Position numbers and translations under genes: made by a program. Below the pieces are notes generated by a model, which was given only the letters and a program-made list of their open reading frames with translations, was not told where the DNA came from and ran no database searches. A stretch of 64,000 nt of DNA from Hymenobacter setariae (GTDB lineage Bacteria > Bacteroidota > Bacteroidia > Cytophagales > Hymenobacteraceae). Location: the NCBI RefSeq assembly GCF_007713685.1, contig NZ_VMRJ01000003.1:496001-560000 (forward strand), given 5' to 3'. Positions 1 through 64,000 of this stretch are shown here, piece by piece (the first letter of the stretch is position 1; each line of letters starts with the position of its first letter).

Positions 1-1132
1 AGTAGCCCTCTTCTAGGTCGTCTAGGTTATAGGTGGAGCCACTGCGCCGAAAAAACCGTTCGGCGTAGCCATTCTGGTCAGCCCGCAGGCCCTGCACCCG
101 CACCTGCACGAAGCGCGGCGTGGGCGCCGCCTGCTGAAAAGCCAGGCGGCGGCGTTGCAACTCCAAGGTATCGACCCGGCGGCCGATGCGCTGGCGAATC
201 AGGGCCAGCTTGCGCTGGGTGGCCGTGTCGCCCCGCCCGATGAGCGTGCGCGCTCGGTCAAAGTCGGTGGCCCCGATACCCTCTAGGTTGGGCTGAATAA
301 AAATACCATTGCGACCTACGCTGGTGGTGTCGGCCACGTTGGCGCCTAGGAATACCAAGGCATTGGTTAGTAGCTCGTCGTCCTTCTTAAAAGGGTATTT
401 TTCGAACGCCACATCGCCCACATTAACCCCAATAATGATATCGGGCTGAAACTCGCGGCGCATTACATCGGTGGGAAAGTTGTTGTAGATGCCGCCATCG
501 AAGAGGTAGCGCCCGTCGGGGTTGCGAATGGGGCGGAAGGCCAGCGGCACAGCCATGGAGTTGCGCACGGCATCGGCTAGGTTGCCACCCTTCTGCACCA
601 CTTGCGTGCGCGTAAAAATCTCAGCTGCCAAGCAGCGGTAAGGCACAAAGAGCTTGTCAAAATTGTAGCCACAGGTGGCGCCGGCGGGGGCTAGCAGCCG
701 GGCCAGGGCTAGGTTGAGGTTGATGTCATTGACTAGGTTGGGCACCACACGGGCGCGCAGCGCCGAGTCGATAGCCACACCCAGCCGCAGCGCCGAAGGG
801 TCGGGTTCGGCAGTGAGGTAGTTGAAGGTTTTGTCTTGAAGCTGCTTGCCCGATACCCAGTACTGAAACTGGGGCGAAAGCACAATTTGCTCAATCTCGC
901 GTGGCGAGTAGCCTGCCGAGTACATGGCGCCTACTACAGCCCCCATGCTCGTGCCAATAATGTAATCTATCGGGATGCCATTCGCCTCAAGCTGCTTGAG
1001 CACCCCAATGTGGGCCAGCCCCTTGGCACCGCCACCGCTCAGCACTAGGCCCACTTTTTGGGCGCGTAGCGAGGTCGGGCAACCTAGTAGCAACAGCAGT
1101 ACGCAAAAGGTGAAATGTAGTACTTTTATCAT
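1..1132 (-). CDS. Patatin-like phospholipase, 3' end cut by window edge
   Basis: The minus-strand frame opens at an ATG at 1132 and stays open to the left edge, so about 377 residues are visible and the C-terminus is missing. It begins with a hydrophobic export signal that contains a lipobox-like LLGC at residues 15-18. It then shows the patatin oxyanion motif GGGAKG at residues 33-38, the serine nucleophile motif GTSMG at residues 60-64, and a DGG aspartate motif around residue 210. Family knowledge: these are Ser-Asp dyad lipid acyl hydrolases. Bacteroidota members with this signal usually continue into POTRA and a BamA-like barrel, so an outer-membrane location is likely but lies beyond the edge. 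Hydrolase family is secure; the substrate is unknown. Confidence 0.9.
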   Translation of the reverse strand, partial: MIKVLHFTFCVLLLLLGCPTSLRAQKVGLVLSGGGAKGLAHIGVLKQLEANGIPIDYIIGTSMGAVVGAMYSAGYSPREIEQIVLSPQFQYWVSGKQLQDKTFNYLTAEPDPSALRLGVAIDSALRARVVPNLVNDINLNLALARLLAPAGATCGYNFDKLFVPYRCLAAEIFTRTQVVQKGGNLADAVRNSMAVPLAFRPIRNPDGRYLFDGGIYNNFPTDVMRREFQPDIIIGVNVGDVAFEKYPFKKDDELLTNALVFLGANVADTTSVGRNGIFIQPNLEGIGATDFDRARTLIGRGDTATQRKLALIRQRIGRRVDTLELQRRRLAFQQAAPTPRFVQVRVQGLRADQNGYAERFFRRSGSTYNLDDLEEGY

Positions 1133-1332
1133 ATAGTAATTTATTAGTATATTAGTGGCCCTCGCGCCTTACGCCGGAACCGAAAGGGTAGTTGCTCGCG
1201 AGGCCAGTTGCAGGAGCTACTATATCGAGTATTTGTTTAACAAATTGATAATTAGAGTTAAACATCTAGGCAAAAGTATCAGCTAGAAGCAACTCCTCAG
1301 CTTAAGCTGCGTTCTTTATACGTTCTACTCTA

Positions 1333-1830
1333 ATGGCCTCCCTGATGAAGACTCCAACCCCTGCCGATGACGCCAGTAGCACTCCGGCCCGCAAACGTAC
1401 CAAAACTCGGCCCGCAGCCCGCCGGCGCACCCTCGAAAATACGTACTCCGACCCCGCCCTTCGCGAGCGGCTAAAAGATGAAATTCGCGCCGCCTCCAAG
1501 GGTGGAGAGCCCGGTACTTGGAGCGCGCGCAAGTCGCAGCTCCTTACGCTGGCTTACCAAAAAGCTGGTGGTGGTTACATCAATCGCCACCCTAACTCCA
1601 AGCAAAAAGACCTGAAGGAGTGGACCAAGCAAGACTGGAAAACGGCCGACGGCAAGCCCGCTCGGCGTGCCAGTGGCACCACCCGCTACCTACCCAACAA
1701 AGCCTGGGATGAACTAAGTGATGCAGAGAAAAAGGCAACCAATGATAAGAAGAAAGCAGGCTCCAAAGCCGGCGAGCACGTAGTAGCCAACACGACCGCC
1801 GCCAAGAAGGCCCGCAAGAAAGCCGAGTAG
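1333..1830 (+). CDS. DUF5872 family basic protein
   Basis: This is a 165-residue protein very rich in Lys, Arg and Ala. Its centre, residues about 38-125, has the DUF5872 pattern: YSDPALRERLKDEI, then KGGEPGTWSARKSQLL, then KAGGGY, as I remember that family. The N- and C-terminal tails are low-complexity and highly charged, as in nucleic-acid-associated proteins. No signal peptide or membrane segment is visible. MASLM offers ATG starts at residues 1 and 5, and the upstream one was kept. It stands alone, divergent from the patatin gene across a 200-bp gap. Function is not known. DNA or RNA association is only an inference from charge. Confidence 0.8.
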   Translation: MASLMKTPTPADDASSTPARKRTKTRPAARRRTLENTYSDPALRERLKDEIRAASKGGEPGTWSARKSQLLTLAYQKAGGGYINRHPNSKQKDLKEWTKQDWKTADGKPARRASGTTRYLPNKAWDELSDAEKKATNDKKKAGSKAGEHVVANTTAAKKARKKAE

Positions 1831-1948
1831 CCTTCGCCTAGGTCGTGCCTTACACGCAGCCTTGAGGCAAACCACTACTGTCTGCTTTGCACTCTCAACC
1901 AGCAAACAACTCCTGCCCGCGTGCTGCGGGCAGAAGAAAGCCGTGTGG

Positions 1949-3214
1949 CTATGCTTGGCTCAACAGCATTTCGGCAGCTTGCCGGCCTGTGCCTAGGGCC
2001 GCATTGAGCGAAGGATAAGACACCCAGTCGCCACAGCGCAGCAGCGTCTCACCCAGGCGCAGCGGCTGCTGCGGTGGCTGGCCGGGGCCATACACGGGCA
2101 AAGCCTGCGGAATATGGTAGGTGCGCACATGCTGCCATAGCGCCGCCGTGGGCCCAAACCACGCGGCCAACTCGGTGCGGAGCCGGGCCGTGAGGTCTTC
2201 GTCGCTGAGGCCGTGCTCGCCATGGGTACTCACCGAGATAAGCCCTTGGCCACTAGGTGCCACCTCGGGACTGACTTCGGTCGGAAAGGCTACGTTGTGC
2301 ACCAGCGTATTAGGGGCGGCGTTTAGGTGAAGCAGCCGGCGCCCGTGGCTGGGTGCCGCCCCCGCCGTGGTAAAATACGTGCAGGTGGTGGCCCGGGCTG
2401 CCGGGGCGGTTCCAGCCTCTTCGCCGAGCAACTGCGCGGCCGCTGGCCCATCGGTAGCTAGCACGGTAGCAGCCGCGCGCAGGGTTTCGCCCGAGGCGAG
2501 GCGCACAGCGCGGCCGCCTTCCAGTACTGCCGCCACGGGCGTATGCAGGCGCACGGTACCGGCCGGTAGGCGGGCAGCCAACTGCTCGGGTAACTGCTGC
2601 ATACCTAGGGCTGGCACGGCGGCATTACCGCGCGAAAACTGTTGAAACACGAAAGCAAAGAAATTGCTGGCCGTGCCTAGGTCGCGGGCGAGGTATACCC
2701 CACCGAAGAAGGGCCGAAAGAAGCTATCAATAATCTGCTCGCTCCACCCATAATGTCGTAAAAAGCTCAGCGTCGTTTCGGAAGGGCGAGCTAGTAACTG
2801 CTCAGGCGATTGGCCTTGCAGCTGAGCCACAAATTTGGCAATGAGCATTTTGTCTGAAAAGGTGCCAATGGGCGAGCCTAGGGCCGCAAAAGCAGCCAGC
2901 GGTACGCGCATAGGGTTTTCCAGTACAGTTTCCTTGCCATTGGCGAGCCGAATTACTGCGCCCGATTCGTAATTTTTGAGCCGCAGCGAGCCGTAGTCGA
3001 ACATGCGCCGCGCCTCGGGGTAGTCAGTTAGCAAAATTTGAAAACCGCGGTCGAGCCGAAAGCCATCCGGCGTCACGTCGGTACGTACACGCCCACCCAC
3101 GGCATCAGCCGCTTCGAGCACCACCGACGAGCGCCCCGCGCGGTGCAGCCAATTGGCACAGGCCAGGCCCGCCATCCCGGCGCCAATGATGATAACAGGG
3201 TACTCTTCAGGCAT
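1949..3214 (-). CDS. NAD(P)/FAD-dependent amine-oxidase-like oxidoreductase
   Basis: The 421-residue protein starts at MPEEYPV. A start ten codons upstream is possible, but the dinucleotide-binding fold begins right after MPEEYP. The Rossmann motif GAGMAG is followed by the acidic strand end VVLEAADAVGGRVRTD, the classic FAD-binding signature of the amine oxidase, protoporphyrinogen oxidase and phytoene desaturase superfamily. The C-terminal GD motif (CGDWVSYPSLNAAL) fits the second FAD contact. It is monocistronic in this view, with a 222-bp gap to its right. The substrate cannot be read from the sequence. No carotenoid genes adjoin it, so a desaturase role is not supported. Confidence 0.85.
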   Translation of the reverse strand: MPEEYPVIIIGAGMAGLACANWLHRAGRSSVVLEAADAVGGRVRTDVTPDGFRLDRGFQILLTDYPEARRMFDYGSLRLKNYESGAVIRLANGKETVLENPMRVPLAAFAALGSPIGTFSDKMLIAKFVAQLQGQSPEQLLARPSETTLSFLRHYGWSEQIIDSFFRPFFGGVYLARDLGTASNFFAFVFQQFSRGNAAVPALGMQQLPEQLAARLPAGTVRLHTPVAAVLEGGRAVRLASGETLRAAATVLATDGPAAAQLLGEEAGTAPAARATTCTYFTTAGAAPSHGRRLLHLNAAPNTLVHNVAFPTEVSPEVAPSGQGLISVSTHGEHGLSDEDLTARLRTELAAWFGPTAALWQHVRTYHIPQALPVYGPGQPPQQPLRLGETLLRCGDWVSYPSLNAALGTGRQAAEMLLSQA

Positions 3215-3436
3215 CAGCTTAAAAACAAATTCACCAACAAACACACACCAACTGGCGGCCAGCTACTACTGCCGGTGGCCTACCTACGCAAAAAGCGCTA
3301 CCTAGGACGAAAAAAACAGTTCTACACAAGTGCGGTACACCAATAGCAACGTTGCTTAGTGGGCGTAGTATAGGCCAGGGCTGCACTAGCACAGCTACGT
3401 GGGGCACTTGGGGGAGCGAGATAATCCTTGCAGCTT

Positions 3437-4132
3437 TTAAAAAAGCTTAGGCATCTTGTGTTCCTTCCACTTCTTGCGCGTTTTCAAGGTGTAAAACTCA
3501 GCCACCCCATCGCGCTCCAGCGTCACTTGCCAGGCACCTAGGACCTGGCCGGTTTGCCGGCCTACGGCGCGTAGGCCAGGGTGCTGGGCTTGCAGCAGCT
3601 TGGCCTCGGCAGCGGTGAGGTCGCGGCCCGGCTGGCCGTGGCAGCGCAGGCACAGGTTATTGCGCAGCACAATTGGCCGCTGGTAGTAAAAGGTATCGGC
3701 GGCCGGGCGGCCGATGAGGCGCAGCGTATCGGGCTGCAAGCCCGCCGCCGTCACGGCTGCCGAAGTGGGTCCGGCGGCCCCGGACTGCCACTCTACCCGG
3801 CGCGGATTGGTGCGCCACTTGCGCGCCATCGAGTCAACGGCCGGGTAAGTCTGCGGGCGGCAGAAATTGGCGGCTTTGGCCACGCCACCGGCCGCCAGTT
3901 CGCGGGCGAGGGTGCGGCGCAGCAGCGTGTCAGCGTATGCCGTGAGCGAGTCGCCGGCCCAGCGCGTGGCGTGCAGCAAGTCGTTAGGTGTGATGCGCTT
4001 AACCTCCCAGTTGGCCGTTTCCTCAGCTATTTGCTTGGTGCCAGGCAAATGGTTTATTTGGTCGGGCCGGCAGGAAGCCAGCGCCAGCAGTAGCCCTAGG
4101 GCATAGGTCAGATTGATTTTCGACAAAATCAT
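3437..4132 (-). CDS. DUF3365 (Tll0287-like) haem c lipoprotein
   Basis: This is a 231-residue exported protein. Residues 1-21 form a lipoprotein signal ending in LASC, so it is probably lipid-anchored in the periplasm or outer membrane. The rest matches the DUF3365/Tll0287-like domain, a PAS-like haem-binding fold. One c-type haem motif CLRCH is present at about residue 159. The ACTxG-like N-terminal part, with KAANFC and RRTNP-like strings (KWRTNPRRVEW), also fits the family. It lies just downstream of thrC on the same strand, across an 86-bp gap, but the function is unrelated. A redox or small-ligand sensing role is inferred from the family; the partner is unknown. Confidence 0.85.
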   Translation of the reverse strand: MILSKINLTYALGLLLALASCRPDQINHLPGTKQIAEETANWEVKRITPNDLLHATRWAGDSLTAYADTLLRRTLARELAAGGVAKAANFCRPQTYPAVDSMARKWRTNPRRVEWQSGAAGPTSAAVTAAGLQPDTLRLIGRPAADTFYYQRPIVLRNNLCLRCHGQPGRDLTAAEAKLLQAQHPGLRAVGRQTGQVLGAWQVTLERDGVAEFYTLKTRKKWKEHKMPKLF

Positions 4133-4218
4133 ACTGCTGCCAACTGCTGAGGCCCCCCGAAGGTTGCGGCATTAGTAGAATAGTAGCTCGGGCTTGGTAG
4201 CCCAAGCCACGTATTGGG

Positions 4219-5511
4219 TTATTGGAGCAGCCACTCGCGCAGCGACTCGTAGCTCGGCGCTAGCGGTACGCTTTGCTTGGGCTTCTCTAGAAGGTAATGC
4301 AGGGCGGAGGGTAGCTCTACCTTGCGGCCGATGAGCGGCTCAACCACTTCCGGAAACTTGACCGGGTGCGCTGTGGCTAGCAAGAAGCCGGCGGCAGCCG
4401 GGTACTCGCGCAAGTAGTTTTCAAGCGCAAAAAACGCCACCGCGCCGTGCGGGTCGAGCAGGTAATCATGCTCAGCTTGCACCCGCTGGATAGTAGCGCT
4501 GGTGTCAGCATCGCTCACGGTATAGCCGCTCAGTAGCTGGCTGATGGTGGCGTGCTCGTGCTTGAACAGCTCCAGGATGCGCACAAAGTTGCTGGGGTGG
4601 CCCACGTCCATGGCATTGGAAATGGTCGCTACGGCCGTTTTAGGAGTGAAGATGGCTGTGCGCAGGTACTCAGCGCCGGCGTCATTGGCATTGCACGCCG
4701 CAATGAAGTGGCCCACCGGCAGCCCCGAGGCGTGGGCCAGTAGCCCAGCGCACAGGTTGCCGAAGTTGCCGCTGGGCACTGCTACCACCGGCGGCGCGGC
4801 GGGCGCCCATTGCTGCATGGCAAAGAGATAATACAGCTGCTGCGGCAGCCAACGGGCCACGTTGATAGAGTTAGCCGACGTGAGGGTGCGGCGGCTGGTC
4901 AGGCCTTCGTCCAGAAAAGCTTGCTTCACTAGGCGCTGGCAGTCGTCGAAGTTGCCTTCGACTTCCAGCGCCGTAATATTCTGCCCTAGGGTCGTGAGCT
5001 GCAATTCTTGCAGCGGGCTCACCTTGCCCGAAGGGTACAGAATAACCACCTCTACACCCAGCACGCCCAAAAAGCCGTGCGCTACGGCCCCACCCGTATC
5101 GCCGGAGGTAGCTACCAGCACCGTTACCGGGGCTGTTTCGCCCTGCGAAAAGTACCCTAGGCAGCGGCTCATAAACCGGGCGCCTACGTCCTTAAATGCC
5201 AGCGTCGGCCCATGAAACAGCTCCAGCGAGCTAATGTGCTCGGTCACCGGCACCAGCGGAAATTCAAAATTGACCGTTTCGGCGCAGATGCGGCGTAAGT
5301 CGGCCTCCGGGATGGTATCGCCCACGTAGGGCCGCATCACCTCGCAGGCAATATCGGCCTGCGACAGGCGCGGCAAATCGCGCAGAAACTCCGCCGAGAA
5401 CTTCGGAATATTTTCGGGAAAATACAGGCCGCCATCCGGTGCCTGCCCGGCAATGGTAGCCGTGCGAAAATCGACGGGCGGTGACTGGCGGTTGAGGCTA
5501 TAGTAAAGCAT
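4219..5511 (-). CDS. thrC: Threonine synthase
   Basis: The 430-residue cytosolic PLP enzyme converts O-phospho-L-homoserine to L-threonine, the last step of the pathway. The N-terminal domain reads MLYYSLN and then APDGGLYFPE, as in the long (ThrC1-type) threonine synthases. The PLP lysine sits in LAFKDVGARF at about residue 107. SGDTGGAVAHGF and the glycine-rich PSGNFGNLCAG are PLP-phosphate contacts. Length is normal for the family. It is the last gene of thrA-thrB-thrC. The 122-bp gap to thrB is almost filled by an inverted repeat, which could modulate thrC expression. Confidence 0.97.
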   Translation of the reverse strand: MLYYSLNRQSPPVDFRTATIAGQAPDGGLYFPENIPKFSAEFLRDLPRLSQADIACEVMRPYVGDTIPEADLRRICAETVNFEFPLVPVTEHISSLELFHGPTLAFKDVGARFMSRCLGYFSQGETAPVTVLVATSGDTGGAVAHGFLGVLGVEVVILYPSGKVSPLQELQLTTLGQNITALEVEGNFDDCQRLVKQAFLDEGLTSRRTLTSANSINVARWLPQQLYYLFAMQQWAPAAPPVVAVPSGNFGNLCAGLLAHASGLPVGHFIAACNANDAGAEYLRTAIFTPKTAVATISNAMDVGHPSNFVRILELFKHEHATISQLLSGYTVSDADTSATIQRVQAEHDYLLDPHGAVAFFALENYLREYPAAAGFLLATAHPVKFPEVVEPLIGRKVELPSALHYLLEKPKQSVPLAPSYESLREWLLQ

Positions 5512-5531
5512 GGTACTTTAGAAAGGCGTTA

Positions 5532-5624
5532 GTCATGTAGAGCGCAGTGAAGCATCTCGCCCGCGCCGTTACTGATGTATTAATTACTGCGCCACGCGAG
5601 ATGCTTCGCTACGCTCTGCATGAC
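5532..5624. repeat. Long intergenic palindrome between thrB and thrC (GTCATG family)
   Basis: Inverted repeat with arms of about 29 bp (5532-5560 and 5596-5624) that differ at three positions and enclose a 35-bp loop. The outer ends read GTCATG and CATGAC, and the inner arm contains GAAGCATCTCGC. It shares these ends with the copies at 57257 and, more distantly, at 32478. It lies inside the thr operon without touching either gene. Confidence 0.9.
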
Positions 5625-5633
5625 GTTTGTGCT

Positions 5634-6572
5634 TTAATTAACTGACACCACCCGGGCGCCTTCGCTCGCAATGGGCCCCACGTGCAGGTGGAACTCGATT
5701 CCCATTTTCTGGTACACGCGGCCCATGGCCTCGGCGGCGGCGTGTGCTGTAGCTTCGTTTTGGTTTAGCATAAAGATGGAAGGGCCAGAGCCCGAAATGC
5801 CACCCCCTAGGGCCCCTGCAGCCAGCGCCCGCTGCTTGGCATCGGCTAGGCCAGGGATGAGAGCCGCCCGCGCTGGCTCCACAATGTAGTCTTCGAGGGC
5901 TCGGCTAATAAGCTCGCTATCATGCGTGAGGAAGCCAGCTACTAGGCCACCCACGTTGGCCCACTGGCGCACAGCCAATGAGAGCGGCACCTGGGTCGGT
6001 AGTACGGCGCGGGCTTCACGAGTTTTGACCTCAAACTGCGGGTGCACCACCGCCACCCACAGCGGCGGGGCTGGCAGGGCCACTACATCGAGCACCGGCT
6101 GCACCGCTCGCACCAGCGTAAAGCCGCCGCACACGGCCGGCGCGATGTTATCGGCGTGGCGCACGCCCGAGGCTACGGCCTCGCCATACATGGCTAGGTC
6201 TACCAGCTTCTTGTTGTCGAAGCGGTTACCCAGCAAGGCATTAGCGGCTACTACAGCACCGGCGGCACTGGCGGCACTGCTACCAATGCCGCTACCCGGC
6301 CGAATGCCTTTCGTAATCTCTACCTCAAACCCGATGGGCTCGGGCACCTCGCGCAGTAGCGCCAGCAAGGCGGCGCCGGCCACGTTGCGGTAGGGGTCGG
6401 TGGGCAGGTCGTAGTTGTCGAGGTGCCGGATAACGAGACCCGGCTGGTCGCGCCGCGTAAGGCGCACCGTGTCATACGGCGCCGTGAGGCAGATGCCTAG
6501 CACGTCGAAGCCACAGCCGACGTTGGCAATGGTGGCCGGCGCGTGCACCGTGACGGAAGAGGGGAGAGACAT
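5634..6572 (-). CDS. thrB: Homoserine kinase
   Basis: The protein of 312 residues from MSLPSS is a GHMP-family kinase that phosphorylates L-homoserine for ThrC. Motif 1 is VHAPATIANVGCGFDVLG near the N-terminus. The ATP-binding glycine loop is GSGIGSSAASAAGA at about residue 90. The C-terminal motif 3 GGGISGSGPS is at about residue 255. A start eight codons further upstream is open but would reach toward the neighbouring inverted repeat and adds non-conserved residues, so the MSLPSS start was chosen. It lies between thrA and thrC, with a palindrome in the gap on each side, and acts in the cytoplasm. Confidence 0.96.
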   Translation of the reverse strand: MSLPSSVTVHAPATIANVGCGFDVLGICLTAPYDTVRLTRRDQPGLVIRHLDNYDLPTDPYRNVAGAALLALLREVPEPIGFEVEITKGIRPGSGIGSSAASAAGAVVAANALLGNRFDNKKLVDLAMYGEAVASGVRHADNIAPAVCGGFTLVRAVQPVLDVVALPAPPLWVAVVHPQFEVKTREARAVLPTQVPLSLAVRQWANVGGLVAGFLTHDSELISRALEDYIVEPARAALIPGLADAKQRALAAGALGGGISGSGPSIFMLNQNEATAHAAAEAMGRVYQKMGIEFHLHVGPIASEGARVVSVN

Positions 6573-6590
6573 GAGCGTAATAAGCACGTT

Positions 6591-6680
6591 TGTCATTGCG
6601 AGCGCAGCGAAGCAATCGCATCAGGACGAGCCGTTCTAGTACTGGCTAGGTGCGATTGCTTCGCTGCGCTCGCAATGACA
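6591..6680. repeat. Perfect palindrome between thrA and thrB (GTCATTGCGAG family)
   Basis: Two 30-bp arms (6591-6620 and 6651-6680) are exact reverse complements and flank a 30-bp loop. The arm starts TGTCATTGCGAG and contains CAGCGAAGCAATCGC. I recall this sequence family as widely scattered in Bacteroidota and other genomes. It fills almost all of the 120 bp between thrA and the chosen thrB start. Translating it gives the well-known spurious string CERSEAI, which is not a protein. Confidence 0.95.
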
Positions 6681-6692
6681 GGCGTTTTCGGA

Positions 6693-9143
6693 TTACAGCC
6701 TGGCAGCCCGAATGATGTCAGCAAACACACCCGAGGCCGTGACCTCGGCACCTGCACCAGCGCCCTTTACCACCAGCGGCTGTTCGGGGTAGCGGTCGGT
6801 GTAGAAAAGTACCACGTTGTCTTTGCCGCGTAGCTCGTAGAGGTCATGGCCAGGAGCTATCTGCTGCAAGCCCACTGAAGCCTGGCCGTCGGCGTACTGG
6901 GCCACAAACTTGAGGCGCTTGCCTTGGCTGGCCGCTGCATCGTAGAGCGCCCGAAAATGCGGCTCGTGTACGGCCAGCTCTTTATAGAAGGCCGCCACGT
7001 CGCCTTCGAGGCAAGAAGCCGGCAGGAAGCTTTCGTTAGCTACATCGCTCATTTCCAATTGCTGCCCGGCTTCGCGAGCTAGGATGAGAATTTTGCGGGC
7101 CACGTCTGAGCCGTTGAGGTCGAGACGCGGGTCGGGCTCAGTGTAGCCTTCAGCTTGGGCCTGCGCCACCACCTCGGCAAAGGGACGGGTACCATCGTAG
7201 TTATTAAACACGAAATTGAGCGTGCCCGACAGCACGGCCTGCATGCGGCGCACCACGTCGCCACTGCGGGTGAGGTCGGCCAGCGTGCCGATAACCGGCA
7301 GCCCAGCGCCCACGTTGGTTTCGAACAGGTACTTGGTGTTGAAGTCGCGGGCTAGCTGCTTAAGCTGGCGGTACGAGGCGTAGGCTGCCGAGGCCGCTAC
7401 CTTATTGCAGGCTACCACAGCCACACTCTTAGCCAGCAGCGGGGCATACTGGTCAGCGGCGGCCGGGTTAGCCGTCACGTCCACGAATACGCTGTTGCGC
7501 AGATTTTTATCAATGATGAGCTGCGTCAGCTCTGGCAGCGATAAGGCAGGCGCCTTATCCAGTGCTTCGGGCCAAGTGGTGAGGTCGAGGCCGCCCTCGT
7601 CGCTCACTAAGCAGTGGCGGCTATTGGCGATGGCTACCACGCGCAGGTCGAGGGCCAGCTTGTCGCGCAGGTATTCCTGCTGTTGCGCCAGCTGGCTCAG
7701 CAGCTTGCCGCCTACGTTGCCGGGACCTAGGATAAAAAGGTTGACCTGCTTGTACGTGGCCTCGAAAAACTCCTCATGCAGCACATTAATGGCCTTGCGC
7801 ACGTCGGCGGCCCGAATTACGGTCGAGATATTGCGCTCGCTCGCGCCCTGCGCAATAGCCCGGATGTTCACGCCATTGTGCCCTAGGGCACTAAACAAGC
7901 GTCCGCTGATGCCAGGGTGGTTGCGCATCATGTCGCCCACCAGGGCCACAATGGCCAAGCCGGTTTCGGGGCGCAATGGCTCTAGCCGGTCGGCCGCGAT
8001 TTCGGCGGCAAATTCCTCATCAACCACGGCTTGAGCGGCGGGCACGTCGCCCTCGTTCACACCCACGCAGATAGAATGTTCCGACGAGCTTTGCGTGATG
8101 AGCACCACGTTGATGCGGGCCCGCGCCAGCGCTGCAAACAGCCGCGCCGAAAAGCCCGGTACGCCCACCATGCCGCTGCCTTCTAGGTTAAGCAGCGCCA
8201 GATTACCGATGCTCGATAGGCCGCGCACCACGCCGATACTCGGCGGCGGGGCCACCTCCACCAGCGTACCATAATCTTGGGGCGCAAACGTGTTTTTAAT
8301 CCACATCGGGATGCCGCGCTGGCGCACCGGCTGCACCGTGGGCGCGTATAGCACCTTGGCGCCGAAGTGCGACAGTTCCATTGCCTCCTCATAGCTGATG
8401 CGCGCAATGGGCCGCGCCGAGCGCACCAGGCGCGGGTCGGCGGTGAGCATGCCACTCACATCGGTCCAGATTTCGAGCTTTTCGGCACCTAGGGCCGCCG
8501 CCAGGATAGCGGCCGTGTAGTCGGAGCCGCCCCGCCCTAGGGTAGTGGTGTGGCCTTCGGCATCGGCGGCAATGAAGCCGGGTGCCACCCACAGGTTTTC
8601 GGTAGTTTTGGCTTGGAAGTCAGCTACTAGCTGCTCGGTGGCTACCTCCTCGAGCAGGGCCATGCTAAAGCGCGAGTTGGTGCGGATGAGTTGGCGGCTA
8701 TCGGCCCAGGCGGCGGCCACGCCGCGGGCTTGCAAGGCAGCTACTACGAGGCGCGACGATAGCAGCTCGCCGTAGCTCATCAGGCGGTCTAGGGTGCGCG
8801 GCGAGAGTTCACCTAGGGCAAAAATGCCGTCGGCCAGCAGTACCAGCTCCGTAAACTGGGCCGTGAGCCAGGGTTGAATTTCGGCCTGTGCCTCGAAAGA
8901 GGGGAGGAGTTGCTCGGCAGCAGTGAAGTGGCGGGCTTCGAGCTGGCGCAGGGCTTGGCGAAAGCTTTCATCGCCGCTGGCGGCTGCGCGGCCGGCGCTA
9001 ATGAGCGCGTCGGTTGTGCCACCTAGGGCCGATACGACCAGCACCACTGGTCCGTGGGCCAGCGCGCGGGTCACGATGGCAATTACCTTCTCGATATTCT
9101 CGGCCGAGGCAACCGACGTGCCGCCGAACTTCAGAACTTGCAT
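6693..9143 (-). CDS. thrA: Bifunctional aspartokinase / homoserine dehydrogenase I
   Basis: The 816-residue fusion catalyses the first and third steps from aspartate to homoserine. Aspartokinase occupies roughly residues 1-295 and opens with the conserved KFGGTSVASAENI. It also holds the substrate motif GRGGSDYTAA. Two ACT-type regulatory domains follow at about 310-455, including VNEGDV and GASERNIS, and predict allosteric control by threonine. Homoserine dehydrogenase fills about 465-816, with the NAD-binding motif LGPGNVGGKLL and the catalytic-domain region TLNFVFNNYDG. Length matches E. coli ThrA. It is the first gene of thrABC, and no attenuator-like leader peptide was found upstream. 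Confidence 0.97.
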   Translation of the reverse strand: MQVLKFGGTSVASAENIEKVIAIVTRALAHGPVVLVVSALGGTTDALISAGRAAASGDESFRQALRQLEARHFTAAEQLLPSFEAQAEIQPWLTAQFTELVLLADGIFALGELSPRTLDRLMSYGELLSSRLVVAALQARGVAAAWADSRQLIRTNSRFSMALLEEVATEQLVADFQAKTTENLWVAPGFIAADAEGHTTTLGRGGSDYTAAILAAALGAEKLEIWTDVSGMLTADPRLVRSARPIARISYEEAMELSHFGAKVLYAPTVQPVRQRGIPMWIKNTFAPQDYGTLVEVAPPPSIGVVRGLSSIGNLALLNLEGSGMVGVPGFSARLFAALARARINVVLITQSSSEHSICVGVNEGDVPAAQAVVDEEFAAEIAADRLEPLRPETGLAIVALVGDMMRNHPGISGRLFSALGHNGVNIRAIAQGASERNISTVIRAADVRKAINVLHEEFFEATYKQVNLFILGPGNVGGKLLSQLAQQQEYLRDKLALDLRVVAIANSRHCLVSDEGGLDLTTWPEALDKAPALSLPELTQLIIDKNLRNSVFVDVTANPAAADQYAPLLAKSVAVVACNKVAASAAYASYRQLKQLARDFNTKYLFETNVGAGLPVIGTLADLTRSGDVVRRMQAVLSGTLNFVFNNYDGTRPFAEVVAQAQAEGYTEPDPRLDLNGSDVARKILILAREAGQQLEMSDVANESFLPASCLEGDVAAFYKELAVHEPHFRALYDAAASQGKRLKFVAQYADGQASVGLQQIAPGHDLYELRGKDNVVLFYTDRYPEQPLVVKGAGAGAEVTASGVFADIIRAARL

Positions 9144-9260
9144 AAAATCGACCGCCCGATTGGCCGTAGCCCGCCAGGCACTAGAGGCTCAGCGCGAGGC
9201 TAAACCAGCGTAAACAATTGGCGCGGAACGCCGACCGCAAAGGACGTTGTTACCGAGCCG

Positions 9261-9268
9261 TATCTTTG
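9261..9268 (+). promoter_or_regulatory. Bacteroidota -7 promoter element for prfA
   Basis: TATCTTTG matches the TAnnTTTG -7 consensus of the Bacteroidota housekeeping sigma factor. It lies 31 bp before the prfA ATG, so transcription should start around 9273-9275. The -33 element is weak. Confidence 0.6.
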
Positions 9269-9299
9269 CAAACTACTGACTATTTTTTCCGACCACAAA

Positions 9300-10370
9300 A
9301 TGCTGGATAAACTCGAAGCCATCCGCGAGCGCTACGACAACGTGAACCACGAGCTCATGCAGCCCGACGTGATGAGCGACATGAAGCGCTTCAAGAGCCT
9401 GAATAAAGAATATAAGGAACTAGGCAAAATCGTGACGGAGTACCGCGCTTACCAGCAGGTGCTCAGTAATATAGAGGGCGCACGCCAAGTTATTTCGACC
9501 GAAAAAGACGAGGACTTCCGCGAGATGGCCAAGGCCGAGCTCGACGAGCTTCAGCCCGAAGCCGAGCGCCTCGAAGGGGTGATAAAAGATTTATTGATTC
9601 CGAAGGACCCGAACGATTCCAAAGACGTTATTATGGAAATTCGGGCCGGCGCGGGCGGCGACGAAGCTTCACTATTCGCTGGCGACTTGCAGCGTATGTA
9701 CCTGCGTTTCGCTGAAAAGCAAGGCTGGAAAATGGAGCTGGTAGACGCCATGGAAGGCACCGCCGGCGGCTACAAGGAAATCGTGCTGGCCGTGAAGGGT
9801 GAGGACGTGTACGGCAAGCTCAAGTTTGAGTCGGGTGTGCATCGCGTGCAGCGCGTGCCAGCCACCGAAACCCAGGGCCGCATTCACACGTCGGTAGCTT
9901 CTATCGTGGTAATGCCCGAGGCGGAGGAGTTTGATATCGAGCTGGATATGAATGATATCCGCAAGGATTTGTTCATGTCGTCGGGTCCCGGCGGCCAGTC
10001 GGTAAACACGACCTACTCGGCCGTGCGCCTCACGCACATTCCGACCGGCATCGTGGCCCAGTGCCAGGACCAAAAATCGCAGCTCAAGAACTTCGACAAG
10101 GCGCTGCAAGTACTGCGCTCGCGCATCTTCGAGATAGAGCTAGCCAAGAAAAACGAAGCCGAAGGTGCCATCCGCAAGGGTATGATTGGCAGCGGCGACC
10201 GCTCGGACAAAATCCGCACCTACAACTACCCGCAGGGCCGCGTGACCGACCACCGCATCGGCTACACCGTGTATAACCTGCCTAGCGTAATGGACGGCAA
10301 CATCGACGACTTTGTGGAGCAGCTGCGCCTCGCCGAAAGCGCCGAGCGCCTGAAAGTGGGCGCCGAATAA
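9300..10370 (+). CDS. prfA: Peptide chain release factor 1
   Basis: The 356-residue class I release factor reads UAG and UAA codons and triggers peptide release on the ribosome. The codon-recognition tripeptide PAT is seen in [12 protein letters not shown] at about residue 182, which separates RF1 from RF2 (SPF). The catalytic GGQ motif is in [20 protein letters not shown] at about residue 228. Length is standard. A TAnnTTTG promoter element lies just upstream, and the gene appears monocistronic, followed by a palindrome. The Gln of GGQ is the known target of PrmC methylation; no prmC gene is adjacent here. Confidence 0.97.
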
Positions 10371-10443
10371 ATCACAGAGTTAGCGGATTGCGCAGATATG
10401 CCAGCTTCGCTGGCTGACTGCTTAGGTCGGCTTTTTTAACGTT

Positions 10444-10528
10444 TGTCATGCTGAGCTTGCAAAGCATCTTCTCCCGGCTGAGTTTCTGGCTTAGAAGTGA
10501 GAAAGTGCTTCGCAAGCTCAGCATGACA
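10444..10528. repeat. Imperfect palindrome after prfA (TGTCATGCTGAGC family)
   Basis: The left arm starts TGTCATGCTGAGC at 10444 and the right arm ends with its complement at 10528. The outer 17 bp pair exactly, while the inner part has several mismatches, so this copy looks degraded relative to those at 32478, 46353 and 61515. It could act as a prfA terminator. Confidence 0.85.
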
Positions 10529-10595
10529 TTTTTGTGCGAGCACTATCGTTGGCTTTGAGGCGTTTGATTGCTGGCCTTTACTCTAGGCGTTTCTG

Positions 10596-12155
10596 ATGTT
10601 TAAAAAGCTACTATTCCCCGTCCTGCTATTACTCAGCGCTGGCCTTAGCCTGACGATGCCCGGCTGCAAGCCCCGTGAGGAGGAGTTGCAGATGAGCGGC
10701 GCGCTAGAGTTTTCGGCTGATACGGTAAAGTTTGACACGGTTTTTACCACCCTGCGCACCGTTACGAAGCGGCTGTGGGTATATAACCGCAATCCTAAGG
10801 GTGTCAACGTGGACCTTATTAGCCTCGAAAAGCCCGCCGCGTCCGCCTACACGTTGCTTATCAACGGCGACCTGAAGCAAACAGCCAACAATCTTTTTAT
10901 CAGGGGGCAGGATAGCTTGCTGATTTTGGTTCGCGCCAAATTGCCTGATAACGGCCAGAATGGTTCGCCAAAGGACTACGTGCTAGAGGAAAAGCTGAAT
11001 TTCCGCACCAATGGCCAAGACCAGCAGGTGCTGCTGCGCTCGTTTGGGCAGAATATTTACCTGCACGATGGCTCGCAGCTTACCGGCAACCTAACGTGGA
11101 CCAACGACCGCCCGCATGTATTGTACAGAGGTGTGGTAGTACCAGCAGGTAGTACGCTGCGCCTCAAGCCCGGCACCCGCGTGTACGCCCACGCCGGGGC
11201 GGCGCTCATTGTGCGGGGTACGCTACTCGTGAATAGCCCTGCTGACTACGCGCCCGGCACGGCAGCGACCGATACGGTAAAAGCCACTAACGCTAATATT
11301 GTGCGCTTCGGCGGCGACCGCAGCGGCGAGGCGCTGTACGCCACCGCTCCGGGCCAGTGGACGGGCATTGTACTGGATGCCAGCAGCCACGGCAATATCA
11401 TTCGCTACGCGCAAATTCAGAATGCTGCAGTGGGCGTGCTAGTTTACAACCCTACTAATGCAAGCCCGCGGCCCGATGTGCTGCTGCAAAACTCGGTTAT
11501 CCGCTACATCTCGGGCGCCGATGTCAGCTTTGCCGGTAGCAAGAGCAGCCTCGAATATGGGGCCGGCGTGCTGAGCGTAGGCGGTAAGGTAACGATGGAA
11601 AATACACTGCTCAGCGATTGCTACGAGTATGCGCTGCTAGGTACCGGGGGCGGCGAGTATTCACTTAACTACTGCACTATTGCGAACTACCCAGCCATCA
11701 CGAGTGTGCGCAATACGGCCTCCCTCACTTTTTCTAACACGTCCGCCGACGGTAAAACCAAAGTTCTGGGTCTGACGCTAAGCCTAAAAAATTCCATAGT
11801 CTGGGGCTCTAATCGCGACGAACTGTCCCTGGAAAATTACGATGAATATAGCGCAGGCGTCAGCATTCAAAATACTATGCTTGCTACCCAGCTCTACGCC
11901 GCTACTACCAATGCGCCCGATAAGCCAGGACTGGCGCAGCCCAGCCTGAATAACTTGATTGGCACGTATACCTATAATTACCCTAGGTTCAAGAGTGTTA
12001 GTGCCGGCCGCAGCAGCGATTACCGCTTGGATATTACTTCGCCCGGTGTTAATCGTGGCGCTCAGAAGGTACAGCCCCTGCTCCCGCGCGACCTGCTGAA
12101 CCTTCCGCGCCCAGATGCCCAGCCCGCCCTAGGTGCTTACCAAACCACTAAATAA
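10596..12155 (+). CDS. Lipoprotein with parallel beta-helix repeats
   Basis: The 519-residue protein opens with a lipoprotein signal whose lipobox ends in PGC at residues 22-24. Residues about 30-160 contain beta-rich strings such as ADTVKFDTVFTTL, seen in Bacteroidota cell-surface lipoproteins. From about residue 180 the sequence has the rhythm of a right-handed parallel beta-helix: VPAGSTLRLKPGTRVYAHAGAALIVRGTL, then YAQIQNAAVGVLV, then NSVIRYISG, with terms like IVRGTL resembling pectate-lyase-type repeats. No catalytic residues can be assigned. Likely exported and lipid-anchored; the role is unknown. It is followed at once by a perfect 23-bp inverted repeat. Confidence 0.8.
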   Translation: MFKKLLFPVLLLLSAGLSLTMPGCKPREEELQMSGALEFSADTVKFDTVFTTLRTVTKRLWVYNRNPKGVNVDLISLEKPAASAYTLLINGDLKQTANNLFIRGQDSLLILVRAKLPDNGQNGSPKDYVLEEKLNFRTNGQDQQVLLRSFGQNIYLHDGSQLTGNLTWTNDRPHVLYRGVVVPAGSTLRLKPGTRVYAHAGAALIVRGTLLVNSPADYAPGTAATDTVKATNANIVRFGGDRSGEALYATAPGQWTGIVLDASSHGNIIRYAQIQNAAVGVLVYNPTNASPRPDVLLQNSVIRYISGADVSFAGSKSSLEYGAGVLSVGGKVTMENTLLSDCYEYALLGTGGGEYSLNYCTIANYPAITSVRNTASLTFSNTSADGKTKVLGLTLSLKNSIVWGSNRDELSLENYDEYSAGVSIQNTMLATQLYAATTNAPDKPGLAQPSLNNLIGTYTYNYPRFKSVSAGRSSDYRLDITSPGVNRGAQKVQPLLPRDLLNLPRPDAQPALGAYQTTK

Positions 12156-12160
12156 TTGGA

Positions 12161-12228
12161 TAGTTGGCGTACTAGGTAATGAGCGTCCTGCCGGATGCTA
12201 ACATGCTCATTACCTAGTACGCCAACTA
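12161..12228. repeat. Perfect 23-bp inverted repeat between two genes
   Basis: The arms 12161-12183 and 12206-12228 are exact reverse complements (TAGTTGGCGTACTAGGTAAT...) with a 22-bp loop. It begins five bases after the stop of the beta-helix gene and ends 11 bases before the yjbQ start. It may terminate the upstream transcript or be another mobile palindrome. Confidence 0.9.
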
Positions 12229-12239
12229 CCTATTCAGCT

Positions 12240-12662
12240 ATGCGCTACATTCAAAAACGCCTGCGGCTGCCCGCCGTGGCCGAAGGCTTTCACCTTATCA
12301 CCGACCTACTACTAGCCGAGCTACCTGAGCTCGAAGGCCTACGCACGGGCACGGCTAACTTCTTTATTCAGCACACCTCGGCTAGCCTGTTCATCACTGA
12401 AAACGCCGACCCCACCGTGCGGCGTGACTTTCAGGAATATTTTAAGCGCCTAGCGCCTGACAATGCGCCGTACTTCCAACATACCCTAGAGGGGCCTGAC
12501 GACATGACGGCCCACCTCAAAGCAGCCATGCTCGGCAATTCGGTGACGGTGCCCATCGCCAACGGGCAACTGCTGTTGGGTACCTGGCAGGGTCTGTGTC
12601 TGGGCGAGCACCGCCGCCACGGTGGCCGCCGCTGGGTAGTAGCCACACTCATGGGCGAATAG
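12240..12662 (+). CDS. yjbQ: YjbQ/UPF0047 family (secondary thiamine-phosphate synthase-like)
   Basis: The 140-residue cytosolic protein begins at MRYIQK. An earlier in-frame start at 12195 would lie inside the inverted repeat and is rejected. Conserved family strings are visible: IQHTSASLFITENADP at about residues 40-55, GPDDMTAHLKAAMLG at about 82-96, and LGTWQGLCLGEHRRH near the C-terminus. These include the His, Asp and His residues of the YjbQ fold. Some members have weak thiamine-phosphate synthase activity in vitro, but the physiological role is unsettled. The TPP riboswitch in this window is 45 kb away, so context does not link it to thiamine. Confidence 0.9.
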   Translation: MRYIQKRLRLPAVAEGFHLITDLLLAELPELEGLRTGTANFFIQHTSASLFITENADPTVRRDFQEYFKRLAPDNAPYFQHTLEGPDDMTAHLKAAMLGNSVTVPIANGQLLLGTWQGLCLGEHRRHGGRRWVVATLMGE

Positions 12663-12675
12663 CGCCCTAGGTCGG

Positions 12676-13272
12676 CTACTGCACCTGCGCTTGGGTCTGG
12701 TAGCGCAAGGTGTCGAAGAATATTAGTTTTTGGGTGCCGCGTACTTCGTAGGAGCGCAGTTGACCCTGCTGTAAGCTCAGGCGCAAGGCTTTCTGACCCG
12801 AGAACAACACGTTGTCTTGCCGCAGGGTGGCCTCCAGCTCTTGCGGCTGGCCGCCCGCGCTCAGCACCGAAAGGCGCGTGACCGACGCATTGGGGTGGCC
12901 GGGCTGGGCCGTGTAGGTGCGGCGCGTGGCGCCGCTGGCCTCGGTGGTCGAGTCGAGGCGGTAGGCCCCGCGCAACGCGGCCTTGTTAATGTCGGCTTGG
13001 TAAAAAATCTGGAGCTCGTCGGACCACTTCACCTGCGGCACCTGCACGGTCTCGGGGGTACCACCGCGCAGGGCTACGTGCTTAGTTACGCTGGGGTGGC
13101 GGGCCGTGAGCTGCTGCACCTGAGCATCGAGCAGGCCCCGCACATCGAAGTAGGGGCCAGCCGGCCGGGGCGCCCCAGGCGCGGCCGGGTCGGGGGCAGT
13201 GGGGCCGTCGCCACAGCCACCTAGGGCCAGTGCGGCGCCAATAAATAAAAAAAGACCAGTTCTACAACTCAT
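12676..13272 (-). CDS. Lipoprotein, LPS-export LptC-like size, unknown function
   Basis: This is a 198-residue exported protein. The chosen start, MSCRTGLFLF, gives a clean lipoprotein signal ending in LGGCGDG. The upstream extension to 13329 would run through a terminator hairpin at 13284-13315 and is rejected. After a proline- and alanine-rich linker it has a beta-rich body with strings such as EELEATLRQDNVLF-like QELEATLRQDNVLFSG and GQLRSYEVRG. No family is recognised with certainty. It lies just downstream of gpmI on the same strand and converges on yjbQ with a 13-bp gap. Confidence 0.75.
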   Translation of the reverse strand: MSCRTGLFLFIGAALALGGCGDGPTAPDPAAPGAPRPAGPYFDVRGLLDAQVQQLTARHPSVTKHVALRGGTPETVQVPQVKWSDELQIFYQADINKAALRGAYRLDSTTEASGATRRTYTAQPGHPNASVTRLSVLSAGGQPQELEATLRQDNVLFSGQKALRLSLQQGQLRSYEVRGTQKLIFFDTLRYQTQAQVQ

Positions 13273-13283
13273 AGCTAAAAGAA

Positions 13284-13315
13284 TGTCCCGCACTGTGCTT
13301 CGACATTGCGGGACA
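13284..13315 (-). terminator. Hairpin after gpmI
   Basis: The 9-bp stem TGTCCCGCA/TGCGGGACA (13284-13292 and 13307-13315) lies downstream of gpmI and is followed on the minus strand by a T-rich stretch. This fits an intrinsic terminator and supports the downstream start chosen for the lipoprotein gene. Confidence 0.65.
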
Positions 13316-13352
13316 CTCAGGAAAATCAAAAACGCATTGTTTTGTTCAAGGC

Positions 13353-14888
13353 CTAGTCGGCAGCGGGGCGCAGGAGGCTTTGGCCGGTCATCTCAGCAGG
13401 CTGGGGCACGCCCATCAGCTGCAATACTGTTGGGGCAATGTCGCCGAGCTTACCATTGGCCAAGCCGCCGATGTAGCCATCGGCGGCCAAGATGCAAGGT
13501 ACCAAGTTAGTCGTGTGCGCCGTGTTAGGCGAGCCATCTTCATTGCGCATGTACTCGGCATTGCCGTGGTCGGCGATGATGATGCAGGCATAGCCAGCGG
13601 CCAGGCCAGCCTCTACCACGTCGCGGGCGCAGGCATCGGCCGTTTCTACTGCCTTTATTACGGCCTCGAATACGCCAGTATGGCCTACCATGTCAGGGTT
13701 GGCAAAGTTGACGACCACGAAGTCAGCCGTATTGTGCTGCAATTCTGGCACTAGGGCGTCGCGCAGCTCGTAGGCGCTCATCTCAGGCGCCAGGTCGTAG
13801 GTCGCCACTTTGGGTGAAGCTCGCAGAATGCGCTTTTCACCCTCAAACTCCAGCTCACGGCCCCCCGAGAAGAAGAACGTCACGTGCGGGTACTTCTCGG
13901 TTTCGGCCATGCGAATCTGCGTCTTGCCGTGTGCCGCCAGCACCTGCCCTAGGGTGTTGTCGAGGTTGTCTTTCTCAAAAATCGCTGTCACACCCTGGAA
14001 CGTCGCATCGTACGTCGTCATGGTGAGGTAGCGCAGGTTGAGGCGGTGCATCTGGTAGGCGTTGAAATCCTGCTGCGTAAGCGCCTCCGTGATTTCGCGG
14101 CCCCGGTCGGTGCGGAAGTTGAAGCACAGCACCACATCGCCATCCTTAATGGTAGCTAGCGGTTGGCCATCAGCCCCGATTTTCACGATAGGCTTCAGAA
14201 ACTCGTCCGTCACACCCTCTTTGTATTGCTCCTGAATGCTCTGAATCAGGTTTTGTGAGGGCGTGCCCACGCCGTTCACCAGCAGGTCGTAGGCCACTTT
14301 CACGCGCTCCCAGCGCTGGTCGCGGTCCATAGCGTAGTAGCGGCCCACGATAGAGGCAATCTTGGCGCCCGTGCGCTCGGCGTGTTGCTCTAGCTCGTTT
14401 ACATAGTGCACACCGCCCTTGGGGTCAGTGTCGCGGCCATCGGTGAAGGCATGCACGAAGGTCTTGTGCACGCCTGCCTCGTGGGCGATGGTGCAGAGTG
14501 CCTTCACGTGGTCGATGTGCGAGTGCACCCCGCCATCCGACAGCAGGCCGATGAGGTGGAAAGGCTTATTGTTTTCGCGGGCGTAGTCCAGCGCATTTTT
14601 CAGGGCCGGAATCTGGCCTAGCTTACGCTCCTGAATGGTCTTGCCAATGCGCACCAGCTCTTGGTACACCACCCGGCCGGCTCCAATATTCATGTGGCCT
14701 ACCTCCGAGTTGCCCATTTGGCCATCGGGCAGCCCCACGGCCTCGCCCGAGGCCTGAAGGGTGCTGTGCGGAAAGCGTTGCAATAGCCCGTGGTAGTATG
14801 GCGTCTGCGCTTGGTCAACGGCCGAAGCGCTAGTATTTGGGGCGATGCCCCACCCGTCTAAAATAACTAGTAAGACCTGCTTGTTCAT
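13353..14888 (-). CDS. gpmI: 2,3-bisphosphoglycerate-independent phosphoglycerate mutase
   Basis: The 511-residue glycolytic enzyme interconverts 3- and 2-phosphoglycerate using two manganese ions. The N-terminal alkaline-phosphatase-like motif VLLVILDGWG carries the metal-binding aspartate. The catalytic serine lies in GNSEVGHMNIGAGR at about residues 60-73. HIDH and FTDGRDTDPKGG are substrate-binding strings, and the C-terminal ADHGNAEYM and NTAHTTNLVP complete the second metal site. Length is normal. A TAnnTTTG promoter element ends only four bases before the ATG, which predicts a leaderless or nearly leaderless mRNA. A terminator hairpin follows. Confidence 0.97.
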   Translation of the reverse strand: MNKQVLLVILDGWGIAPNTSASAVDQAQTPYYHGLLQRFPHSTLQASGEAVGLPDGQMGNSEVGHMNIGAGRVVYQELVRIGKTIQERKLGQIPALKNALDYARENNKPFHLIGLLSDGGVHSHIDHVKALCTIAHEAGVHKTFVHAFTDGRDTDPKGGVHYVNELEQHAERTGAKIASIVGRYYAMDRDQRWERVKVAYDLLVNGVGTPSQNLIQSIQEQYKEGVTDEFLKPIVKIGADGQPLATIKDGDVVLCFNFRTDRGREITEALTQQDFNAYQMHRLNLRYLTMTTYDATFQGVTAIFEKDNLDNTLGQVLAAHGKTQIRMAETEKYPHVTFFFSGGRELEFEGEKRILRASPKVATYDLAPEMSAYELRDALVPELQHNTADFVVVNFANPDMVGHTGVFEAVIKAVETADACARDVVEAGLAAGYACIIIADHGNAEYMRNEDGSPNTAHTTNLVPCILAADGYIGGLANGKLGDIAPTVLQLMGVPQPAEMTGQSLLRPAAD

Positions 14889-14892
14889 GCCG

Positions 14893-14900
14893 CAAAAGTA
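14893..14900 (-). promoter_or_regulatory. -7 element four bases from the gpmI start
   Basis: Read on the minus strand the site is TACTTTTG, matching TAnnTTTG, followed by CGGC and then the gpmI ATG. At usual spacing the transcription start would fall on or next to the ATG. Confidence 0.65.
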
Positions 14901-15038
14901 CGCGGCGCACCCCGAAGGCCCTACGCTGCGTACGAGGCCCCGGCTCTATTCGGAAATGCGACAAAATGCCGTTTGCTGGCATAGTTTTGGCTTTATGCCA
15001 AGACACAGGCATTTGACCCCTTGGCAGAGCTTGTTACT

Positions 15039-15443
15039 ATGAGATTAATTTTTACCAAATTATTGATGTGCGGCTGGCTATTACTGGCCGGTACGGCAAC
15101 TATCCAGGCCCAAGGCGGCGACCAGCTGAACGCTGTGCGGTCGGCTATCGCCAGCGGTTCTTCGCACGACCTAGCGCAATACTTAGCGCCCTCGGTAGAG
15201 GTTGGCTTCGATGGCGACAGCCAAAACATGAACGCTACCCAAACCGAATTAGTACTCAAAAACTTTTTTGCGAAGAACGCGGCTGGCAAGTTTGATATTG
15301 TGCACCAAGGTGCCGGCCCCGATGGTACACCCTACGCCGTAGGCCGCTACACTGGGCGCAACGGCACCTATCGGGTATTTATCGGCCTCAAAGCCAATAA
15401 AAGCACGCCGGCCATCGACAAAATCGACTTCACCAAAGAGTAA
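15039..15443 (+). CDS. DUF4783 secreted protein
   Basis: The 134-residue protein starts at MRLIFTKLL. A TTG six codons earlier is open but spoils the signal peptide. Residues 1-22 form an export signal ending in IQAQ. The mature part has the small cone-shaped NTF2-like pattern of DUF4783: AVRSAIASGSSHDLAQYLAPSVEV, then ATQTELVLKNFFAKN, then GTYRVFIGLK. The family is common in Bacteroidota and has no assigned reaction. It stands alone and is closed by a strong terminator at 15449-15490. Confidence 0.85.
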   Translation: MRLIFTKLLMCGWLLLAGTATIQAQGGDQLNAVRSAIASGSSHDLAQYLAPSVEVGFDGDSQNMNATQTELVLKNFFAKNAAGKFDIVHQGAGPDGTPYAVGRYTGRNGTYRVFIGLKANKSTPAIDKIDFTKE

Positions 15444-15448
15444 TACAG

Positions 15449-15490
15449 CTGGGAAGGAGCTCGAACAGGTATGTTTGGGCTCCTTCCCAG
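15449..15490 (+). terminator. Intrinsic terminator after the DUF4783 gene
   Basis: The 12-bp perfect stem CTGGGAAGGAGC/GCTCCTTCCCAG is followed by TCTCTTTT. It begins five bases after the stop codon. Confidence 0.85.
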
Positions 15491-15540
15491 TCTCTTTTAG
15501 AAGGTCTCGTAGAGGTTCGTATTGCAGGGTAGCCTAGGCG

Positions 15541-15548
15541 TACCTTTG
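15541..15548 (+). promoter_or_regulatory. -7 element four bases from the nadC start
   Basis: TACCTTTG is followed by CGGT and then the GTG start of nadC. The predicted transcription start coincides with the start codon, as for gpmI and the rhodanese gene at 54750-55073. Confidence 0.65.
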
Positions 15549-15552
15549 CGGT

Positions 15553-16422
15553 GTGCAAACTGCCTTTCCCGCTCCGTATCTCACGCCCGAGGCGCTGACT
15601 ACCTTCATCCGCACGGCGCTGGCTGAAGATGTAGGCGACGGCGACCATTCGTCGCTGGCTGCCATTCCAGCTACTGCCTACAACCGGGCGCACCTACTGG
15701 TGAAGGCCGAGGGTGTACTGGCCGGCGTAGCGCTGGCCCAGCTGATTTTCAAGGAAGTAGCCCCCGCGCTGCAAGTAAATGTGCTACTCGAAGATGGCGC
15801 CCGCGTGCGCCACGGCGATAAGGCATTTACAGTAGAAGGCCCGGCCCGTAGCATCCTCACCGCCGAGCGGCTGGTGCTCAACTGCATGCAGCGTATGAGC
15901 GGCATTGCTACCCACACGGCCCACCTCACCAGCCTGCTGGCCGGCACCAAGGCCCGCCTGCTCGATACCCGCAAAACGACGCCTAACTTCCGTATCTGCG
16001 AGAAGTGGGCGGTGCTTATCGGTGGCGGTGTCAACCACCGCTATGGGCTCTTCGACATGATTATGCTCAAGGATAACCACGTCGATTACGCTGGTGGTAT
16101 CGCTCAGGCCGTGCAGGCCACGCATGCCTACTTGCAAAACACGGGGCGCCACCTGCCCATCGTGGTCGAAACCCGTACCCTAGGCGAGGTGCAGCAAGCC
16201 CTCGACGCCGGTGGCATCGACCGCATCATGCTCGACAACATGAGCCCCGAGCAACTGCGCGAGGCCGTGGCCCTAGTGGCTGGTCGCCTGCCCCTCGAAG
16301 CCAGCGGCGGCATCACCGAGCAAACCATTGCGGAAGTGGCCGCCACGGGCGTTGATTTTATTTCGGTTGGGGCGCTCACGCACTCAGCCGGCAGCCTCGA
16401 TTTAAGTTTAAAAGCCTATTAG
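15553..16422 (+). CDS. nadC: Nicotinate-nucleotide pyrophosphorylase (quinolinate phosphoribosyltransferase)
   Basis: The 289-residue cytosolic enzyme makes nicotinate mononucleotide from quinolinate and PRPP in de novo NAD synthesis. The N-terminal alpha/beta part has ALAEDVGDGDHSS. The barrel carries ERLVLNCMQRMSGIAT, LDTRKTTPNFR, GGGVNHRYGLFDMIMLKDNH, and ASGGITEQTIAEVAATGVDFISVGALTHS, all family signatures, with catalytic and PRPP-binding Arg and Lys residues. The start codon is GTG, chosen because a TAnnTTTG promoter sits only four bases upstream, so no longer 5' coding region is likely. nadA and nadB are not in the window. Confidence 0.96.
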   Translation: MQTAFPAPYLTPEALTTFIRTALAEDVGDGDHSSLAAIPATAYNRAHLLVKAEGVLAGVALAQLIFKEVAPALQVNVLLEDGARVRHGDKAFTVEGPARSILTAERLVLNCMQRMSGIATHTAHLTSLLAGTKARLLDTRKTTPNFRICEKWAVLIGGGVNHRYGLFDMIMLKDNHVDYAGGIAQAVQATHAYLQNTGRHLPIVVETRTLGEVQQALDAGGIDRIMLDNMSPEQLREAVALVAGRLPLEASGGITEQTIAEVAATGVDFISVGALTHSAGSLDLSLKAY

Positions 16423-16424
16423 CG

Positions 16425-16520
16425 TAATGGTTAAGTGTTAATGGTTAATTGTCAATGAATATCTTGACGATTAAGCACTTTAGCAGTCATTAACAATTAA
16501 CCATTAACACTTAACCATTA
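16425..16520. repeat. AT-rich perfect 28-bp inverted repeat
   Basis: The arms 16425-16452 and 16493-16520 (TAATGGTTAAGTGTTAATGG...) are exact reverse complements around a 40-bp loop. It starts two bases after nadC and ends three bases before the next start codon, filling the whole gap. Its base composition is much lower in GC than the neighbouring genes. Confidence 0.92.
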
Positions 16521-16523
16521 AAA

Positions 16524-17150
16524 ATGAACCAACCCAACCAACGTGGCGGTGGCAGCGGCTACCGCCAGCAGCAGGTGCAGCAGCCCGCGCCCGGCACCAT
16601 TAAAACCAAAAAATATCAGTTTGATACCAATGTCTACACCCGTATCGCGATGGGTGAGGTGTGGCGCAAGGAGTGGTGGTACGCCACTATTCCGTTTGCG
16701 GTAGGGCTGCTGCCGGCCATTATCTGGCACTCGTGGTGGTGGCTGTTGCTGAGCGTGGTGCTCACAGTTATTTATGTACTGCTGCGCTCAGCCCAGATTA
16801 CAGGCATTACCCAAATGGAGCAAAGCAAGCCCCTGTTTGAGCGCATGAACTATGAGATGGACCAGCGCCAACTCATTATGCGCCAAAGTGAGCAGCGCGC
16901 CATGGCCCTGCCCTGGGACCAAATTGCGCGGGTGCGCCGCGAACCCGATGCGTATCTGTTGTACCTCAAAACGCCGGAGGAGGCATTTGCCGAACTGAGC
17001 CCCTGGCGGCAATGGCTGGCGCGCACGTTCGACGTGCCAGTGTTTTTACATTTGCCCTTGCGTTTGTTTAATAACGACAACGACCGTAAACTGTTCGATG
17101 CCCTGCTACGCCGCAAAAATTTGTTGGTCGATGGCGCACCAGCTGCGTAG
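16524..17150 (+). CDS. Two-helix membrane protein, YcxB-like
   Basis: The 208-residue protein has a Gln/Gly/Pro-rich hydrophilic N-terminus of about 30 residues. Two close transmembrane helices follow at about 53-70 and 73-90 (YATIPFAVGLLPAIIW and WLLLSVVLTVIYVLL). A soluble C-terminal domain then contains LPWDQIARVRREPDAYLLYL, which resembles YcxB-type domains. That resemblance is a judgement from pattern and could be wrong. It may be read with the lipoprotein gene 46 bp downstream. No function is assigned. Confidence 0.7.
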   Translation: MNQPNQRGGGSGYRQQQVQQPAPGTIKTKKYQFDTNVYTRIAMGEVWRKEWWYATIPFAVGLLPAIIWHSWWWLLLSVVLTVIYVLLRSAQITGITQMEQSKPLFERMNYEMDQRQLIMRQSEQRAMALPWDQIARVRREPDAYLLYLKTPEEAFAELSPWRQWLARTFDVPVFLHLPLRLFNNDNDRKLFDALLRRKNLLVDGAPAA

Positions 17151-17196
17151 AATATTTCCTGACCTAGATTAGAGTTTCAAGTTTATTTCCTGCTTT

Positions 17197-17556
17197 ATGA
17201 AAAAGCCGCTTCTCCTGCTGGCCCCCGCTGCCTTGCTTTTCCTCGCCTCTTGCAGCAGCGAGCCGTCTGACTGGCGCCCCGAGCAAAAAGTGTCGCTCGA
17301 TACGGTGCCCCCCGGCACCCGCGTAAGCGAAGACTACGACGACGATAAGACTCCCTCGCTCAGCGAAACAAAAGACCCTAAGCACGACCCTATTGGCGAA
17401 CCAGCCAGCAAAGTGCTTCAAGGCAATTTGACCCGCCGCGCCGCACCCAAAGCTGGTGCCGTGATGAGTGCTGACACCAAGCCCGAGAACGCTGAGAAGA
17501 GCGTGAACAGCGGCACGTCATCGCAAGCTGAAAGCAACGAGAAGCACGGCGAATAG
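17197..17556 (+). CDS. Small acidic lipoprotein, unknown
   Basis: The 119-residue protein has a clear lipoprotein signal, MKKPLLLLAPAALLFLASCSS, with the lipidated Cys at residue 20. The mature part is hydrophilic and probably disordered, rich in Asp, Glu, Lys, Ser and Pro. No domain is recognised. It follows the two-helix membrane protein on the same strand. Confidence 0.75.
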   Translation: MKKPLLLLAPAALLFLASCSSEPSDWRPEQKVSLDTVPPGTRVSEDYDDDKTPSLSETKDPKHDPIGEPASKVLQGNLTRRAAPKAGAVMSADTKPENAEKSVNSGTSSQAESNEKHGE

Positions 17557-17622
17557 CCTGATTTGGGTACCTAGGGCAACCTGCTGGCCCAAGCCGCAGT
17601 TTATGCCGTATGTTCCGATACT

Positions 17623-17670
17623 GAAAGTGCAACAGTGTTGTAGAATGACTCACAACATTGTTGCACTTTC
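17623..17670 (+). promoter_or_regulatory. Double dyad operator upstream of the ZIP transporter gene
   Basis: An almost fully symmetrical 48-bp block has 19-bp arms GAAAGTGCAACAGTGTTGT and ACAACATTGTTGCACTTTC that differ at one pair. Each arm holds its own smaller dyad, TGCAACA-N-TGTTGTA at 17628-17642 and its counterpart ACAACA-N-TGTTGCA at 17652-17665. The 7-1-7 layout is the shape of Fur/Zur-family boxes. It ends 16 bp before a metal-transporter start, so an operator is more likely than a terminator. The identity of the regulator is inferred. Confidence 0.6.
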
Positions 17671-17686
17671 GTGTGTTTAGTCACTT

Positions 17687-18430
17687 ATGTGGGTTGCTAT
17701 TTTACTCTTGACCGCGACGGTGCTAGGGGCGGGCGCACTGGTAGGAGTAGTGCCTGCTACGCGCACTGCTCAGTGGCTCAAGCCAATGCTTGCTTTTAGC
17801 GGGGCTTATTTATTTGCGCTTACCATCACGCATTTGCTGCCCGAAGCCTTGGTGTTGCTGCCTGCGCATCCGCACCAGGTAGGCCACTGGGTGCTGGCTG
17901 GGTTCTTTGGGCAGCTCCTGCTAGAAGTATTTTCTGAAGGCATCGAACACGGCCACGTGCACGCACCGGGCGCGCAAGAGCGGGGCCACGTGCCGCTGCT
18001 CTTGCTAGGAGCGCTGGTGGTTCATTCGCTGCTCGAAGGCAGCATCCTCGTCAAAAGCGGAGCTAGCGGCGAGGTCGGCCGCAACTTCTACGCTGTAGTG
18101 CTAGGTGTGGCGCTGCACCACATTCCGGCGGCTGTGGCGCTGGCTACGTTGCTGCGCCTGCGGCTTGGCTCATTTGGGCGGGTGTGGCCGTGGCTACTGC
18201 TGTTTGCGCTGGCCTCACCAGTGGGGCTGCTTTTCAGTAACTACGTGGTGCTGCGCCAGCTATTGAGCGGCGAGGCCTACGCAGCACTGCTGGGCTTTGT
18301 AGCCGGCACTTTTCTGCACGTTTCGACCACCATCCTTTTCGAAACCAGCCCCGAGCATCGTCTCAACTGGCCTAAGCTGGGGGCCACCCTAGGAGGGCTG
18401 CTGCTGGCGCTAGGCGTCAGCAGCGCCTAG
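17687..18430 (+). CDS. ZIP-family metal (zinc) transporter
   Basis: The 247-residue inner-membrane protein has about seven or eight hydrophobic helices. A His-containing cytoplasmic loop (EHGHVHAP) and two polar helices with metal-site residues, VHSLLEGSIL and ALHHIPAAVALATLL, are the hallmarks of ZIP importers that take up zinc or other divalent metals. Length is normal. The gene is directly preceded by a symmetrical 48-bp block with tandem Fur/Zur-like dyads, which suggests control by metal status. It converges on cbpM with a 15-bp gap. Confidence 0.88.
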   Translation: MWVAILLLTATVLGAGALVGVVPATRTAQWLKPMLAFSGAYLFALTITHLLPEALVLLPAHPHQVGHWVLAGFFGQLLLEVFSEGIEHGHVHAPGAQERGHVPLLLLGALVVHSLLEGSILVKSGASGEVGRNFYAVVLGVALHHIPAAVALATLLRLRLGSFGRVWPWLLLFALASPVGLLFSNYVVLRQLLSGEAYAALLGFVAGTFLHVSTTILFETSPEHRLNWPKLGATLGGLLLALGVSSA

Positions 18431-18445
18431 GCGTTTAGCCAGCGC

Positions 18446-18772
18446 CTACTCGTCGAGTAGGGGTCCGCCCCCTAGCAAAAACCGCTCGAGCTGCCGTGCC
18501 CGAGCCGTTTCGCGCGCCAAGGCCGCCTGCAGGCTCAGCACGCGCTGGCGCATCAGCATTACTACATCTATTGCCTCGGGGGCCAGCCCTAGGCCGTGGT
18601 GCAGACGTGCTAGGCGTGGCAGCAGTTCATCTGGTTCTTCTACCTCGATAGAGTCGGGCGCGGGCGCGGGCCTCAGTAGCCCTAGCTCTAAGAACTGACT
18701 TAGCTCGGCCCGGCCTAGCCCATAACGGGTATCCACTTCCTGAAAAGTGAGCACTAATACGTGGGTTTCCAT
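18446..18772 (-). CDS. cbpM: Chaperone modulator CbpM
   Basis: The 108-residue protein lies 81 bp downstream of cbpA on the same strand, the usual arrangement. The N-terminal part resembles a MerR-like helix-turn-helix (LTFQEVDTRYGLGRAELSQFLELGLL). It ends in a helical, probably coiled-coil segment, VMLMRQRVLSLQAALARETARARQLERFL. In E. coli CbpM binds the J domain of CbpA and inhibits it. Function here follows from family and context; sequence similarity in CbpM proteins is low. Confidence 0.82.
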   Translation of the reverse strand: METHVLVLTFQEVDTRYGLGRAELSQFLELGLLRPAPAPDSIEVEEPDELLPRLARLHHGLGLAPEAIDVVMLMRQRVLSLQAALARETARARQLERFLLGGGPLLDE

Positions 18773-18853
18773 AGCATCTACTAATTAATTGGTAGCTATT
18801 AATGACTGAGCTTGCGGTGCAAGGCCTTGACAATGAATAGCTAGTCGCTCAGG

Positions 18854-19804
18854 CTAAATCTCCTCGCCGCGTAGCTGAGCCAGCTGTTTGATAAGTTCTT
18901 TTTCCTGTTCGGTCAGGTTTTGCGGAAGCTGCACATTGAGGCGCAGGTATAGGTCACCAAATTTGCCTTCTTGGCGGTAGACTGGAAATCCTTTGCCGCG
19001 TAGTCGCAGCCGAGTACCATTGGCACTTTCGGGTTTGATGTTGATTTTGACTGTGCCACTCAGCGTTTCCACTGTTTGCGAGCCACCTAGTAGGGCGCGG
19101 TATAGGCTCACGGGCACATCCTGGGTTAGGTCGTCGCCGGTGCGCACGTAGCGCGCATCTGGCAAGACGCGGAGCGTAATGAGCAGCGAGCCATTGGGCC
19201 CCCCGTTGCGGCCCGGGCCGCCCTGGTCGCGTAGCCGGATGGTTTGGCCATCGGCCACGCCCGGGTGAATGGTCAGCCGCAGGTTTTTACCCTGCACTGT
19301 GATGGTGCGCGGCCCGCCGTGGTAGGCTTCCGCTAGCGTCAGCTCTAGCTCGGCCTGGTAGTCTTGGCCGGCGCCAGGGCGCGTGCTGCGGCCGCCGGCT
19401 CCGCCACCCATGCCTCCGAAGAGCGAACTGAAAAAGTCGGAAAAGTCCTCACCTTCTTCAAAAGATGCTCCGCCGCCAAAGCCACCAAAAGGGTTGCCGC
19501 CTTGGCCACCCTGGGCGTACTGGCTCCAGTCGAAGCCACCGGGGCCACGCCCAGTGCCGCCCGCACCCGCCTGCTCGTAGCGTTGGTAGTCGGCCCCAAA
19601 CTGGTCGTACTTCCGGCGCTTCTCGGGGTCGGAGAGCACCTCATTAGCTTCGTTTACTTCCTTAAATTTTTGTTCGGCCGTTGTGTCGTTCGGATTTACA
19701 TCGGGGTGGTGCTGCCGGGCAAGCTTGCGATAAGCCTTCTTTATCTGCTCGGCAGTGGCCGTTTTTTCGACTCCGAGTATTTTGTAATAATCCTTGTAGT
19801 CCAT
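18854..19804 (-). CDS. cbpA: DnaJ-class co-chaperone CbpA
   Basis: The 316-residue cytosolic protein stimulates DnaK ATPase and binds unfolded clients. The J domain is residues 1-70, with the catalytic HPD in [12 protein letters not shown] Gly/Phe-rich linker spans about 75-145. Two beta-barrel client-binding domains fill 150-300 ([18 protein letters not shown] and [11 protein letters not shown]). The four CxxCxGxG zinc motifs of true DnaJ are absent, which makes it CbpA-type. The modulator cbpM follows in the same operon. Confidence 0.95.
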
Positions 19805-19810
19805 GGTGGA

Positions 19811-19899
19811 TAATTATGAATTGTGAATCAAAAACCATGAGTTGTAGAAGCGCTCAGCGAGTGAGACACTTCTACCTCATAATTTTTAATTCATAATTA
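19811..19899. repeat. AT-rich inverted repeat between cbpA and the DUF3140 gene
   Basis: The outer arms TAATTATGAATT and AATTCATAATTA (19811-19822 and 19888-19899) pair exactly. An inner pair GTAGAAG/CTTCTAC adds to the stem. It fills the gap and overlaps the last three bases of the next gene. Confidence 0.8.
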
Positions 19900-20232
19900 C
19901 TTCAGTGGGTCGTGGCCCCAGTTCATGAGCGAGTAGCGCCAGCGCGAATGCTCGATATCGCCGTGCGGACGCTGCGCCGAGTGGCGGCTAACATACGAAT
20001 GAACCTTGCGCATGTGAGCTTCGTCATCGGACGTTATATCGGCCTTCTTCTTGTGTAGAATGCGGATAATATGCTCGCCCGACTGGTGGCCAATGCTCTC
20101 ACCCGAGCCGCTGTCTTGGCCTACTGATTTGGACTCATCAGTTTTCAGCCATTTTTCTAGCTCACTGGCCGTCATATTAACGTCGTGTTTAAAGTCGGCG
20201 TGGATGTCAGAAGAATCGTGGGCAGTGCTCAT
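19897..20232 (-). CDS. DUF3140 family protein
   Basis: The 111-residue soluble protein has the DUF3140 pattern: an N-terminal helix with MTASELEKWLKTDESKSVG, then GESIGHQSGEHIIRILHKKKADIT, then a C-terminal HMRKVHSYVSRHSAQRPHGDIEHSRWRYSLMNWGHDP. The last part is strongly conserved in the family as I recall it. No catalytic role is established; DNA-binding has been suggested for some annotations. It lies upstream of cbpA on the same strand, separated by an AT-rich palindrome, so co-transcription is possible. Confidence 0.85.
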   Translation of the reverse strand: MSTAHDSSDIHADFKHDVNMTASELEKWLKTDESKSVGQDSGSGESIGHQSGEHIIRILHKKKADITSDDEAHMRKVHSYVSRHSAQRPHGDIEHSRWRYSLMNWGHDPLK

Positions 20233-20421
20233 AAAAAGACAATAAAATGTGGAGAAAAGCGTAGGAATAATTGAACGCGTAAGTGCCGGTAAACGTTGGC
20301 TGCGGCAACTTCCGAGCTTAGTGCTAGATTTGTACTGCGGGAAGATTTCCTCTATTAGATTACTTGGCTTGGCACGATTTTTTTACTTATTTCTTACCTA
20401 CCCTAACTTGTTTGTTATCAA

Positions 20422-20916
20422 ATGAAAAATATAACCCGTATTCTGCTGGCTGCTACTGTGTTGCTAACGGTACAGGGCGCGCAAGCCCAGTCGCGGCCCG
20501 CACCGCGCCGCGCTGTAGCCCCTAAGGCCCGCCCTAAGGCTGGCGCAGGCATGATGAAAGATGGTGTGACGATGAAAGATGGGAAGTTGATTGCCACTGA
20601 AATGGGCATGACTAACCCTGTCACTGCTGATAAGACGCTGCGCAACGGCACGATTATCACTACAAACGGTGTAGTAACTGGCAAGGACGGCGCCACGACC
20701 CAACTGCACGAGGGCGACTATGTATCGCTGACTGGCCGCGTAGAAACCCGCGCCGAAATAGCTGCTCAAGACAGCATTCAGAAGCTGCAGGCCTACGACC
20801 TGAAGCACCCTGGCAAGCGCAAGGAAATGGAGAAAGCCCGCGAAAAAGCCGAGAAAGCCAAGGAAAAGGCCGATAAAGAAAAGGAAAAAGCCAAGGCTAA
20901 AGCCGCTAAGAAGTAA
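20422..20916 (+). CDS. Secreted protein with DUF6799-like domain and Lys/Glu/Ala tail
   Basis: The 164-residue protein has an export signal of 22 residues ending in AQAQ. The middle, about 44-110, reads MMKDGVTMKDGKLIA and then GTIITTNGVVTGKDGATTQLHEGDYVSLTGRV, which fits what I recall of DUF6799, a small beta domain common in Hymenobacter. The last 45 residues are an almost uninterrupted Lys-Glu-Ala helix with repeated EKAKEKADKE units, likely a coiled coil or an extended helix. A very strong palindromic terminator follows. No function is known. Confidence 0.75.
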   Translation: MKNITRILLAATVLLTVQGAQAQSRPAPRRAVAPKARPKAGAGMMKDGVTMKDGKLIATEMGMTNPVTADKTLRNGTIITTNGVVTGKDGATTQLHEGDYVSLTGRVETRAEIAAQDSIQKLQAYDLKHPGKRKEMEKAREKAEKAKEKADKEKEKAKAKAAKK

Positions 20917-20941
20917 CGGCTGCTTAGGTACTTAGCGTTGC

Positions 20942-20987
20942 GAGCCCGGCACCGACGCCACCCTAGGGTGGCGTCGGTGCCGGGCTC
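20942..20987. terminator. Perfect 46-bp palindrome, bidirectional terminator
   Basis: GAGCCCGGCACCGACGCCAC and its complement meet at a CCCTAGGG centre with no spacer, a perfect 46-bp palindrome. It lies between two convergent genes (ends at 20916 and 20993), which suits a bidirectional terminator or cruciform. A short TGTTGTT follows on the plus strand. Confidence 0.8.
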
Positions 20988-20992
20988 TGTTG

Positions 20993-21196
20993 TTAGCGGG
21001 CCGTGTAGTCGGCTAGAATAGCGAGCCCGGCTGCGTCGTCGTCAGCCTCCACTACCTCATCCATCACAAACTGGATTTCGTCGTCGGTCCAGCCTTGGGC
21101 TTCGGCTGCCTTCACGAAGCTAGCTAGCGCTGCGAAGCGCCCGCCGGCCGGAGCCGACCAAGTAAGTTTTTTGCGAATGTTTAACTGCTTGGCCAT
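20993..21196 (-). CDS. Small acidic protein, unknown
   Basis: The 67-residue soluble protein starts MAKQLNIRKKLTW. The N-terminus is basic. The C-terminal half is acidic and helical (DDEIQFVMDEVVEADDDAAGLAILADYTAR). No family is recognised. It converges on the DUF6799-like gene and lies 44 bp upstream of rlpA on the same strand. The open frame, codon use and clean boundaries support a real gene. Confidence 0.6.
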   Translation of the reverse strand: MAKQLNIRKKLTWSAPAGGRFAALASFVKAAEAQGWTDDEIQFVMDEVVEADDDAAGLAILADYTAR

Positions 21197-21239
21197 TACG
21201 TAGCAAAGGATAGAAATTTTAAAGGAAATTCAACAGGAT

Positions 21240-21638
21240 TTAGCGCCCTGCTGCGGCGCGTACTACTTTGAGCTGCACGGGAGCTACGCCAGCATCGACG
21301 AGGCCAATTTTACGAGCCGCTTTTTTGGAGAGGTCCACGATGCGGCCTTTTACATGTGGGCCGCGGTCGTTGACAGTCACTTTCACCGAGCGGCCGGTGC
21401 GCGTGTTGGTGACGCGGATTTTAGTACCAAATGGCAGCGTATTGTGCGCCGCCGTGAGCTTGCTCGGGCGGTAGGGTGTGCCGCTGGCCGTGGGCCGGCC
21501 CCTAAATTTATCGGCGTAGTAGGAACCCTGCCCCGATTGCGTGAAAGTTGATTTGCTGCTGCCACAGGCACCGAGCACTAGGGTTAAGACGCTTAGTAGC
21601 AAAAAGCTAGTTCGGAAGGGCGCGGAGGATGAGTGCAT
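21240..21638 (-). CDS. rlpA: RlpA-like lipoprotein (double-psi beta-barrel)
   Basis: The 132-residue protein has a lipoprotein signal ending in LGACGSS. The double-psi barrel domain carries QGSYYADKFRGRPTASG, then LTAAHNTLPFGTKIRVTN, then VTVNDRGPHVKGRIVDLSKKAA, which are the RlpA signatures including the catalytic-type Asp in NDRGP. RlpA proteins act on denuded peptidoglycan glycan strands or bind them at the septum. The SPOR domain of longer RlpAs is missing, so this is a short form. The location is the outer-membrane inner face or periplasm by family. Confidence 0.88.
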   Translation of the reverse strand: MHSSSAPFRTSFLLLSVLTLVLGACGSSKSTFTQSGQGSYYADKFRGRPTASGTPYRPSKLTAAHNTLPFGTKIRVTNTRTGRSVKVTVNDRGPHVKGRIVDLSKKAARKIGLVDAGVAPVQLKVVRAAAGR

Positions 21639-21727
21639 AATTTAGGTATTCACTTGATTTTCATTGGCCATGCCAGAATAAAAGCTCACCTTGCTAGCGA
21701 AGTTTCACCTCATTCCATCTCAACAGC

Positions 21728-21961
21728 ATGAACACTATTGGTAAACTTGTAGCGGGCCTCGCGTTGTCGGGCCTTTGTCTAACCGCCTACGCCCAAACTA
21801 CTCCTATGCCGCAAGACCGCCCTATGGCGGAGGGCAAGATGATGGACGGCAAAATGAAGGATGGTAAGATGAAAGGCAAAATGCACAAAGACAAAATGGG
21901 CGATGGCAAAATGATGAAGAAAGACAAGATGAAAGGCGATAAAATGGCGCCTAAAATGTAG
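21728..21961 (+). CDS. Met/Lys-rich small secreted protein
   Basis: The 77-residue protein has a 22-residue export signal (LCLTAYA). The mature 55 residues are almost all Met, Lys, Gly and Asp, with repeated units such as GKMMDGKMKDGKMKGKM. Methionine-rich exported peptides can bind copper or silver ions, but no such role is shown here. The charge pattern alternates basic and acidic. The transcription terminator for this gene lies inside the 3' end of the convergent lysozyme gene. Confidence 0.7.
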   Translation: MNTIGKLVAGLALSGLCLTAYAQTTPMPQDRPMAEGKMMDGKMKDGKMKGKMHKDKMGDGKMMKKDKMKGDKMAPKM

Positions 21962-21971
21962 CTCTGGGTCT

Positions 21972-22904
21972 TCAGGCCACCTTAATCGCCCGGCCCGGTA
22001 GCTTATGTGAGCTGCGGGGCCGGGCGTTTTTTGTTGGGCGTAGAGCGGGCTTGGTTGGTGAGGCGGGGCTGGTGGCGCGCGGCAGTGGCCGCACACGCAG
22101 GTCTTGCAAGGCCTCGTAGCTGCCCTGAAAAACGTTGAAATCGACGGTGCCACGAATGCCGGGCACATAGGCTTCGTCGGAGTGCTGCCAGATTATCCAG
22201 CGGGTGGCGGGTAGGGTAGGGCGGGCCACCTCGTAGTGCGCCAGCCACAGCGGAAAATCGTCGAAGTGCCCAGCTAGATAGCGCTTATAAAACCCGTAGT
22301 TACTGTATAAAATGGGCCGCACGCCGTAGTGCGCCTCCACCAGTTCGAGCCACTGGCGCACCTCGCGGCGCAGCTCGGCCACGTCGTGAAAGCGCGTGGC
22401 CTCAACATCGAGCACAGGCGGCAGGTCACCGCTGGCCAAGGGTACTAGCTTTATAAACAGTGCGGCCTGTACGGCTCCGTCGCGGTTGGGCTGAAAGTAG
22501 TGGTAGGCGCCGCTCAAAATGCCCGCCGCCCGCGCCTGGCGCCAGTTGCGGGCAAAGCGTGCGTCGCGCATGGTAGCACCCTCGCTAGCCTTGATGAAAG
22601 CAAAGCGCACGCGGTGGCGTGCCACTTCGGGCCAGTCAATACGGCCTTGGTAAGCAGATACATCGATGCCGTGCACCGAGTAGCCAGCCAGCAGTGGCGT
22701 CTTCTCGCGGCCCGTGAGGTAGCGGCTAGTGAGCGTGGCCCAGGTGTGCCGCACATAGCGATTGAACTGGCGCTGGTGGCGGTAGTACAGCGTGCCCGCG
22801 CCCAGCAGCCCCAAGAGCAGCCCGGCTAATACCCAGCGCCGCCACGGCCGCCGCGGGCGCGGGGGCGAGGCAGGTAAGCGTTTAGGCACGGCAACAGGCG
22901 ACAT
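21972..22904 (-). CDS. GH25 family lysozyme with N-terminal membrane anchor
   Basis: The 310-residue protein from MSPVAVPKRL is chosen because a TAnnTTTG element lies 17 bp upstream; the open frame continues 71 codons further but without sense. A Pro/Arg-rich cytosolic tail is followed by one transmembrane helix (VLAGLLLGLLGAGTLYY). The GH25 barrel then shows GIDVSAYQGRIDW with the catalytic Asp, FAFIKASEGATMRD, SGAYHYFQP, PPVLDVEA with the Asp/Glu pair, and WIIWQHSD. It hydrolyses peptidoglycan beta-1,4 links. Its last codons contain the terminator of the convergent Met-rich gene. Confidence 0.92.
   Translation of the reverse strand: MSPVAVPKRLPASPPRPRRPWRRWVLAGLLLGLLGAGTLYYRHQRQFNRYVRHTWATLTSRYLTGREKTPLLAGYSVHGIDVSAYQGRIDWPEVARHRVRFAFIKASEGATMRDARFARNWRQARAAGILSGAYHYFQPNRDGAVQAALFIKLVPLASGDLPPVLDVEATRFHDVAELRREVRQWLELVEAHYGVRPILYSNYGFYKRYLAGHFDDFPLWLAHYEVARPTLPATRWIIWQHSDEAYVPGIRGTVDFNVFQGSYEALQDLRVRPLPRATSPASPTKPALRPTKNARPRSSHKLPGRAIKVA
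21987..22032 (+). terminator. Terminator of the Met-rich gene, embedded in the lysozyme ORF
   Basis: The 10-bp GC stem CGCCCGGCCC/GGGCCGGGCG with inner AGCT pairing is followed by TTTTTT at 22027-22032. It sits 25 bp after the plus-strand stop, but within the final codons of the minus-strand GH25 gene. Confidence 0.8.
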
Positions 22905-22921
22905 AGGCAGGGGGAGGCGGC

Positions 22922-22929
22922 CAAAAATA
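22922..22929 (-). promoter_or_regulatory. -7 element for the GH25 lysozyme gene
   Basis: On the minus strand the sequence is TATTTTTG, matching TAnnTTTG, 17 bp before the chosen ATG at 22904. This supports the shorter start. Confidence 0.5.
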
Positions 22930-23024
22930 ACGCACGCCGCGGCGGTAGCGTATGCCCCGGCGGCACTTGGCAACGCGCCTAGGTCGTTATTTTGTTCTTT
23001 CTTCTGCGTTATCCTTCTCTTCTT

Positions 23025-23288
23025 ATGCCTTCCGAAGCCCGCGACGAATCTGGCCACCTTATCCGCGAGCTGCACGGTGTAACGCTGGCTAGTCTGCTCG
23101 ACTACCTGGTGGCGCACTATGGCTTTGCGGGCCTCGATGAGCGCTTGAAGCTCAATTGCTTTGCCGTGAACCCAAGCGTGAAGTCGAGCCTCACTTTCCT
23201 GCGCCGCACGCCCTGGGCGCGGGCCAAGGTGGAAGAACTATACGTGCGCCTGCGCACCGCCGAAATTTTGGGCCGGCCTCGGCCCTAG
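23025..23288 (+). CDS. VF530 family DNA-binding protein
   Basis: The 87-residue protein from MPSEARDESG matches the VF530 (DUF2132) family throughout: LHGVTLASLLDYLVAHYGFAGL, then INCF-like LNCFAVNPSVKSSLTFLRRTPWARAKVEELYV. The family fold was solved structurally and is annotated as DNA-binding, but its role is not established. An upstream in-frame start at 22992 is possible but adds hydrophobic residues that are not conserved. Confidence 0.9.
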   Translation: MPSEARDESGHLIRELHGVTLASLLDYLVAHYGFAGLDERLKLNCFAVNPSVKSSLTFLRRTPWARAKVEELYVRLRTAEILGRPRP

Positions 23289-23334
23289 GCGGCTTTTTTG
23301 GCGCCTATCTTCGCCTCTCAAACCTAGGCGGTCA

Positions 23335-23661
23335 ATGGCTGAAATTCGTGAAAAATCGGGGCCGCTGGCCCTGCTGTTGGGCTTCGGGTTATTTATAGCC
23401 TTCGAGGTTGTCACCTATTACGTGCTGCGCTACCTCACGGCGGGCCTAGGCGAGCGCGACCAGTTCCAAACAGAGCGCAACACCATCGTTAGCAATTGGG
23501 TAAAGACGATGGCTTTCTTCGTCATGCACTTAGCCCTGGTAATCGGAGCGGTCTTGGTACTCAGCAATCGCCTGCCGCGCCGCTACCGCGGGCAGTTGAT
23601 GGGCTGGTTTTACCTAAGCCTGCTCATGAGTTTTGTATTGCTGATACCGCTGTTTTCGTAG
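23335..23661 (+). CDS. Three-helix membrane protein with DUF4199-like look, unknown
   Basis: The 108-residue protein has hydrophobic segments at about 10-30, 57-76 and 88-107, so three membrane helices are likely. A charged loop (GERDQFQTERNTIVSNW) lies between the first two. It starts 46 bp after VF530 on the same strand. I do not recognise the family with any confidence. The good codon use and clean start support a real gene. Confidence 0.65.
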   Translation: MAEIREKSGPLALLLGFGLFIAFEVVTYYVLRYLTAGLGERDQFQTERNTIVSNWVKTMAFFVMHLALVIGAVLVLSNRLPRRYRGQLMGWFYLSLLMSFVLLIPLFS

Positions 23662-23750
23662 GTCGCCCAGGAATTGGCAAGGAATTTTCTAGCCATTATC
23701 CGCCACTTATGAGCTGCTGATTTTATTTCCTGCTTTATTTCCTCACGCTG

Positions 23751-24302
23751 ATGCGCTCCGTTCTTCTCGTGGGTTTCTTGCTAGCCTTTGCCGTGGCCGC
23801 GCAAGCCCAAAACGCTGTAGTGGCCAGCGCCTTCGGGCTGCGGCCGAGCGCTGGCAATGGTCAGCACACCGTCGAGCTAGGCGCTAGCAAAAGTCAGGTT
23901 ATCAAAGTGCTTGGTCCACCCACCAAAACTAGCCGCTTCTACTCCGATATAGATGAGAAGTGGTGGCCCTTGCTGCACTACGGTAGCAATAAGCTCTACT
24001 TTGATAATAACCAGCTAGCGCTGGTCGAGCTAAAAGATGCGCGCCTAACGGTAGGCAAGCCAGGCGCTTCCAGCTTCCGGGTGGGCTCGGTACTACCTAG
24101 GGCCACTGCCAAGCCGACGTTAGCCTTCGGTAATTTCAAAGTAGAGCGCAAGCCGGGTAAGTCGCGCAACTTGAGCTACAGCGCCATCAGCCACGGCTAT
24201 ATGAAGACTGAAAAAGGCGAAGGACTCGATGTGCTATACGAGATACAGTACGACCAGCAAGGGCGCGTCACCCACATCGTGCTTGATTCAACCTACGACT
24301 AA
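23751..24302 (+). CDS. Secreted protein, unknown
   Basis: The 183-residue protein has a signal peptide of about 19 residues ending in AQAQ. The mature part contains GASKSQVIKVLGPPTKTSRFYSDIDEKWW, which resembles the SmpA/OmlA-type pattern in which a G-x-s-k-x-x-V-x-x-x-lG-x-P motif precedes a beta strand. It then has LHYGSNKLYFDNNQLALVELK and a C-terminal IQYDQQGRVTHIVLDSTYD. The similarity is structural in flavour only. Probably periplasmic. A terminator follows. Confidence 0.7.
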   Translation: MRSVLLVGFLLAFAVAAQAQNAVVASAFGLRPSAGNGQHTVELGASKSQVIKVLGPPTKTSRFYSDIDEKWWPLLHYGSNKLYFDNNQLALVELKDARLTVGKPGASSFRVGSVLPRATAKPTLAFGNFKVERKPGKSRNLSYSAISHGYMKTEKGEGLDVLYEIQYDQQGRVTHIVLDSTYD

Positions 24303-24324
24303 CCTAGGGGCTTGAAAATAACAA

Positions 24325-24347
24325 AGCCACCGTTCATCACGGTGGCT
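24325..24347 (+). terminator. Hairpin after the secreted-protein gene
   Basis: The 9-bp stem AGCCACCGT/ACGGTGGCT has a 5-base loop and lies 22 bp after the stop. The T-run is poor (CTCAAG), so termination efficiency is uncertain. Confidence 0.6.
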
Positions 24348-24368
24348 CTCAAGAGGGTGAAACCAGGC

Positions 24369-24423
24369 GGCCGGTCGGTCCCGGCCATATCGCAGGTGGC
24401 TAAGTGGCCGGTCGGTCCCGGCC
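24369..24423. repeat. Two copies of an 18-bp hairpin unit
   Basis: GGCCGGTCGGTCCCGGCC occurs twice, at 24369-24386 and 24406-24423. Each can fold as GGCCGG/CCGGCC with a 6-base loop. The spacing is 19 bp. It lies between convergent genes and resembles a small REP doublet. Confidence 0.85.
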
Positions 24424-24442
24424 GTATCAACAAGCCCGGCGC

Positions 24443-24823
24443 TTAGCTCGGGCGAATATCAATCTCGCGCTGCTGGTTGGCGTCTTTGAACGGAATGGCC
24501 ACGCGCAACTCCCCATTTTCGTGGGTGGCGTTGATGCTGGTCAGGTCCAGGTTGGCCGGCAGATTAAGCTTCTGCACAAACAGCGGGGCAGCTAGCTGGT
24601 CTTCGGGCTGGTGGCGGAACTCGCCGTAGACGGTCAGGTTGTCATTGTTGAGCACCACGTGAAACTGCTCGGCGGCTACGCTAGGCATAGCCACATGCAG
24701 CACCACGCCCTTCGGGCGCTGGTTGACATGCAACTTGGGTTGGGCCACGCCCCCTCCAATAGTGTTGAGCAGGTCGAGCTGAGGAGCGATGTTGCGGATA
24801 AATTCGCGGCTGATAAGTTTCAT
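24443..24823 (-). CDS. Hsp20/alpha-crystallin small heat-shock protein
   Basis: The 126-residue protein has the alpha-crystallin beta-sandwich at about 28-120: KGVVLHVAMPSVAAEQFHVVLNNDNLTVYGEF, then VQKLNLPANLDLTSINATHENGELRVAIPF. The last segment carries the conserved A-x-x-x-N-G-L-type motif as ATHENGELRVAIP. These are ATP-independent holdases in the cytoplasm. The C-terminal I-x-I anchor appears as IDI. The 245 bp upstream hold no gene that I can see. Confidence 0.85.
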   Translation of the reverse strand: MKLISREFIRNIAPQLDLLNTIGGGVAQPKLHVNQRPKGVVLHVAMPSVAAEQFHVVLNNDNLTVYGEFRHQPEDQLAAPLFVQKLNLPANLDLTSINATHENGELRVAIPFKDANQQREIDIRPS

Positions 24824-25068
24824 AGGATAGTAGCCATTATAGCTGGCTTCGGTGGGTATAAATCAAACCCCGTACCAACTTGCAAATATCGGCCAGTCAG
24901 CTATTTATGTGACAAATTGGCCTGTCTAATAAATTCTGCATGCCGACTAAATGACACCTTGGCCGAATAGCCGCCGATGTGGCAGAGTGCAGCAGTATAA
25001 CTCAAAAGTTGAGGCTAAAACTCTTGCAAAGGGGGAGTCTATATCTCCAGATTCTAGCTCCTGCCTTC

Positions 25069-26958
25069 TCAAAAGCGGCTCGTCAGGCCGAAGTGAATTT
25101 TAGACGAACTGAGCCCTAGCTGCTGCCCGGCAAACGACGACCGGCCCACCGAATACACGAATTGGAACAACCCCGCCGCCGTGCGAAAACTAATGCCAGC
25201 TCCTAGGCCAGTGGGCTGGTCCAAAGACGACCCTAGAGTAACGTCGCTCTGATAAGCCTTTAACACGGCTTGGTCGGCAAACACAAATACGTAGCCCTCG
25301 GCCCCGGTAAACTGCCGAAATTCGACTGTGCCCACGCCGTAGGCATTAGTGTAAAACTGATTTTCACTAAAGCCTCGCAACGAGTTCAAGCCCCCAAGGC
25401 GAAACAGGTCGTTCAGGAAAAACTGCTGGTTGAACAAGCCCTCGCCACGTAGCCGGGCCAGCACCACGCTTTGGCGCCCTAGGGCCCAGTAGCGCTCGAC
25501 GCGCGCACTAAATGTGTACTGCGTAGTGTGCCGCGCCACGCCAGTGTACAGCGCCTCACTGATGTTGGCATTCTGGCGAATGGTCTTGGTGCCAGCGCCG
25601 CCCTGCACCGCCACAAAGCTGCCGCGGTGCGGAAAGTAGAGGTCGTCGAGGTTGGTGCGGGCGTAGGCCAGCCCATACGAGCTGGCTTCCGAGTCGATGT
25701 AATCGGGTAGGGTAGTGGTGAGCCGGGTATAGGCCACGCTATCGAGCAACAGCCGCGAGCTGCGCTGCTCGGCAAAAAATGTGAGCCGCCCCGCCCGCGC
25801 CGTGGGGTACGTGACCTGAATGCGGGGCCTGATGGTAAGAAACGCCCCCGTTTGCCGATAGAGATTGAAGGTGGCGCCGACCTCTAGCGGCGACCCAAAG
25901 AAATTGGGATGCAAGTAGTTGCCATCTAGCGACTGCGTCAGGGCGTCAACTTTACGCCATTGCAGGCCGATTTGCTTGCCGCCACCGCGCAGGTTGCGCA
26001 AGTTGATGTTGACATCACCCGTAAACTGCACGCCGCCCGTGGTGCCCGTGTTAGGCAGCAGGCCCACAATGGCGTCGAACTGATTGGCTGAGCGCTCGTC
26101 GAGCAGCAAGTACACCCGCGCCCGGCCTCGGGCAAAGCGCACTTCGGGCTCGGCCCGTAGGCGCACGTAGGGCAGCTGGCGCAGCAGCACGGCCGCGGCA
26201 TCTACGCGCTGCTGGCTGTAGGGCGCACCCGGAAAAATCTGTAAATATTTGGTTAGAAAGCGCTTCTTGGTCTTGCTAGAGCCAATAATCTGGATGGAGT
26301 CGAATATTACGGCTGGGCCGCGCTTCAGCACCACGCGCCCCGCAATATCCTGGCCATCGAGCCGCACCGAGTCGAGGCCCACCGTAGCGAAGGGGTAGCC
26401 CTGGTTTTCGGCTTCCGTTAGAATACGCTCTTGCAAGGCTGCCCAGTCGGCCGGGTGCCAGGGCGCGTGCCGAAAAAACTTTTCGCGGTAGCCCGCCCGG
26501 GTCAGCAGACCATCGCCTAGGTTGCCGTTGCGCAGGTAGGCCCAGTGAAACTGCTCGCCCACGTAGAGCTGCGCCCGCACCGTGTCGCGGCCCCAGCGCA
26601 TCTTATCGGCCGAAGCCAGCAGGTAGGCATCGGCCTGCAAGGCCAGCACCAGGTCGCGCACCGTGCGCAGGGCCGTGAGCGAGTCGGCCACCGTAGCTGG
26701 CAGGTGGTAGCGGCGCACCCGAGCCCGCCCGCTGGGGTCAGTTTCTACGAGTAGCACTCGGCTGCGCCCCGCGCGCCGCGCCGTAGTAACCTGGGCGCTG
26801 GTTTTGGTGGGGGCGGGGGGGAGGGGCGGCGATGCTAGCCCCGGCGCCGTAGGTACGGCCACGCCCGACCCGCTATCGGGCACCTGGGCACTCGCCGGCC
26901 GAGCCAGCCAGCCTAGGCCCAGCCAGCAGCCCCACAAGACGAGTAGACGGACGTACAT
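25069..26958 (-). CDS. Omp85/BamA-TamA-like outer-membrane protein
   Basis: The 629-residue protein has a signal peptide (VLWGCWLGLGWLARPASAQ) and a Pro/Ala-rich linker. POTRA-like domains follow at about 130-290, with patterns such as GRVVLKRGPAVIFDSIQIIGSSKTKKRFL and APYSQQRVDAAAVLLRQLPYVRLRAEPEV. The rest is a beta-barrel of Omp85 type ending in SSKIHFGLTSRF, with a terminal Phe. The L6-type loop motif is seen as LNSLRGFSENQ, the VRGY/F equivalent. It may assemble or translocate outer-membrane proteins, but a specialised transporter is also possible. The MYVRLL start was preferred over one four codons earlier. Confidence 0.88.
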   Translation of the reverse strand: MYVRLLVLWGCWLGLGWLARPASAQVPDSGSGVAVPTAPGLASPPLPPAPTKTSAQVTTARRAGRSRVLLVETDPSGRARVRRYHLPATVADSLTALRTVRDLVLALQADAYLLASADKMRWGRDTVRAQLYVGEQFHWAYLRNGNLGDGLLTRAGYREKFFRHAPWHPADWAALQERILTEAENQGYPFATVGLDSVRLDGQDIAGRVVLKRGPAVIFDSIQIIGSSKTKKRFLTKYLQIFPGAPYSQQRVDAAAVLLRQLPYVRLRAEPEVRFARGRARVYLLLDERSANQFDAIVGLLPNTGTTGGVQFTGDVNINLRNLRGGGKQIGLQWRKVDALTQSLDGNYLHPNFFGSPLEVGATFNLYRQTGAFLTIRPRIQVTYPTARAGRLTFFAEQRSSRLLLDSVAYTRLTTTLPDYIDSEASSYGLAYARTNLDDLYFPHRGSFVAVQGGAGTKTIRQNANISEALYTGVARHTTQYTFSARVERYWALGRQSVVLARLRGEGLFNQQFFLNDLFRLGGLNSLRGFSENQFYTNAYGVGTVEFRQFTGAEGYVFVFADQAVLKAYQSDVTLGSSLDQPTGLGAGISFRTAAGLFQFVYSVGRSSFAGQQLGLSSSKIHFGLTSRF

Positions 26959-27099
26959 TCGGGGTGGCAAACGCTGAATGGAATTTTTAATTTCGAGCCC
27001 GTTGTTTTTACCTATTCAAAAAAGCTATCGAAAATACGCCCCGGCCCGCAAAAAATCAGCATATTTGGTCGGATTATATTGATTGTAAAGTAGTTATTT

Positions 27100-28257
27100 A
27101 TGCCTGGGTTATATCTCCACATTCCGTTCTGCAAGCAAGCCTGCCACTACTGCGATTTTCACTTCAGCACGTCGATGGGCCTGAAGGGGCAGTTTGTGGA
27201 AGCATTGATAAAGGAGATGGCCCTGCGCCGGACCTACCTGCCCGACCCCAGCGCCCTACTCGAAACCATCTATTTTGGCGGTGGTACGCCTTCGCTGCTG
27301 ACGGCCGAGGAGCTCACCCAAATTTTTGATGCCATTCAAACCAATTTTGAGGTGTCGCCCCAAGCCGAGATTACCCTCGAAGCCAACCCCGACGACCTCA
27401 CCGCCGACAAGCTAGCGGTTCTGGCCGCCTCGCCCGTCAACCGTCTTAGCATCGGGCTCCAAAGCTTTCACGAGCCCCACCTGCGGCTGATGAACCGTGC
27501 TCACTCGGCCCTAGAGTCGAGCCAAGCCGTGCGCCGGGCCCAGGCCGCGGGCTTCGAGAATATTTCTGTCGATTTAATTTACGGGGTGCCGGCTGCGGGG
27601 CACGGCATCTGGGAAGAGGACCTAGGGCAGCTTTTTGACCTGCGTGTGCCGCATGTGTCGGCCTACGCGCTCACTATCGAGCCAGATACCGCGTTTGGGC
27701 GCCGGCTCAAAAAAGGCACTTTTGTGGCACCGCCCGAGGAGTTCGTAGCGCAGCAATTCGAGATTTTGCTAACCCAGCTGCGTGCCCATGGCTACGAGCA
27801 ATATGAAATCAGTAACTTTTGCCAGCCCGGCCGCGAGAGCCGCCACAATTCTAACTATTGGCGTGGCGTGCCCTACCTAGGGCTCGGCCCGAGCGCCCAC
27901 TCCTTTGACGGGCGCAGCCGCCAGTACGCCGTGGCTAATAATCCGCAGTACGTGGCCGCCGTGCTCGAGCGCGGCGAAGTGCCCGCCACCACCGAGGTCC
28001 TCAGCCCGCTCGACCAAGCCAACGAGTATCTGCTTACCACCCTGCGCACCAGTCGTGGCTGCGACTTGCGGCACTTGCGCGATGCCCTAGGGCTCAATCT
28101 ATTGGCCGACCGCACCGAGTACCTAGGCAGCTTGCTGACGCAGGGCATGGCCACCCTCACCGACGACACCCTGCGCCTTACCGATGCTGGCAAATTGCTG
28201 GCCGACCACATCACCTTAGAGTTGTTTGCGGAGGCGCCATCTGCGGTTAGCGCATAG
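27100..28257 (+). CDS. hemW: Radical SAM haem chaperone HemW
   Basis: The 385-residue cytosolic protein inserts haem into respiratory enzymes. The radical-SAM cluster motif is CKQACHYC at residues 11-18, followed by DF and His21, in the HemW style. Downstream strings are FGGGTPSLL, TLEANPDDLT, RLSIGLQSFHEPHL, GRAHS-like NRAHSALE, and the C-terminal HemW domain with SNYWRGVPYLGLGPSAHSF. It was formerly called oxygen-independent coproporphyrinogen oxidase-like, but the coproporphyrinogen-specific HemN signature is absent. It is followed closely (11 bp) by an unknown gene. Confidence 0.94.
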   Translation: MPGLYLHIPFCKQACHYCDFHFSTSMGLKGQFVEALIKEMALRRTYLPDPSALLETIYFGGGTPSLLTAEELTQIFDAIQTNFEVSPQAEITLEANPDDLTADKLAVLAASPVNRLSIGLQSFHEPHLRLMNRAHSALESSQAVRRAQAAGFENISVDLIYGVPAAGHGIWEEDLGQLFDLRVPHVSAYALTIEPDTAFGRRLKKGTFVAPPEEFVAQQFEILLTQLRAHGYEQYEISNFCQPGRESRHNSNYWRGVPYLGLGPSAHSFDGRSRQYAVANNPQYVAAVLERGEVPATTEVLSPLDQANEYLLTTLRTSRGCDLRHLRDALGLNLLADRTEYLGSLLTQGMATLTDDTLRLTDAGKLLADHITLELFAEAPSAVSA

Positions 28258-28268
28258 CTTGCGCTAGA

Positions 28269-28760
28269 ATGCTGGCGGCCTTGTGCCGTTCATTCCCCAA
28301 TTTTTACCAATTTGCGGTAAACTTATTTTTCCTGCGGCCCGTGAAGCTATTGAGTGATGCCTTAGTCAGCAACGACGACTTTTTTGTGGAGCAAGTCCAC
28401 CTCACGGCCATTGTCTTTGATAACACGGACGATGTAACCGTTTGGGCCACAACGTTTCGGAACGATGAGCCACATTTTTTTCACCTAGGCCTGCCCTTCC
28501 ACGACCTCGACACTTTGCTGCGCGTAGCTGGCGACCGTGCCGAAGCCCTGGCCGAAGAAGTGGCCGATGCACTTGCCACCACTGAGCAGTGGCCCTGCCT
28601 GCTCGAATACACTTCAGCCGAAGCGCCGCCTATTGCGCTGCCCAGCGTGGCTCTCAAGCTTGCTGTCACTTACCCTGCCGATGAAGACTTGGAGGACGAC
28701 GACCCGCAGCCACACAATATTTTCTACTTAGAAGGTATATACGCACATTTAAACGGTTGA
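28269..28760 (+). CDS. Acidic soluble protein, unknown
   Basis: The 163-residue protein lies 11 bp after hemW, so co-transcription is likely. It is acidic, with no signal peptide if translation begins at a later Met or Val. The N-terminal 25 residues up to RPVKLL are poorly supported, and a start near VKLLSDALVSND would give a cleaner soluble protein. The body alternates beta strands (HLTAIVFDNTDDVTVWATTF) and an acidic C-terminus (YPADEDLEDDDPQPHNIFYLEGIYAHL). No family is recognised. Confidence 0.6.
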   Translation: MLAALCRSFPNFYQFAVNLFFLRPVKLLSDALVSNDDFFVEQVHLTAIVFDNTDDVTVWATTFRNDEPHFFHLGLPFHDLDTLLRVAGDRAEALAEEVADALATTEQWPCLLEYTSAEAPPIALPSVALKLAVTYPADEDLEDDDPQPHNIFYLEGIYAHLNG

Positions 28761-28847
28761 TAATAAATCAGATAAAGGCAAGGTGTCCATTGAAGCTTAT
28801 TGTCTGTAGCGAAAGCTACTGTTGTTAAGATTGTCACCCTACGCCAG

Positions 28848-29531
28848 ATGCTCCGCCAAAAGCAGCAAGAGGAAAACACTGTCCAGCCATCTAATTGGTA
28901 CCTCATTCCGGGCCTAGGCGCCGATGAGCGCGTGTTTCGGGGGCTGAGCCTACCCGGCCCGGAGGTGGTACTCGCGTGGCTGCAGCCCCAGTCGCCCACC
29001 GAACCCTTGCGGCAGTACGCCGCCCGTCTGGCCGAAGCTGTGCCCCCCAACCAGCCGTGCTGGCTGGTTGGGGTGTCGTTTGGTGGCTTGCTGGCGTTGG
29101 AAGTGGGGCGCTTGAGACCCTTAGCGCGGGTAGTCTTGATTTCCAGCTTAGCCAATGCCAGACAATTGCCTCCTTTGCTGAAATTCGGGCGTGCCACCCG
29201 ACTCTATCGGCTGGTGCCATTTGGGCTGCTGCCGCGGCTACCTAGGCTAGCCCAGTGGTTTTTTGGAGCGCGCAATGGCCGTGAGTATCGGCTACTCGCC
29301 CGCATTCTGCGCGATACCGACCCAACTTTTGCTCGGTGGGCTACCCGCCAACTGCTGCATTGGGACAGCACCGGCGTGCCTCCTGCGGTGCGCCTGCATG
29401 GCACCCATGACCGGCTGCTACCCGCCGGCCATAGCCCTGTCGATTATGCGCTGCCTGGCGCTGGTCACTTTATGATAGTAAGCCATGCGGCGGCACTCAG
29501 CCGACTGCTGTGCGAAGTAGCCACTGCCTGA
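28848..29531 (+). CDS. Alpha/beta hydrolase
   Basis: The 227-residue protein from MLRQKQQ has the alpha/beta-hydrolase outline. The oxyanion region is WYLIPGLGADERVF. The nucleophile elbow is GVSFGG at about residue 83. The late acid strand LHGTHDRLLP and the catalytic His in ALPGAGHFMIVSHA complete a triad. An upstream TTG start at 28800 is open but less likely. Substrate is unknown; an esterase or lipase-like role is the family default. It stands between two unrelated plus-strand genes. Confidence 0.8.
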   Translation: MLRQKQQEENTVQPSNWYLIPGLGADERVFRGLSLPGPEVVLAWLQPQSPTEPLRQYAARLAEAVPPNQPCWLVGVSFGGLLALEVGRLRPLARVVLISSLANARQLPPLLKFGRATRLYRLVPFGLLPRLPRLAQWFFGARNGREYRLLARILRDTDPTFARWATRQLLHWDSTGVPPAVRLHGTHDRLLPAGHSPVDYALPGAGHFMIVSHAAALSRLLCEVATA

Positions 29532-29611
29532 GTATCAGCACCCCGCCTAGAGTTATCTTTCGGTAAGAACCAGTATATTAGTAGCAGTTTTCACCTATAC
29601 TACTACTGCCC

Positions 29612-30316
29612 TTGGTTCATCTTTACCTTCTCAAACGCGGCTTGCTAGGTGCGACGCTAACGCTGACAGCAGCGTTAGGCGCCCACGCTCAATCCGCCTC
29701 CTTGGTCTCCGACTCGGTGCGTGGGCCTGTGCCACCCGCCGTGCTGCTCAAAGTAGGGCTGCGCGCTACGCACATCAGCTACTCGGCCAATAGCCAAGCT
29801 TGGAGCCTCGTCGTGCCGTTGTCGCTCGGCGCCGAATATCGGTTGGCCCCGCGCTTTGGCTTTTACGGCCAGGTAGAAGCCGATTTGCAAACTAGCCGCA
29901 GCACTATTGCGCGGCGGCGACGTCCTACGCAGGCGGCAGTGGCGGTGCCCAGCGCTGCTCTCGGGGTAGGATTGCGCTACTATTACAATCAGCCCCGGCG
30001 CGGCGAGTCACTCCGCAATGCCCGCCTGTATGGTGGCTACTTGGCGGTAGAAGGCAATATCGAGCGCAATGCCGTGACGGGCAGATACGTAAGTCAGCTG
30101 CGTCGCCAAGCTACCACTGGCCTCACGCCCGGGCTATATGTGTATTGGGGCACGCAGCATCGGCTACGCGGGGCGCTGCTGTATGATGCTAGCGCTGGTC
30201 TGGGCTTCCAGGCACCTACTTATTATAACTTCGAGAGTATCGCGCCTGCCCACTACAACATAGCGGCGCAAGTAAATCTGCGCCTGTATTGGAGCCACGG
30301 GTTCTACTCGCACTAA
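29612..30316 (+). CDS. Outer-membrane beta-barrel protein
   Basis: The 234-residue protein seems to start at TTG, because no ATG gives the evident signal peptide (LLGATLTLTAALGAHAQ). The mature part alternates hydrophobic and polar residues: FGFYGQVEADLQ, then SAALGVGLRYYYNQ, then LYGGYLAVEGNIER, then NIAAQVNLRLYWSHGFY. This is typical of an 8- to 10-strand OmpA/OmpX-like barrel of the outer membrane. Function is unknown. A clear terminator follows. Confidence 0.72.
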   Translation: MVHLYLLKRGLLGATLTLTAALGAHAQSASLVSDSVRGPVPPAVLLKVGLRATHISYSANSQAWSLVVPLSLGAEYRLAPRFGFYGQVEADLQTSRSTIARRRRPTQAAVAVPSAALGVGLRYYYNQPRRGESLRNARLYGGYLAVEGNIERNAVTGRYVSQLRRQATTGLTPGLYVYWGTQHRLRGALLYDASAGLGFQAPTYYNFESIAPAHYNIAAQVNLRLYWSHGFYSH

Positions 30317-30320
30317 CACA

Positions 30321-30352
30321 AAAAGGGCTGCCTCTCGCGGGGCAGCCCTTTT
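30321..30352. terminator. Bidirectional terminator
   Basis: AAAAGGGCTGCC/GGGCAGCCCTTTT forms a 12-bp stem with A- and T-runs on the two sides. It serves the plus-strand barrel gene and the convergent rpmA. Confidence 0.9.
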
Positions 30353-30377
30353 ATAAGCTATAAAGCTCTGGGAAGAC

Positions 30378-30653
30378 CTAGGCCTCAGCTACTTCAGTAG
30401 CAACCGGAACTACCGATACGAACGAACGGTCGTCGCGGCCTTTCTTGAATTGTACGGTGCCATCAACCAACGCAAACAGCGTGTGGTCTTTGCCCATGCC
30501 CACGTTGGTGCCAGCGTGGTGCTTGGTGCCGCGCTGACGCACGATGATGTTGCCAGCGATGAGGGGCTGACCACCGAAGATTTTTACGCCGAGGCGCTTG
30601 CTATGCGATTCACGGCCGTTGTTTGACGAGCCTACGCCTTTTTTGTGTGCCAT
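30378..30653 (-). CDS. rpmA: 50S ribosomal protein L27
   Basis: The 91-residue basic protein of the large ribosomal subunit lies near the peptidyl-transferase centre. The N-terminus [29 protein letters not shown] and then [33 protein letters not shown] are diagnostic. No N-terminal cleavage extension of the Firmicutes type is present. It is the second gene of rplU-rpmA, with an imperfect inverted repeat in the 92-bp gap. Confidence 0.98.
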
Positions 30654-30654
30654 T

Positions 30655-30750
30655 TTAGTTAGTGCTTAGTTATTGGGGCTTAGTGCTGAGGTAGCTGTCA
30701 GAACGTAGGGCGCTAAGCACTAAGCACTAACAACTAGGCACTAAACTAAC
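30655..30750. repeat. Imperfect inverted repeat between rplU and rpmA
   Basis: Arms built from TTAGTGCTTAGT units pair across the gap, with a few mismatches, and the right end touches the last bases of rplU. This AT-rich type resembles the one at 16425. Confidence 0.75.
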
Positions 30751-31051
30751 CGATGCTGTTAATCAGAACTTTAGTGAACTGCTGGCGGTGGCCATTCAGC
30801 TTCTTATAGCCTTTGCGGCGCTTCTTCTTGAACACCAGTACTTTGTCACCTTGTACGTGTGCTACGATAGTGCCTTTTACGGCTACATCAAGGGTAGGAG
30901 CACCTACGCTGATGGTGCCGTTGTCATCGGTTAGCAGGGCGTTGCCCAGCTCTACCGCGTCGCCGACGTTACCAGCCAGGCGATTGGCATAAACAAATTT
31001 ATTAGCCTCAACCTTAGTCTGTTGGCCGGCGATATTAACAATGGCGTACAT
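30746..31051 (-). CDS. rplU: 50S ribosomal protein L21
   Basis: The 101-residue protein binds 23S rRNA. It shows MYAIVNIAGQQTKVEANKFVYANRL, then GTIVAHVQGDKVLVFKKKRRKGYKKLNGHRQQFTKVLI, the L21 signature at the C-terminus. It is first in rplU-rpmA. A TAnnTTTG promoter element lies 34 bp upstream of the ATG. Length is normal. Confidence 0.98.
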   Translation of the reverse strand: MYAIVNIAGQQTKVEANKFVYANRLAGNVGDAVELGNALLTDDNGTISVGAPTLDVAVKGTIVAHVQGDKVLVFKKKRRKGYKKLNGHRQQFTKVLINSIG

Positions 31052-31085
31052 CTTATTTCCGCTGGAGGTTTCTCAAAAGGGAACG

Positions 31086-31093
31086 CAAAAGTA
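31086..31093 (-). promoter_or_regulatory. -7 element for rplU-rpmA
   Basis: On the minus strand the site is TACTTTTG, 34 bp before the rplU start. It fits the Bacteroidota -7 consensus. Confidence 0.6.
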
Positions 31094-31231
31094 CGGCAAC
31101 ATTCCGGCAATTCCAAACCTAAGTAGCTAATCATTAATAGCTCGCCACAAAATGTGTTTATTTCAAGCACATTTTTGACTAGCTAGGATAAGTAATTGAC
31201 AGCAAGAGGCTGACTAGCTACAGGCCATTTC

Positions 31232-31271
31232 TGTGGACAACTATTGTTATCCACACTCAAAATGTGGATAA
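31232..31271. promoter_or_regulatory. Cluster of three DnaA-box-like 9-mers upstream of nrdB
   Basis: TGTGGACAA (31232-31240), TTATCCACA (31247-31255) and TGTGGATAA (31263-31271) lie within 40 bp. The second and third match the DnaA-box consensus TTATNCACA exactly, in opposite orientations; the first differs at one position. The 436-bp divergent gap between rplU and nrdB is AT-rich on its left side and otherwise holds only the two promoters noted. The cluster may couple nrd expression to DnaA or be part of an origin. Confidence 0.65.
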
Positions 31272-31387
31272 GTAGTTATAAATGCGGGGTTTTGGCAGCT
31301 TTGCTTCATGTATTACTCAGCCTACTGCCTGCCCACTGAAAAAGTCGGCTTAAGAAAACGTAATCCTGCTTCCGCAGGTTACTTGGC

Positions 31388-31395
31388 TATCTTTG
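31388..31395 (+). promoter_or_regulatory. -7 element for nrdB
   Basis: TATCTTTG fits TAnnTTTG and lies about 92 bp before the nrdB ATG, downstream of the DnaA-box cluster. Confidence 0.55.
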
Positions 31396-31487
31396 AGACA
31401 CAGGTTAACCTCGGGCTCACTAGCGCCCACCGTTCAGCCTGGTTCTTGTTCGTCGCACTTCGTTATCCCCCGCAACCCAGTTAGCTT

Positions 31488-32447
31488 ATGGAGCCTTTAC
31501 TTGCCGAAAACCCCAACCGGTTTGTCCTCTTTCCCATTCAGAACCCGCAGGTGTGGGAGTTCTATAAGAAGGCAGAAGCCTCGTTTTGGACGGCCGAAGA
31601 AATCGACTTGGGCCAGGACCAGAAAGACTGGAACGGCCTGAATGACAATGAGCGCCACTTCATCAAGCACGTGCTGGCCTTCTTCGCCGCCAGCGATGGC
31701 ATTGTAAATGAGAACCTGGCCATCAACTTCATGCAGGAAGTGCAGATGCCCGAGGCGCGCTGCTTCTATGGCTTCCAAATTATGATGGAGAACATTCACA
31801 GCGAAACGTATTCGCTGTTGATTGATACCTACATCAAAGACCCTAAGGAAAAAGATTATCTCTTTAACGCCCTCGAAACCGTGCCTGCTGTGCAGCGCAA
31901 GGGCCAGTGGGCGCTGACCTGGATTAACTCGGAGAATTTTGCCGAGCGCCTCATTGCCTTCGCGGCTGTGGAGGGCATTTTCTTCTCAGGCTCGTTCTGC
32001 TCCATCTTCTGGCTCAAGAAGCGCGGCCTAATGCCCGGCCTGACGTTCTCGAACGAGCTGATTTCGCGCGACGAAGGGCTGCACTGTGACTTTGCTTGCC
32101 TGCTCTACAGCTACCTAGAGAATAAATTGCCCGAGGCCCGCGTGCAGGAAATCATCCGCGACGCGGTGACGATTGAGCAGGAGTTCGTGACCGAGGCGCT
32201 GCCCGTGAGCCTCATTGGCATGAATGCTCGCACCATGAGCCAGTACATCGAGTTTGTGGCCGACCGCCTGCTCGTGTCGCTGGGCTGCGGCAAAATCTAC
32301 AACTCGACTAACCCCTTCGACTTCATGGAAATGATTTCGGTGCAGGGCAAGACGAACTTCTTCGAGAAGCGTGTGGCTGAGTATCAGAAAGCCGGTGTAA
32401 TGACCGAGCGCGCCGATAACGTGTTCTCGATGGACGAGGACTTCTAG
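31488..32447 (+). CDS. nrdB: Ribonucleotide reductase class I small subunit (beta)
   Basis: The 319-residue diiron protein holds the radical cofactor for NrdA, making deoxyribonucleotides. Ligand helices appear as [32 protein letters not shown], and [14 protein letters not shown], followed by DEGLHCDF with the Glu-His ligands. The C-terminal tail NVFSMDEDF is the class I peptide that docks on the large subunit. Length is normal. nrdA lies 1.49 kb downstream in the same direction, but the two are split by a palindrome-flanked GIY-YIG gene and two other genes. Confidence 0.97.
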
Positions 32448-32477
32448 GCCAGTCGCTTAACTCCTAGGTTTCAAAAA

Positions 32478-32560
32478 CTGTCATGCTGAGCTTGCGAAGC
32501 ATCTTCTCACATTGGGTTGTTCCGGCCGTGAGAAGATGCTTCGCAAGCTCAGCATGACAG
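32478..32560. repeat. Left palindrome of the GIY-YIG unit
   Basis: The arms 32478-32510 and 32528-32560 (CTGTCATGCTGAGCTTGCGA...) are exact reverse complements around a 17-bp loop. It starts 30 bp after nrdB and could also terminate nrdB transcription. Confidence 0.95.
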
Positions 32561-32570
32561 TTTTTTGTTT

Positions 32571-32852
32571 ATGGCTTACTACGTCTACATCACGACCAAT
32601 CCGGCTAAAATGGTGCTGTACATTGGCGTAACGAATGATTTGCCGCGCCGTATGGGGCAGCACTACGAGAATCGAGGTAGTAATGAAACCTTTGCGGGTC
32701 GATACTTCTGCTATAACCTGCTGTACTACGAACAGTTTACGGATATTAAGGCAGCTATTAGCCGGGAGAAGGAGCTGAAAGGCTGGACGCGGGCTAGGAA
32801 GGATGCACTGATTGATACCCTAAACCCAGAGCGCGAATTTCTACTTGTCTAA
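32571..32852 (+). CDS. Small GIY-YIG nuclease-family protein
   Basis: The 93-residue single-domain protein has all the GIY-YIG landmarks. YYVYI is the GIY strand, LYIGVTNDLPRR is the YIG strand followed by the catalytic Arg, and AISREKELKGW carries the metal-binding Glu. There is no DNA-binding extension, so it resembles the UPF0213/YhbQ group and not classical homing endonucleases. A TTG start two codons upstream is possible; ATG at 32571 is preferred. It is bracketed by palindromes on both sides and interrupts the nrdB-nrdA neighbourhood. The family can cut or nick DNA; the target here is unknown. Confidence 0.9.
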   Translation: MAYYVYITTNPAKMVLYIGVTNDLPRRMGQHYENRGSNETFAGRYFCYNLLYYEQFTDIKAAISREKELKGWTRARKDALIDTLNPEREFLLV

Positions 32853-32864
32853 TGCGGCTGACGC

Positions 32865-32914
32865 CCCATCACACCTGTCATGCTGAGCCTGCGAAGCATG
32901 ACAGGTGTGATGGG
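32865..32914. repeat. Right palindrome of the GIY-YIG unit
   Basis: CCCATCACACCTGTCATGCT and its exact complement flank the 10-base centre GAGCCTGCGA. The core TGTCATGCTGAGC..GCGAAGCATGACA is a shortened form of the left palindrome. Confidence 0.92.
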
Positions 32915-32940
32915 TGGCTGATTTGTAGGTGGTTATTAGG

Positions 32941-33411
32941 CTACATGCCCAACTCCGTTAGGCCCGGATGGTCGGCGGGGCGGGGACCTAGGGGCCAGTG
33001 AAACTTACGCTCACCTTCCGCGATGGCTACGTCGTTGATGCTGGCTTCGCGGCGCTGCATGAGACCTAGGGCGTCAAATTCCCACTGCTCGTTGCCGTAG
33101 GCGCGGTACCACTGGCCCGCCGCGTCGTGGTACTCGTACTGGAAGCGCACGGCGATGCGGTTTTCGTGGAAAGCCCACAGCTCCTTGATGAGGCGGTACT
33201 CGTGCTCCTTTTGCCACTTGCGGGTTAAAAACTTTTGGATGGCTTCGCGGCCGCTAAAGAACTCGCTGCGGTTGCGCCACTGGCTGGCCTCGGTGTAGGC
33301 CAGGGCCACGCGGGCGGGGTCGCGGGAGTTCCAGGCATCTTCGGCGAGGCGGGCTTTTTGGGTGGCGGTTTCGAAGGTGAAGGGCGGTAGGGGAGGGCGA
33401 GCGTCGGGCAT
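32941..33411 (-). CDS. DUF1348 / NTF2-like family protein
   Basis: The 156-residue cytosolic protein matches DUF1348 throughout: [40 protein letters not shown], then [52 protein letters not shown], then the C-terminal [22 protein letters not shown]. The fold is the NTF2/SnoaL-like cone. No reaction is established. It is on the minus strand between nrdB and nrdA, which are both on the plus strand. Confidence 0.9.
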
Positions 33412-33487
33412 GGCGGGGTGACCTTTTAGGGAGACATGGTATTGACAAGTGGCTGCCGCCGTTGGTTTTGCCGCTTAGCTTATTCCC

Positions 33488-33706
33488 ATGCTTGCTCCTG
33501 CTGATAAGTGGCCGCTGCCCGGCCAGGTTGACCCCGCCCTCACGCCTTGTGCCTTTTGCCGCCGCCGGCTGCACCTAGGCGGGAAGCAAGTATTTGCGAG
33601 CTGCTCGTGCAGAGCCTTTGGTCCGCCCGTAACTATAGTAGCGCTGGTGGTGGGCGCGGTGCTGGCGGTGGGGGCCGGCGGCTGGTGGCTGGTGCGCCGC
33701 CGCTAA
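33488..33706 (+). CDS. Small membrane protein with Cys pairs
   Basis: The 72-residue protein has CAFC (residues 21-24) and a later C-S-C pair, possibly a half zinc ribbon, followed by one transmembrane helix (TIVALVVGAVLAVGAGGWWLV) and a basic end RRR. It is preceded by an AT-rich gap and followed by a terminator hairpin. No family is recognised; the ordered layout suggests a real gene. Confidence 0.55.
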   Translation: MLAPADKWPLPGQVDPALTPCAFCRRRLHLGGKQVFASCSCRAFGPPVTIVALVVGAVLAVGAGGWWLVRRR

Positions 33707-33751
33707 AAGCGGCAACTGGATATACACAAAAAAAGCTTAACGAGCGGGCGA

Positions 33752-33787
33752 GCCGCCCGGCGGTTTATAAAAAAACGGCCGGGCGGC
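33752..33787 (+). terminator. Terminator-like hairpin upstream of nrdA
   Basis: GCCGCCCGGC/GCCGGGCGGC forms a 10-bp stem with a 16-base AT-rich loop. It is 45 bp after the small membrane protein gene. The downstream T-run is short. Confidence 0.55.
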
Positions 33788-33934
33788 CTCATTTTCAGGC
33801 TATGCGGAGAGATTCTAAATATTTCCTTTGGCACTCCCAAACAAGGGAACTAATTTCCGACTTTAAAGCACCGCAGCTTCACCCGAGAAGCCAGCCAGAT
33901 TAGTATCCCCGCTACCCCAAGCTCTCCTTATAAC

Positions 33935-36310
33935 ATGCTCGTAATCAAACGCGATGGCCGCCGTGAGTCGGTCAAGTTCGATAAAGTCACCGCCCGCATT
34001 GAAAAACTTTGCTATGGGCTTAATCAAAACTATGTGTCGCCCATCGAGGTGGCCAAGAAGGTCATCGACGGCATCTATGATGGCGTGACGACCGTCGAAC
34101 TCGACAACCTGGCGGCCGAGACGGCCGCTTCGCTGACCACCCGGCACCCGGACTACGCCATCTTGGCGGCCCGCATCGCGGTGAGCAACCTGCACAAGGT
34201 GACGTCGAAGTCGTTTTCGAGCACCATGAAGCGCCTCTACACCTACGAGGACCCCAAGAATGGCGACAACGCCTCGCTGATTGCCAAGGACGTGTGGGAG
34301 GTGATTCACAAGCACGCGCACACCCTGGACTCGGCCATTATTTATGACCGCGACTACAACTACGATTTCTTCGGCTTTAAGACCCTGGAGCGCTCGTACT
34401 TGCTGCGCCTCGATGGCAAGGTGGTAGAGCGGCCCCAGCACATGCTGATGCGCGTGTCGGTGGGCATCCACAAGGAGGACATCGACTCGGCCATTAAGAC
34501 CTACAACATGATGTCGGAGCGCTGGATGACCCATGCCACGCCGACCCTGTTCAACGCCGGCACGCCCAAGCCGCAGATGTCGTCGTGCTTCCTGCTCACG
34601 GTGAAGGACGACTCGATTGAGGGTATCTACGAGACGCTGAAAGACTGCGCGCTGATTTCGCAGAGCGCGGGCGGCATCGGCCTGGCCGTGCACAACGTGC
34701 GCGCCACGGGCTCTTATATCAAGGGCACCAATGGCAACTCCAACGGCCTGGTGCCGATGCTGAAGGTATTCAACGACACGGCCCGCTACGTGGACCAGGG
34801 CGGCGGCAAGCGCAAGGGCGCCTTCGCTATCTACCTAGAGCCTTGGCACGCAGACATTTTCGAATTCCTGGACTTGAAGAAGAACCACGGCAAGGAGGAA
34901 ATGCGCGCCCGCGACTTGTTTTACGCCCTCTGGACGCCTGACTTGTTCATGAAGCGCGTGGAAGCCAACGGCGACTGGACGCTGATGTGCCCCCACGAGT
35001 GCCCCGGCCTCGACACCACCTGGGGCCCCGAGTTTGAGAAGCTCTACACCAAGTACGAGCGCGAGGGCCGCGGCCGCAAGACCATTAAGGCGCAGGAGCT
35101 GTGGTTCCACATCCTGGAAAGCCAGACTGAGACGGGCACGCCCTACATGCTCTTCAAGGACGCCGCCAACGGCAAGAGCAACCAGCAGAACCTAGGCACA
35201 ATTAAGTCGAGCAACCTCTGCACCGAGATTATGGAGTATACAGACAAGGACGAGATTGCGGTGTGCAACCTCGCCTCGCTGGCGCTGCCCCGCTACCTCG
35301 TGGAAGATGCCCAGGGCAACCTGACCTTCGACCACAAGACGCTCTACGACATCACGTACCAGACTACCTTGAACCTCAACAAGGTAATCGACGTGAACTA
35401 CTACCCGGTGCCCGAAACCGAGCGCTCCAACTTCCGCCACCGCCCCATCGGGCTGGGCGTGCAGGGCTTGGCCGATACGTTTATTGCCCTGCGCATGCCC
35501 TTCGAGAGCGACGAAGCTAAGGGCCTGAACGAGGACATCTTCGAGACGATTTACTTCGCGGCCATGACGGCTTCGATGGACCTTGCCAAGAAGGAGGGCG
35601 CCTACGAAACCTTCCCCGGCTCGCCCCTGAGCGAGGGCAAGTTCCAGTTTGACCTCTGGGGCGTGACGCCCAAGTCGGGCCGCTGGGACTGGGAAACGTT
35701 GCGTGGCCAGGTAGTGGAGCACGGCGTGCGCAACTCGCTGCTGGTAGCCCCCATGCCTACCGCCAGCACCGCCCAGATTCTGGGCAACAACGAGTCGTTT
35801 GAGCCCTACACCAGCAACATTTATGTGCGGCGGGTGCTCAGCGGCGAGTTTATGGTGGTGAACAAGCACCTGCTGAAGGACCTCGTGAAGCTGGGCCTCT
35901 GGAACGAGCAGATGAAGCAGGACATCATCGCGGCCAATGGCTCGGTGCAGGGCATTGCCCGCGTGCCGCAGCACATCAAGGACCTGTACAAGACGGTGTG
36001 GGAGATTTCGCAGCGTACCATCATCGACATGGCCGCCGACCGGGGCGCCTACATCTGCCAGAGCCAGAGCCTGAACCTGCACGTGCAGAACCCCAACTTT
36101 GGCAAGCTCACCAGCATGCACTTCCACAGCTGGAAGCGCGGCCTCAAAACCGGTATGTACTACCTGCGCACCAAAGCCGCCGCCGACGCCATCAAGTTCA
36201 CGGTGGAAAAGCAAGCCGCCGAAACCCTGGAGCCCATGTACGCCCAGAACCAAGCTGACATGGCCTGCTCACTTGATAACCCCGACGCCTGCGAGGCGTG
36301 TGGTTCGTAA
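33935..36310 (+). CDS. nrdA: Ribonucleotide reductase class I large subunit (alpha)
   Basis: The 791-residue catalytic subunit reduces ribonucleoside diphosphates. Residues 1-90 form the ATP-cone allosteric domain ([25 protein letters not shown]). The catalytic core has [43 protein letters not shown]-like [11 protein letters not shown], and [19 protein letters not shown] with radical-transfer residues. The C-terminal CEACGS provides the redox-active Cys pair for thioredoxin. The gene is in an unusual place, split from nrdB by 1.49 kb. It contains only one CCTAGG word in 2.4 kb, much fewer than most neighbours. Confidence 0.97.
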
Positions 36311-36323
36311 GCATTGATAACAC

Positions 36324-36358
36324 CACTCAGTATACCGTAGCCAACGGGATACTGAGTG
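36324..36358 (+). terminator. Terminator of nrdA
   Basis: The 10-bp perfect stem CACTCAGTAT/ATACTGAGTG has a 15-base loop, starts 14 bp after the nrdA stop, and is followed by TGCTTTACTTAATTTTT. Confidence 0.8.
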
Positions 36359-36381
36359 TGCTTTACTTAATTTTTCTGCCT

Positions 36382-36444
36382 ATGACAGACGAAACCACTT
36401 GCACGTATCCGTTAGCTCCGGCTAGGGGTGTTCGACCCGTGTAA
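36382..36444 (+). CDS. Possible 20-residue peptide, between two hairpins
   Basis: The ATG at 36382 opens a 20-codon frame (MTDETTCTYPLAP...) that ends 17 bp before a strong hairpin. It lies between the nrdA terminator and that hairpin, so it could form its own short transcript. The peptide contains one Cys and is neither membrane-like nor recognised. It could equally be a small RNA or nothing. Confidence 0.25.
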   Translation: MTDETTCTYPLAPARGVRPV

Positions 36445-36460
36445 GGGTGTATAAACGCAA

Positions 36461-36488
36461 AAACGGAAGGGTTGCAGCCCTTCCGTTT
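36461..36488 (+). terminator. Hairpin terminator in the low-GC patch
   Basis: AAACGGAAGGG/CCCTTCCGTTT forms an 11-bp perfect stem with a 6-base loop and A- and T-rich ends, a good intrinsic terminator shape. Confidence 0.7.
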
Positions 36489-36530
36489 CATGCGAGGTTG
36501 TTCACCTCATACTTCCAACAATCCTGCGCC

Positions 36531-36668
36531 ATGCAAAAGATTAATTGGACAAAAATTCAGCGCCTGATAAAGCGTGGCTCAACTTTAGCAGTTGGCCTCA
36601 CTGATTTCAGTAGAGCTTGCCAGAAGCTCTGGAATGCATCCCGCTGGGTTATAGACCTTTGTAACTAA
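36531..36668 (+). CDS. Possible small protein (45 residues)
   Basis: MQKINWTKIQRLIKRGSTLA begins a 45-residue basic, partly amphipathic peptide that ends in NASRWVIDLCN. It is followed 37 bp later by a terminator-like hairpin (36705-36736). The frame is open further upstream, but the earlier part crosses the hairpin at 36461 and is rejected. The base composition is lower in GC than normal here. Evidence is limited to the open frame and the hairpin. Confidence 0.35.
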   Translation: MQKINWTKIQRLIKRGSTLAVGLTDFSRACQKLWNASRWVIDLCN

Positions 36669-36704
36669 TAGATTCCTGCTATTCAGGATGTCATGACCTT
36701 CGGT

Positions 36705-36736
36705 AATAAGCCACTCAAGTTTTTGGGTGGCTTATT
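36705..36736 (+). terminator. Hairpin terminator before the zinc-ribbon gene
   Basis: AATAAGCCAC pairs with GTGGCTTATT across a 12-base loop and is followed by TGTTT. It suits termination of the small upstream ORF. Confidence 0.65.
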
Positions 36737-36738
36737 TG

Positions 36739-36927
36739 TTTAACTGAGTTGGCCTCGAATTGTCTTGTAAAGAAAGGAAGAAAGCAGTAAACATGGAATG
36801 ATTACGCCTAGAAAAGTTCCTGAAAAGGGCTTAAACGCTGTGTGTGCAAAGCTTTCTTTTTTGGAGTTTACTAATTGCTGTCGGTAGCTACTAAGGAAGT
36901 TTATTCCACTATCACCTCATTTAAAAC
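36739..36927. other. Low-GC gap with no convincing gene
   Basis: This 189-bp stretch is markedly AT-rich. A minus-strand frame from about 36883 to 36740 encodes a hydrophobic 46-residue tail but has no proper start codon, so it may be a gene remnant. No promoter consensus was found. Confidence 0.5.
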
Positions 36928-37281
36928 ATGGGCTTGTTCAACGTTCTAAATGTTCCTGTTCAATGTCCACACTGTGGGCAAGAGTTTGAGGGGCGCATTC
37001 AATTTAAGTTTGGGGCCACCCGTCAATTGGAGTACAAACTTGGAGATACGTTAGCATGGGGTTACAACGAAAATGGGAAACCTAACCTGCCTAGAGTGAA
37101 GGTATATGGGATTCTAGAGAATGATGAGTGCCCAAGATGCGGTGTTGCCTTTGAATACCAAAAAGATGATGAATTTGACATTGTAGTTGAGTGTGATGTG
37201 CTCAAGTCTTTTTCATCAATGGCAGACTACGGGGATTACTTGGTAGACTCAGAAGCTGAAGGCGTTTACGCCGTTCTGTAG
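36928..37281 (+). CDS. Zinc-ribbon protein, unknown
   Basis: The 117-residue soluble protein has two Cys pairs, CPHCG at residues 13-17 and CPRCG at about 69-73, that would form one zinc site. Between them is a long beta-rich insertion with FKFGATRQLEYKLGDTLAW. The C-terminal half is acidic. Codon use and GC are clearly lower than in nrdA or the regulator downstream, suggesting recent acquisition. No specific family is recognised; similar proteins occur as orphan toxins-immunity-type neighbours, but nothing here supports that role. Confidence 0.7.
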   Translation: MGLFNVLNVPVQCPHCGQEFEGRIQFKFGATRQLEYKLGDTLAWGYNENGKPNLPRVKVYGILENDECPRCGVAFEYQKDDEFDIVVECDVLKSFSSMADYGDYLVDSEAEGVYAVL

Positions 37282-37384
37282 TATCATCCAGCCGCTGCCG
37301 CCCCGGTAGCGGCTGCTGTGTTTTTGGGGGCTAGCGAGCGGGGCAACTGATACCCCACCTAGGGCGGCTGCGTAGGTAGGGGCT

Positions 37385-37966
37385 ATGCAGCAGCAGTTAC
37401 GAGAGCATCTAGAGCGCATTGTGTCGCTGACCGACGAGGAGTTTGCGCTGGTGCTGGCGCAGTTCACGAGCCGGCAGGTGCGCAAGGGGCAGTTTTTGAT
37501 TCGGAAAGGGGAGCGGGTGCGCGAGCTGTACTTCGTGGTGCAGGGCCTGCTGAAGCTGGTGCATACCGATGCGGCCGGCAAGGCCCACATTGTGTCGCTA
37601 GCCATGGAGGACTGGTGGGAGGGCGACTTTGCGGCCTACCTGGCCCAGGCGCCGGCCACGCTGTCGCTGCAATGTCTGGAAGACACGGCCGTGTGGTGCC
37701 TGCCGCTGGCCGGCTACGAGTACCTCTGCCAGCAATTGCCCCAAATGGCGCGCTTCTTTCTGGTCAAGTTTGCGCGGGGCGGCATAGCCGCGCAGCAGCG
37801 CATTGTGTCGCTGCTGGCCCTGCCCGCCCGCGAGCGCTACGAGCGGCTGCTGCGCCAGTACCCCACGCTGCCGCAGCGGGTATCCAAAACCCTGCTGGCG
37901 GCCTACCTAGGGGTATCGCGCGAGACTCTGAGCCGGCTAGCCGACCAGGAGCGGCCTCCAAAATAG
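37385..37966 (+). CDS. Crp/Fnr-family transcriptional regulator
   Basis: The 193-residue protein has an N-terminal cyclic-nucleotide-binding-type beta roll (about 25-115), with KGQFLIRKGERVRELYFVVQGLLKL and a helix, and a C-terminal short helix-turn-helix, SKTLLAAYLGVSRETLSRLADQ, at about 165-187. No Cys cluster for an FNR-type FeS centre is present, and the cAMP signature R-S/T is not obvious, so the effector is unknown. The next gene, ridA-like, lies 101 bp downstream in the same direction and is a likely target. It is one of three such genes in 12 kb. Confidence 0.92.
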   Translation: MQQQLREHLERIVSLTDEEFALVLAQFTSRQVRKGQFLIRKGERVRELYFVVQGLLKLVHTDAAGKAHIVSLAMEDWWEGDFAAYLAQAPATLSLQCLEDTAVWCLPLAGYEYLCQQLPQMARFFLVKFARGGIAAQQRIVSLLALPARERYERLLRQYPTLPQRVSKTLLAAYLGVSRETLSRLADQERPPK

Positions 37967-38067
37967 TGCGCTAGGTCACAGGTAGCGGGCGGGGCCGGCC
38001 GGGACCTTTGCCCCCGCAACCTCACCCCGCGCCGCCCTAGGGCCGGCGCGATAACCTAGCTTACGAA

Positions 38068-38469
38068 ATGGAAAAGCGCGCAATCAACCCCTGGCAGTGG
38101 CAAGCGCCCAGTGCCTACCAGCAAGCCGTAGAAGTAACCCAGCCCGCCGCTACGCTCTACTGCGCCGGGCAGGCCGCCATCGACGCCGACGGCCACCCCA
38201 GCACCGCCGACATGCGCGCCCAGCTCGGGCAAGTGCTCGGCAATGTGGAGCAGGTAGTAACCACGGCCGGCTACCAGTGCCGCGACATCGTGCACCTGCG
38301 CCTGTACACCACCGACACGGCCGCGCTCTTTGGCGAAGGCGGCTGCTTCGACGTGTTTACCGACTGGGTAACCCGGCACGGCATCCAGGCCGCCGCCACG
38401 ATGGTCGAAGTCAACTTCTTGGCCTTCAAGGGCCTGAAAGTGGAGGTGGAAGCCACGGCCGTGCGCTAG
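38068..38469 (+). CDS. RidA (YjgF/YER057c/UK114) family protein
   Basis: The 133-residue cytosolic protein has the RidA pattern: TQPAATLYCAGQAAIDADG, MRAQLGQVLGNVEQVVTTAGYQCRDIVHLRLYTTD, and the C-terminal AAATMVEVNFLAFKGLKVEVEATAV. RidA proteins hydrolyse reactive enamine and imine intermediates. The usual active-site Arg that precedes the last strand (A-R-T-T/S-V-E-V) is not in its usual place here, where the sequence is AAATMVEV, so a non-deaminase paralogue is possible. It lies just after a Crp/Fnr regulator. Confidence 0.88.
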   Translation: MEKRAINPWQWQAPSAYQQAVEVTQPAATLYCAGQAAIDADGHPSTADMRAQLGQVLGNVEQVVTTAGYQCRDIVHLRLYTTDTAALFGEGGCFDVFTDWVTRHGIQAAATMVEVNFLAFKGLKVEVEATAVR

Positions 38470-38499
38470 CGGCACCTAGGAGCCTCTCTGTTGTTTCAT

Positions 38500-38637
38500 G
38501 ATGGCGCGGGGCTGTGCCCCGTGCCGATTATTCGCAGGCCTCTGGCCTGCGGTCGTTGTAAGTTGTGCGGGTAGCGGGTGGCCGTGGCAGGCCAGAGGCC
38601 TGCGAATAGTCGGCACGGGGCACAGCCCCGCGCCATC
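38500..38637. repeat. Left REP-like palindrome of the RAYT unit
   Basis: The 51-bp arms 38500-38550 and 38587-38637 differ at one position. The outer end GATGGCGCGGGGCTGTGCCC is itself a short hairpin, and the inner part GCAGGCCTCTGGCCTGC is another, so the whole can fold as a compound stem. Confidence 0.95.
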
Positions 38638-38686
38638 GGTCATCGGCTGAGAAAGAATGGAGAGAAATTGCGTTGACCTTTGCAGT

Positions 38687-39220
38687 ATGTCGGAACGCTA
38701 CAAAACGCACGAAGCAGGACTGTATTTCGTGACCCTAACGGTAGTAGGGTGGATAGACTTATTTACCCGCTCCGACTATGCCGAGGTGTTTTTGGAAAGT
38801 CTGCGGTACTGCATTCGACACAAGGGGCTGCGGGTGTATGCGTTCTGCGTCATGCCCAGTCACATTCACATCATTGCCGACCTGATTGAGGATGACCGTC
38901 TGCTGGCGCACGTAGTCCGCGACTTGAAAAGCTACACGGCCAAAAGGTTATATACGCTGGTCGAGACGCATCCGCAGGAGAGCCGCCGCGAATGGCTGCT
39001 GCGGCTGCTTCAGTTTTATGGCCGGCCTCACGGGCAGGCATTCAAAATCTGGCAAGAAGGCAACCACCCCATTAGCCTGAACTCGGAGGAGTGGATGCGC
39101 CAGAAGCGTGATTATATTCACCAAAACCCTGTGACAGCCCGCCTGGTGGATGAAGCGCACCACTACCCGTTCAGCAGCGCATTTCCCGACTGCGGCGTGC
39201 CACTCAGCGCTTTTCTATAA
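38687..39220 (+). CDS. REP-associated tyrosine transposase (Y1/IS200-like, RAYT)
   Basis: The 177-residue protein from MSERYKTHEAG carries the HUH nuclease motif as HIH in YAFCVMPSHIHIIAD, and the catalytic Tyr in KRDYIHQNPVTARLV near the C-terminus, both typical of the RAYT (TnpA-REP) branch. A start ten codons earlier at 38657 is possible. The gene is flanked by palindromes that such enzymes are known to recognise and cut as single strands. The reading frame is intact, so it may be active or domesticated. Confidence 0.93.
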   Translation: MSERYKTHEAGLYFVTLTVVGWIDLFTRSDYAEVFLESLRYCIRHKGLRVYAFCVMPSHIHIIADLIEDDRLLAHVVRDLKSYTAKRLYTLVETHPQESRREWLLRLLQFYGRPHGQAFKIWQEGNHPISLNSEEWMRQKRDYIHQNPVTARLVDEAHHYPFSSAFPDCGVPLSAFL

Positions 39221-39241
39221 CGGCAATGACCTTGATGCGCC

Positions 39242-39270
39242 GATGGCGCGGGGCTGTGCCCCGTGCCATC
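39242..39270. repeat. Right REP-like palindrome of the RAYT unit
   Basis: GATGGCGCGGGGCTGTGCCCC...GCCATC is the outer hairpin of the left palindrome, and lies 21 bp after the transposase stop. Confidence 0.9.
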
Positions 39271-39285
39271 AGCTAGGAAGGGCAA

Positions 39286-39333
39286 AGCAACTAGTGCGCA
39301 CTAGTGGCGGCGCAATAATGCGCACTAGTTGCT
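39286..39333. repeat. Inverted repeat with an embedded 16-bp palindrome
   Basis: AGCAACTAGTGCGCA (39286-39300) and TGCGCACTAGTTGCT (39319-39333) pair exactly. Overlapping the left arm is the perfect palindrome ACTAGTGCGCACTAGT (39290-39305). The block lies 28 bp before the next gene and could be an operator or a terminator. Confidence 0.8.
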
Positions 39334-39361
39334 ACTTTACAGCTGTTTAGCCCAGCCTTAT

Positions 39362-39919
39362 ATGCCAGCCGCCGAGCCTCGCCGCGCTACCCCCTCCCCG
39401 GCTGTGGTGGCCTTCTGCAATGCCGTGCCCAATGTGCTGTGGTCGGTGCTGAGTTTGGTGCCCCTGGTGGTGTTTTGCTACCAGCACGTGGCGCGGCCGT
39501 GGCTGTATGGGTTTGTTGCCCTTAGTCTGCTGGTCTACGCGTGGCCCACGGCCTGGCTGCGGCACCTGCAACTGAGTGCCCGGCCCGCAGTGTACCGCAA
39601 GCTGCGGGTGCCGGCCCTCAACCACCTCACCCAGCACGGCACGCTCGTCAACCGCCTGCTGCGGCACCGCTACCCGCAGTATCAGTATCTGCCCCCGCGG
39701 GCCAACCTAGCCAAGGTGGTGAGCACCAGCTACCACCTAGAGCGCTTTCACTGGGTGATGCTCGTGTATTTCTTGCTAACCACTGGCTACGCGGTAGCCC
39801 TAGGGCACTGGGGCTGGGCCGGGCTGCTTAGCCTGCTCAATGTGGGGTATAATCTGTACCCCATTTGGCTACAGCAGTACCTGCGCCTCCGGCTGCGTCA
39901 GTTGCCTCGCCTAGGGTAA
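39362..39919 (+). CDS. Integral membrane protein, CrtO-acyltransferase-like
   Basis: The 185-residue protein begins at MPAAEPRR. It has four hydrophobic segments at about 18-42, 45-62, 120-137 and 142-160. Motifs around the second half, LERFHWVMLVYFLLTTGYA and LLNVGYNLYPIWLQQYLRLRL, resemble the glycosyl-4,4'-diaponeurosporenoate acyltransferase family (a charged-His motif and an N-x-Y-P-I stretch). That similarity is a pattern judgement. No carotenoid genes are adjacent, so the substrate is open. Confidence 0.6.
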   Translation: MPAAEPRRATPSPAVVAFCNAVPNVLWSVLSLVPLVVFCYQHVARPWLYGFVALSLLVYAWPTAWLRHLQLSARPAVYRKLRVPALNHLTQHGTLVNRLLRHRYPQYQYLPPRANLAKVVSTSYHLERFHWVMLVYFLLTTGYAVALGHWGWAGLLSLLNVGYNLYPIWLQQYLRLRLRQLPRLG

Positions 39920-40094
39920 GTCGAGAGTTGCCCGTGTGGTGCACTGCTACTTGTTTCTTATGCACCCAGTCACTACCTGGCTAGCGGTTGGCGTGTTGCG
40001 GAAGGCAAGGAGGTGCGTGAACTTAGGTGCCAAATAGCTAGTAGTTTCGGCGGCTTGCTTACGCAGTAGCTTTGGTGCCTAGCCCTGCCTGCCT

Positions 40095-40679
40095 ATGCAC
40101 CCGCTGCTTGCCTATTTGCGTCGCTTTGTGCCTACCCTCACAGATGCCGAGTGGCAGCTACTGGCCGGGGCCGTGCGGCCGTGCCACCTAGGGCGGGGCC
40201 AGCACTTTGTGCAGGCCGGTGAGCACCGACCCGAAATTGCGTTGGTGCTCCAGGGCAGCTGCCGCCTCTACTACCTGCGGCCGAGTGGTGAGGAGCGCAC
40301 CACGTACTTCTTCTTCGAAAACCACCTGCTGGGCGACTACCCGAGCTGTCTGACGGGCCAGCCGAGCGGGCTCAATATTCAGGCTCTCACCGATACCGAC
40401 CTGCTGGTGTTCGACTACGCGGTGCTGCGGCAACTCTACGACGAGTGCCCGGCCTACGAGCGGTTTGGGCGGGTGATGGCCGAGTACCACCTGCTGGGCA
40501 CCGATGCCCGCCTCGTCGAGCAACTCATGCTTTCGCCCGAAGAGCGCTACCAGGCGCTGCTAGCCAGCGGCAAAACCAAAATACTGGAGCGCATACCGCA
40601 GCACTTGGTGGCCAATTACCTAGGCGTCACGCCGGTGTCGCTGAGTCGCATTCGGGCGCGGGTGGCGCGGGAGAAGTAG
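40095..40679 (+). CDS. Crp/Fnr-family transcriptional regulator
   Basis: The 194-residue protein has a beta-roll sensor domain (GRGQHFVQAGEHRPEIALVLQGSCRLYYL) and a C-terminal helix-turn-helix, IPQHLVANYLGVTPVSLSRIRARVA. An N-terminal MHPLLAYLRRFVP is typical of this Bacteroidota subgroup. The DUF4260 gene 103 bp downstream in the same direction is a likely target. The effector is unknown. Confidence 0.92.
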   Translation: MHPLLAYLRRFVPTLTDAEWQLLAGAVRPCHLGRGQHFVQAGEHRPEIALVLQGSCRLYYLRPSGEERTTYFFFENHLLGDYPSCLTGQPSGLNIQALTDTDLLVFDYAVLRQLYDECPAYERFGRVMAEYHLLGTDARLVEQLMLSPEERYQALLASGKTKILERIPQHLVANYLGVTPVSLSRIRARVAREK

Positions 40680-40782
40680 CAGCGGGGGAGGTATTTCTTA
40701 TCTTTTGTTATCGTCGGGGACCTAGGGACCAGCGGAATTTTGGGTATTGATTTTCACCACTTCAATCCCCCCGCTTACGCCC

Positions 40783-41166
40783 ATGAAAACCCTACTGAAA
40801 CTCGAAGAATTGGCCGAATTGCTGCTGGCCGTATTTGTATTTGCCCACCTGCCCTATGCCTGGTGGGTGCTGCCCGCCACCTTTTTGCTGCCCGACCTGA
40901 GCATGCTGGGCTACCTAGCTGGCCCGCGCGTGGGCGCCGCCAGCTACAACCTAGCCCACCACAAGGCCCTGGCTATAGTCGTAGGGGTAGCGGGCTGGGC
41001 GCTGGGGCTGCCCCTGCTGGTATTGGCCGGCACCGTACTGCTGTTTCACAGCGCTTTCGACCGTCTGTTGGGCTACGGCCTCAAGTACGCCACTGGCTTC
41101 CAAGACACGCACCTGGGCCGGGCGGGCAAAGAAGCTGCCGCCACGGCTACCCCAGCACTAGCTTGA
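40783..41166 (+). CDS. DUF4260 family membrane protein
   Basis: The 127-residue protein from MKTLLKLEELAELLLAVFVF has four hydrophobic helices and the DUF4260 signatures LLPDLSMLGYLAGPRVGAASYNLAHHKALA and FHSAFDRLLGYGLKYATGFQDTHLG. The family often lies next to Crp/Fnr-type regulators in Bacteroidota, as here. An upstream start at 40747 is open but weak. Function is unknown. Confidence 0.9.
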   Translation: MKTLLKLEELAELLLAVFVFAHLPYAWWVLPATFLLPDLSMLGYLAGPRVGAASYNLAHHKALAIVVGVAGWALGLPLLVLAGTVLLFHSAFDRLLGYGLKYATGFQDTHLGRAGKEAAATATPALA

Positions 41167-41273
41167 AACAGAGCCGCAGCCCTAGGCGGGCGGCGTAATA
41201 GCAGAAGCAGCCCGACCACCCTCCTGAACTCAGCCGCTACTGTCCTAGGTAGCGGCTGGCGTGTTTTTATGGA

Positions 41274-42029
41274 TTAAGGAGTGAGCACTGTTAGGCCGGC
41301 TTCCTGATATCGGGCTAGCAAATCGGCGGGGGCGCGGGCGTCCGTGATGAGGGTGTTGACGAGGGAGAGAGGAGCGAATTGCAGGTACTTGTCCTGCTCT
41401 AGCTTACTAGCGTCGCACAGCAAATACACATGGCCTGCCGCCTCGGCCACGGCCAGGCTAGTGGCAGCTTCGACCTCGCTGTTGGCGCTCAGCCCGCGTT
41501 GCAAGGAGAGGCCATCGACCCCTAGGAAGGCCTTATCTACGCGGTAGCGCCTGAGCTGCTCTACGGCCACCGTGCCGTGTAGGGCTTGGCGCTTCGCATC
41601 TACTTCGCCGCCAGGTAGCACCACCTGCACGGCCGAGCCCACCAGTTCGGACAGTACGGGTAGCGAGTTGGTGACCACCCGCAGCTGGAGATGGCGAATA
41701 AGTGGACAAAGCGGGAAGGTGGTGCTGCCGCAGTCAATAAAAATGGTGTCGCCAGCGGCAATTTGGGCGGCGGCCAGCTGGCAGATGGCCGCCTTTTCGG
41801 CGGCGTGGCTAGTTGACTTACGAGCGAAGGCCACTGGGTTCTTGACCACGTCGGGCAGCACGGCCCCGCCGTGCGTGCGCACCACCAGGCCCTCGGCCGC
41901 CAGTTGGGTTAAATCGCGGCGGATGGTGAGGGGAGTCGTCCTGAGCTGTTGGGCGGCGGCGGTAACATCGAGGCTGCCGAGCTGAGCCAGGGTAGCTAGC
42001 AAATACTGCTTACGCAATTGGAAATTCAT
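41274..42029 (-). CDS. DeoR/GlpR-family transcriptional regulator
   Basis: The 251-residue protein starts MNFQLRKQYLLATLAQLG. A much longer frame exists but its first 77 codons run into the divergent nudK promoter region. The N-terminal helix-turn-helix is DVTAAAQQLRTTPLTIRRDLTQLAAEGLVVRTHGGA. The C-terminal sugar-phosphate-binding domain has GDTIFIDCGSTTFPLCPLI, VTNSLPVLSEL, and FLGVDGLSL. It should repress a sugar or polyol catabolic gene. It is divergent from nudK with a 72-bp gap, so nudK could be its target. Confidence 0.92.
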   Translation of the reverse strand: MNFQLRKQYLLATLAQLGSLDVTAAAQQLRTTPLTIRRDLTQLAAEGLVVRTHGGAVLPDVVKNPVAFARKSTSHAAEKAAICQLAAAQIAAGDTIFIDCGSTTFPLCPLIRHLQLRVVTNSLPVLSELVGSAVQVVLPGGEVDAKRQALHGTVAVEQLRRYRVDKAFLGVDGLSLQRGLSANSEVEAATSLAVAEAAGHVYLLCDASKLEQDKYLQFAPLSLVNTLITDARAPADLLARYQEAGLTVLTP

Positions 42030-42101
42030 GGCTGGGGCCTTACTTGCATATAGACAATCACAAAGGAATATACTCAAACATAAACGAACAATTTTTTCAT
42101 C

Positions 42102-42677
42102 ATGAATGAACGTATTCGGCTGCACGAACCAGTCACGCTGTCCAGTAATTGGTACACACTGCGCAAATTCACCTTTGACTACCAGCGAAAAAATGGCGCC
42201 TGGGAAACGCAGTCGCGCGAGGCCTACGACCGGGGCAACGGGGCCGTCATTTTGCTGCACAACCCGGCCGCCGACACGGTTATTCTCACCCGGCAGTTTC
42301 GGCTGCCCACTTTCATCAATGGCAACCCCACCGGCATGCTGATTGAAGCCTGTGCGGGCCTGCTCGACGATGAGCAGCCCGAGGCCGCCATTTTGCGCGA
42401 AACCGAAGAAGAAACCGGCTACCGGCTGACGTCGGTGCGCAAGGTGATGGAAGCCTACATGAGTCCCGGCTCGGTAACCGAGCGGCTGTATTTCTACCTA
42501 GCTGACTATTCGGCGGCCACCGAGCGGCGTGGGGGCGGCGGCATCGAGGAAGAAGAGATTGACGTGCTAGAACTTCCCCTAGCCCAGGCCTTAGCGATGG
42601 TAGGTACTGGCGAAATCCAGGATGGCAAAACCATTATGCTTTTGCAGCACCTGCGCTTGCAGCAGCTCACCGCCTAG
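42102..42677 (+). CDS. nudK: Nudix hydrolase, GDP-mannose pyrophosphatase (NudK)-like
   Basis: The 191-residue cytosolic enzyme has the Nudix box AGLLDDEQPEAAILRETEEETGY at about residues 84-106, with the Mg-binding Glu residues in REtEEEtG. The N-terminal beta domain has NWYTLRKFTFDYQRKNGAWETQSREAYDRGNGAVILL, characteristic of the NudK/ADP-sugar pyrophosphatase branch. The reaction is hydrolysis of GDP-mannose or similar sugar nucleotides. It is divergent from the DeoR-type repressor. Confidence 0.9.
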   Translation: MNERIRLHEPVTLSSNWYTLRKFTFDYQRKNGAWETQSREAYDRGNGAVILLHNPAADTVILTRQFRLPTFINGNPTGMLIEACAGLLDDEQPEAAILRETEEETGYRLTSVRKVMEAYMSPGSVTERLYFYLADYSAATERRGGGGIEEEEIDVLELPLAQALAMVGTGEIQDGKTIMLLQHLRLQQLTA

Positions 42678-42755
42678 GTCCGCTGCCAGGCGGTAGCAGC
42701 ACCTAAGTGCAAACCGGGCTAGCCAACTTCCGGCCCGGTTGATAGTTTCGGGGAT

Positions 42756-43631
42756 ATGCAGACGCTCACTAGCCGGCCGCCGGTGCCGGTACACCCATTC
42801 AAGGGCAACGGCCCGGAAACTTTCACGATGGCGCGGTCGGAGGGCGGCACCGTGATTGAAGCCGACATGCTGCTGCCGCACCGCAAGGCGTATTATCTGC
42901 TGGTGTTTGTGCGCCAAAACCATGGGCGGCACTGGGCCGACCTCACGCCCTACGAGCACCGTCCCAATACCGTGTATTTCTCCGAGCCGGGCCAAATACT
43001 GGTGAAGGAGGAGCCTACGCCCTTTTGGGGCACGCACCTGGAGTTTACGCCTGAGTTTGTGGCCCAGCACGCCGAGCTGCGCACGCTGCCCATTGTGCAG
43101 AACCCGCACCACGGCCACGAACTGCGCCTGACGGCCGCCGAAGCCGACACGGTGGAGGCGCTGTTGGCTCAGCTAGAGGCTGAGTATCAGCGTCCCGGCG
43201 AGTGGCAGCAGCGTATGCTGGGGGCCTACCTCACAGTGCTGCTCACCTTCCTGAGCCGCCTCTACACCGCGCAGTACGCCGAAGCCGAGCCCACGCCCGA
43301 CCAGCGCCTGCTACGCGCCTACCAGGCCAAGGTGGAAGAGTGCTTTCGGGAAGTGCACGAGGTGAGCGCCTACGCCACGCAGCTGCATATTTCGGCCGGG
43401 CACCTAAGCGAAGTGATTAAGGCTCAGACCGGGCGGCCCGCCATCAAGCACCTGCACGAGCGGCTGGTGCTAGAGGCCCGGCGCCTGCTGCTGCACACCC
43501 AGCAGCCACTCAAGGAAATCGCCTACGACCTAGGCTTTCAGGATGCCTCGTACTTCACGCGCTTCTTCAAGCGCGAGGCCGGCACCACGCCCGCTGAGTA
43601 CCGAACCAACATCCGCAAAATGTACCAGTGA
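42756..43631 (+). CDS. AraC-family transcriptional regulator
   Basis: The 291-residue protein has an N-terminal cupin-like sensor domain (about 25-150) and a C-terminal double helix-turn-helix (about 190-287). The latter reads EVSAYATQLHISAGHLSEVIKAQTGRPAIKHLHERLVLEARRLLLHTQQPLKEIAYDLGFQDASYFTRFFKREAGTTPAEYR in segments; the last half is the classic AraC signature. It is directly upstream of an SDR gene (77-bp gap), its likely target. Confidence 0.93.
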   Translation: MQTLTSRPPVPVHPFKGNGPETFTMARSEGGTVIEADMLLPHRKAYYLLVFVRQNHGRHWADLTPYEHRPNTVYFSEPGQILVKEEPTPFWGTHLEFTPEFVAQHAELRTLPIVQNPHHGHELRLTAAEADTVEALLAQLEAEYQRPGEWQQRMLGAYLTVLLTFLSRLYTAQYAEAEPTPDQRLLRAYQAKVEECFREVHEVSAYATQLHISAGHLSEVIKAQTGRPAIKHLHERLVLEARRLLLHTQQPLKEIAYDLGFQDASYFTRFFKREAGTTPAEYRTNIRKMYQ

Positions 43632-43708
43632 AGCCGCAAAATGGGTAACGGCGGCGCTTGCAGCGCCCAGGACCTTTGTGCTGTTCAAACAACGCACAAA
43701 ACCTCCCC

Positions 43709-44446
43709 ATGAAAACTGTCCTCATCACCGGCGCCAACAAGAGCATCGGCTTCGAAGCCGCCCGCCAGCTCCTCCAGCAAGGCTACTACGTGTACCTAGG
43801 TAGCCGCGACGCCGAGCGCGGCCAGCAGGCCGTAGACCAGCTCCACGCCGAAGGCCTTACCCAGGTAGAGCCACTCGCTATCGACGTAACCAACAGCGCT
43901 TCCATAGCTGCCGCCCGCGAAACCCTAGGGCAAAAAACGGCCGTGCTCGACGTGCTCATCAACAACGCCGGCATCCTGGGCACTCCGGTGCAGCCCGCCA
44001 CGAGCGCCAGCGTAGCCATGATTAAGGAGGTGTTCGACACCAACGTGTTTGGCGTAGTCGAAGTCACGCAGGCGTTCCTCGATTTGCTGCGCCAGTCGCC
44101 TGAGCCGCGCATCGTCAACGTCACGTCCGGCCTGGGCTCGCTCACGCTGCACAACGACCCCACCTGGAAGTACTACCACGTGAAAGGGGCCGCCTACCAG
44201 CCTTCTAAGGCAGCGCTGAATGCCTACACCATCATGCTGGCCTACGAGCTGCGCGACACGCCCTTCAAGGTCAATGCAGTAGACCCTGGCTACACCGCCA
44301 CCGACTTCAACCACCACAGCGGCCCCGGCACCGTACAAGAGGCCGCTGCCCGCCTGGTAAAGGCCGCCACCCTAGGGCCCGATGGCCCCACTAGCCAGTT
44401 CTTCAGCGACGACAGCGCGCCCGAAACCGGCATTAGCCCTTGGTAA
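43709..44446 (+). CDS. Short-chain dehydrogenase/reductase (SDR), copy 1
   Basis: The 245-residue enzyme has the NAD(P) motif TGANKSIG at residues 7-14, the NNAG motif at about residue 86, and the active-site Ser followed by Y-x-x-x-K (YQPSKAALNAY). VDPGYTATDF follows as in the carbonyl-reductase-like SDRs. The start MKTVLITG was chosen; the frame opens 17 codons earlier. It shares long stretches with the next SDR (TGANK-IG, GYF/YVFLGSRDA, ELRDT-IKVN, PGYTATDF), so the two are paralogues. Likely regulated by the AraC gene upstream. Confidence 0.93.
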   Translation: MKTVLITGANKSIGFEAARQLLQQGYYVYLGSRDAERGQQAVDQLHAEGLTQVEPLAIDVTNSASIAAARETLGQKTAVLDVLINNAGILGTPVQPATSASVAMIKEVFDTNVFGVVEVTQAFLDLLRQSPEPRIVNVTSGLGSLTLHNDPTWKYYHVKGAAYQPSKAALNAYTIMLAYELRDTPFKVNAVDPGYTATDFNHHSGPGTVQEAAARLVKAATLGPDGPTSQFFSDDSAPETGISPW

Positions 44447-44682
44447 AGAAAGGTAACCTAAGGCTGGCTGAGGTAAGGCAGCGCACCTGATACACTGCAG
44501 TTATGTCGCAGCGCTAGGCTAGTGGCGCTGGTGCCGCAGCTAGTATTCGGGCAAGCGGCAACTACGGAGCAGCGAGTAAGGTGAGGCTTCCGTAGAAAGT
44601 GAAGTATTCACCATACCCACTGCTGGAGTAACCCGCACTTTTGTGCTGCTACAGCGACGCGGGTTCTTGCACTCAATTTTAT

Positions 44683-45402
44683 ATGAAATACGCTCTCATC
44701 ACTGGTGCTAACAAGGGAATTGGATACGAAGCTGCTCAGCAACTGCTGCAAGCCGGTTACTTCGTGTTCCTAGGTAGCCGCGATGCGGCCAAGGGCCAGC
44801 AGGCGCAGCAGCAACTACAGGCGGTGGGCCTAAGCCAGGTGCAAGCTGTGGAGCTGGACGTAACCAGCGACGAGTCGGTGCGGCGGGCAGTAGAAGTGGT
44901 GCGCCAGCGCACGCCGCAGCTAGATGCGCTCCTCAACAACGCCGGTATTCCCAGCAATCTCGCCCACCAGCCCTCCACCATTCCGCTCGACGCCATCGAG
45001 TCGCTCTTCGCCACCAACTTCTACGGAGTGGTACGCACCACGCAGGCGTTTTTGCCGCTGCTGCGGCTGGCACCACAGGCCTGCATCGTCAATGTATCGT
45101 CCAGCATTGGCTCGCTGACGCTGCAAGCCGACCCCGCCTGGGAGTATTACCAGGTAAAGCCCGTGGCCTACACCACCTCTAAGGCGATGGTCAATGCCTG
45201 GACTATCTGCCTGGCTTACGAGCTGCGCGACACGGCCATCAAGGTCAATTCGGTAAACCCCGGCTACACGGCCACGGATTTTACCAGGCACCAAGGCCAC
45301 TCGCCAGCCCACGCCGCGCAGGTGCTAGTGAAATACGCCACGCTGCCGCCCGATGGCCCCACTGGCCAGTTCTTCAGCGAAGAAGGCCCTACGCCTTGGT
45401 AA
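44683..45402 (+). CDS. Short-chain dehydrogenase/reductase (SDR), copy 2
   Basis: The 239-residue paralogue of the upstream enzyme has the cofactor motif TGANKGIGYEA, NNAGIPSN, and the catalytic Y-T-T-S-K in VAYTTSKAMVNAW, with PGYTATDFTRHQGHSP. The C-terminal ends GQFFSEEGPTPW and copy 1 ends SQFFSDDSAPE, again matching. Substrate is unknown. A 236-bp gap with no other gene separates the two copies. Confidence 0.93.
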   Translation: MKYALITGANKGIGYEAAQQLLQAGYFVFLGSRDAAKGQQAQQQLQAVGLSQVQAVELDVTSDESVRRAVEVVRQRTPQLDALLNNAGIPSNLAHQPSTIPLDAIESLFATNFYGVVRTTQAFLPLLRLAPQACIVNVSSSIGSLTLQADPAWEYYQVKPVAYTTSKAMVNAWTICLAYELRDTAIKVNSVNPGYTATDFTRHQGHSPAHAAQVLVKYATLPPDGPTGQFFSEEGPTPW

Positions 45403-45453
45403 CTAACCTGTGCGGACTGCTCGCCTATAAATTTCTTTATTCTCTTCTCTCTC

Positions 45454-46329
45454 ATGTCTAGTATCCTCACCATTGCCCCCACGTCGGCTCAGCCGCTCAC
45501 CGTCAACCGCTTGGGCTACGGCACCATGCGCCTCACCGGCCCCGGCATCTGGGGCGAGCCCGCCGACCGGCCGCAGGCCCTGGAAGTGCTAAAAACCGCC
45601 GTCGCCAACGGCGTTACCTTCATCGACACCGCCGACTACTACGGCGACGACATCACCAACCGGCTTATTGCCGAGGCGCTCTACCCCTACAACAAAGACC
45701 TAGTAATCTGCACCAAGGTAGGCGCCACCCGCAACCCCGTCGACAAAAGCTGGCCGCCCTTCAACCGGCCCGAGCAGCTGCGCCAGAGCATCGAGCGCAA
45801 CCTGCGCACCCTCAAGCAAGAGGCCGTGCAATTGGTGCACTTCCGTGTGATGCCGGGCGCCGAGGTGCCCTTCGCAGAGTCGATGGGCGCCATGTACGAT
45901 ATGCAGCGCGAGGGCAAAATCCAGCACGTGGGCGTAAGCAACGTCACCCCCGAAGAGCTGACCGCCGCCCTAGGTATGGGCGAAGTAGCCAGCGTGGAAA
46001 ACATGTACAGCTACGCCCAGCGCACCACGATGAACGATGGCCACGGCGAAACCCGCGGCGGCGAAGTACTGCCGCTGTGCGAGCAGCACGGCATCGCCTT
46101 CGTACCCTTTTTCTCGCTGGTGCACGGCCTGCCCAACGCGGGCAACAAGCTCGCCGAGCTAGCCCAGCAAAAAGGCGTGACCGAAGCCCAACTCAACATT
46201 GCCTGGCTGCTGCACAAGTCGCCGCTGCTGCTGCCCATTCCCGGCACTTCGTCGGTGGCTCACCTGCGCGAAAACCTAGCCGCCGCCGACATCGAGCTGA
46301 GCGCCGAGGACATGGCGTACTTGGGATAA
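45454..46329 (+). CDS. Aldo/keto reductase family oxidoreductase
   Basis: The 291-residue NADPH-dependent (beta/alpha)8 barrel has LGYGTMRLTGPGIWGEP at the N-terminus, then the catalytic Asp-Tyr region FIDTADYYGDDITNRLIAEAL, the Lys in VICTKVG, and the cofactor-binding HVGVSNVTPEEL and PIPGTSSVAHLREN near the C-terminus. The usual active-site His motif after the Lys strand is replaced by VQLVHFRVM, which is common in this AKR branch. It follows the SDR pair, so all three may belong to one detoxification or carbonyl-reduction unit. Confidence 0.93.
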   Translation: MSSILTIAPTSAQPLTVNRLGYGTMRLTGPGIWGEPADRPQALEVLKTAVANGVTFIDTADYYGDDITNRLIAEALYPYNKDLVICTKVGATRNPVDKSWPPFNRPEQLRQSIERNLRTLKQEAVQLVHFRVMPGAEVPFAESMGAMYDMQREGKIQHVGVSNVTPEELTAALGMGEVASVENMYSYAQRTTMNDGHGETRGGEVLPLCEQHGIAFVPFFSLVHGLPNAGNKLAELAQQKGVTEAQLNIAWLLHKSPLLLPIPGTSSVAHLRENLAAADIELSAEDMAYLG

Positions 46330-46352
46330 AGGCCCTAGGGTACCTTATCTAT

Positions 46353-46447
46353 AGAAATGTCATGCTGAGCTTGCGAAGCATCTTATCACGTCATGGGTAG
46401 TTAACCCAACGTGATAAGATGCTTCGCAAGCTCAGCATGACATTTCT
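46353..46447. repeat. Perfect 39-bp-arm palindrome (TGTCATGCTGAGC family)
   Basis: The arms 46353-46391 and 46409-46447 are exact reverse complements with a 17-base loop that itself forms TGGGT..ACCCA. It fills the gap between the convergent AKR and VOC genes. The core is the same as the palindrome before the GIY-YIG gene at 32478. Confidence 0.95.
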
Positions 46448-46462
46448 GATTTTTAAGGCTTT

Positions 46463-46876
46463 TTAAGCTGCCGCCTGCTTAGCAAACCGCTGCTGCGCGG
46501 CCGGCGTTACGGGCGTGAAGAAGTTGACTAGGTTGCCGTCGGGGTCGCGGAAGAGCAGCGAGCGGTTGCCCCAGGGCATGGTGGTGGGCGCCTGCACCAG
46601 GGTGGGGGCTAGTAGGTCGGCCAGGCGCTGGTAGTCGGCATCCACGTCGGCGACGTGAAACTCGATAATGGCCGAGCGGTTGGCGGCGGCCGTCGTGTGC
46701 GCATCGCCAAATAGCTCGGGCGTGCGCAGGCTGCCGATGGCCAGCGTCGAGCCCGGCGTGGGTAGCTCGGCAAAGTCGGGGGTGTAGCGCGTGGCGGGGA
46801 GGCCGGTGGCTTGCTCGTAGAACTCAACGAGGCGCGGGAGGTCGGCGGTGATGAGGCGGACGGAAGCGAACTGCAT
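46463..46876 (-). CDS. VOC-family (glyoxalase/bleomycin-resistance-like) protein
   Basis: The 137-residue protein from MQFASVRLITADLPRLVEFYEQATGLPATRY has the VOC beta-alpha-beta-beta-beta repeat with SLLFRDPDGNLVNFFTPVTP at the end, including the metal-ligand Glu/Asp region. It binds a divalent metal and an unknown substrate in the cytoplasm. A longer upstream start is rejected because it has a poor N-terminus. The divergent WYL-type regulator lies 88 bp to its right on the same strand, upstream. Confidence 0.88.
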   Translation of the reverse strand: MQFASVRLITADLPRLVEFYEQATGLPATRYTPDFAELPTPGSTLAIGSLRTPELFGDAHTTAAANRSAIIEFHVADVDADYQRLADLLAPTLVQAPTTMPWGNRSLLFRDPDGNLVNFFTPVTPAAQQRFAKQAAA

Positions 46877-46964
46877 GGGGCTTGAGAAATAAATGATGAT
46901 GCCACAAAGAGCGGCACCCCCACTGACAGCCCTATGGCAGTCCATTTCGGCCCTATAAAAAAAA

Positions 46965-47660
46965 TTACGCTGTGCGCGGCAGACCTAGGGTGGCGAGGTA
47001 GTCGGCCAGCGTAAGCTGCGGCGAGTGGGCAAAGGGTAGGGTAGTGGCCGCGAGGTGCTGCACCCGCGACACCCGGAAGTCGCGGTACGCCTGCCGCAGC
47101 TGGCACCAGCCAATGAAGTGCCACGTGAAATTGTAAAACACCAGCCCAATGGGCTCGACCCGGCGCCGGCTGCTGCCGCCGTTCTTGTCCTGGTAGTCCA
47201 CCTCCAGCACTCGCCCGTTGGCGATGGCCGCTTGAATAGTGGCCAAGTGAGCCGTGTGGCTTTCGGCATACTCGGGCACGTGCAGCATGATGCGGCTGGC
47301 CAATTCCGCCAGCCGGTCCTGGTCGGCCGGGCGCAGCACGGCGCGCACCTTTTGCAATGCCGCGGCCGTATGTGGCTGAATGGAGCCATCGGCCAGGGTA
47401 GCGCCTAGGGTTTCGAGCAGCAGCAAGGCATTGGCTTCGTCGGGGGTAAAGCTGACCGGCGGCAAGAAATAGCCCTGCACCAGAAAGTAGCCGCGTCCCA
47501 CCTCAAAGCCGACTGGAATGCCCTGCTCGCCCAGGGCCTTAATGTCGCGGTACACCGTGCGTACGCTGATGCCGAACTGCTCGGCTAGTCGCTCGGCCGA
47601 GGTATAGCGACGAGCTTGCAGCAGGGTAGTCATGCCAAACAGGCGGTCGATGCGGTTCAT
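46965..47660 (-). CDS. YafY-type regulator with WYL domain
   Basis: The 231-residue protein from MNRIDRLFGMTTLLQARR has an N-terminal winged helix (TSAERLAEQFGISVRTVYRDIKALGEQGIPVGFEVGRGY) and a WYL ligand-binding domain whose signature appears as FYNFTWHFIGWCQLRQAYRDFRVSRV. Such proteins respond to a small molecule or nucleic acid and often control a neighbouring enzyme. The VOC gene is next on the same strand and is the natural candidate. Confidence 0.93.
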   Translation of the reverse strand: MNRIDRLFGMTTLLQARRYTSAERLAEQFGISVRTVYRDIKALGEQGIPVGFEVGRGYFLVQGYFLPPVSFTPDEANALLLLETLGATLADGSIQPHTAAALQKVRAVLRPADQDRLAELASRIMLHVPEYAESHTAHLATIQAAIANGRVLEVDYQDKNGGSSRRRVEPIGLVFYNFTWHFIGWCQLRQAYRDFRVSRVQHLAATTLPFAHSPQLTLADYLATLGLPRTA

Positions 47661-47922
47661 GAGGAAAAGGCGCTGAAAGGCTGGCGAAGGTACTTTGTTA
47701 GCGCTGTGCACTAAGTGGACCTGCTAAGCAGCCAGCTGCCCGGCACAACAAACCTAGGCAAGGCTCCGGTCAGTCCGCTTCGACCGCTTCGGCGGCACTG
47801 GCCTCGTGGAAGCGACCTAGGGCGCGGAGTAGCTGCGTAAATTCAAAAGCGATTGAACAGCTGCTTGGTTTAGTTAGATAGCGTCGGCCGGTTGGTAGCA
47901 CTAAACAGGTATTTTTGTGAAT

Positions 47923-48339
47923 ATGAAAAAGTATGCTTTCCTGCTAGTGGCTGGGCTGGCCACGGCCTGCAACCAGTCGGCCCCGCAAACTACGACCGCC
48001 ATTTCGCCAGCCCCCGCGGCCACGGCCGATGCTCCGGCCCAGCTGGCCCCCACGGCCACTATCAACACCCCCAGGGCTAAGGAACTGCTCAAGCAGCCGG
48101 GCACCCAGGTGCTAGACGTGCGCACGTCCCCCGAGTACATGCTAGGGCACCTGCAGCCCGCCCAAAACCTGAACGTGAACGACGACAACTTCGCTCAGCA
48201 AGTGGCCAAGCTCGACACCAGCAAAACCTACGTGGTGTACTGCCGCTCGGGCAAGCGCAGCAGCAAGGCCGCCGACATCATGTATCAGAAAGGCTTCCGC
48301 CACGTCGTGAATGGCGGTGGCTACGACGACCTTAAGTAG
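47923..48339 (+). CDS. Rhodanese-domain lipoprotein
   Basis: The 138-residue protein starts MKKYAFLL, with a lipobox ending in ATAC near residue 17, so it is probably lipid-anchored outside the cytoplasm. A 45-residue Pro/Ala/Thr-rich linker precedes a rhodanese domain (about 50-137), whose active-site loop CRSGKRSSKAA carries the catalytic Cys. It could transfer sulfane sulfur or act in thiol redox. A GTG start two codons earlier is possible. It stands alone. Confidence 0.9.
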   Translation: MKKYAFLLVAGLATACNQSAPQTTTAISPAPAATADAPAQLAPTATINTPRAKELLKQPGTQVLDVRTSPEYMLGHLQPAQNLNVNDDNFAQQVAKLDTSKTYVVYCRSGKRSSKAADIMYQKGFRHVVNGGGYDDLK

Positions 48340-48432
48340 TAGAGTGAGCCGAGCTTGCAGGCAATTTTGGGCTCCTAGGTAGCGCCTAGGCTGCTTTTTA
48401 GCTCAAAGCGTGGGAAGTTATTTCATTCAAAG

Positions 48433-49011
48433 ATGTACCCCGAATTACTCGCCCACATTGCGCGCTACGTGGCCCTTACGCCGGCCGAGGCACAACTGGT
48501 GGGCGAGTATTTCACCCGGTAGGCGCTCCCGCGCAAGGCGCATTTGCTCGAAGCCGGGCAGCCCTGCGCCGCCAGCTACTTCGTGCTGCAAGGGTGCCTG
48601 CGGCTGTACTTCGTTACCGAGAAGGGGGCCGAGCAAATTACACGGTTCGCGCTCGAAAACTGGTGGCTGGCCGACTACACCAGCCTGCTCAGCCAGCGGC
48701 CGTCGGAATTCTATATTCAGGCCGTGGAGCCGACCACGGTGGCGGTGCTGAGCTATCCGCAGCAGGAGGCGCTGCTGGCGCAGGTGCCCGCACTAGAGCG
48801 CTACTTTCGGCTGGTGCTGCAGCGGGCCGCCGCCGCCGACCAGATGCGCTGGGTATACCACCACGGGCAGTCGCTGGAAGAGCGCTACCAGCAGTTTAGC
48901 ACGTGGTTTCCGGGGTTTGTGCAGCGCATTCCGCAGTATATGCTGGCCTCGTACCTAGGCTGCACGCCCGAGTTTCTGAGTAAGGTGAGGGCCAAAGCCA
49001 GCGCTGGCTAG
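48433..49011 (+). pseudogene. Crp/Fnr-family regulator interrupted by an in-frame TAG
   Basis: The frame from ATG 48433 reads MYPELLAHIARYVALTPAEAQLVGEYFTR, then meets TAG at 48520-48522, and continues in the same frame as ALPRKAHLLEAGQPCAASYFVLQG to a normal end with the helix-turn-helix IPQYMLASYLGCTPEFLSKVRAK. Family members read through this point without a break, so a single CAG-to-TAG or similar change is likely. No frameshift is present. A downstream TTG start at 48544 would lack the first strand of the sensor. The AhpD-like gene lies 87 bp downstream and is the probable former target. Confidence 0.82.
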
Positions 49012-49098
49012 CCGGGCCGTATTTCTTAACCTAGGTTAAGGAGAAGAGGGGTGAGGCAAGCGGAATTTTGCTGCGTACTCAATCACCCCCAGCCTCTT

Positions 49099-49536
49099 AT
49101 GAGCCAGCGCCTCAATTTGCAGCATGTCGCCCCCGAAGCCTACAAGGCCATGTTTGCCCTCGAAAAATACCTAGGTACCACCCAGCTTACGCCCATCCAA
49201 AAACACCTGCTGAAAGTGCGCGCCTCGCAGCTCAACGGCTGCGCCTTTTGCCTGGATATGCACACCCGTGAAGCCCGGCACGATGGCGAAACCGAGCAGC
49301 GCCTGTACTTGCTCAATGCCTGGCGCGAAACCAGCCTCTTCACCCCCGAGGAGCAAGCCTTACTGGCCCTCACCGAGGAAATTACCTTCATCAGCAAAGG
49401 CGGCGTATCGGAGGCCACGTACCAGCAGGCGGTGGCCGTGCTGGGCGAGCAGCGGGTGGCTCAGGCCATCATGGCCGCCATCACCATCAATGCCTGGAAC
49501 CGCATCGCCATCACAACGCACCTGCCAGTAGCCTAG
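49099..49536 (+). CDS. AhpD-like carboxymuconolactone decarboxylase family protein
   Basis: The 145-residue cytosolic protein from MSQRLNLQHVAPEAYKAM has the AhpD core motif CAFCLDMHTREAR, with the redox Cys pair and the proton-relay His. It then shows LYLLNAWRETSLFTPEEQALLALTEE. This family works as alkylhydroperoxidase-like thiol reductase. It is preceded by the broken Crp/Fnr gene. A gene with the same family name occurs at 53212, but it lacks the CxxC motif. Confidence 0.93.
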   Translation: MSQRLNLQHVAPEAYKAMFALEKYLGTTQLTPIQKHLLKVRASQLNGCAFCLDMHTREARHDGETEQRLYLLNAWRETSLFTPEEQALLALTEEITFISKGGVSEATYQQAVAVLGEQRVAQAIMAAITINAWNRIAITTHLPVA

Positions 49537-49618
49537 GCAGAGGCCTCGGCCGGCGTGATTTCATGAGGCGGGCACGAGCCCAGCCGCAGTTGCCGCCCTA
49601 GGCGTTTACTTGCGGCTT

Positions 49619-51055
49619 ATGAAAGGTTCTTTTCTGTTCCTGGGCCTAGGCGCTGCCGCGCTGCTGACTGCCTTTGGGCACCGACCCGCTCCGCCTACCA
49701 GCTACGACGTAGTTATCAACCACGTAACGATAGTAGATGTGGAAACCGGCCGCCTGCGCCCCAACCAAGTAGTGGCCGTGGCAAAGGGCAAAATCGTGCG
49801 CCTAGAGCCGGCTAGCAAAGCCCAGTACGCCGCCCAGCAAACTATTGACGGCACCGGCCGCTACCTCATGCCGGGCCTCTGGGATATGCACGTGCACTTT
49901 CGGGGCGGCGACAGCCTAGCGGCGGCCAATAAAAAGAGTCTGACGCTGTACCTGGCCCACGGCATCACAACGGTGCGCGACTGCGGCGGCGACCTCACGC
50001 CGCACATCTTCCAGTGGCGGCGCGAAGAGGCGGCGGGCACGCTGGCCGGCCCGCGCCTCTTCACCTCGGGGCCCAAGATTGACGGGCCGGGCGGCACTTG
50101 GCCTGGCTCGCTAGAGGTGACCACGCCCGCCCAAGTCGGCAAGGCCCTCGACTCGCTGCAACGGCTGAAGGTGGATTACGTCAAGATTTACGACAGCAAA
50201 ATCTCGGGCGAGGCCTACCTCAGCACCATCGCCCAGGCCGAGGCGCGGGGCATGAAAACCACCGGTCACATGCCCTATTCGGTGACACTGGGCGAAGCCG
50301 TGAACCGTGGCCTCGACGCCACCGAGCATCTGTACTATGTCTTCAAAGCCTGCTCGGGCAAGGAAGACAGCCTCACGGCGCTGGTGCGCGCCAGCTTGAA
50401 CACTTCCAAGCCCCTAGGGCTGTTTGCAATGCTGCCGGCCGTGTATGACACCTATAGCCTAGCCGCCGCGGCCCGCATTTTCCAGCAGATGGCGGCGCAC
50501 CACACAGCCGCCGTGCCCACGCTGGCCATCGGCAACACGCTGGCCAACCTAGGCACCACCGACCACGCCCACGATACGTTGCTGGCTTATATCGACCCCA
50601 AAATTCAGCGTACCTACGCCAAGCGGCAGGCCAGCGCCCGGCAACAGTCGGCCGCCGCCCGGGCCTTCACCCAAAAGCTCGAAGCCAAGTTCATGACCCT
50701 CGTGCCGCAGATGCAGGCCGCCGGCGTCACCATCTTGGCCGGCTCCGATAGCGGGCCCTTCAACTCTTACACGTACCCCGGCGCCTCGCTGCACGACGAG
50801 CTGCGCGAACTGGTGCAAGCCGGCCTCACGCCTGCACAAGCCCTGCGGGCCACCACCCTCAATGGCGCGCGGTTTATGGGCGTGGCCGACCGCACCGGCA
50901 CCATCGCCGTGGGCAAAGACGCTGACCTGTTGTTGCTGACCGCCAACCCGCTGGTCAACGTAGCTAACGCCCGCAAAATCTCCGCCGTAGTGTCGCGGGG
51001 CAAGGTGTACTCCGCGCCGACCCTGGCGGGTATGCTGCGAGCTATCAAAAACTAA
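49619..51055 (+). CDS. Exported amidohydrolase-family metal hydrolase
   Basis: The 478-residue protein from MKGSFLFLGLG has a signal peptide of about 20 residues. The amidohydrolase core includes the metal motif WDMHVHF at about residue 90, KIYDSK with the carbamylated-Lys candidate, GHMPYS with a His ligand, ATEHLYY, and SDSGPF with the catalytic Asp. The C-terminal VGKDADLLLLTANPLVN and TGTIAVGKDAD are imidazolonepropionase-like. Substrate is unknown; peptidase or dipeptidase-like roles are known in the family. A palindrome follows the stop. Confidence 0.9.
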   Translation: MKGSFLFLGLGAAALLTAFGHRPAPPTSYDVVINHVTIVDVETGRLRPNQVVAVAKGKIVRLEPASKAQYAAQQTIDGTGRYLMPGLWDMHVHFRGGDSLAAANKKSLTLYLAHGITTVRDCGGDLTPHIFQWRREEAAGTLAGPRLFTSGPKIDGPGGTWPGSLEVTTPAQVGKALDSLQRLKVDYVKIYDSKISGEAYLSTIAQAEARGMKTTGHMPYSVTLGEAVNRGLDATEHLYYVFKACSGKEDSLTALVRASLNTSKPLGLFAMLPAVYDTYSLAAAARIFQQMAAHHTAAVPTLAIGNTLANLGTTDHAHDTLLAYIDPKIQRTYAKRQASARQQSAAARAFTQKLEAKFMTLVPQMQAAGVTILAGSDSGPFNSYTYPGASLHDELRELVQAGLTPAQALRATTLNGARFMGVADRTGTIAVGKDADLLLLTANPLVNVANARKISAVVSRGKVYSAPTLAGMLRAIKN

Positions 51056-51064
51056 ACGAGAGAA

Positions 51065-51189
51065 GTAGCTTGGACTCTGCGAGTCCGAGGGCGAGCGCAG
51101 CGAGCATCCCGGGTCTAGGTACGCTACTCAATAGCATCTAACGTCGATGCTCGCTACGCTCGCTCTCGGACTCGCAGAGTCCAAGCTAC
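51065..51189. repeat. Long palindrome between the amidohydrolase and hexosaminidase genes
   Basis: The 44-bp arms 51065-51108 and 51146-51189 differ at two positions (GTAGCTTGGACTCTGCGAGT...). It contains GCGAGCGCAGCGAGCATC, related in wording to the GCGAAGCATC palindromes but with its own outer ends. It fills a convergent 139-bp gap. Confidence 0.93.
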
Positions 51190-51194
51190 AGTTT

Positions 51195-53054
51195 TTACTT
51201 CACAATAAACTCGGCGGGTGGGCTCTTGCGGCCGTTGGGCGCGATGGTGACGGCCCGCACCAGAAGTTGCTGCCCCGTCGGCACCGATAGTGGCTTGGTA
51301 TACAGCGTGGTGGTTTCGTCGGGCATGAGGCCGTCGAGGGTGTAGCGGATTTGGGCGCCGGGCACCAGCGAGCGCAGTGTGAACACGGCTTTGCCGCCTT
51401 GCTTCACCATGTTTACGCTATCGAGACCTAGGGGCTCGGGCACGCGGTAGTTGACCTTTTTGGCGTCGAGGCGGGCGAAGTGCTGGCTCATGCGCGGCAC
51501 AAACTCGGGGTAGCTTTTGCGGGCTGCCGGCGTCCAGGCCACTTCCGACACGGCCAGCAAGCGCGGGAACAGCATGTACTCGACTTTGTTGGGCGTCTCA
51601 ACATACTCAGTCCAGAGGTTGGCCTGCGGACCTAGGATGTGCTTTTGCTGCGCGGGCGTCAGCTCGGCGGGCAGCGGGTTGTAGTTGTAGATTTTATCTA
51701 GCGGCAGGTAGCCCGAAATGTGCAGCGGCTCGTTGGGGCTGTGGGGCACGGGATTTTGGCCGGCGTCGATGTAGAGGTAGCCGGCGGGCGACATCACCAC
51801 GTCGTTGCCGTGCTTGGCGGCTTCGATGCCCGCTTTTTCGCCGCGCCAGCTCATCACGGTGGCGCTAGCGTCGATGCCACCTTCCAAGATTTCATCCCAA
51901 CCAATGAGCTTTTTGCCCTTGGTGGCCAAGAATTTCTCGATGCGGCGGTTGAACCAGCCCTGCACCTGCTCAACATCAGTAAAGCCTTCGCGCTTCATGA
52001 TTTCTTGTACGGCGGCGCTTTCCTTCCAGCGGGTTTTAGGTGCCTCGTCGCCGCCAATGTGCACGTACTTGCCCGGAAACAGGGCCGCTACTTCGGTAAG
52101 CACATCTTCGAAAAAGCGGAAGGTGGGCTCGGTTGGGCACACAATGTCCTCGTTCACGCCCCACATCGTCCAGGGGGTGTAGGTGCTGGGCTTGCAAGCC
52201 AACTCGGGGTAGGCCGCCAGCACTGACACCGAGTGGCCGGGCATCTCGATTTCGGGCACGATGGTGACGTAGCGGCGCTTGGCGTAGGCCACTACATCCC
52301 GAATCTGGTCTTGGGTGTAAAAACCGCCGTAGGGCTGGCCGTCGTACTTAAAGTCCGAAGGTTTTTTAAACGTTTGCTGCGCCCCAATCAGCGTTTCCTT
52401 GCGGACAGAGCTTATTTGGGTGAGCTTGGGGTATTTCTTGATTTCGATGCGCCAGCCCTGGTCGTCGGTCAGGTGCCAGTGAAAGGTATTGAGCTTGTAG
52501 CTAGCCAGAAAGTCGATGTACTTCTTCACGAAATCGACCGAGAAGAAGTGGCGGCTCACGTCAAGGTGCAAGCCGCGCCACTGAAAGGACGGCTCGTCGG
52601 CGATGCGCACGTAGGGCAGGCTGCTGCTGGCGCTGGGCCGCGGCGGCAGCAATTGCAGCAGCGTCTGGCTGGCATAGAAAAGCCCCGGCCCGCTAGCTGC
52701 CGTGAGCTGCACGCCGGCCTTATCGACCACTAGCCGGTAGCCCTCGGCGCTCGGCACAGTGCTGGCCGTGAGTAGCTTAATCTGAGCGCCCGCCGCGCTG
52801 TTAGTAACGGTTACGGTTTTGCCGAGCGGCGCCAGCATTTCCTTGAGCAGGCCGGCCACGTTCTGGGCATCTTTGCCGGGGGCGTAGATGCTGATTTTCT
52901 GGGGCAGCGAGTAGGTGCCGGCCGGGGTGCTCACCTCGCGAGGCAGCGGAATGAGACCTAGGCGCTGGGCCGGCTGTTGGGCCAGCGCCGGCAAGCTAGC
53001 CAGCAGGCTGGCCGCCACTAAACTGGCTAATCGGGTGGGAAGCGAAACGGGCAT
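51195..53054 (-). CDS. GH20 beta-N-acetylhexosaminidase
   Basis: The 619-residue exported enzyme has a signal peptide of about 25 residues. An N-terminal GH20b domain (30-150) precedes the catalytic barrel with WRGLHLDVSRHFF, FHWHLTDDQGWRIEIKKYP, EIEMPGHS and the Asp-Glu catalytic pair in HIGGDEAPKTRW. The C-terminal 100 residues form a beta domain (IRYTLDGLMPDETTTLYTKPL) seen in many such enzymes. It cleaves terminal beta-linked N-acetylhexosamines, so chitin or peptidoglycan turnover is likely. It is on the minus strand and faces the palindrome. Confidence 0.95.
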   Translation of the reverse strand: MPVSLPTRLASLVAASLLASLPALAQQPAQRLGLIPLPREVSTPAGTYSLPQKISIYAPGKDAQNVAGLLKEMLAPLGKTVTVTNSAAGAQIKLLTASTVPSAEGYRLVVDKAGVQLTAASGPGLFYASQTLLQLLPPRPSASSSLPYVRIADEPSFQWRGLHLDVSRHFFSVDFVKKYIDFLASYKLNTFHWHLTDDQGWRIEIKKYPKLTQISSVRKETLIGAQQTFKKPSDFKYDGQPYGGFYTQDQIRDVVAYAKRRYVTIVPEIEMPGHSVSVLAAYPELACKPSTYTPWTMWGVNEDIVCPTEPTFRFFEDVLTEVAALFPGKYVHIGGDEAPKTRWKESAAVQEIMKREGFTDVEQVQGWFNRRIEKFLATKGKKLIGWDEILEGGIDASATVMSWRGEKAGIEAAKHGNDVVMSPAGYLYIDAGQNPVPHSPNEPLHISGYLPLDKIYNYNPLPAELTPAQQKHILGPQANLWTEYVETPNKVEYMLFPRLLAVSEVAWTPAARKSYPEFVPRMSQHFARLDAKKVNYRVPEPLGLDSVNMVKQGGKAVFTLRSLVPGAQIRYTLDGLMPDETTTLYTKPLSVPTGQQLLVRAVTIAPNGRKSPPAEFIVK

Positions 53055-53211
53055 AACAAACGGCGCTTGGTAAAAGGAGGGAGCGAAAATACCAGGCTAG
53101 CTGGTTGAGGCCAGCAAAGTACCGTGCTGGTACCCGCCTAGGGTAGCCGCTGGCTAGGTTGTAGCCGTATGCGGAGCGTATCAAGTATTCGGCGCGACGC
53201 GCCCACCCACT

Positions 53212-53814
53212 ATGGCAACCTTCGAAGACAACCTAGGCGGGCGGCTAGCCCTGCTGGCCCCCGACGACCTAAACTCTGACCAGAAAAAACTCTATAATCA
53301 GCTGCAAGACACCATGGTGCCTTGGGCCAAGAAGTCGGGCTTCCAAGCTGCGACCTTTGACGACCGCCTGGTGGGCCCCTTCAACGCCATGCTGCGCAGT
53401 CCCCTCATTGCTAAGGCGCTCATGAGCGTGACAGCTGCTGAGGGCGAGCACACCTCACTAAATGAGAAAGTGCGCCAAGTAGTCATTCTGACGGTGGGCG
53501 CCGCCTGGCAGGCGGCCTATGAGCTGTACGCTCATACCGCCGTGGGCCGTCAAGCGGGCTTCGACGAAGCTACCCTGCAGCAGTTGGTAGCCGGCCAAAA
53601 GCCCGCCACGCTATCAGCCGACGAGGCCGTGGCCTACGACTTCACCCACCGCCTCACCACTACCCACCAAATAGCCCCCGAGCTGTATGAGCAAGCCATC
53701 GTGACCTTTGGCGAGAAAGGCGTGGTGGACATGATAGCACTGGCCGGCCAGTACATGACCATCAGCGGGCTGCTTAACACCTTTGCTGTGCCCGCGCCTA
53801 CGGCAGCCACCTAG
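53212..53814 (+). CDS. Carboxymuconolactone-decarboxylase-like protein without CxxC
   Basis: The 200-residue protein has the all-helical CMD/AhpD fold. The conserved segment around the active site reads NEKVRQVVILTVGAAWQAAYELYAHTAVGRQAGFDEATL, with an E-x-x-x-H pair, but the Cys pair of AhpD is absent. The enzyme is therefore unlikely to be a thiol peroxidase; a decarboxylase or unrelated role is possible. Its end abuts a perfect palindrome that fills the gap to the next gene. Confidence 0.9.
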   Translation: MATFEDNLGGRLALLAPDDLNSDQKKLYNQLQDTMVPWAKKSGFQAATFDDRLVGPFNAMLRSPLIAKALMSVTAAEGEHTSLNEKVRQVVILTVGAAWQAAYELYAHTAVGRQAGFDEATLQQLVAGQKPATLSADEAVAYDFTHRLTTTHQIAPELYEQAIVTFGEKGVVDMIALAGQYMTISGLLNTFAVPAPTAAT

Positions 53815-53815
53815 G

Positions 53816-53944
53816 GCATTTACCCCACCCCCGGCCCCTCCCCTCCGGGAGAGGGGAGCCGACCGCGAGCAAACGTAAGCGAATGCTATTAAGTCGTCAG
53901 GCTCCCCTCTCCCGGAGGGGAGGGGCCGGGGGTGGGGTAAATGC
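53816..53944. repeat. Perfect 45-bp-arm palindrome filling a convergent gap
   Basis: The arms 53816-53860 and 53900-53944 (GCATTTACCCCACCCCCGGC...) are exact reverse complements. It starts two bases after one stop codon (53814) and ends two bases before the other (53946). A second copy of the family lies at 60508. Confidence 0.97.
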
Positions 53945-53945
53945 C

Positions 53946-54698
53946 TCACACCCGCTGCAAGGCCCACAAGCTGACGTGCAACGGACCGCCCGCATGTAGC
54001 ACCGGCTCACCCACCACCGGCGGCAAGCCGTGGCCCTCGACCAGGTCCGATTCAAAATTCAACAACTCGACGCTGCGTAACGGCCACGGGTCGTGTGAGA
54101 TGCGCCCGCGGTACAAGCGCTGGCCCTTCTCACAAGCGGCGTAGAGGCAATAGCGCTCGGTCAGGAAAAAGGCCAGCGAGCCCGGCTCGCTGGGCGGCAG
54201 TACCTCGCCTAGGTGCCAGGTGGCGCTAAAGTGTGCGTGCGGTGCCCCATTGTGCACGCGGTGGCCGGTGTAGTGCAGGCGCTCGGGGGTTGGCCGCTCT
54301 AGGGTGAGCTGCGCCCGAAAATAAGGCAGGTGAAAAAACGTGCGCGCCGCCCACACGGCCAGCGCGTTGGTGGCATCGAGCGAAAAAAAACAGACGCCGG
54401 GCACGCCGTCGAGGTGCACGTAGGTGCGCACGTTTAGCTCCAAAAACTCGCGCACGCCGGGCACGGGTGGCGTCACGCGGCTGCGCACATCCCACATCCG
54501 AAACGGCACGATGGCCAGCCACGCCATGCCATCGTAGGTATCGACCTGCAAACGCGGCGGCAGGTGCGGCTGAATGACCTCGGCCGGCACCGGCCAGTGC
54601 ATAAATAGCAAATCGCCCCAGTCCTGATACATAAGTGGCCGGCCGGCGGGGCGCTCGCGCAAGGCCAGGCGGTCGGCTAGGGTGGGGGAGGTGGGCAT
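53946..54698 (-). CDS. DUF2071 (YqjF-like) family protein
   Basis: The 250-residue soluble protein has the DUF2071 signatures: DWGDLLFMHWPVPAEVIQPHLPPRLQVDTYDGMAWLAIVPFRMWDVR, then VPGVREFLELNVRTYV, then GVCFFSLDATNALAV, and a C-terminal RGRISHDPWPLRSVELLNFES. The family fold is acetoacetate decarboxylase-like. No reaction is known. Its stop lies two bases from a palindrome. Confidence 0.92.
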   Translation of the reverse strand: MPTSPTLADRLALRERPAGRPLMYQDWGDLLFMHWPVPAEVIQPHLPPRLQVDTYDGMAWLAIVPFRMWDVRSRVTPPVPGVREFLELNVRTYVHLDGVPGVCFFSLDATNALAVWAARTFFHLPYFRAQLTLERPTPERLHYTGHRVHNGAPHAHFSATWHLGEVLPPSEPGSLAFFLTERYCLYAACEKGQRLYRGRISHDPWPLRSVELLNFESDLVEGHGLPPVVGEPVLHAGGPLHVSLWALQRV

Positions 54699-54749
54699 GG
54701 GCTTAGTAGTATAAAGGATAACTGGCTTCTACTACGTACCAGCTTACTA

Positions 54750-55073
54750 TTAGTACAGCGCCACCGACGGGTCAACCTCGCGGCTCCAAGCGTCGATGCC
54801 ACCCTTCAAGTTAAGCAAGTTTTGGTGACCTAGGCGGTGCTGCAAGTAGCCCAGCGCCTGCGCCGAGCGCACGCCGTGGTGGCAAATGAGCACTACTGGC
54901 CCCTCAGTGCGGATTTCGGCGGCGCGGCGCGGGATTTCGCCCAGCGGAATAAGCATGCTGCCCGCGATGCGGCAGTAGTCAAATTCCATTTCCTCGCGCA
55001 CATCTACGAGCTGAATATCTTCGCCGGCCGCCAAGCGGGCGTGCAGCGCGGCGGGAGTAAGGTCGGGTAGCAT
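54750..55073 (-). CDS. Rhodanese-domain protein
   Basis: The 107-residue single-domain cytosolic rhodanese has DIQLVDVREEMEFDYCRIAGSMLIPLGEI and the active loop CHHGVRSAQALGYL with the catalytic Cys at about residue 66. It ends in GGIDAWSREVDPSV. It may carry persulfide for a sulfur-transfer reaction. Its TAnnTTTG promoter sits four bases from the ATG, as in gpmI and nadC. Confidence 0.94.
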   Translation of the reverse strand: MLPDLTPAALHARLAAGEDIQLVDVREEMEFDYCRIAGSMLIPLGEIPRRAAEIRTEGPVVLICHHGVRSAQALGYLQHRLGHQNLLNLKGGIDAWSREVDPSVALY

Positions 55074-55077
55074 AGAA

Positions 55078-55085
55078 CAAAAGTA
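55078..55085 (-). promoter_or_regulatory. -7 element four bases from the rhodanese start
   Basis: On the minus strand TACTTTTG is followed by TTCT and the ATG of the rhodanese gene. The predicted mRNA start coincides with the start codon. Confidence 0.65.
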
Positions 55086-55127
55086 CCCCGGCGGGCTACC
55101 TTGCGCGGCTTTTAAGGCTTACTGCTC

Positions 55128-55787
55128 ATGCTGCTTTTTGCGTTTTCTGAGGTGCAGGCTACGGTGGTGCAAGCCCTGCGCGGCACTTCCGCCCTCGAAT
55201 GGCTGGCCGTGCTCACCGGCTTTGCTTGCGTGTGGCTGGCCGCCCGCGAGTCGCTCCTCAACTTTCCCATTGCCATTGTTAGCTGCCTGCTCTACATCCT
55301 CATCTACTACCAAAAAGCGCTGTACGCCGACAGTGGCTTGCAGGTGATGTTTATCGCGCTGAGCGCCTACGGCTGGTATGAGTGGCTGTACGGTGGCCGC
55401 AACCAGACGCCGCTGGCCATTGCGCACACCACAGCCGCCGAGTGGGCCCTAGGGGCCGGGTTTATCGCGGTGTTCACGGCGGGTTTTGGCTACTACCTGG
55501 CGCACCATACCGATTCGTCGTTTCCATACCTCGACAGCTTCACGACGGGCACCAGCCTGGTAGCGCAGTTTCTGCTGATGCGCAAGCGCCTCGAAAATTG
55601 GTGGTTGTGGCTACTCGTCGATGTTATTTATGTGCCCGTGCTGTGGGTCAAGGAGCTGTATCCGACTAGCTTGCTCTATGCGTTGTACCTAGGCCTGGCC
55701 GCGTATGGCTACTGGCAGTGGCGCCAGCAGTGGCGCCAGCAGTGGCAAAAAGAAGCGGCCGGCCCAGCCGCACCCCTAGCGTCCTAG
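55128..55787 (+). CDS. pnuC: PnuC-family nicotinamide riboside (or thiamine) transporter
   Basis: The 219-residue inner-membrane protein has about seven helices and the PnuC core patterns: VWLAARESLLNFPIAIVSCLLYILIYYQKALYADSGLQVMFIALSAYGWYEWLYG. Facilitated uptake of nicotinamide riboside is the family default; a PnuT branch takes thiamine. The NadR-type kinase starting two bases after its stop favours nicotinamide riboside. The thiamine riboswitch lies 2 kb further on but in front of a different gene. Confidence 0.9.
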   Translation: MLLFAFSEVQATVVQALRGTSALEWLAVLTGFACVWLAARESLLNFPIAIVSCLLYILIYYQKALYADSGLQVMFIALSAYGWYEWLYGGRNQTPLAIAHTTAAEWALGAGFIAVFTAGFGYYLAHHTDSSFPYLDSFTTGTSLVAQFLLMRKRLENWWLWLLVDVIYVPVLWVKELYPTSLLYALYLGLAAYGYWQWRQQWRQQWQKEAAGPAAPLAS

Positions 55788-55789
55788 GT

Positions 55790-56311
55790 ATGCAGCGTAT
55801 CTCTATCACTGGGCCCGAATCGGCGGGCAAGTCAACCCTGGCCGCTGAGCTGGCGGCGCACTATGGCACCGTATTCGTGCCCGAGTATGCCCGCACCTAC
55901 CTCGAAGCCCACGGCCCTAGGTATGCCCTGGCCGACCTCGAAGCCATAGCCCGCGGCCAGCTCGCGGCCGAGGACGCCGCCGCGCCGCAAGCCGCCCGGC
56001 TGCTCTTTTGCGATACCGATTTGCTGGTCATTAAAATATGGGCCGAGAACGCCTTTGGCACCTGCCCGGCTTGGGTCGAAGCCGAGCTGGCGCGTCCGCG
56101 CTACGCGCTCACGCTGCTGCTGGCGCCCGACCTGCCTTGGGCGCCCGACCCCCTGCGCGAGCACCCCGACCCGGCGCAGCGTTGGCATTTTTACAACCTA
56201 TACCGCGCCGAGTTAGTAAGCCGAGGGTGGCCCTTCGCCGAAGTTAGCGGCCCGCCTGCCCAGCGCTTGGCACTGGCCCGGGCGGCCATCGACGCGCAGT
56301 TGTCGAGTTGA
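55790..56311 (+). CDS. nadR: NadR-type ribosylnicotinamide kinase domain protein
   Basis: The 173-residue cytosolic P-loop protein from MQRISITGPESAGKSTLAAEL has the Walker A GPESAGKS, VFVPEYARTYLE, and LLFCDTDLLVIKIWAENAFG, which match the ribosylnicotinamide kinase domain of NadR. The N-terminal repressor and adenylyltransferase domains of full NadR are missing. It should phosphorylate nicotinamide riboside, trapping what PnuC imports. It starts two bases after pnuC, so the two form an operon. The longer frame at 55718 overlaps pnuC and is rejected. Confidence 0.9.
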   Translation: MQRISITGPESAGKSTLAAELAAHYGTVFVPEYARTYLEAHGPRYALADLEAIARGQLAAEDAAAPQAARLLFCDTDLLVIKIWAENAFGTCPAWVEAELARPRYALTLLLAPDLPWAPDPLREHPDPAQRWHFYNLYRAELVSRGWPFAEVSGPPAQRLALARAAIDAQLSS

Positions 56312-56349
56312 TTAATTGCTTATTGTTCACTGCTCATAACTCCTTCAAA

Positions 56350-57231
56350 ATGCCTACCCTCACCTCTGCTACTGCCCGCGTGCACATTGCCGCGCACGGC
56401 GCCGAGCTTACCAGCTTCGTAAACCTCGCCACCGGGCTTGAGTACGTGTGGCCTGCCGACCCCGCGCAGTGGGCGCGCCACGCGCCGCTGCTGTTCCCCA
56501 TTGTGGGCAAACTGCCCGAAGATACCTACCTGCACAACGGCCAGACCTACAAGCTCTCGCAGCACGGTTTTGCCCGCGACCAGGAGTTTCAGCTCATCCA
56601 TGAGGAGGCTGATAACCTAGTTTTTCAGCTGATGCACAGTGCGGCTAGCCAGGAGGTGTATCCGTTTGAGTTTGAGCTGCGCGTGAGCTATACGCTGCGT
56701 GGCTCGGTGCTCACGGTGGGCTGGCACGTGCGCAACCCCGCCGCAGCCGACCAGGACTTGCTATTTAGTATCGGGGCGCACCCGGCCTTCAATTGTCCCC
56801 TAGGGTCCGAAGGCGGGCAGTTTGCCGACTACGCCTTTCACTTCGACCACCCCGTCACTTTGCAGCGACACTTGCTGCGCGGCGGCTTGCGCACCGGTGA
56901 AATGGCCCCTGTGCTGAACCAGCAGGCCACGCTGCCGCTCAGCTACGAGCTGTTTGCCGACGATGCGCTGGTGTTCGACCACTTTGACTTCACGCGCATC
57001 ACGCTGCAAAAGACCGACAAAACCGGCCCCTTCGTGCGGATGCAGTTCGACGGGTTTCCCTACCTAGGGCTGTGGACCAAAGGGCCCGGCGCCAACTTCG
57101 TGTGTATCGAGCCCTGGCAGGGCGTGGCTAGCCCTGTGGGCCCGCCGCAAGAGCTGCGCGATAAAGAAGGGATTATGACCCTGGCCCCGAGCCAAATGTT
57201 TGATTGCAACTACACAATAGAGATTGGGTAG
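56350..57231 (+). CDS. Aldose 1-epimerase family (LacX-like) protein
   Basis: The 293-residue cytosolic protein from MPTLTSATARVHIAAHGAEL has the galactose-mutarotase beta-sandwich. Catalytic His and Glu candidates are in GKLPEDTYLHNGQTYKLSQHGFARDQEF and SIGAHPAFNCPLGSE, and the C-terminal WTKGPGANFVCIEPWQG. The LacX subgroup's specificity is unsettled. It starts 38 bp after nadR on the same strand. The earlier start at 56308 overlaps nadR and is rejected. Confidence 0.9.
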   Translation: MPTLTSATARVHIAAHGAELTSFVNLATGLEYVWPADPAQWARHAPLLFPIVGKLPEDTYLHNGQTYKLSQHGFARDQEFQLIHEEADNLVFQLMHSAASQEVYPFEFELRVSYTLRGSVLTVGWHVRNPAAADQDLLFSIGAHPAFNCPLGSEGGQFADYAFHFDHPVTLQRHLLRGGLRTGEMAPVLNQQATLPLSYELFADDALVFDHFDFTRITLQKTDKTGPFVRMQFDGFPYLGLWTKGPGANFVCIEPWQGVASPVGPPQELRDKEGIMTLAPSQMFDCNYTIEIG

Positions 57232-57256
57232 GTGAGGTCTGCTTAGGCACACTTAC

Positions 57257-57351
57257 TGTCATGCTGAACGCCAGTGAAGCATCTCGCTCGGGTCGTTAGG
57301 ATAGTACTCCAACGATGCGAGCGAGATGCTTCACTGGCGTTCAGCATGACA
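57257..57351. repeat. Perfect 34-bp-arm palindrome (TGTCATGCTGAACG variant)
   Basis: The arms 57257-57290 and 57318-57351 are exact reverse complements around a 27-base loop. The outer end matches the 32478 family (TGTCATGCTGA) and the inner end (GAAGCATCTCGC) matches the 5532 copy, so it links the two subgroups. Confidence 0.95.
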
Positions 57352-57381
57352 ATCTTATTTGAATCAAACCCTAATTAAACC

Positions 57382-57612
57382 CTACACGTCTACCGGGCGG
57401 CGCCGGCGGTTGTAGTCGGGCTCCCAGTCGTTGATGGGGCGCGAGATGCCGGGCGGCAGGTCGAGGTCGGGCAGGCCGGGGTCGTGAGGCTCGCCGCCGC
57501 CGTCGTCGCCGTCGGAAGGGGGTGGGGGGGGCGGCACCCGCCGCCGCCGCGGTATTACCATAAATAAGGTAAATACTGCAAGCATAACTAAAGCGAAGAG
57601 TAGCTGATGCAT
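57382..57612 (-). CDS. Small single-helix membrane protein, unknown
   Basis: The 76-residue protein from MHQLLFALVMLAVFTLFMVI has one N-terminal transmembrane helix, then a basic RRRR stop-transfer and a Pro/Asp/Gly-rich disordered tail (PPPPPPSDGDDGGG). The longer frame to 57687 adds a Pro-rich start that is not convincing. No family is recognised. The 383 bp to its right hold the TPP riboswitch and its promoter. Confidence 0.6.
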   Translation of the reverse strand: MHQLLFALVMLAVFTLFMVIPRRRRVPPPPPPSDGDDGGGEPHDPGLPDLDLPPGISRPINDWEPDYNRRRRPVDV

Positions 57613-57823
57613 AAGGCAGGACGGTAGAAAAGGGCCGACAGGCGGTGGGAACCAGAGACCAGAAACGAGCGGAGCCGGATTAGGCAACGTAAACGCGCCG
57701 GCCCGCGTTGCGCCGCCCCCTAGCCGTAGGCTAAATTAACTGATGCTCAGCAAACGAAAAAGCGGCAAGCCGGACATTAGGGCCGTCGCAGATTAAAAAT
57801 TTCGGGTCTAAGTCAGGGGGACG

Positions 57824-57831
57824 TACCTTTG
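57824..57831 (+). promoter_or_regulatory. -7 element driving the TPP riboswitch
   Basis: TACCTTTG fits TAnnTTTG and lies 11 bp before the first conserved riboswitch base, so the transcript should start right at the aptamer (about 57836). Confidence 0.65.
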
Positions 57832-57835
57832 CGCC

Positions 57836-57930
57836 GTGTTTAGGGGTGCTAGCCGGGAATAAGCTCGGCGGCTGAGATTACACCCATTGAACCGGAACCG
57901 GGTAATGCCGGCGTCGGGAAAGAACAATCC
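57836..57930 (+). ncRNA. TPP (THI-box) riboswitch
   Basis: The conserved TPP aptamer parts appear in order: GGGGTGC (57843-57849), CTGAGA (57872-57877), ACACCC (57880-57885), TGAACC-GGAACCGGGTAATGCCGGCG (57888-57914), and CGGGAA (57915-57920). These pair as the P1-P5 arms of the thi box. It leads into a TonB-dependent receptor gene 75 bp further on. The run after it can fold over the region near the start codon, so translational or transcriptional control is possible; the mechanism is not visible. Confidence 0.95.
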
Positions 57931-57995
57931 GCGAACGTTTTTGCCTGTGTGCCGACCCCTGGGGCGCGGGTACGTGTTGCTTTTCTTAGTTTAAG

Positions 57996-60488
57996 TTGCC
58001 TAAAACTGTACTACTGGCCGGTGCTGCCCTCCTAGGGTTGGCTTCGGCGCCCGCCTGGGCCCAAGGCCCCGTGTCGGGCACCATCACCGATGCCCGCACG
58101 GGCGAGGCGCTACCCGGCGCTACCATTTTGCTCGATGGCGCAGCCATCGGCACTACCAATCCGGCTGGGGCCTTCAGCCTGGCGGCCGTGCCGGCCGGGT
58201 CGCACGAGCTGCGCATCACCTTCCTAGGGTACGAGCCACTGGTGCGGGCGGTGCAAGGCCGCGCCGATGCGCAGCAGCTCAGCGCGCAGCTCCAGCCGGG
58301 CGGCGTGCTCACGGGCGAGGCCCTTGTGACAGCTTCGCGCGCCAGCGACCGCACCGCCACGGTGTACACTAACCTCAGCAAGCAGGACCTCAACAAGCGC
58401 AACTTCGGCCAAGACCTGCCCTACCTGCTCGACCAAACGCCCTCCGTGGTCGTGACCTCCGACGCCGGCGGGGGCGTGGGCTACACCGATATCCGCATCC
58501 GGGGCACGAGCAGCACGGGCATCAACACCACCGTCAATGGCGTGCCGCTGAATGACCCCGAGTCGCACGGCTCGTTTTTGGTGAATTTGCCCGACCTGGC
58601 GTCGTCCATTAACAGCATTCAGGTGCAGCGCGGGGTGGGCACGAGCCAGAATGGCAGCGCGGCCTTTGGCGCCAGCCTCAACATCTCGACCCTCGATGTG
58701 CGTCGCGAGGCTTATGGCGAGACGCAAAACTCGTTTGGCTCCTTCAATACTTGGAAGAACAACGTATCGTTCGGCACCGGGCTGGTGGGCAAGTACTTCA
58801 CGTTTGATGGCCGCCTGTCGCGTATCAGCAGCAAAGGGTACATGAACCGGGCGGCGTCGGATTTGAAGTCGTACTACTTCTCGGCCGGCTATCAGAATAA
58901 GAATACGCTGCTGAAATTCATCACCTTCTCGGGCCGCGAAAAAACGTATCAGGCCTGGAACGGCGTGCCCGAGCCGGCCATTACCGGCAACCAGGCGCTG
59001 CTTCAAACCTACGTAGACAACGGCGAGCTGTCGGCTGCCGATGCCGAGCGCGTGCGCCAGGAAGGCCGCCGCTACAGCTACTACACCTACGACAACCAGA
59101 CCGACAACTACCAGCAAAATCACTACCAGCTGCACCTCTCGCAGGGCTTGGGCTCGGACTGGAACCTAGGTGCCGCGCTGCACCTCACCCGGGGCTTTGG
59201 CTACTACGAAAGCTACCGCGAGCGCCGCCGCTTCACCGACTACGGCCTGCAAAACGTGATAATCGGCGGCGATACGCTCACGCGCACCAACCTCATCGAC
59301 CGCAAGTGGCTCGATAACTATTTCTACGGCGGCACCTTCGCCCTCAACTACCAGCCCAAGGCCAGCAGTGCTTTCCAAGCTACCCTAGGTGGCGGCTGGA
59401 ACCGCTTCGACAACGACCACTACGGCGAAGTTATTTGGGCTCAATACGCCTCGAATAGCTTTATCAATCAGCGCTATTACTTCAACACGGCCCGCAAAAC
59501 TGATTTCAACGCCTACGCCCGCGCTACCTGGCAGGTACTGCCCTGGCTGGGTGTGTACGGCGATGCGCAGGTGCGCCGCATTATCTACAAAATTGATGGA
59601 GTAGAGGACGACCAAGCCGATGTGACCACCCGCGTCAACTACACGTTCTTCAACCCCAAGGCTGGCCTCACGGCGTCGCTCGGGCACGGGCAGCAGCTCT
59701 ACGCCAGCTTCGCGGTAGGGCAGCGCGAGCCGGTGCGCGCCGACTTCACCGACCGCCAGCCCGGCTACGCGCCCGCCCAGGCCGAGCGGATGAACGACTG
59801 GGAAGGCGGCTACCGCTTCACCCGCGCCGACCTCAGCTTCCTAGGTCCGAACACCGCCGCGCGCGTCGAGGCCAACGGCTTTTACATGACCTACCGCAAC
59901 CAGCTCGTGAACACCGGCCAACTCAACGACGTGGGCACCGCCTTGCGCACCAACGTGGCCCGCAGCTACCGCCGCGGCGTCGAGCTCACGGGCTTCGTGT
60001 CGGCCAATGACAAAATTAGCCTTAGCAGTACGCTCACACTCAGCCATAACCGCATTCAGGACTACCGCGACATCACCTACGATGCCGATTACAACCCCGT
60101 GATTTCGGCCGAGGGCCGCACCACTACCATCTCGTATTCGCCGTCGGCCGTGTCAGCGCACACCCTAGAGGGCCAGCCGCTGAAAGGCCTGCGCCTGGCG
60201 CTGCTCTACAAAACTGTGAGCCGCCAGTACCTCGATAATTCGGCCAGCGACAACCGCAGCATCGGCGCCTACCAGGTGCTCGACTTTCGAGTGCGCTACA
60301 CCCTGCACCCGTCGTTTATGAAGGAAATCGAGCTGGCGCTGCTCGTCAACAACCTGCTCAACCGCGAGTACGTGTCCAATGGCTACACCTACGGCTACGT
60401 AGGCGCCAGCGGCCGCCAGGAAACCTTCAACTGGTACTTCCCACAGGCCACGCGCAATTTCTTGGCGTCGGTGAATTTGCGATTTTAA
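57996..60488 (+). CDS. TPP-riboswitch-controlled TonB-dependent outer-membrane receptor (thiamine uptake)
   Basis: The 830-residue protein begins at TTG, because TAG lies three codons upstream in frame and the signal peptide starts at once (MPKTVLLAGAALLGLASAPAWAQ). A carboxypeptidase-like beta domain (25-105) is followed by the plug (FGQDLPYLLDQTPSVVVTSDAGGGVGYTDIRIRGTSSTGINTTVNGVPLNDPESHG) and a 22-strand barrel that ends in FLASVNLRF. TonB-dependent receptors under a THI box in Bacteroidota are assigned to thiamine or a precursor. Energy comes from TonB-ExbBD encoded elsewhere. No thi or pnuT gene is adjacent in the operon. Confidence 0.93.
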   Translation: MPKTVLLAGAALLGLASAPAWAQGPVSGTITDARTGEALPGATILLDGAAIGTTNPAGAFSLAAVPAGSHELRITFLGYEPLVRAVQGRADAQQLSAQLQPGGVLTGEALVTASRASDRTATVYTNLSKQDLNKRNFGQDLPYLLDQTPSVVVTSDAGGGVGYTDIRIRGTSSTGINTTVNGVPLNDPESHGSFLVNLPDLASSINSIQVQRGVGTSQNGSAAFGASLNISTLDVRREAYGETQNSFGSFNTWKNNVSFGTGLVGKYFTFDGRLSRISSKGYMNRAASDLKSYYFSAGYQNKNTLLKFITFSGREKTYQAWNGVPEPAITGNQALLQTYVDNGELSAADAERVRQEGRRYSYYTYDNQTDNYQQNHYQLHLSQGLGSDWNLGAALHLTRGFGYYESYRERRRFTDYGLQNVIIGGDTLTRTNLIDRKWLDNYFYGGTFALNYQPKASSAFQATLGGGWNRFDNDHYGEVIWAQYASNSFINQRYYFNTARKTDFNAYARATWQVLPWLGVYGDAQVRRIIYKIDGVEDDQADVTTRVNYTFFNPKAGLTASLGHGQQLYASFAVGQREPVRADFTDRQPGYAPAQAERMNDWEGGYRFTRADLSFLGPNTAARVEANGFYMTYRNQLVNTGQLNDVGTALRTNVARSYRRGVELTGFVSANDKISLSSTLTLSHNRIQDYRDITYDADYNPVISAEGRTTTISYSPSAVSAHTLEGQPLKGLRLALLYKTVSRQYLDNSASDNRSIGAYQVLDFRVRYTLHPSFMKEIELALLVNNLLNREYVSNGYTYGYVGASGRQETFNWYFPQATRNFLASVNLRF

Positions 60489-60507
60489 AAGAGGCTATCT
60501 AGCGTAG

Positions 60508-60623
60508 GACCCCACCCCCAGCCCCTCCCCTCCGGGAGAGGGGAGCCTGACGACTACTAGCGTTACCAAACGTTCGAGTAGGTCGGCTCCCCTCTCCCGG
60601 AGGGGAGGGGCTGGAGGTGGGGT
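60508..60623. repeat. Long palindrome after the TonB receptor (CCCCTCCCCTCC family)
   Basis: The 40-bp arms 60508-60547 and 60584-60623 differ at one position (GACCCCACCCCCAGCCCCTC...). The loop is similar to that of the 53816 copy read in reverse, so the two are homologous elements inserted in opposite orientation. It may terminate the receptor gene. Confidence 0.93.
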
Positions 60624-60725
60624 CTTTGCGTCCGGGCTTACTGCTGCGCGAAACCTAGGGCGGGGTAGGGTTGTATCTTCAGGTATATAGCGGTAGCCCC
60701 TGGGTACTGCTGCCTTCCTGTTTTT

Positions 60726-61496
60726 ATGTTTCGTTTCTTTCTAGTAGTCCTAATTGCCCTAGGTGCCAGCCGGTTCGCCGTGGCGCAGTCAGTGCCGCCC
60801 AAAGCGCCGGCACCCATCACCATTGCCGCCGCTGCCGATTTAAAGTATGTGCTCGATTCGCTGGTCACGATTTATAACCGCCAGCACCCGCAGGCGCGGG
60901 CCACAGTGGTCTACGGCTCGTCGGGCAAGTTTTACGAGCAACTCAGCCACGGCGCCCCGTTCGACTTGTTTTTCTCGGCCGATAGCTACTATCCGCGCCG
61001 CTTGCAGCAGGCGGGCCTCACGGCCGGCGCGCCGCAACTGTATGCCCTAGGGCGCCTGGTATTGTGGAGCGCCAAGCTCGACCCCAGCACAAAGGGAATG
61101 AATGTGCTGCTCGACCCCCAGGTAAAGCGCGTGGCCATTGCCAACCCCGCACACGCCCCCTATGGTAAGAAAGCCGAGGAAATATTGCGCCACTACAAGC
61201 TTTATGACCAAGTAAAACCCAAGCTGGTGCTAGGCGAAAATATCGGCCAAACCGCCCAGTACGCCGCTACCGGCGCCGCCGATGCAGGCCTAATTGCCTA
61301 CTCGCTTGCCCTCAGCCCCGTGCTGCGCCGAGCGGGTAACTTTTACCTTATCCCGACTACGGCCCACACGCCCTTGCAGCAGACCTTTGTAGTGCTAAAG
61401 CGCGCCAACACCAACGCTGCCGCCGCTGTGTTTGCCGCCTTCATGGTCAGCCCCACGGCCCGACAGGCATTGAAGAAGTATGGGTTTGGCTTGTAA
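60726..61496 (+). CDS. modA: Molybdate ABC transporter substrate-binding protein
   Basis: The 256-residue periplasmic protein has a signal peptide of about 20 residues ending in AVAQ. The oxyanion-binding fold shows AAAADLKYVLDSLV, VVYGSSGKFYEQLSHGAPFDLFFSADSYYPRRLQQAGL, VAIANPAHAPYGKKAEEIL, and LGENIGQTAQYAATGAADAGLIAYSLA, the ModA signatures for molybdate or tungstate. It is first in modA-modB-modC. A palindrome lies between modA and modB, which suggests an insertion into the operon. Confidence 0.95.
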   Translation: MFRFFLVVLIALGASRFAVAQSVPPKAPAPITIAAAADLKYVLDSLVTIYNRQHPQARATVVYGSSGKFYEQLSHGAPFDLFFSADSYYPRRLQQAGLTAGAPQLYALGRLVLWSAKLDPSTKGMNVLLDPQVKRVAIANPAHAPYGKKAEEILRHYKLYDQVKPKLVLGENIGQTAQYAATGAADAGLIAYSLALSPVLRRAGNFYLIPTTAHTPLQQTFVVLKRANTNAAAAVFAAFMVSPTARQALKKYGFGL

Positions 61497-61514
61497 GAAG
61501 TGAATTACTAAAAT

Positions 61515-61602
61515 CATCTGTCATGCTGAGCTTGCGAAGCATCTTCTCACGCTAGGTCAACCCGACGTGAGAAGATGCTTCGCAAGCTCAGCATGACAGA
61601 TG
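61515..61602. repeat. Perfect 37-bp-arm palindrome inside the mod operon
   Basis: The arms 61515-61551 and 61566-61602 are exact reverse complements around a 14-base loop. The arm core CTGTCATGCTGAGCTTGCGAAGCATCTTCTCAC is the same as that before the GIY-YIG gene. It separates modA from modB by 154 bp. Confidence 0.96.
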
Positions 61603-61650
61603 AGGATGACTGATTTATAGTCGATAATTTCCAACATATACCTTCCCAAA

Positions 61651-62328
61651 GTGCCCCCTGACTACTGGCAAACCCTGCGCCTGACGCTCGCGCTGGCCTC
61701 CTGCACCACTGCGCTGCTGCTGGTGCTAGGGCTGCCGCTGGCGTATGTGCTGGCGCACAGCCGCAGTCGCCTGCGTCCGCTGGCCGAGGCAGTGGTGAGT
61801 TTGCCACTGGTGCTGCCGCCCACTGTCATTGGCTTCTACCTGCTGCTAGCATTTAGTGATAGCACAGCCCTAGGTCGCTTCCTAATTGAGAAACTAGGGC
61901 TAAGTCTCAACTTCTCGTTTCCGGGTATTCTGGTGGGGTCGCTGGTGTACAGCCTGCCGTTTATGGTGCAACCGTTGCAGGCAGGGTTTCAGCAGTTGCC
62001 GCGCTCGCTCACCGAGGCGGCGTACACGCTGGGCAAGTCGCGCGGTACCACGCTGTGGCGGGTGCTGCTGCCCAATATGAAGCCCGCCCTACTCAATGGC
62101 GCGGTGCTTACGTTTGCCCACACCTTAGGCGAGTTTGGGGTGGTGCTGATGATAGGCGGCAACCTGCCCGGTCGCACACGAGTGGCATCTATCGCCATTT
62201 ACGACGAAGTGCAGAGCTTGCAATACGACCAAGCTAATGCCTACGCGGGCACGCTGCTGGCTGTGGCCTTTGCCATCTTGGTGGGGCTATACTGGTTTTC
62301 GAAGAAAGACGCCGCCCACCTGTCCTAG
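61651..62328 (+). CDS. modB: Molybdate ABC transporter permease
   Basis: The 225-residue inner-membrane protein starts at GTG and has five transmembrane helices. The cytoplasmic EAA loop that contacts ModC reads EAAYTLGKSRGTTLWRVLLPNMKPALLNG. The molybdate-type permease signature is LPPTVIGFYLLLAFS and FSFPGILVGSLVYSLPFMVQPLQ. The GTG start was chosen because no ATG lies nearby in frame. modC begins five bases after its stop. Confidence 0.94.
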   Translation: MPPDYWQTLRLTLALASCTTALLLVLGLPLAYVLAHSRSRLRPLAEAVVSLPLVLPPTVIGFYLLLAFSDSTALGRFLIEKLGLSLNFSFPGILVGSLVYSLPFMVQPLQAGFQQLPRSLTEAAYTLGKSRGTTLWRVLLPNMKPALLNGAVLTFAHTLGEFGVVLMIGGNLPGRTRVASIAIYDEVQSLQYDQANAYAGTLLAVAFAILVGLYWFSKKDAAHLS

Positions 62329-62333
62329 GCCCC

Positions 62334-63146
62334 GTGATTGAGTTTCACCTGACCAAAGCCCTCCACACCGCCGCTGGCCCGCGTACCCTCGACGTGGCCC
62401 TCTCGCTGGCGCCCGGCGAGCTACTAGCCCTCAGTGGCCCTTCGGGCGCCGGCAAGACCACGCTGCTACGAATGCTAGCCGGTCTTACCCGACCCGATGC
62501 GGGCTTTTTACGGGTTGAAGGCCAACTCTGGTACGACCACGCCAGCCGCCAGTGGCTGCCGCCGCAGCGCCGCCCCCTAGGATTCGTGTTTCAGGATTAC
62601 GCGTTGTTTCCAAATATGACGGTGCGCGAAAATCTGAATTTTGCGGCTGAGGGCCAATCTGGTGCAAAACAAACGGTTGGCGAGTTATTAGAATTGTTGG
62701 AGCTTACGGAGCTAGCCGCCCGCCGCCCGGCCGCCCTCTCGGGCGGGCAGCAGCAGCGCGTGGCGCTGGCCCGCGCCCTAGCCTGCCGCCCGCGCCTACT
62801 ACTGCTCGACGAGCCGCTGTCGGCCCTCGACCTGCCTACGCGCCAGCGCTTGCAGCAGGCCCTAGGGGAGGTGCACCGGCAGTTTAAGCTCACGACCGTA
62901 CTTATTAGCCACGACCCTGCCGAAATAGCCCGCTTGGCCGACCGCGTGGTCGAACTGGACTTAGGACAAGTACGCCGCGTAGGTCCGCCTGTGGCGCCGG
63001 CTGCACCGGCTACCGTGCGGGGTCGGGTACTGGCGGTGTTACCCAACGGCCGGCTGCGGATGCAGCTGCCTGGCGGTACAGAGGTCGAAGTAAACGGTGT
63101 GGCGCAGCTAGGGGAGGAAATTGAGTTATCAGTGGTTTACCAGTAG
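62334..63146 (+). CDS. modC: Molybdate ABC transporter ATPase
   Basis: The 270-residue cytosolic ATPase starts at GTG. Walker A is SGPSGAGKTTLLRML, the Q-loop follows PLGFVFQDYALFPNMTV, the signature is LSGGQQQRVALARAL, and Walker B with the D-loop is LLLLDEPLSALDLPTRQRL, with H-loop ISHDPAEI. The C-terminal 60 residues are only a short beta extension (VLAVLPNGRLRMQLPGGTEVEVNGVAQLGEEIELSVVYQ), so the usual long TOBE/MOP domain is reduced to one repeat. Its stop codon is the first part of a palindrome. Confidence 0.94.
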   Translation: MIEFHLTKALHTAAGPRTLDVALSLAPGELLALSGPSGAGKTTLLRMLAGLTRPDAGFLRVEGQLWYDHASRQWLPPQRRPLGFVFQDYALFPNMTVRENLNFAAEGQSGAKQTVGELLELLELTELAARRPAALSGGQQQRVALARALACRPRLLLLDEPLSALDLPTRQRLQQALGEVHRQFKLTTVLISHDPAEIARLADRVVELDLGQVRRVGPPVAPAAPATVRGRVLAVLPNGRLRMQLPGGTEVEVNGVAQLGEEIELSVVYQ

Positions 63147-63254
63147 CGCGGTCAAGGCGTACCGTGGATCCTGTGGGTCCGTGCGTAAGTGGTAGTTTCA
63201 TAAGATACCTCTATGCGGCCCCGCAGGGTCTATGGTACACCTTGACCGCGCTAC
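63143..63254. repeat. Palindrome after modC
   Basis: The 21-bp arms 63143-63163 and 63234-63254 (GTAGCGCGGTCAAGG...) pair with two mismatches across a 70-base centre. It overlaps the modC stop codon. Its outer ends differ from all other families here. Confidence 0.85.
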
Positions 63255-63282
63255 ATTTGCCTCAACCTAACCTGCCCCGCCC

Positions 63283-64000
63283 ATGTCCTCTATTGCCGAC
63301 GTGCTTTCGCCCGAAGCCAAAGCCCACACTGCCCAAAAAGGTAGTACCAACGCCAACGGCTTCACCGACTATTTTGACCTCGATGGCCTGCTGACGGAGG
63401 AGAACATCCTCGTGCGCCAGAGCATCCGCGACTTCGTCAAAAAGGAGATTTCGCCCAATATCGAGAAGTGGGCGCAGCAGGCGCATTTCCCCTCCGAAAT
63501 CGTGCGCAAGTTTGGCGAGGTAGGCGCCTTTGGGCCTACCATTCCGCAGGAATACGGCGGCGGCGGGCTCGACTATATCAGCTACGGCCTCATCATGCAG
63601 GAGATTGAGCGTGGCGACTCGGGCATGCGCTCCACAGCCTCGGTGCAGGGCTCGCTCGTGATGTTCCCCATCTACCAGTACGGCTCGGAAGAGCAGCGCC
63701 GCAAGTACCTGCCCAAGCTGGCCAGCGGCGAGTGGCTAGGCTGCTTCGGCCTCACCGAGCCCGACCACGGCTCGAACCCCGGCGGCATGACCACCAATAT
63801 CAAAGCCGATGGCGACGACTTTATCCTGAACGGCGCTAAGCTCTGGATATCGAACTCGCCTGAGTGCCAGGTGGCCGTTGTCTGGGCCAAAAACGAACAG
63901 GGCCGTATCAAAGGCGTCATCGTGGAGCGCGGCATGGAAGGCTTTACCACCCCCGAAATCCACAACAAGTGGAGCCTACGCGCCAGCATCACCGGCGAGC
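63283..64000 (+). CDS. Acyl-CoA dehydrogenase (glutaryl-CoA-type), 3' end cut
   Basis: The frame starts at ATG 63283 (MSSIADVLSPEAKAHTAQKG) and is still open at the right edge, giving 239 visible residues. The FAD-binding and substrate regions of the family are seen: FDLDGLLTEENILVRQSIRDFVKKEI, PTIPQEYGGGGLDYISYGLIMQEIERGDSGMRSTASVQGSLVMFPI, GSEEQRRKYLPKLASGEWLGCFGLTEPDHGSNPGGM, and ISNSPECQVAVVWAK. The pattern is glutaryl-CoA-dehydrogenase-like. The catalytic Glu lies past the edge. It is unrelated to the mod genes to its left. Confidence 0.92.
   Translation, partial: MSSIADVLSPEAKAHTAQKGSTNANGFTDYFDLDGLLTEENILVRQSIRDFVKKEISPNIEKWAQQAHFPSEIVRKFGEVGAFGPTIPQEYGGGGLDYISYGLIMQEIERGDSGMRSTASVQGSLVMFPIYQYGSEEQRRKYLPKLASGEWLGCFGLTEPDHGSNPGGMTTNIKADGDDFILNGAKLWISNSPECQVAVVWAKNEQGRIKGVIVERGMEGFTTPEIHNKWSLRASITGE

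Follow-up and report, generated by a model that had tools for sequence, protein, structure and literature searches.

A small GIY-YIG nuclease gene nested among TGTC-tagged REP repeats in Hymenobacter is a candidate enzyme for the CGTC REP superfamily

The window analysed here, a stretch of 64,000 nucleotides of Hymenobacter setariae DNA, contains a small GIY-YIG nuclease gene set between two palindromes downstream of nrdB (Table 1). A preliminary description of this DNA had pointed out the arrangement, and we confirm it: a long palindrome lies 5' of the gene, and a shorter one that shares its core lies 3'. The long palindrome is perfect, as had been described, with arms of 38 bp that end 5 bp short of the ATG in place of the 33-bp arms and 10-bp gap first given; the downstream palindrome spans 50 bp. 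Gene-less relatives of the long palindrome were recovered at all three sites reported for them. The first description had overlooked that the downstream palindrome is itself a REP monomer, that the window also holds one copy of a second REP family (TGC), and that the other small GIY-YIG gene of the genome sits within a dimer of this second family.

Table 1. Features of the GIY-YIG locus and related palindromes, in positions of the window.
Feature	Position	Strand	Basis or remark
Small GIY-YIG nuclease gene, 93 aa	32571..32852	+	ORF and Pfam PF01541, E=1.4e-16
REP dimer, head-to-head, TGTC-tagged, stem family GCT	32473..32565	.	Within A-tract/T-tract palindrome; directly 5' of GIY-YIG gene
REP monomer, same core as upstream dimer	32865..32914	.	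In palindrome CCCATCACACC/GGTGTGATGGG; 12 bp past GIY-YIG stop
nrdB 3' end	32145..32447	+	Insertion-site anchor for element presence/absence
Bare REP dimer, family GCT	46353..46447	.	Orthologous dimer in relative G021
Bare REP dimer, family GCT	61514..61603	.	Degenerate copy at G021 orthologous site
Bare REP dimer, family GCT, imperfect	10444..10528	.	Degenerate copy at G021 orthologous site
Bare REP dimer, second family TGC	6591..6680	.	Family encloses other small GIY-YIG gene (L001); also in G021
Related variant palindrome (TGTCATGCTGAACGCCAGTGAAGCATC)	57257..57351	.	Also in G021
Related variant palindrome (GTCATGTAGAGCGCAGTGAAGCATC)	5532..5624	.	None at G021 orthologous site

Other palindromes share the window. 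At 38500-39270 we find the RAYT arrangement first described, a RAYT-type Y1 transposase gene (Pfam Y1_Tnp) flanked by a long and a short palindrome, and these palindromes are unrelated in sequence to the TGTC REPs. A separate dispersed palindrome family (CCCACCCCCRGCCCCTCCCCTCCGGGAGAGGGGAG) is present at 53815-53945 and 60508-60624. In the relative G021, one member of this family occupies the site of a TGTC REP dimer of our genome (L299), and another lies 3' of nrdB. At 51065-51189 the window has a different palindrome where G021 has a TGC-family REP dimer; a GAGCGCAGCGA core is common to both, and the two are possibly one degenerate lineage.

The predicted protein has a sole Pfam domain, PF01541 GIY-YIG, at residues 3-76 of 93, and there is no room in it for a separate DNA-binding module. 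Of 194 aligned sequences, which include duplicates, 97-100% retain the active-site residues Y6, Y17, R27, H31, E66 and N85, and dN/dS has a median of 0.074 over 11 pairs, with dS near saturation. An AlphaFold model (pLDDT 97) finds its best structural match in UPF0213 (1zg2) and the next in Slx1, with E <0.001 for 1zg2 only. NCBIfam and PADLOC returned no match, and PHROGs returned a weak match to homing endonucleases. Judged by its residues and modelled fold, the protein belongs to the GIY-YIG nuclease superfamily; DNA cleavage is a putative activity.

The long palindrome consists of two arms in opposite orientation with their tags outward, each arm a small imperfect hairpin in which TGTC is followed by AT plus a triplet, tandem GA/GA and a short loop, after which comes the triplet's complement. 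Across 13 hand-picked arms from nine genera, the GTC of the tag is invariant (tag YGTC) and the stem starts with AT in 11, those of Sphingobium and Novosphingobium differing. The stem triplet covaries. Among 291 REP halves collected without requiring complementarity, 239 are complementary, against a mean of 98 and a maximum of 120 under shuffled pairing, although two local families weigh heavily in this set through the inclusion of deliberately fetched copies from our own genome. Nine distinct complementary triplets occur in it, and 38 of the 52 non-complementary halves are one variant (GCA with AGCAT). The H. setariae genome (6.10 Mb, 14 contigs) holds 63+66 half-arms of the GCT family at up to one mismatch and 27+29 of the TGC family at up to two; the reversed-pattern control gave 0 for each. 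Head-to-head dimers predominate in the TGC family, in which 48 of 56 half-arms form 24 outward-tag pairs, one holding a GIY-YIG gene; the GCT family was listed in part. A strict exact-stem REP finder missed a CCT family, and a relaxed version was then used.

These palindromes fit a REP superfamily that has already been published, the CGTC/TGTC REPs. In the survey of Di Nocera, De Gregorio and Rocco (2013, PMC3733652), CGTC-tagged REPs often have TGTC as their tag, start their stem with AT and are mostly head-to-head dimers. They occur in five phyla, mostly in alpha-Proteobacteria and also in Bacteroidetes, with Neisseria dRS3 as one example; S. meliloti, A. lipoferum, N. aromaticivorans and the Neisseriae are named hosts (PMC3733652). 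Published stems measure 8-9 bp with a loop of 4-5 nt (PMC3733652). Three proteobacterial arms that we folded have such a stem and loop and are stable alone (z -4 to -5), whereas five Bacteroidota arms reach at most 5 contiguous pairs and, folded singly, were no more stable than shuffles (z -0.8 to 0.6). Stem length is therefore a caveat in placing the Bacteroidota repeats with the CGTC REPs. The survey describes CGTC repeats as lacking associated transposase genes and leaves the dedicated transposase, apparently absent, to future work (PMC3733652).

The preliminary description had suggested testing whether GIY-YIG genes and palindromes adjoin in excess of expectation, and comparison with control ORFs shows that they do. 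Among distinct relatives with 150 bp on both sides, an inverted repeat encloses 59 of 101 GIY-YIG genes, whereas the remaining ORFs of these loci give 4 of 673; for small control ORFs (at most 130 aa) the count is 1 of 145. On named genome contigs of Bacteroidota, a REP motif lies within 200 bp of the gene at 77 of 79 loci and of 123 of 797 control ORFs, and REPs with outward tags enclose 59 of the 79 genes and 2 of the 797 controls. This set holds the best 80 of at least 571 relatives, 79 of them usable, and hence close relatives. Its genera other than Hymenobacter give 53/53 for the motif and 38/53 for enclosure, with controls at 68/500 and 0/500. In the Hymenobacter genome set, for which 110 of 111 genes were used, the motif is found at 95 genes and enclosure at 58 (controls 11/37 and 0/37). 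A draw across the phylum recovered the gene from 178 of 296 genomes, representing 95 of 139 genera; 27 of its 28 new loci were usable, with the motif at 21 and enclosure at 13 (controls 3/13 and 0/13), and only 3 of the 28 passed a strict ungapped inverted-repeat test. The layout first described, palindrome, gene, palindrome, holds for the window, and the commoner form is a gene enclosed by REP arms with their tags outward. We regard the association of gene and REPs as near certain in the lineages sampled.

Some Bacteroidota genomes have 8-12 matches to the window protein (G153, G191, G247, G334 and G392), and in G191 two equal-scoring matches lie side by side. Decaying GIY-YIG copies with in-frame stops, still beside REPs, were seen in G033 (L219/L138) and G042 (L093).

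The arrangement extends beyond Bacteroidota. A tblastn search found relatives in 33 plasmid-collection records, of which 17 were fetched; most are alphaproteobacterial and one is from Spirosoma (Bacteroidota). Inverted repeats enclose the gene at 11 of the 17 loci, ten alphaproteobacterial and one from Neisseria, and the other six fail the test. The hosts are Rhizobium, S. meliloti, Neorhizobium, Shinella (three records), Sphingobium (two records, one with a broken frame), Novosphingobium, Azospirillum and Neisseria; two Shinella and two Sphingobium records are orthologous pairs, which leaves nine independent cases. With the end of one read-through frame set by hand, 12 of the 17 genes pass. 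Control ORFs of these loci pass in 3 of 67 cases, all in a Photobacterium locus. The repeats around the 11 enclosed genes are mostly clear CGTC REPs, and arms such as CGTC-ATCCCAGGG-CTTGA-CCCTGGGAT-CCA match the published definition. Phage records gave no match to the window protein at E 1e-3. In two alphaproteobacterial orders the gene lies between sufB and sufC (L131, Azospirillum; L133, Shinella PSBB067, judged from its flanks), a shared position that reflects either recurrent insertion or old inheritance.

Gene clade and repeat type are matched. On a tree of 90 Hymenobacter genes (of 111, those with no REP label, an internal stop or odd length being left out), the REP stem triplet needs 13 changes, compared with a mean of 41.5 in shuffles. 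The nearest homologue in another genome has the same triplet in 74 of 90 cases, same-genome paralogues in 5 of 31 and random cross-genome pairs in 1238 of 3974. Because nearest homologues share the triplet and paralogues within a genome rarely do, the repeat type follows the gene and not the genome. H. setariae itself is an instance: the window gene is accompanied by the GCT family, and its second small GIY-YIG gene (C11:178972-179223) lies inside a TGC-family dimer. The likeness to RAYT elements drawn in the preliminary description extends to the matching of each gene clade with its own type of palindrome, a cognate pairing that we consider near certain in the lineages sampled.

Genes and repeats also come and go at orthologous sites. 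We located nrdB in 99 of 101 Hymenobacter genomes, with a GIY-YIG gene just downstream in at least 13 (eight on the same strand, five convergent); of 20 nrdB loci fetched, four have the gene, one of these broken, and one was too short to judge. In G021 the last 100 NrdB residues are identical and the same gene follows downstream, yet a terminator-like palindrome and another repeat type occupy the interval; this site has no TGTC REP, and G021 lacks the small GIY-YIG gene. Azospirillum lipoferum 4B carries a REP dimer, the gene and a second REP dimer between sufB and sufC, where both gene and REPs are absent from four other Azospirillum records fetched. At eight sites of REP dimers in our own genome, chosen for strong flanking palindromes and thus not a random sample of turnover rate, the counterparts in G021 are two dimers of the same family, one monomer and one repeat of another kind, and the remaining four sites lack such a REP. 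Presence/absence variation, as anticipated earlier, is therefore observed at nrdB, at sufB-sufC and among these eight sites. Within the window, 5 of 8 REP-type palindromes have a counterpart in G021, two of the five degenerate, which indicates that many REPs are older than that split. Junctions at empty sites, which the preliminary description had suggested examining, are blurred by the divergence of G021, the closest relative examined, whose matching blocks are 86-95% identical; at one site (L301) the flanks align almost base for base, and a dimer in our genome stands against a monomer in G021 within one and the same flanking palindrome.

The immediate surroundings of the dimers bear on how they are joined to their sites. 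No target-site duplication was found among 42 own-genome dimers (37 from 40 fetched copies plus 5 in the window), with counts of 1, 0 and 1 at k=4, 5 and 6. In these 42 dimers the bases that directly border the two tags pair with one another in sequence but are specific to each copy, with a mean uninterrupted run of 4.4 bp versus 0.8 in mismatched pairs; they are often an A-tract on the left and a T-tract on the right, as in terminators. Such flanking palindromes fit joining at hairpin apices. Alternatively, the pattern could stem from repair by template switching or from selection for a terminator role. Some flanking palindromes of the fetched copies (L276-L315) and of those in the window are perfect over 10-14 bp, as if the REPs sat at the apex of loop-less terminators.

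A few gene-less units retain traces of a gene-bearing form. The bare TGC dimer L285 has subterminal stretches on both sides in common with the gene-bearing L295, and L283 does so on one side. S. meliloti Ak57 has, beside a complete copy, a truncated gene of which the 3' part remains between REPs. On these examples, gene-less dimers look like deletion forms, in a relation resembling that of MITEs to their parent.

We interpret the locus as part of a REP system that probably belongs to the CGTC/TGTC superfamily and has a stand-alone GIY-YIG nuclease as its dedicated enzyme. The gene is a strong candidate for the missing enzyme of the CGTC REPs. That the nuclease mobilises or cuts the palindromes had been proposed at the outset; adjacency, pairing and turnover now speak for it, and from them we infer that mobilisation is likely. 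In the model we favour, the nuclease would recognise REPs of its own family in hairpin or cruciform form, with their YGTC foot and AT-NNN stem, in the way that Slx1, which it resembles in structure, recognises branched DNA. Cutting at the REP would free a REP-spacer-REP unit or provoke its copying, and the unit would be joined at hairpin-forming intergenic sites such as terminators, without target-site duplication. A unit with the gene in its spacer would be the autonomous form, and short-spacer units would be non-autonomous deletion forms mobilised in trans. More broadly, we place just on the probable side of even the claim that this is a new class of bacterial mobile DNA, present in several phyla, in which a stand-alone GIY-YIG nuclease that cuts hairpins or cruciforms takes the place of an HUH or DDE transposase in mobilising REPs, insertion occurs at hairpin apices without target duplication, and the same machinery serves the CGTC REPs including Neisseria dRS3.

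Copy number argues against this model. The preliminary description had suggested testing whether REPs and genes vary together in number, and REP counts do not track the presence of the gene: a match to the window protein at E 1e-3 is missing from 16 of 101 Hymenobacter genomes, and the median number of REPs, counted with one pattern, is 65 in these 16 and 73 in the others (p=0.74), reaching 438 in one. A search for the GIY-YIG family in the 16 found long proteins in all, plus two further frames, one of 225 aa (G093) and one of 174 aa that is matched in part (G058). Palindrome-rich Hymenobacter genomes without a gene of this type therefore exist, an observation that the preliminary description had named as one that would refute its proposal. 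Since REP counts are independent of the gene, we have dropped copy number as support and count it against the model. REPs may outlive their enzyme; REPtrons are reported to have been deleted in many E. coli strains (PMC3733652). We also count against the model the absence of target-site duplications, the G021 counterparts of five window palindromes, the low stability of single Bacteroidota arms, and the loci that fail the inverted-repeat tests in the phylum-wide draw and in the plasmid collection.

Different explanations have to be weighed against mobilisation by the nuclease. GIY-YIG enzymes are classic homing nucleases, and the gene could be a selfish homing endonuclease that targets REP dimers, in which case bare dimers would be unoccupied targets and the REPs would be made by other means. 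The frequent position of the gene between two REP arms would follow, as would the single REP hairpin that Sinorhizobium K101 carries at the site of the REP-gene-REP unit of Ak57, and the excess of REPs over genes by tens to one and the weak PHROGs match point the same way. We nevertheless judge homing unlikely. Gene and REPs come and go together at Azospirillum sufB-sufC and at the G021 nrdB site, gene-bearing Hymenobacter genomes hold 1-6 copies of a gene that has not spread through their hundreds of REPs, the protein is a catalytic domain alone with no target-binding module, and phage records are without a match at the threshold given above.

It is more doubtful still that the protein has been domesticated to cut or trim the cruciforms of REPs, or to exploit these for regulation or termination, and co-evolves with the REPs without mobilising them. 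Such a role leaves unexplained why REPs physically enclose the gene, why one genome has several paralogues with different REP types, and why gene and REPs are present or absent jointly at orthologous sites, although it would sit well with the nearest folds (UPF0213 and the branched-DNA nuclease Slx1), with purifying selection on the gene, with REP numbers that do not depend on it and with the location of REPs within terminator-like palindromes.

We disfavour, as very improbable, a model in which Y1 transposases mobilise the TGTC REPs as well and the GIY-YIG gene is a passenger. Our genome does have three Y1-transposase loci, but the exact-stem finder detected no GCT- or TGC-type REPs at them, and the survey states that tyrosine transposase genes of CGTC-positive species are not flanked by CGTC sequences (PMC3733652). 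Finally, the notion that small genes and REPs merely gather in the same intergenic spaces, which the REP motifs near many control ORFs might suggest, is refuted by the enclosure counts and the small-ORF control and retains practically no probability.

The favoured reading, in which the nuclease mobilises the REPs, has partial parallels among known systems. GIY-YIG homing endonucleases of the I-TevI type have the same catalytic domain and residue set; here, however, we found no DNA-binding module, intron or target gene, and the repeats enclose the gene. As to insertion into a pre-existing recognition site, the empty Azospirillum records and the G021 nrdB site hold no such REP, and K101 retains one. 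The uncharacterised small GIY-YIG proteins of the UPF0213/YhbQ type (PDB 1zg2) are alike in fold and similar in size, with a weak sequence match (E 0.022). MITEs and their parent insertion sequences resemble our units in having inverted-repeat ends, a gene-bearing parent, short gene-less derivatives and orthologous presence/absence, and differ in that no DDE or HUH transposase lies in the unit described here and no target-site duplication accompanies it. In Penelope-like retroelements a GIY-YIG nuclease is likewise reported to serve a mobile element; those elements are eukaryotic and have a reverse transcriptase, of which there is none here. Slx1 (from PDB titles) and ANKLE1 (PMC10287932) share the GIY-YIG fold and act on branched or cruciform DNA, and are, by contrast, host repair enzymes with a partner or extra domains and are not mobile.

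REP/RAYT systems (REPtrons, REPINs) also consist of dispersed hairpin repeats and a low-copy enzyme gene flanked by repeats of a clade-matched type. Theirs is an HUH/Y1 tyrosine transposase with a GTAG tag, whereas ours is a GIY-YIG nuclease, of unrelated chemistry, with a YGTC tag; our system is therefore not a member of the REP/RAYT family, although it resembles REP/RAYT in its working. Among the papers listed by our searches, made in a collection without preprints and most subscription journals, none was seen to pair GIY-YIG genes with REPs. Nearest are the CGTC-tagged REPs themselves, which agree with ours in YGTC tag, AT-starting stem, head-to-head dimers, intergenic location and hosts (Bacteroidetes, alpha-Proteobacteria, and Neisseria with dRS3), and differ in stems of 8-9 bp as against 5 bp plus tandem GA/GA in Bacteroidota and in having been published without a transposase gene, where we find a GIY-YIG gene associated (PMC3733652). 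The question of a CGTC-REP enzyme, left over from the 2013 survey (PMC3733652), becomes testable with a clade-matched, nested GIY-YIG gene. Should the enzyme prove to move REPs, it would add a further enzyme class for DNA transposition, here of 93 residues, and genes now annotated merely as 'GIY-YIG nuclease family protein' would acquire a function.
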